Assembly: GCA_934561485.1 (NCBI GenBank)
Contig: CAKTGS010000048.1
Location: 1-14,895 of the forward strand
DNA length: 14,895 bases
Origin: an uncultured Faecalibacterium sp.
GTDB lineage: Bacteria; Bacillota; Clostridia; Oscillospirales; Ruminococcaceae
Direction of reading: 5' to 3'
Shown here piece after piece: positions 1 to 14,895 of the stretch. The notes under the pieces were generated by a model that did no database searches, was not told the DNA's origin, and saw only the letters and a program-made list of their open reading frames with translations. The position numbers and the translations under genes were made by a program. The stretch's first letter is position 1. Each line of letters opens with the position of its first letter.

Positions 1-1
1 G

Positions 2-52
2 CAGGACGAATTTCAAGCAGACCTGTGCAGGATATACAAAAATGCGGCTTGA
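2..52 (+). other. Possible 3' tail of an upstream gene (fragment)
   Basis: One plus-strand frame is open from base 2 to a TGA at 50-52 and reads as a hydrophilic, protein-like tail ending in IYKNAA. It stops just before the promoter at 73, which is where an upstream gene could end. The stretch is too short to prove coding, no terminator is visible between it and the promoter, and another frame is also open here. Treat it as a weak guess. Confidence 0.2.
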
Positions 53-72
53 ATTTCGGACAGTTCAACGCA

Positions 73-101
73 TTGACATTTTCTGTGCTGGCTCGTATAA
101 T
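73..101 (+). promoter_or_regulatory. Consensus sigma-A promoter of the alpha-glucoside operon
   Basis: A perfect -35 box TTGACA (73-78) is followed by a 17-base spacer and a perfect -10 box TATAAT (96-101). Transcription should begin near 108. This leaves a leader of about 140 bases before the first gene, holding the antiterminator and terminator elements. So strong a core promoter fits control at the level of termination rather than initiation. Confidence 0.85.
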
Positions 102-126
102 CAAAACAGACAAGTGAATTTATCAG

Positions 127-156
127 TGCGTGTAACTGTTCGATCAGGCATGAGCA
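127..156 (+). promoter_or_regulatory. Ribonucleic antiterminator (RAT) site for a BglG/LicT-family protein
   Basis: The leader contains TGTAACTG (131-138), six bases, then CAGGCATGAGC (145-155). Known RATs of the SacY/LicT family carry TGTTACTG, six bases, then CAGGCAAGACC or CAGGCAAAACC, so both the core and the spacing match. CTG 136-138 can pair with CAG 145-147 as the apical stem, and TGC 127-129 with GCA 154-156 as a lower stem. The 3' half overlaps the 5' arm of the terminator at 147-198, so the two structures exclude each other. The gene directly downstream encodes a protein of the family that binds such sites. The match rests on recalled family sequences; binding is inferred. Confidence 0.75.
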
Positions 157-210
157 TCAGAGGGAATGAGGCAATGGCATCCCTTTGGTTCTTGTGCCCT
201 TTTTCTTTTT
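147..210 (+). terminator. Leader terminator controlled by the RAT
   Basis: Bases 147-165 pair with 180-198 in a 19-position stem that has one mismatch (C155/T190) and a few G-U pairs. The loop is 14 bases (166-179), and a T-rich tract (200-210, broken by one C) follows at once. It lies between the promoter at 73 and the start codon at 248, so it would stop transcription before the operon unless the overlapping RAT is stabilised. Confidence 0.8.
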
Positions 211-247
211 CACAAAAGCTGCGGCATGGAAGCGGAGGAGTGCGGCG

Positions 248-1066
248 ATGCAGGCTGTAAAGGTATTCAATAACAATGCGGTGTCGGTGATCATGCCGGA
301 CGGCAGGGAAGCCATTCTCGTGGGCAACGGGCTTGGGTTTGGCCGCCGCCCGGGGGACGTGATCGACAAAAGCCGCGTTTCCAAGGTGTACTATGTGCAG
401 AATGAATTGCAGACCAAGTTCCTCAAGATGCTGGATAACGTTACCCCGCAGGTGATGCAGGCCGCCGAGCGCATCTCGCTGGCGGCAGAAGAGCAGGGCA
501 TCCTGCTCGGTAGCAAAAGCACCATCTCGCTGGTGGATCACATCAGCTTTGCGCTGGAACGTGTGGAAAAGGGCACCTTTCTGCCCAACCTCGTGCTCTC
601 GGAGACCCGGATGCTGTACCCGAAGGAGTATGCGGTGGGGCAAAGGGCACTGGAACTTGTCCGGCAGTTCTGCGGCGTACAGCTGCCGGAGGACGAAGCA
701 GGCTACATTGCCCTGCATCTGGTAGCCGGTGCGGCGGACGGTGCGCTGGCTTATGATACCGTAAAATTCGTCAAGGCGGTCAAGGAGATCATCTGCGATA
801 CCTATCACTGCACCTTTGAGGAAGAGAGCCTCGAGACCACCCGCCTGACCGTGCACCTCAAGTTTCTGGCGGCACGCATCCTGCGGCACACCCCGTGGCA
901 GGACGCCGGGCTGGAATCCATGTACACGGTGCTTTTGCAGTGCGACAGCCGCAACGAGGTGTGCTTACAGCGCATCAATGCCTATCTGCGTCAGGAATTT
1001 GATTACGAGCTGGATCATCAGGAGCAGGTCTATCTGCTCATTCACCTGACCAGGATCGTCCGATAA
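248..1066 (+). CDS. BglG/LicT-family transcription antiterminator (PRD protein)
   Basis: This 272-residue protein has the standard plan of the family: an N-terminal RNA-binding CAT domain (about residues 1-55) and two PTS regulation domains (about 65-170 and 172-272). All four regulatory histidines are present: His98 (DHISFALER), His157 (YIALHLV), His203 (VHLKFLAARI) and His266 (YLLIHL). In this family the RNA-binding dimer holds the RAT hairpin and prevents terminator formation. The permease EIIB normally phosphorylates PRD1 to inactivate the protein, and HPr phosphorylates PRD2 to activate it. The ATG at 248 has GGAGGAG seven bases upstream and begins the CAT domain; an earlier in-frame start adds only unrelated residues. 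A RAT and terminator lie directly upstream, so it probably controls its own operon. The sugar specificity follows from the neighbours, not from this protein. Confidence 0.9.
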   Translation: MQAVKVFNNNAVSVIMPDGREAILVGNGLGFGRRPGDVIDKSRVSKVYYVQNELQTKFLKMLDNVTPQVMQAAERISLAAEEQGILLGSKSTISLVDHISFALERVEKGTFLPNLVLSETRMLYPKEYAVGQRALELVRQFCGVQLPEDEAGYIALHLVAGAADGALAYDTVKFVKAVKEIICDTYHCTFEEESLETTRLTVHLKFLAARILRHTPWQDAGLESMYTVLLQCDSRNEVCLQRINAYLRQEFDYELDHQEQVYLLIHLTRIVR

Positions 1067-1076
1067 AACGCTTCAA

Positions 1077-1096
1077 CAGGGCGTCCGGAAGCCCTG
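1077..1096 (+). other. Small intergenic hairpin
   Basis: CAGGGC (1077-1082) can pair with GCCCTG (1091-1096) around an eight-base loop in the 87-base gap between the antiterminator and the permease. No T run follows, so it is not an intrinsic terminator. It could affect mRNA processing or stability, or have no role. Confidence 0.3.
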
Positions 1097-1153
1097 CGGA
1101 ATAGAAATCATCCCCCAAAAACAGACAAGTCAAAAAGTGAGGAGTATTACACG

Positions 1154-2713
1154 ATGAAAGAAAAAGTCATGAATGGCTTGGAAAAGTTCTCCAAAGCCAT
1201 GCTCTCACCGCTGTCGTATATCTCGGCAGCAGGCCTGATCCTTGTGCTGGGCGCATTGCTTACCAGCACCAGCCTTAGCGCGATGATCCCCGTTCTGCAG
1301 TGGACCCCCATCAAGCTGCTGGGACAGCTGATCTACAACTGCATCATGGTCATCATCAACAACCTCAGCCTGATGTTCTGCGTGGGCATCGCAGCGGCGC
1401 TTGCCAAAAAGAACAAGCAGCAGGCTGCCATCATCGGCCTGATGAGCTACTTTATGTACCTGACCGCCGGCAACGTCACCCTGACCCAGCTGGGTATGCT
1501 GGCCGAGGCGGACCCGATGGTGGGTCTGTACGGCACCGGTCAGTCCACCGTGTTCGGCATCCAGACGGTGGATATGGGCGTGTTCGGCGGCATCCTGCTG
1601 GGTCTGGTCTGCGGCTGGGTGTACAACCGCACCTGTGAAAAGCAGTTCAAGGGCATCATCACCCAGATCTACTCCGGCAACCGCTGGTCCTTTACCTGCA
1701 TGGTGGTCTTTTCCATCCTGTTCGGCTTCGGTTCCTGCTTCTTCTGGCCGCCGGTGCAGAGCGTCATCAGTGCACTGACCGATCTGATCGCCACCTCCGG
1801 CAACTTCGGCCTGTTCCTGTACGGCTTTTTGGAGCGTTTCCTCATCCCCACCGGCCTGCACCACCTCATCTACACCCCCTTCCAGTTCTCTGCACTGGGC
1901 AACAGCCTGACCGTGGGCGATGCCACTTACACCGGCTCCTACATCGTAATGATGATGGAGTACAGCATGGGTCTGCCCTTCTCGGACGGCATTGTGTGGA
2001 TGTACACCGGCTTTACCAAGACCTTCGGCTACTTTGGCATCGTGGCGGCCTTCATCTTCTGTGCCCGCAAGGAGAACCGTAAAAAGACCGCTGCCGTTCT
2101 GGTGCCGCTGGCGTTTACCGCCTCTCTGGCTTCCATCACCGAGCCGCTGGACTTCATGTTCTGCTTCTCTGCCCCCATCCTGTGGGTGGCACACGCCTGC
2201 ATCTCCGGCCTGTTCATCGTGCTGCTGCACACCTTCCATGTCACCGGCTTTACCACCAACCTCCTTGGCTCGGTGCTGATGAACCTTTCTGCCGGTGCAG
2301 ATAAGACCAACTATCCCATCCTGTACCTGCTGGCGCTGTGCCAGATCGCGGTGTACTTTGTGGTGTTCACCCTGCTGATCAAGACCTTTAACATCCACAC
2401 CCCCGGCCGGGAAGAGGTGAGCACCGAGACCGCTAAGAGCGTAGCACCCGCCAAAAAGGCAAGCGTGAAGAACGCTGCCGAGGTGCAGTGCGTCATTGAT
2501 GGTCTGGGCGGCAAGGAGAACATCCTGTCGGTGGACAACTGCTTCACCCGCCTGCGGGTCAACATCAAGGACCCCGCAAAGCTCAACGAGGAAAGCATCA
2601 ACCAGCTGCCGAACAGCGGCATCGTGAAAAAGGGAACCGATATCCAGATCGTTTACGGTCTGCAGGTAGCCGATATCAAGCGTGCCGTGGAGGCACAGCT
2701 GGAAAACCAGTAA
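1154..2713 (+). CDS. PTS alpha-glucoside-type EIIBC permease
   Basis: This 519-residue protein fits the usual EIIC-EIIB length of the glucose-superfamily PTS permeases, and is closest in type to the GlvC/MalX maltose or alpha-glucoside group. The EIIC part (about 1-420) is strongly hydrophobic, with many membrane segments, the GLHH motif at 234-237 and the TEP motif with Glu330. After an alanine/lysine-rich linker (about 422-438) comes the EIIB domain, with phosphorylation-site Cys463 in NCFTRLRV. It would import an alpha-linked glucoside and release it as the 6-phosphate. No EIIA domain is fused or encoded nearby, so a separate EIIA from elsewhere must feed it. TGAGGAG lies about nine bases before the ATG. 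The downstream GH4 gene supports an alpha-glucoside substrate such as maltose, trehalose-like or sucrose-isomer sugars. The exact sugar is unknown. Confidence 0.9.
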   Translation: MKEKVMNGLEKFSKAMLSPLSYISAAGLILVLGALLTSTSLSAMIPVLQWTPIKLLGQLIYNCIMVIINNLSLMFCVGIAAALAKKNKQQAAIIGLMSYFMYLTAGNVTLTQLGMLAEADPMVGLYGTGQSTVFGIQTVDMGVFGGILLGLVCGWVYNRTCEKQFKGIITQIYSGNRWSFTCMVVFSILFGFGSCFFWPPVQSVISALTDLIATSGNFGLFLYGFLERFLIPTGLHHLIYTPFQFSALGNSLTVGDATYTGSYIVMMMEYSMGLPFSDGIVWMYTGFTKTFGYFGIVAAFIFCARKENRKKTAAVLVPLAFTASLASITEPLDFMFCFSAPILWVAHACISGLFIVLLHTFHVTGFTTNLLGSVLMNLSAGADKTNYPILYLLALCQIAVYFVVFTLLIKTFNIHTPGREEVSTETAKSVAPAKKASVKNAAEVQCVIDGLGGKENILSVDNCFTRLRVNIKDPAKLNEESINQLPNSGIVKKGTDIQIVYGLQVADIKRAVEAQLENQ

Positions 2714-2728
2714 ATTGTTTTACCGTGC

Positions 2729-2747
2729 CCCGGCGGAATGCGCCGGG
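2729..2747 (+). other. GC-rich intercistronic hairpin
   Basis: CCCGGCG (2729-2735) pairs perfectly with CGCCGGG (2741-2747) around a five-base loop, between the permease and glucosidase genes. No T run follows, so the two genes should stay on one transcript. Such hairpins often protect mRNA ends and shift the balance between neighbouring cistrons. That role here is inference. Confidence 0.45.
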
Positions 2748-2780
2748 CAAACCTGAAATACAAAAAGGAGTGTTTATACT

Positions 2781-4139
2781 ATGGTCATTACCATTGCTGG
2801 CGGCGGTAGTACTTTTACCGCCGGTATCGTCAAATCCATCGCACTGCGCCGGGAAGAACTGGAAGTGGACGAGATCCGTCTGTTCGACATCAACAAGGAG
2901 CGGCAGGACAAGGTGGCCGTTGTGGTGGACTGGGTCCTGCACAAGGAGCTGAATACCGACATCAAGCTGGTGGTCACCACCGATGTGCAGCAGGCTTACA
3001 CCGATACCTCCTTTGTGTTTGCCCAGATGCGCGTGGGCGGCTACGCCATGCGGGAGCAGGACGAAAAGATCCCCCTGCGCCACGGCTGCGTAGGACAGGA
3101 GACCTGCGGCTGCGGCGGCATGGCTTACGGAATGCGCACCATCTTCCCCATGATCAAGCTGATCGACGATGTGGAAAAGTATGCCAAGAAGGACTACTGG
3201 ATCCTGAACTACTCCAACCCCGCCGCCATCGTATCCGAGGCCTGCCGCAAGCTACGCCCGAAGGCACGGATCATCAACATCTGCGATATGCCCATCGCCA
3301 TCATTGACGTGGTGGCAGCTGCCATGGGCATCCAGAACAAGAAGGAGATCGTTTACGATTACTTTGGCCTGAACCACTTCGGCTGGTTCACCTCCATCCA
3401 GTACCACGGCGAGGATCTGATGCCCAAGCTGCGCGCCTACATCAAGGAGAAGCAGATCCTTCTGCCGGAAAGCTACCTCAAGGGCATGGGCGCTCTGACT
3501 TCCTCCGCCAGCCAGAACCGCCACACCAAGGGCAGCTGGTACTATGTGTGGAAGGGCGAGTACGAGATCATGGAAAACTTCCCGGAATACCTGCCCAATA
3601 CCTACCTGAACTACTATCTGCAGGCCAAGGAGTTCGTGGAGCATTCGGACCCGAACCACACCCGCGCCAACGAGGTGGAGGAGACCCGCGAAAAGAACCT
3701 GTTCGACGGCATCGACCACTACCTCAAGACCGGCGAGGTGGACGCCAACACCTTCTATGCCGGCAGCCACGGCGACTGGATCGCAGATCTTTCCGCTGCG
3801 CTGAAGAACGACACCAAGGCACGCTTTCTCATCATCACCGAGAACCGCGGTGCGATCCCCAATATGCCCTATGACGCAATGGTGGAGCTGCCCGCCTATA
3901 TCGGCAAGAACGGCCCGGAGGTCATTGCCCGGGACAACATCCCGCTGTTCCAGCAGGGTCTGATGATGCAGCAGCTCAACAGCGAAAAGCTGCTGGTGGA
4001 GGGCTGCGTGGAAGGCAGCTACGAGAAGGTGTTGCAGGCCTTTACCCTGAATAAGACTGTGCCCAGCATGAACGTTGCCAAGGCCATTCTGGACGATATG
4101 ATCGAAGCCAACAAGGGCTACTGGCCGGAGCTGCACTGA
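2781..4139 (+). CDS. 6-phospho-alpha-glucosidase, glycoside hydrolase family 4
   Basis: This 452-residue protein matches GlvA/MalH/AglB-type GH4 enzymes over its whole length. The N-terminal TIAGGGSTFTAG is the NAD-binding Rossmann loop. GQETCG near residue 110, Cys168 in NICDMP and His199 in GLNHFGW correspond to the metal and substrate site of the family, with Cys and His three residues earlier than in B. subtilis GlvA. The end WPELH is also typical. These cytoplasmic enzymes need NAD+ and a divalent metal such as Mn2+, and cleave alpha-glucoside 6-phosphates by an oxidation-elimination route. AAGGAG sits ten bases before the ATG. It is the last gene of the operon: the permease makes the phosphorylated sugar and this enzyme releases glucose 6-phosphate. 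The CDMP form and close similarity to GlvA favour 6-phospho-alpha-glucosidase over alpha-galactosidase or 6-phospho-beta-glucosidase members of GH4. Confidence 0.93.
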   Translation: MVITIAGGGSTFTAGIVKSIALRREELEVDEIRLFDINKERQDKVAVVVDWVLHKELNTDIKLVVTTDVQQAYTDTSFVFAQMRVGGYAMREQDEKIPLRHGCVGQETCGCGGMAYGMRTIFPMIKLIDDVEKYAKKDYWILNYSNPAAIVSEACRKLRPKARIINICDMPIAIIDVVAAAMGIQNKKEIVYDYFGLNHFGWFTSIQYHGEDLMPKLRAYIKEKQILLPESYLKGMGALTSSASQNRHTKGSWYYVWKGEYEIMENFPEYLPNTYLNYYLQAKEFVEHSDPNHTRANEVEETREKNLFDGIDHYLKTGEVDANTFYAGSHGDWIADLSAALKNDTKARFLIITENRGAIPNMPYDAMVELPAYIGKNGPEVIARDNIPLFQQGLMMQQLNSEKLLVEGCVEGSYEKVLQAFTLNKTVPSMNVAKAILDDMIEANKGYWPELH

Positions 4140-4154
4140 GCAGCCGGCTTTCCC

Positions 4155-4190
4155 GCCGCCGCAGGCATTGCCGCCTGCGGCGGCTTTTTT
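4155..4190 (+). terminator. Intrinsic terminator of the alpha-glucoside operon
   Basis: A perfect 12-bp GC-rich stem (4155-4166 with 4173-4184) with a six-base loop is followed by six T residues. It lies 15 bases after the glucosidase stop and before the next promoter, so it closes the operon. Confidence 0.93.
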
Positions 4191-4197
4191 GTACGCA

Positions 4198-4226
4198 TTG
4201 ACCTTTGCAGAGCAAGGGCTTATAAT
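4198..4226 (+). promoter_or_regulatory. Promoter of the aminopeptidase-GluQRS pair
   Basis: TTGACC (4198-4203), 17 bases, then TATAAT (4221-4226): five of six and six of six matches to the sigma-A consensus. Transcription should begin near 4233, giving a short leader of about 30 bases to the ATG at 4263. Confidence 0.8.
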
Positions 4227-4262
4227 GAGAAAAAACCAGTAAAAGCGAAAGGAAGCATCCCC

Positions 4263-5576
4263 ATGCAAAACAAAGCATTTTCCATGGAAGATCTGTTTGC
4301 GTTTCTGAACGCCGGTGTCAGCGCGTTCCACTCTACGGCGGCCGCCGCGGCCATTCTGGAAGCCAATGGCTATCAGAACTGCCCGGAAAGCGCCGCGTGG
4401 GATCTTGTGCCCGGCGGAAAATACTATACCACCCGCAACGGCTCGGCCATTCTGGCCTGGCGGATGCCCACCGGCGAACTGACCGGCTGGCACGCTGCCG
4501 CCAGCCACAGCGATTCGCCCACCTGGCGCATCAAGACGCTGGACGGGGCAGACCACGGCTTTGCCCGCGCCGAGACCGAGGGCTACGGCGGAATGCTGAT
4601 GTCCACCTGGTTCGACCGGCCCCTGAGCGTGGCGGGCCGCCTGCTGGTGCGCACCGCCGAAGGCGTAGAAAGCCGCCTGGTGCATCCGGAGCAGGCGCTG
4701 GCCTGCATCCCGAACCTGTGCATCCATTTCAACCGCGAAGCCAACACCGGCCTGAACTACAACCCCCAGGTGGACCTGCAGCCCATCTTCGGGGCCGAGG
4801 GCGGAAGCCTGAAGGAGACCCTGGCCGCCGAAGCCGGGGTGAAGGCCGAGGACATTCTGGCCGCGGATCTTGTGCTCTGCACCACCGAAAAGGCCCAGCG
4901 CGTGGGCCTGCAGGGTGAATATTTCATGTCCGGACGCATTGACGACCTGGAGTGTGCCTACACCACCCTGTGGGGCTTTCTGCAGGGGCGCGGCGAGGAA
5001 GCGGGCCGCGGCGACATCTGGGTGATGTTCGACAACGAGGAAGTGGGCTCTTCCAGCCGGCAGGGCGCACAGGGCAGCCTGATGAGCGATGTGCTGGCCC
5101 GCATTGAGGAGAGCCTTGGTGTGACCAAAGAGCAGAGCATCCGGGCCCGCACCAACTGCCTGCTGCTCAGCGCCGACAACGGCCACGCCATCCACCCCAA
5201 TCACCCGGAAAAGAGCGACCCGAAGCTGCCGGTGAACATGGGCGGCGGCATCATCCTCAAGTACAACGCCCGCCAGACCTACACCACCAGCGGCCTGACC
5301 GGCGCGGCCTTTACTGCCATCTGCGAAAAAGCCGGGGTGCCGGTGCAGGTGTTTGCAAACCGGGCCGATGTGGCCGGCGGCAGCACCCTGGGCAACCTGC
5401 TGGGCCGCCAGATCCTGATGCCCATGGTGGACATCGGCGTGGGCCAGCTGGCCATGCACTCTGCCATGGAAACCGCCAGCTGCAAGGATGCCGAATATCT
5501 GGCCGCTGCCTGTGCGGCCTACTACAACACGCCCATCTTCCAGCCGCAGGACGGGCAGTGGAAGCTGGGCCTGTGA
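4263..5576 (+). CDS. M18-family (aspartyl-type) aminopeptidase
   Basis: This 437-residue cytoplasmic metallopeptidase shows the full set of M18 motifs, with a length normal for the family. The likely dinuclear zinc ligands and catalytic acids are His82 in SHSDSPTW, Asp227 in GRIDDLE, Glu259/Glu260 in FDNEEVGSSSRQGA, Asp305 in SADNGHA and His399 near the C-terminus in QLAMHSAME. M18 enzymes remove N-terminal residues, often acidic ones, from peptides. The specificity of this one cannot be read from the sequence. The ATG at 4263 has AAGGAAG seven bases upstream and a good promoter before that. Its stop codon overlaps the probable GTG start of the next gene (GTGA), so the two are probably translationally coupled even though no functional link is obvious. 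Confidence 0.92.
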   Translation: MQNKAFSMEDLFAFLNAGVSAFHSTAAAAAILEANGYQNCPESAAWDLVPGGKYYTTRNGSAILAWRMPTGELTGWHAAASHSDSPTWRIKTLDGADHGFARAETEGYGGMLMSTWFDRPLSVAGRLLVRTAEGVESRLVHPEQALACIPNLCIHFNREANTGLNYNPQVDLQPIFGAEGGSLKETLAAEAGVKAEDILAADLVLCTTEKAQRVGLQGEYFMSGRIDDLECAYTTLWGFLQGRGEEAGRGDIWVMFDNEEVGSSSRQGAQGSLMSDVLARIEESLGVTKEQSIRARTNCLLLSADNGHAIHPNHPEKSDPKLPVNMGGGIILKYNARQTYTTSGLTGAAFTAICEKAGVPVQVFANRADVAGGSTLGNLLGRQILMPMVDIGVGQLAMHSAMETASCKDAEYLAAACAAYYNTPIFQPQDGQWKLGL

Positions 5577-6520
5577 GCGGGGCAGTGACCGGGCGCTTTG
5601 CGCCCAGCCCCAGCGGGCGGCTGCACCTGGGCAACCTGGCCTGCAGCCTGCTGGCCTGGCTCAGCGCCAAAAGCCGGGGCGGCCGCATTGTGCTGCGCAT
5701 TGAGGACCTGGACGCCGAGCGCTGCCCCCGCATCTACGCCGACCTGCTGGAACGGGATCTGGACTGGCTGGGCCTGCACTGGGACGAGGGCGGCAGCACC
5801 GGCGGCCCCCACGGCCCCTATTATCAGAGCGAGTGCGCGGATATCTACACGGAACAATACAACAAGCTGGAAGCACAGGGGCTGGTGTACCCGTGCTTCT
5901 GCTCCCGTGCCCAGCTGCACGCAGCCAGCGCACCCCACACCTCGGACGGCAATGTGATCTACCCCGGCACCTGCCGGGATCTGACCTCTGCCGAAGTTGC
6001 CGAAAAACGCAAAAAGAAGGCCCCGGCCTACCGGGTGCGGGTGCCGGACGAGGAGATCACGTTCACAGACGGCTGCATGGGGGTGCACACCGAGAACCTG
6101 CTGCGGGACTGCGGCGACTTCTATCTGCGCCGGGCCGATGGCGTGTTTGCCTACCAGCTGGCCGTGGTGGTGGACGATGCCCGCATGGGCGTGACCGAAG
6201 TGGTGCGCGGGTCGGACCTGCTGTCCTCCACGGCGCGGCAGCTGTATCTGTACCGGCTGCTGGGCCTGCCGGCCCCGCAGTTTGCCCACTGCCCGCTGCT
6301 GCTGGCCCCAGACGGGCGGCGGCTGTCCAAGCGGGACGGGGACCAAAGCCTGGAAAACCTGCGGGAAAAATACACCGCGCAGGAGATCGTGGGCAAGCTG
6401 GCTTACGCCTACGGCCTGCAGCCGGAACCGGCCCCCCGCACGCCGGAAAGCCTCATCGCGGAGTTTTCCTGGGCAAAGGTGCCCAAAACAGACGTCTGCC
6501 TGCCGGAAGGGCTGTTTTAA
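5573..6520 (+). CDS. gluQRS: GluQRS: glutamyl-queuosine tRNA(Asp) synthetase
   Basis: This is a 315-residue paralogue of the glutamyl-tRNA synthetase catalytic core, without the anticodon-binding half. GRFAPSPSGRLHLGN holds the HIGH-type signature at 18-21. A zinc site is formed by Cys108, Cys110, Tyr130 and Cys134, the pattern typical of GluQRS. LSKRD with Lys253 is the KMSKS equivalent. GluQRS activates glutamate and attaches it to queuosine at position 34 of tRNA(Asp). Start choice: no ATG fits. GTG 5573 has GGAAG eight bases upstream, overlaps the preceding TGA as GTGA and gives a family-like N-terminus. GTG 5558 would add five residues, and GTG 5585 would leave only a Met-Thr pair before GRF. 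A truncated ordinary GltX is unlikely, because the zinc motif and the length both match GluQRS. Confidence 0.88.
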   Translation: MSGAVTGRFAPSPSGRLHLGNLACSLLAWLSAKSRGGRIVLRIEDLDAERCPRIYADLLERDLDWLGLHWDEGGSTGGPHGPYYQSECADIYTEQYNKLEAQGLVYPCFCSRAQLHAASAPHTSDGNVIYPGTCRDLTSAEVAEKRKKKAPAYRVRVPDEEITFTDGCMGVHTENLLRDCGDFYLRRADGVFAYQLAVVVDDARMGVTEVVRGSDLLSSTARQLYLYRLLGLPAPQFAHCPLLLAPDGRRLSKRDGDQSLENLREKYTAQEIVGKLAYAYGLQPEPAPRTPESLIAEFSWAKVPKTDVCLPEGLF

Positions 6521-6572
6521 ACAGCCGCTGCGCTCTGGCGATTTTCAGCGGAAGGATCCTTTTATAATTTTG

Positions 6573-6610
6573 GCTCCAGAAAAATCTGCGGATCTTTCTG
6601 GAGCTTTTTT
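6573..6610 (+). terminator. Intrinsic terminator after gluQRS
   Basis: A perfect 10-bp stem (6573-6582 with 6595-6604) is followed by six T residues. Three more base pairs can form inside the 12-base loop. It lies about 50 bases beyond the gluQRS stop codon. Confidence 0.9.
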
Positions 6611-6657
6611 CACGCAAAGGGCCGCAGCGAAAAGCGGCTGCTGTTTTGGCACCCACG

Positions 6658-6683
6658 AAAAAAGCTCCCCCTTTCGGGGGAGC
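6658..6683 (-). terminator. Terminator of the PAP2-like gene, within a dispersed repeat
   Basis: Read on the minus strand, an 8-bp stem (6676-6683 with 6664-6671) with a four-base loop is followed by six T residues (6658-6663 as A on the plus strand). It sits 30 bases past the stop codon of the minus-strand gene. The hairpin is also the first half of the repeat at 6664-6715. Confidence 0.8.
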
Positions 6684-6715
6684 TGGCAAAATCGAAGAGT
6701 TTGACGAAGAGGGTT
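6664..6715 (+). repeat. Dispersed hairpin repeat, copy 1
   Basis: This copy reads GCTCCCCC, TTTC, GGGGGAGCTG, then a weak inverted repeat (CAAA paired with TTTG), then GACGAAGAGGGTT. An A run precedes it. The element at 10936-10981 has the same order of parts. This copy reaches into the stop codon of the PAP2-like gene. Two matching copies in one window suggest a small REP-like family. Similar elements ending in a GAGGGTT-like tail are, as far as I recall, common in Faecalibacterium-type genomes; I could not check this. Confidence 0.6.
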
Positions 6716-7373
6716 ATGCGCGCCGCACCTGCGGCTGTTCGCTGCGCTCGTCCGAGCGGGTGAACAAGGTGTCCAGCGCCAGGGCCAGCAGGGCACCCAG
6801 GGCTACATCAATGCAGCTGTGCTGCTTGAGCAGCATGGTGGAGCACACGATGGAAAGGCACAGCACAGCGGCAGCCGGGCGCATCCAGCGGCGGCGGGGC
6901 TGCTCAAAAATGCGGCTGCGGTAGTATGCCAGCATCAGGGTGACCGAGTTGAACACATGGATGGACGGGCACACGTTGGTGGAGGTGTCGGTGCGGTACA
7001 AAAAGCGCACGGCCCGGGCAAACACATCGCTGCCCGGCACAGTGTAGGGCCGCAGGTTCAGCCCGGTGGGCACGATCACATAGCAGGCCAGGGCAATGGT
7101 CATGCCTGCAAACAGCGGCAGGCACAGCCGCCAGAAGTCCTCCCGGGGTGCTTTCCACAGCAGGTAGAACAGGGTGAACGGAATCCACACGAACCATGCA
7201 AAGTAGGGGATGACCGCATATTTGCAGAAGGGAATCAGATCATCCAGGCGGCAGTGCACCAACAGGTGGGGCATGGAGATCCGGGTCTCAAGAAAATTGA
7301 ATGCTGCCAGGTACAGCAGCAGATACAGCGCCATGAACCCGATGGGATGGCGGGAAAACCAGCTGCGCTTCAT
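6714..7373 (-). CDS. PAP2-family membrane phosphatase-like protein
   Basis: This 219-residue protein has several hydrophobic segments (about 10-30, 55-75, 83-103, 165-183 and 190-203). It also has two PAP2 signature pieces: CPSIHVF with His139, and H-x3-D at His185/Asp189 in a membrane-proximal helix. PAP2 proteins dephosphorylate lipid or isoprenoid phosphates at the membrane, or transfer polar head groups. The PSIH form recalls the PAP2_3/Aur1-like branch. The canonical domain-1 lysine is not seen before the RP at GLNLRP, and the domain-3 SR is ST here, so the activity may differ or be reduced. The start at 7373 is chosen because AAGGAGG lies eight bases upstream, while the longer frame to 7493 runs through the promoter. 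It is probably monocistronic. Confidence 0.75.
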   Translation of the reverse strand: MKRSWFSRHPIGFMALYLLLYLAAFNFLETRISMPHLLVHCRLDDLIPFCKYAVIPYFAWFVWIPFTLFYLLWKAPREDFWRLCLPLFAGMTIALACYVIVPTGLNLRPYTVPGSDVFARAVRFLYRTDTSTNVCPSIHVFNSVTLMLAYYRSRIFEQPRRRWMRPAAAVLCLSIVCSTMLLKQHSCIDVALGALLALALDTLFTRSDERSEQPQVRRA

Positions 7374-7430
7374 GGAAAAAGCCTCCTTTTTGCAGAAGTC
7401 TTGTATTCTACAAACTCTGAGCAAAGAAAA

Positions 7431-7459
7431 ATTATACGCCGGACCGATGAAGAAAACAA
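7431..7459 (-). promoter_or_regulatory. Probable promoter of the PAP2-like gene
   Basis: On the minus strand, TTGTTT (7459-7454), 17 bases, then a perfect TATAAT (7436-7431). The -35 box keeps only TTG. The start would be near 7424, about 50 bases before the ATG. A perfect dyad TGACAA-CT-TTGTCA lies just upstream (7470-7483). The 10-bp inverted pair 7405-7414 and 7500-7509 flanks the whole region. Confidence 0.55.
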
Positions 7460-7519
7460 GAACGAAAGGTGACAACTTTGTCAAAAAACACACGGATTAT
7501 TTGTAGAATCTGCGTAGAG

Positions 7520-7536
7520 CGGTCCGGCGCGGACCG
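7520..7536. other. Hairpin in the gap between the two minus-strand genes
   Basis: CGGTCC (7520-7525) pairs with GGACCG (7531-7536) around five bases. It lies in the 270-base gap between the MATE terminator and the PAP2 promoter. There is no T run on either strand, so it is not a standard terminator. I see no gene in this gap. Confidence 0.3.
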
Positions 7537-7600
7537 GGTGCGGAAAAGAACGTTCTGTATGGAAATACGATCCGGAAGCGCAGTTTCCTGCAAAAGGCGC

Positions 7601-7633
7601 AAAAAAATCTGCCGTGCGGCAGGGCACGGCAGA
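7601..7633 (-). terminator. Intrinsic terminator of the MATE gene
   Basis: On the minus strand, a perfect 10-bp stem (7633-7624 with 7617-7608) with a six-base loop is followed by seven T residues (7607-7601). It begins about ten bases past the stop codon of the exporter and separates it from the PAP2-like gene. Confidence 0.93.
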
Positions 7634-7643
7634 AAGGGCGCGG

Positions 7644-9002
7644 TCAGATGACTTCCTTTTCCAGCCATTTTCCGTGCAGAAAGCGGATCACAAAGCACAG
7701 CGAGCGGAACACCCAGTCCAGGAACATGCCCATCCAGATGGAGAGCAGACGGCCGTGGAAGCCCAGCACCATCACATAGCAGAAGCCCACCCGGAACACC
7801 CACATGGAAAGGATGCTCACGGCCATGGTAAACCGGGCGTCGCCGGCGGCGCGCAGGATGTTGGGCAGGGTGAAGCTGGACGGCCAGAAGAACAGGGACA
7901 CAAAGTTGAACCACACCATCACCTGCAGGGCCATGGTCTGTGCCTCCGGCGAAAGGTTGAACAGGGAAATGGCGAACCGGTTGGCAAACAGGAAGGCGGA
8001 AATGTTCATCACCCAGGCACCGCAGTAGGCCACCAGCAGCAGGCGGCGGGCATAATACACAGCCTGCTCCTTCTCCCCGGCGCCAAGGCACTGGCCCACC
8101 ACGGTCAGGGCGGCCATGCCCACGGCGTTGGCCGGGATGTTCAAAAAGGTGGTGGTGGTGTTGGCCACGGCGTTGGCCGCAATGGCGGCGGTGCCCAGGG
8201 TGGAGGTCAGGCTGGACACCGACAGCTTGCCGATCTGGAACATGCCGTTCTCGATACCGGCGGGGATGCCCACCCGCAGGATGCGCCGGATCAGCCCGGC
8301 GTTCGGTGCCATCGCCCGCAGGCTGTCCACCCGCAGGGCGCTGGCGGGCTTCTGCAGCAGGTACAGCACGGCGCAGCAGGCAATGGCGCGGGACACCAGG
8401 CTGGCAATGGCCGCACCCATGACCCCCATGCCGAAGCCGAAGATCAGCACCGCGTTGCCGCCGATGTTGATCACGTTCATCACCAGGCTGGACAGCATGC
8501 TGATCTTGCTGTTGCCCTGCGCCCGGAACAGCGCCGCACCGGCGTTGTACAGACCGATGAAGGGGTAGCTCAGCGCCGAGAGCAGGAAGTAAGTCTCAGC
8601 GTAGCGCATCACATCGGCGTCAATGGAGCCGAAGATGCCCCGCAGGATGGCGTGGCGGCCCACTACGACCACGGCGGCCACCACCAGGCTGAAGCTGGCC
8701 AGCACAAACAGGATCTGTGCAGCGGCGGCCTTGGCGTTTTTTGGCTCCCGGTGGCCGATGTACTGACTGGTGACCACGGCACCGCCGGTGGCCAGCGCGC
8801 TCATGATCTGGATCAGCAGGGTATTGAAGCTGTCCACCAGGCTCACGCCGGACACGGCGGCTTCGCCCACCGAGGACACCATCAGGGTGTCGGCCAGGCC
8901 GATGGTCACGCTCAGGGCCTGTTCGGCGATCAGGGGCAGCAGCAGCGCAAGGAGCTGCTGCCGGGTAAACAGCGGGGCAGATTTGAATTTGGTTGATGAC
9001 AT
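7644..9002 (-). CDS. MATE-family efflux transporter
   Basis: This 452-residue protein is hydrophobic throughout, and its length and pattern fit twelve membrane segments. Family features include ADTLMVSSVGEAAVSGVSLVD in the first segments, the GGAVVTSQYIG stretch, the LFRAQGNSK loop in the first half and its counterpart LRAAGDARF in the second half. This is the internal two-fold repeat of MATE proteins. Such carriers export cationic drugs or metabolites in exchange for Na+ or H+; the substrate here is unknown. ATG 9002 has GGAGGA four to five bases upstream, while the extended frame to 9104 crosses the promoter. It has its own promoter (9077-9049) and terminator (7633-7601). No regulator gene lies beside it. 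Confidence 0.92.
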   Translation of the reverse strand: MSSTKFKSAPLFTRQQLLALLLPLIAEQALSVTIGLADTLMVSSVGEAAVSGVSLVDSFNTLLIQIMSALATGGAVVTSQYIGHREPKNAKAAAAQILFVLASFSLVVAAVVVVGRHAILRGIFGSIDADVMRYAETYFLLSALSYPFIGLYNAGAALFRAQGNSKISMLSSLVMNVINIGGNAVLIFGFGMGVMGAAIASLVSRAIACCAVLYLLQKPASALRVDSLRAMAPNAGLIRRILRVGIPAGIENGMFQIGKLSVSSLTSTLGTAAIAANAVANTTTTFLNIPANAVGMAALTVVGQCLGAGEKEQAVYYARRLLLVAYCGAWVMNISAFLFANRFAISLFNLSPEAQTMALQVMVWFNFVSLFFWPSSFTLPNILRAAGDARFTMAVSILSMWVFRVGFCYVMVLGFHGRLLSIWMGMFLDWVFRSLCFVIRFLHGKWLEKEVI

Positions 9003-9048
9003 GGCGTCCTCCGGGTTGACAGTTGAAGCAAAACAGCGGGGTCCTTTT

Positions 9049-9077
9049 ATGATACAGCACGATGGGGCAAAAAGCAA
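9049..9077 (-). promoter_or_regulatory. Probable promoter of the MATE gene
   Basis: On the minus strand, TTGCTT (9077-9072), 17 bases, then TATCAT (9054-9049). The spacing is ideal, with three of six and five of six matches. The start would be near 9042, 40 bases before the ATG. Confidence 0.5.
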
Positions 9078-9145
9078 GGGCATGTATACAAGAATTCGGC
9101 GCATTTCGTGCTTTTTTGGCCTGCGGAACCGGTGCAGTGTTTCCC

Positions 9146-9174
9146 TTTACCCCTGCGGGCAATTGTGCTAAAAT
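9146..9174 (+). promoter_or_regulatory. Probable promoter of the pyrophosphatase gene
   Basis: TTTACC (9146-9151), 17 bases, then TAAAAT (9169-9174): four of six and five of six matches with optimal spacing. Transcription would begin near 9181, at the base of the hairpin 9179-9220. It is divergent from the MATE promoter. Confidence 0.5.
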
Positions 9175-9178
9175 AAAG

Positions 9179-9220
9179 CTGCAGCCCGCTGCCGCTGTGC
9201 AGGAGCGCGGCAGGCTGCAG
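9179..9220 (+). other. Strong hairpin at the 5' end of the pyrophosphatase mRNA
   Basis: CTGCAGCC (9179-9186) pairs with GGCTGCAG (9213-9220). After a three-base bulge, TGCCGC (9190-9195) pairs with GCGGCA (9207-9212), closing an 11-base loop. It coincides with the predicted transcript start and is followed by an A run, not a T run. It may protect the 5' end of the mRNA. No known riboswitch family is recognised. Confidence 0.5.
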
Positions 9221-9274
9221 AAAAAACAAATGATAGATGATAGAAGGAAACGACCCAGCAAAGGGGGAACATTT

Positions 9275-10930
9275 ATGCCCAAAACAGCCCATAAGGTGGT
9301 GGTCATCGGCCACCGCAACCCGGACACGGACTCCATCTGCTCGGCCATTGCGTATGCAGAGCTGAAAAATAAAACCAGCGACCTGGTGTGCGAAGCCCGC
9401 CGCGCCGGCAAAATGAACCAGGAAACCGAATTCGTGCTCAAAAAGTTCGGCGTTACCCCGCCGCGCATGTGCACGGACGTGAACCCCAAGGTGCGCGATG
9501 TGGACTACCGCGAAATACCCGGCATCCCGGGCAGTACCAGCCTGCGCAAGGCGTGGGAGATCATGCGCGACCAGCAGATCGACACCCTGCCGGTGACCAG
9601 CCCGGACAACGAGCTGGAAGGCCTGATCACGGTCAAGGACATTGCCACCGCCAACATGGACCTGTTCGACACCGGCATTCTGGCCAAGAGCAAGACCAGC
9701 TTCAAGAACATTCTGGAAACGCTGGGCGGCACCATGGCCGTGGGCAGCGAGGACGCTGTGTGCACCACCGGCCACATCCGTATTGGCACCGCCACGCCGG
9801 AAATGCTGGAAAGCACTGTGGAAAAGGGCGACATCGTCATCCTGACCAACCGCTACGAAAGCCAGCTGTGCGCCATTGAAAAGGAAGCTTCGCTGCTCAT
9901 CATCTGCAACGGGGCCAAGGTGGGCCGCACCATCCAGCGCATTGCCGAGGAAACCGGCGTGGCCATTATGACCGCCCCCTGCGATACCTACGCGGCGGGC
10001 AAGCTGATCAGCCAGTGCGCGCCCATCTCCTATTATATGACCCGCAGCGACATTGTAAGATTTACCCTGGTCACCCCGGTGGCGGACGTGACCAGAGTGA
10101 TGGCCAAGGTGCGCCACCGCTATTTCCCCATCCTGGACGAAGAGGGCAAATACTGCGGCATGGTCAGCCGCCGCAACATCATCAACCTGCGCAAGCGCCG
10201 CATCATCCTGGTGGACCACAACGAGGCCACCCAGGCCGTGGAAGGCTTTGACCAGGCCGAGATCCTGGAGATCATCGACCACCACCGCATCGGCAGCCTG
10301 GAAACCAGCGGCCCGGTGTACTTCCGCAACCAGCCGGTGGGCTGCACCGCCACCATCATCACCCAGATGTACGATGAGAACGGGGTGGAGATCCGGCCCC
10401 AGATCGCGGGCCTGCTGCTGGCGGCCATCCTGTCCGACACGCTGGCCTTCCGCAGCCCCACCTGCACGCCGGTGGACGCGGCCTGTGCCAAGCGTCTGGC
10501 CAAAATCGCCGGGGTGGAGGTGGAAGCCTTTGCCAACGAGATGTTTGAAGCCGGTGAGAAACTGGACGGCAAAACCGCCGAAGAGGTGTTCCTGCAGGAC
10601 TTCAAGGTGTTCATGTGCGGCGATATCCGCTTTGGCGTGGCGCAGGGCAGCTACATGACCCGCAAGAACCTGCTGGCCGCCGAAGCGCTGCTCAAACCCT
10701 ATCTGGACGAGGCACGCAACAAGCAGAATGTGGAGGACCTGTACATTCTGCTGACCGATGTGCCCAAGGAAGAGAGCGTGGTCGTCTGCAGCGGCCGCTA
10801 TGCCGCCGACATGCTGTCCGATGGCTTTGAAGTTCAGCCTGCAGAGGACGGCAGCTGGACCCTGCCCGGCGTGGTAAGCCGCAAAAAGCAGTTCATCCCC
10901 GCCCTGATGACGGCATACCAGGAACTGTAA
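9275..10930 (+). CDS. ppaC: CBS/DRTGG-domain manganese-dependent inorganic pyrophosphatase (family II)
   Basis: This 551-residue enzyme has the catalytic DHH domain split by a regulatory insert, as in clostridial CBS-PPases. The N-terminal metal site is [10 protein letters not shown] (His13, Asp17, Asp19). A first CBS domain (about 85-130), a DRTGG domain (about 140-245) and a second CBS domain (about 250-305) follow. Then come DHN (Asp314, His315), DHHRIG (Asp335-His337) and a C-terminal DHHA2 domain ending in the SRKKQ motif near 531-535. It hydrolyses pyrophosphate in the cytoplasm with Mn2+ or Co2+. In characterised relatives the CBS pair binds adenine nucleotides, and DRTGG-containing forms also respond to diadenosine polyphosphates, so its activity should follow energy state. 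The ATG at 9275 has AAGGGGG seven bases upstream; the in-frame extension to 9062 lacks family sequence. It is followed by a repeat and then the acylphosphatase gene. Confidence 0.93.
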
Positions 10931-10935
10931 AAAAT

Positions 10936-10981
10936 GCTCCCCCTCGGGGAAGCTGCCGCAGCCGCGGCGGATGAGGGGAAT
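10936..10981 (+). repeat. Dispersed hairpin repeat, copy 2
   Basis: This copy reads GCTCCCCC, TC, GGGGAAGCTG, then a GCCGC/GCGGC hairpin (10955-10959 with 10964-10968), then GGATGAGGGGAAT. It has the same order and orientation as copy 1 at 6664-6715 and is also preceded by an A run (10929-10934). It lies between two co-directional genes, so it is not their terminator. It is T-tailed only on the minus strand, where no gene needs stopping. It supplies an in-frame ATG (10971) ahead of the acylphosphatase. Confidence 0.55.
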
Positions 10982-11012
10982 GGCCCGTTTGAAACCGTTT
11001 GAGGAAAAACAG

Positions 11013-11339
11013 ATGTTTGACTTTCTGAAGAAAAAAGACCGCACGCCGCCCACCCTGCCGGAAGGCACCCGGCGGCGGCGCTACTCCATCACCGGGCAGG
11101 TGCAGGGGGTGGGGTTCCGCTACCGGGCACGCTATGCGGCCCAGACGCTGGAACTGACCGGCTGGGTGGAAAACGAGGACGATGGCAGCGTGACGCTGGA
11201 AGTGCAGGGCGACCCGGCAAAATTCCCGGAGCTGTTCAGCATGATCCAGCACAGCGACTATATCCAGATCACCGGCCTGCGGGAAACGCAGCTGCAGCCG
11301 GACCCCTGGGAGCGCGGCTTTTCGGTGCGCGGGTATTGA
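11013..11339 (+). CDS. acyP: Acylphosphatase
   Basis: This 108-residue protein carries the family signature [19 protein letters not shown] followed by [11 protein letters not shown]. Arg36 binds the phosphate and Asn54 orients the water in this small alpha/beta fold. Acylphosphatases hydrolyse carboxyl-phosphate anhydrides such as acetyl phosphate or 1,3-bisphosphoglycerate. The ATG at 11013 is preferred, with GAGG eight bases upstream. In-frame ATGs at 10971 and 10980 lie in or at the edge of the repeat and would add 11-14 residues not typical of the family. A lysine-rich lead of about 23 residues before the fold is longer than in most members. It probably shares a transcript with the pyrophosphatase gene, since no terminator in this direction separates them. 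Confidence 0.9.
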
Positions 11340-11358
11340 ACCCGGAACCTCTGCATAC

Positions 11359-11400
11359 AGTAAAACGGCGGACGCAGCTGCGTCCGCCGTTTTACTCTTT
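11359..11400. terminator. Perfect-palindrome bidirectional terminator
   Basis: Bases 11359-11377 are the exact reverse complement of 11378-11396: a 19-bp arm with no spacer. The outer arm supplies T-rich ends in both directions (TTTTACTCTTT on plus, TTTTACT on minus). It lies between the convergent acylphosphatase and C39-like genes and can end both transcripts. Confidence 0.9.
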
Positions 11401-11406
11401 CTAATT

Positions 11407-12078
11407 TCAACCTGCAATTTTGAGGGGAGAATTGGCAGTCCAGATGGTTCCGTCCAGCAGGCGGGTAAGGGCCAGCGTGCCGTTGACGGAGATGCGGGCC
11501 GGGTCCAGCGCATAGAAATCGCTTTCCTTCAGGTTCGCAGGGTCGGCCGTGGGGGAGACGCCCACCACGCACACCCAGTGGCCATAGGTATCACTGGTGG
11601 CAATGTGTGGGTAATTTACCGGACTCCAGCCGGAGCCGGTCAGATGATATTCGTATGTAGAGGTGCGGTTGGTGTGCTTGGACACCCCGCTGACCGTGGT
11701 GTTTTTCAGGTGAACGATCACCGGGTGCCCCGCCGAAAGCTCGGTGTAAAGCTTCTGCAGGCACTCTGCCAGGCTGCCGGAATAGCCGTAGTATCCGCCG
11801 GCAGACCACACCGCGCCATTGGACCACATGCCGCTGCCGGACGAAGTCTTGCCGTCCAGAATGGTGCGTGCGTAGCGCAGCGCATACCAGCTGCACTTGC
11901 CGGAGGTCTGGTTGCCGATGGAGAGGAGCTGGCTTTTGTCAAAGCTCAGCAGCCGGATGCCGTGTGTTTCCTGCAGGGCGGCTGCGTGGGCGCGGGGCGC
12001 GGCCAGTGCCAGCACGAGCACCAGTGCAAGCACTGCTGCCGCCAGACGCTGTGCCGCGCGGGCGGGACAGTGTTGCAT
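11407..12078 (-). CDS. Secreted C39-like putative cysteine peptidase
   Basis: This 223-residue protein begins with a clear signal peptide: arginines at 7 and 11, a hydrophobic core at about 12-27, and a probable cut after AHA near residue 32. The mature part places Cys62 (SGKCSWYALRYA), a GHPVIVHL strand, His167 (GHWVCVVGV) and Asp192 (YALDPARI) in the order and spacing of papain-like C39-type peptidases. It would act outside the cell. The substrate is unknown, and an inactive or amidase-like role is possible. The ATG at 12078 has GGGTGATC upstream, complementary to the 16S rRNA tail. A GTG at 12090 overlaps that site and is less likely. It has a shared terminator, no co-directional partner and no weakened codon pattern. 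The fold is inferred from motif order; I could not confirm the family by search. Confidence 0.65.
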   Translation of the reverse strand: MQHCPARAAQRLAAAVLALVLVLALAAPRAHAAALQETHGIRLLSFDKSQLLSIGNQTSGKCSWYALRYARTILDGKTSSGSGMWSNGAVWSAGGYYGYSGSLAECLQKLYTELSAGHPVIVHLKNTTVSGVSKHTNRTSTYEYHLTGSGWSPVNYPHIATSDTYGHWVCVVGVSPTADPANLKESDFYALDPARISVNGTLALTRLLDGTIWTANSPLKIAG

Positions 12079-12139
12079 CGGTGGGATCACCCTTTTGTCT
12101 TGTTTTTACGACATCATTTTACCACCCAAACGTGGTGAA

Positions 12140-12426
12140 ATTGTGTAATTTCGGCCCGGTTTGAAACGAAATTTTTGGCACCTCGGCGTAAACATGGGCG
12201 GGTGCTGTGCCGCCCGGGGCAGGCAGCACAACAAAAATGCAAACTGCGCTGCCTGCGCAAACAAGGGCTCTTTGCCGCTGCGGGGCACGGCAGCGCCCTG
12301 CCGCCCGTGCCCGGCGGCAGGGATTTGGGACCATTGGGGAAAAGTGCGGCAATACTGCAACAAAACGGGCTGATTTTCGTTTGTTTTTCACGAAAGCGGC
12401 AGGCAAACTTTATACAACTTTGGCAA
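12140..12426. other. Non-coding region between divergent genes, rich in RNA-like structure
   Basis: I see no convincing gene between the C39-like start and the lipoprotein promoter; open frames here lack ribosome binding sites and recognisable sequence. The stretch has several strong hairpins: GTGCTG 12202-12207 with CAGCAC 12224-12229 (extended by TGCC/GGCA), the structured block 12283-12322, and TTTCGT 12375-12380 with ACGAAA 12390-12395. No clear promoter or terminator was found for an RNA gene. It may be regulatory DNA, a small RNA or degraded sequence. Confidence 0.4.
12283..12322 (+). other. Competing-hairpin or pseudoknot candidate
   Basis: CCCTGCCGCC (12296-12305) pairs perfectly with GGCGGCAGGG (12313-12322). 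The seven-base loop CGTGCCC (12306-12312) is wholly complementary to GGGCACG (12283-12289) just upstream. The RNA could therefore switch between two hairpins or fold as a pseudoknot. High GC content makes chance pairing easier, so the function is unproven. Confidence 0.4.
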
Positions 12427-12456
12427 TTGACAAAACGGACGTTTGTCGGATACAAT
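12427..12456 (+). promoter_or_regulatory. Promoter of the lipoprotein gene, with internal dyad
   Basis: TTGACA (12427-12432), 18 bases, then TACAAT (12451-12456). The inverted pair GACAAA and TTTGTC, seven bases apart (12429-12447), overlaps the -35 box and spacer, which is a place where a repressor could bind. The predicted leader is about 90 bases and contains two ATGCAAC repeats. Confidence 0.75.
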
Positions 12457-12550
12457 AAGGCCAGAACAACACCTGCCGGATGTGCGGCAGAGTGTATCAA
12501 ACATGCAACAAATATGCAACGAAATTCTGCAATGACAGGAGGGTTCCAAA

Positions 12551-13021
12551 ATGAAAAAACTGCAAAAACTGTCCGCTCTGCTTCTGGCCTGCGCCATGGT
12601 GCTGCTGCTGTTCACAGCCTGCTCCGGCGGGTCTGCTCCCAGCGCAGAGGCAAAGGCAGAAGCCGAAACCATGAATGCCATCAACGCAGAACGCACGGAT
12701 AAGCTGCCCAATGACCCGGAACTGAAGCAGGAAGCAAAAACATTCCTGGATTCCGCTGTGGACGTGAATACCGGATGGCTGAACGTATTGAATTCGGTCA
12801 AGATAGACCGTAACAATGCTGGAGTGTATTCTATTCGTGTGGTCGTAAAGGTTGAACGTGTTGCTAAAATCCTGGATGATATTTTCGGCGTAGTACATGC
12901 GAAGGATAAAAACGTGGACATTTCCGCAGTCGGCCACTGGACCAAGGTCGGCGTGGCAGCCAAGGTTGTGCAGGGCAACACCTATGTCTGCGTGGCAATT
13001 GAAGTGAACCCGAACGCCTGA
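12551..13021 (+). CDS. Small lipoprotein with divergent CAP/SCP-like domain
   Basis: This 156-residue protein starts with a lipoprotein signal: KK, a hydrophobic core, and FTAC with lipid-acceptor Cys24 (Phe rather than Leu at -3). After an alanine/glutamate linker, residues 40-72 (MNAINAERTDKLPNDPELKQEA) resemble the first helix of CAP-superfamily domains. The end, GHWTKVGVAAKVVQGNTY from residue 128, resembles their closing strand pair. The usual CAP cavity histidines and HSGE-like segment between these parts are missing, so it may be a shortened or non-catalytic variant. It would be anchored on the outer face of the membrane. AGGAGGG lies seven bases before the ATG. It has its own promoter and terminator. 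The middle of the gene is visibly more AT-rich than its neighbours. The lipoprotein call is firm; the CAP assignment is tentative. Confidence 0.7.
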   Translation: MKKLQKLSALLLACAMVLLLFTACSGGSAPSAEAKAEAETMNAINAERTDKLPNDPELKQEAKTFLDSAVDVNTGWLNVLNSVKIDRNNAGVYSIRVVVKVERVAKILDDIFGVVHAKDKNVDISAVGHWTKVGVAAKVVQGNTYVCVAIEVNPNA

Positions 13022-13081
13022 CCGGACAGTCCGGCAGGAGGACCCCAAAACAACCGTTGAGTTTCCAATCGCGTGCAATTT

Positions 13082-13111
13082 GCCGGGGAGCAGCCGCTCC
13101 CCGGCTTTTTT
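13082..13111 (+). terminator. Intrinsic terminator after the lipoprotein gene
   Basis: A perfect 10-bp stem (13082-13091 with 13096-13105), a four-base AGCC loop and six T residues. It isolates the lipoprotein transcript from the jet operon, whose promoter begins 11 bases later. Confidence 0.93.
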
Positions 13112-13121
13112 GCGCCATTTT

Positions 13122-13150
13122 GTGACAAACTGTGCCCGTTGTGGTACAAT
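13122..13150 (+). promoter_or_regulatory. Promoter of the Wadjet (jet) operon
   Basis: GTGACA (13122-13127), 17 bases, then TACAAT (13145-13150): five of six matches in each box. Transcription would begin near 13157, about 30 bases before the jetA ATG. Together with the terminator just upstream, this marks the left end of the operon. Confidence 0.7.
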
Positions 13151-13188
13151 AAAACCGTATTCTATCATAAGCAGAAAGGGATCGTTCC

Positions 13189-14619
13189 ATGCAGCTGTTT
13201 GAACTGGTCAGCCCGCGGCTGTTCCGCCCGTTGGCGGGGCCGAACCGGGCTTTTTATGCAGAGTTGCTGCTCCTGCTCTGGGAGGAGTGCCGCCACACGG
13301 CGGACTACAGCATCTCCCGCGCCGAAGCAGTTTCCCGCGCGGAGGATTACTTTGCCGCGCTGGCAAAGCCGCTGGCGCTGGATGCGGATGGTGCCGGCGA
13401 TGAAGAGGAACAGCCCACCCGGGACCCCCACACCCTGGCCATGGGTTTTTTGCTGCGCCTGCGCCGCACCGGCTGGCTGGAAGAGCAGCCCGGCAGCTAC
13501 GAAGGCGAAGCCACCCTGACCTTTGTGCCGGAGGTGGCCCCGCTGCTGGAAGCATTGGAAGAGATCCTGAACCCCCGGGTGGTCACCTACACCGGCAAGC
13601 TGTACAAGGCCTGGCAGCTGCTGCAGGGCGTGGGGGAGGAAAAAAGCCCCTACGAGAATGTGCTGCGGGAGGTGGCTGCCGACCTGGAAGCCCTCAACAG
13701 ATCCCTGCGGGCGCTCAATGCATCCATCGGCCATTACATCGACCGGCTTACCCGCAACCGCACCCCGCAGGAGGTGCTGGAACTGTTTGACCAGTACGAA
13801 GAAAAGGTGGTGGCGGCGGCCTATCACCGCTTTAAAACCAGCGACAACCTGTTCAATTACCGCGCCTATCTGGAAGAGGGGCTGGACGCCTGCGAGGAGC
13901 AGTATCTGCCCCGGCTGGCCCTGGACTATGCCCGGGTGGAGCGCTGCGCCCCCGGCGAAGCCGCACCCCGGGTGCGGGCGATCATCCAGCAGCAGCGGGA
14001 CGCGCTGGAAGAGATGAGCACCCTGATCAAAGAAATTGACGCCAGCCACATCCGTTACCGCAAGCGGGCCGTGCAGCGGGCACAGTTTTTGCTGCTGAGC
14101 GACCGCTCCTCGCAGGGCAGCGTCACCGCTCTGCTGCGCCGCTATGCCGAGGAGATCAAGACCCCGGACCAGCTCTTTGCACCGGACAATGGCCCGGTGG
14201 CAAAACGGCTGCGGCTGTATCCGGCGGCGGTGTTTGGCGAAAAATTCCTGTATCCGCCCGCTGCGCCCCGCACGGTGGCCCCGCTGGCCCCGGTGCAGGC
14301 CGAGACCCTGGACCCGGACCAGCTGCGCAAAGAGCAGCAATTGCTTCTGGACTATGCCCGGCTGGCCGTGACCGAAGAAAACGTGGCCCTGCTGGCGCAG
14401 CAGGCGCTGGCAGCCCGCCCCCGGGTGGAAGCATCCACTCTGGCGGACGAATACCCCGGCGATTTTGCCCGCATCATCGGCCTGCACACCTATTCACAGT
14501 CGCCGCATCGCAATTATGACATTCAGCTGACCAATACCTGGGTGGAGCGCGGCGGCTTCCGGTTCGAGGACTTTGTTCTGACCCGCCGCAAGGAGGAAAA
14601 CACGGATGGCAATTGTTGA
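13189..14619 (+). CDS. jetA: JetA, Wadjet system kleisin-like subunit (DUF5716-type)
   Basis: This 476-residue protein is largely helical and charged, with no catalytic motif, signal or membrane segment. The opening MQLFELVSPRLFRPLAGPNRAFYAELLLLLWEE pattern (core: LFxxLAGPNRxxYxxxLLxL) is what I recognise as the JetA/DUF5716 family. The length fits, and so do long helical segments around 155-185 and 270-300. JetA is the MukF-like kleisin of the Wadjet SMC complex. With JetB, JetC and the nuclease JetD it extrudes circular DNA and cuts small plasmids. The ATG at 13189 has AGAAAGGG eight bases upstream. The end overlaps jetB by 14 bases in another frame, and jetB's AAGGAGG site lies within jetA. 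The DUF5716-type JetA points to a type II-like system rather than type I (DUF3375). The assignment is from memory and supported by the neighbour. Confidence 0.82.
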   Translation: MQLFELVSPRLFRPLAGPNRAFYAELLLLLWEECRHTADYSISRAEAVSRAEDYFAALAKPLALDADGAGDEEEQPTRDPHTLAMGFLLRLRRTGWLEEQPGSYEGEATLTFVPEVAPLLEALEEILNPRVVTYTGKLYKAWQLLQGVGEEKSPYENVLREVAADLEALNRSLRALNASIGHYIDRLTRNRTPQEVLELFDQYEEKVVAAAYHRFKTSDNLFNYRAYLEEGLDACEEQYLPRLALDYARVERCAPGEAAPRVRAIIQQQRDALEEMSTLIKEIDASHIRYRKRAVQRAQFLLLSDRSSQGSVTALLRRYAEEIKTPDQLFAPDNGPVAKRLRLYPAAVFGEKFLYPPAAPRTVAPLAPVQAETLDPDQLRKEQQLLLDYARLAVTEENVALLAQQALAARPRVEASTLADEYPGDFARIIGLHTYSQSPHRNYDIQLTNTWVERGGFRFEDFVLTRRKEENTDGNC

Positions 14620-14895
14620 TATGTTGGAAGAAACCGCAAACTACCTGCTCAACCACTGCTTTGTACTGGGCGGCGTGGAAGATCAGCGGGCAAAATACCT
14701 CTACGTGCAGGACCACCTGCCCGAAGTGCGGGCCGTGTTTGCCCCGCTGGGCTATTCGGTGCTGCTGTACCCGGCCCCCCTGCAGGCGGCGGCCCTGGTG
14801 AACGGCCACGAAGGCAGCCAGGCCCGGCTGCTGAAATACGAGAGCATCCTGCTGCTGGTGCTGCGCCTGCTCTACCTGCAAAAGCGGGAGAGCCT
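14606..14895 (+). CDS. jetB: JetB, Wadjet system KITE-like subunit (DUF4194), truncated by window edge
   Basis: An open frame starts at ATG 14606 and runs off the window after 96 codons with no stop. AAGGAGG (14590-14596) lies nine bases upstream. The segment GYSV followed about 30 residues later by LLKYESILLLVLRLLYLQKRES is the hallmark of DUF4194/JetB and MukE-like winged-helix subunits. JetB bridges the JetA kleisin and the JetC SMC protein. The 14-base overlap with jetA indicates translational coupling and stoichiometric production. The missing part should be roughly 100 more residues, then jetC (a long SMC ATPase) and jetD (a topoisomerase VI-like nuclease). Together with jetA upstream the identity is good, although only the first half of the protein is seen. 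Confidence 0.8.
   Translation, partial: MAIVDMLEETANYLLNHCFVLGGVEDQRAKYLYVQDHLPEVRAVFAPLGYSVLLYPAPLQAAALVNGHEGSQARLLKYESILLLVLRLLYLQKRES

Follow-up and report, generated by a model that had tools for sequence, protein, structure and literature searches.

The reading that we favor, at slightly better than even confidence, is that the window, the whole stretch of 14,895 nucleotides analyzed here, ends in the start of an operon related to type I Wadjet systems, whose product would be a nuclease-free SMC motor folding DNA as an accessory condensin and not cutting plasmids. By itself, the product is likely DNA-folding and not plasmid-cutting because jetD was not found beside the operon in relatives, while the three motor genes stay conserved.

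jetA and jetB at the window edge

Type I Wadjet systems consist of JetABCD, also named MksBEFG or EptABCD. Passages of two papers describe Wadjet JetABC motors as extruding DNA and activating JetD on small circles, with JetABC sensing the shape and JetD cutting (PMC10586767, PMC12287153). As the initial annotation of this DNA had proposed, a terminator and then a dedicated promoter precede a JetA-like gene, which overlaps a JetB/DUF4194 gene by 14 bases; coordinates and Pfam and PADLOC matches agree on this arrangement:

13082-13105 (T run to 13111), + strand: terminator-like hairpin of 10 pairs, nine of them G-C, followed by TTTTTT; it sets the operon apart from the upstream gene
13122-13150, + strand: promoter-like site GTGACA-17-TACAAT with an extended TG, from a sequence scan
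13173-13181, + strand: ribosome-binding-site-like AGAAAGGGA, seven bases 5' of the ATG; a candidate found by eye
13189-14619 (stop included), + strand: jetA, predicted kleisin subunit, 476 aa (Pfam JetA; PADLOC JetA1)
14606-14895, + strand: start of jetB, predicted KITE (MukE-like) subunit; first 96 codons, frame open to the window edge (PADLOC JetB1, DUF4194)

The scan found two promoter-like sites against 0.5 expected, and terminator-like sites numbered five against 2.9 expected. The extended -10 TGTGGTACAATA was kept in all ten properly oriented rows, those of the window and nine relatives, of an 11-row alignment (the row of L061, in the wrong orientation, does not count).

Profile searches placed both proteins in the JetA and JetB families of Pfam and PADLOC, as had been supposed. 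Window JetA matched Pfam PF18982 (JetA) with an E value of 2.8e-83 and PADLOC JetA1 with 792.7 bits. The incomplete JetB of 96 residues matched DUF4194 with an E value of 2e-6 and 28.1 bits, below the cut-off of 32.7, and PADLOC JetB1 with an E value of 2.7e-32; the complete JetB of the relative L001 reached 63.5 bits against DUF4194. The system had also been called type II-like on account of a DUF5716-like JetA. This assignment is not supported: all PADLOC families listed for the two window proteins (nine of nine for JetA, six of six for JetB) are type I, and DUF5716 is PADLOC's own description of a type I JetA.

Nine related loci were found, all titled Faecalibacterium and with a JetA 70-89% identical to that of the window. 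Window JetA is 69-94% identical to the aligned relatives and groups with Faecalibacterium JetAs in the JetA tree (branch support 100). The AlphaFold model of JetA is weak (pLDDT 57.6, pTM 0.39); its six best Foldseek matches, none of which reaches an E value of 0.001, are chains of Wadjet JetABC or MukBEF structures and may be taken as a hint toward these complexes. Searched against PDB sequences, JetB and JetC gave no match, and the matches of JetA were set aside, being helical-repeat and other unrelated chains only (best E value 0.0043).

jetB and jetC, but not jetD, follow jetA in relatives

Beyond base 14895, the operon was read in the genomes of relatives. JetA is present in 19 of the 31 Faecalibacterium genomes and the window-type operon in 15. 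In each of these 15, jetA is followed by jetB (198-202 aa) and a full-length jetC (1095-1117 aa). JetA has 475-477 aa in 14 of them; in the remaining genome, G030 (locus L062), jetA is split over two frames, with jetB and jetC at full length. The JetC of L001 scored 1952.8 bits against the type I PADLOC model JetC1 versus 38.3 bits for type II, and it matched AAA_29, SbcC_Walker_B, and SMC_hinge in Pfam. Walker A (GVNAVGKT), signature (SSGGE), and Walker B (LVLLDEAFS) of JetC are identical in all 15 relatives.

An SMC-type jetC and a jetD had been predicted downstream. The jetC is present in the relatives, with Walker A, signature, Walker B, and SMC_hinge, but jetD is absent: none was found after jetC in any of the 14 window-type relatives with 5.0-6.0 kb of downstream sequence, the contig of the fifteenth, G009, stopping 309 bases past jetC. 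PADLOC models gave no match to eight open reading frames past jetC, of which six belong to L001, one to L004, and one to L005. The conserved gene next after jetC encodes a MATE transporter in 14 of 14 relatives; since this gene lies in either orientation (same strand in nine, opposite in five), it does not point to a conserved replacement effector.

In Pfam searches, JetD_C exceeded its cut-off in eight of the 31 genus genomes; each of these genes is part of a jetABCD, 5-6 kb away from a jetA that differs from the window type. We also searched 21 chosen genomes with a profile of 14 JetD proteins, which includes sequences of G001, G024, and G790. JetD was detected in six of them (G001, G003, G011, G012, G024, G790), whereas the remaining 15, among them 11 of the 15 window-type holders, gave no match; as these are draft genomes of unstated completeness, absence from the whole genome is less firm. 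The other four window-type genomes carry JetD inside a separate, complete jetABCD. A hidden JetD was sought among 14 sub-threshold JetD_C matches in the genus and rejected: the four of them that were scanned with Pfam are Toprim-DUF4093 (RNase M5-like) proteins.

That relatives conserve jetABC and lack a jetD beside it is well supported. The relatives do not support an intact plasmid-cutting Wadjet at this locus, as the initial annotation had it; because no jetD lies beside the operon in them, the suggested explanation for the lineage's resistance to plasmids lacks support as well. The label Wadjet fits by descent, but the defining nuclease was not found; JetD is called the signature protein of the Wadjet operon in a passage of PMC12287153.

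Origin of the jetD-less state

Across the family (396 genomes), we counted 17 near-full-length JetA loci outside the window type; at 16 of them, JetD lies within 7 kb. The exception, G249 (L072), has no JetD, and its jetC is reduced to its start. Two of the 16 JetD-bearing loci have an interrupted gene, jetA in G188 and jetC in G080. Seven further loci of the order were examined, the weak matches in G609 and G701 not being among them; jetD is present in G433, G622, G678, and G618 and absent from G769, G659, and G775. G769, from another genus of the order, has a full jetABC (L085:4401-13693) with no jetD beside the operon or anywhere in the genome. G659 has a full jetABC (L089:4259-9601), 65-73% identical to complete Wadjets, with no jetD after jetC or in the genome; here the loss of jetD was probably recent. 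In these comparisons, loss of jetD also occurs elsewhere, but the Faecalibacterium type was the sole clade observed to keep jetABC without it.

Several neighborhoods were recorded along the way. In G769, a trmB-like gene flanks jetABC on one side, and directly downstream come comEC, holA, and the gene of a Toprim-DUF4093 (RNase M5-like) protein, which makes this a housekeeping neighborhood. An asparaginase-like frame on the other strand follows jetC in G659. Broken Wadjet remnants occur in G249 (L072) and in G775 (L087), where pieces of jetA and jetC lie close together. In all four Faecalibacterium Wadjets that appear to have spread recently (L063:10727-12147 of G001; the same in L064-L066), two frames of 148 and 328 aa follow jetD; the longer one has a P-loop-like GDSATGKTT, and both are candidate accessory genes.

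In a tree of JetA, JetB, and JetC from 40 loci (of 45; G249, G775, G188, G080, and G030 were left out for broken or split genes), the window type forms one clade (support 100), its sister being G024 and G790 with jetABCD (100), and G769 falls outside (100). Because the jetD-bearing G024 and G790 nest between jetD-less lineages, two losses are favored over one. The JetD tree agrees with this in outline but not in every detail: the JetDs of G024 and G790 join those of the groups around G622 and G618 (100), and the G001 type stands separate from them. A single loss, with all jetD-less rows together, was disfavored (p-AU 0.024, 15 rows, simple model), in a test flagged for odd composition and for long branches meeting, and with a group named after the tree was seen. 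The tree of JetA alone does not resolve the number of losses (supports 65 and 47). Close relatives thus probably lost jetD on at least two occasions, although a loss with later regain may be the alternative to two losses.

A possible nuclease acting in trans

Plasmids might still be cut by an unrelated or unrecognized nuclease encoded elsewhere or, in four species, by the JetD of the complete Wadjet acting in trans. We consider this unlikely, albeit worth weighing. In its favor, JetA, JetB, and JetC show no change specific to jetD-less lineages, and JetD is encoded in another operon in four of the 15 window-type genomes. We looked for a lost JetD docking site and discarded the idea: in no subunit is there a residue that is changed in both jetD-less lineages yet kept in G024 and G790, and two JetC columns are specific to the Faecalibacterium type alone. 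Since no residue of the three proteins marks the loss of JetD in both lineages, a nuclease may still dock. The N-terminus of JetB, which contacts JetD according to a passage of PMC10586767, was likewise dismissed as a sign of JetD loss; a short N-terminus is not diagnostic because the jetD-bearing G024 and G790 have one too. Against a nuclease in trans stand the 11 of 15 genomes with no JetD detected, the sub-threshold JetD_C matches, none of which was accepted, and the lack of a conserved effector gene adjoining the operon. Moreover, the window type shares only about 25-30% identity with the JetABC proteins encoded by the four complete systems.

Selection, age, and locus of the operon

We estimated dN/dS by NG86 in ten chosen pairs among 14 window-type operons. 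In nine pairs, the values were 0.040-0.144 for jetA, 0.029-0.111 for jetB, and 0.038-0.184 for jetC; the pair with the distant G009 gave 0.34-0.41 in all three genes. The housekeeping yardstick was ppaC, a predicted inorganic pyrophosphatase gene at window positions 9272-10930 whose product has CBS, DRTGG, DHH, and DHHA2 domains. Its dN/dS was 0.040-0.119 (eight pairs available), and its dS values are similar in magnitude to those of jetC. Four genomes have both systems; there, the genes of the complete Wadjet have a dS of 0.014-0.095 (six pairs), in contrast to those of the window type, with 0.109-0.161 for the pair of G001 and G003 and 0.527-0.928 for the other five pairs. This difference suggests that the complete Wadjet spread among species recently, whereas the window type appears to be vertically inherited.

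The position of the operon was compared relative to ppaC, which lies at most 6 kb upstream of jetA in 13 of the 15 relatives and in the window. The distance is 11 kb in G031, and in G009 the two genes are on different contigs, the contig being too short. In the ppaC tree, the operon is present in every one of the 14 species of one clade (support 100), in the window, and in the adjoining G009; it is missing from the neighbors G015 and G017. In the 16 genus genomes that lack the operon, no jetA, jetB, or jetC lies after ppaC within the sequence searched, which extends more than 10 kb past ppaC in nine, 4-7 kb in three, and less than 0.6 kb in four. Because these 16 of 31 genomes lack it, the operon is not essential to the genus. 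Overall, the operon does not have the look of a decaying one and appears to be old, under selection, and fixed in one clade.

This history bears on a further explanation, in which small circles would be restricted without being cut, by compaction or mis-segregation. Defense genes are usually gained and lost often, which counts against such a role for an operon that is old, fixed in one clade, and as diverged at silent sites as a housekeeping gene. The circle-measuring motor is intact by sequence, and Smc5/6 is thought to act in this manner on viral episomes (a passage of PMC7083940); by analogy, restriction without cutting could be envisaged, and we regard it as rather improbable. It is also conceivable, because the window sequence stops at 14895 inside jetB, that past the edge jetD directly follows jetC in the window's own strain, making its type I Wadjet complete, as the initial annotation proposed; we hold this to be very improbable, since the window clusters, by both JetA and ppaC, with the 14 species in which jetC is not followed by jetD. 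A decaying remnant that merely lost jetD would agree with the split jetA of G030 and the broken Wadjets in the relatives G249 and G775, but is hardly tenable and largely refuted by full-length genes (jetC in all 15 relatives, jetA in 14 of them), dN/dS mostly below 0.19, unchanged ATPase motifs, and a kept promoter.

A possible role as an accessory condensin

In the condensin reading that we favor, the JetA kleisin would bridge dimers of JetC, which would also carry JetB. Once loaded on DNA, this complex would use ATP to extrude loops, like other Wadjet and MukBEF/MksBEF motors, and a small circle that it had fully extruded would be left uncut for want of JetD. After the loss of jetD, the motor would have been kept alongside Smc-ScpAB for use on the cell's own DNA. 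The complex would be an accessory condensin because Smc-ScpAB is present, ScpA being found in all 31 genus genomes. The same presence also speaks against the condensin role, which we infer by reasoning from sequence, as a second condensin is not needed. Published precedents point both ways: P. aeruginosa MksBEF acts in chromosome organization (passages of PMC7485682 and PMC7083940), whereas MksBEFG of C. glutamicum is described as having no chromosome role in a passage of PMC7083940.

We can also envisage, with somewhat less than even confidence, a disarmed Wadjet, in which the nuclease was lost at least twice in this gut Clostridia lineage and the motor was domesticated in the Faecalibacterium prausnitzii clade as a second, vertically inherited condensin.

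Relation to known systems

The window-type operon resembles type I Wadjet in its JetA, JetB, and JetC families, the gene order A-B-C, the overlapping genes, and the ATPase motifs (jetC being read from relatives), but differs in that the relatives' operons have no JetD nuclease. Unlike the complete Wadjets, the window type appears old and fixed at one locus in one clade, not recently spread. MksBEF of Pseudomonas aeruginosa PAO1 is a similar three-subunit, MukBEF-like SMC complex that coexists with Smc-ScpAB (PMC7485682), and the relatives' operon likewise has three MukBEF-like genes, with no nuclease gene beside them. To our knowledge, PAO1 MksBEF lacks MksG. The JetB of L001 passes the Pfam MksE cut-off (PF21980; 27.6 against 27), by only 0.6 bits and with better scores for DUF4194 and JetB1. 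Unlike MksBEF, the window type belongs by sequence to a type I Wadjet lineage, with nearest relatives that carry jetD. These nearest relatives found, the jetABCD loci of G024 and G790, have jetD 4.6-5 kb from jetA; JetA, JetB, and JetC of G024 are about 45-55% identical to the window type, and its operon lies on another contig than its ppaC. The jetABC of G769 shares the order jetA-jetB-jetC without jetD, but is about 42% identical, has another neighborhood, and branches outside the jetD-bearing pair.

Our literature search found no report of a JetD-less JetABC in Faecalibacterium. Incomplete jet sets have been seen before, since a passage of PMC12287153 notes strains lacking at least one jet gene. 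In the parts of a review that concern their origin, the descent of Wadjet and its relation to other SMC complexes are described as unresolved, and MukBEF and MksBEF are speculated to descend from defense systems (PMC10586767). A selected, jetD-less JetABC with close jetD-bearing relatives makes such a step from defense to MukBEF/MksBEF testable; if true, the disarmed Wadjet would be a living intermediate between a defense system and a chromosome-folding machine. Furthermore, calling JetA homologues "Wadjet", the name that the relative P0053 bears from NCBI, overcounts plasmid defense. For Faecalibacterium genetics, the window-type operon alone is a poor explanation of plasmid resistance; four of the 31 genus genomes carry both this operon and a complete jetABCD.

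Other genes of the window

Window positions 185-4139 hold, in a row, an antiterminator (CAT_RBD, PRD), a PTS EIIBC, and a family 4 glycosidase, which looks like an ordinary sugar uptake operon. A tRNA synthetase class I-like gene (PF00749) at 5558-6520 encodes 320 aa, a size that presumably fits a GluQ-type enzyme.
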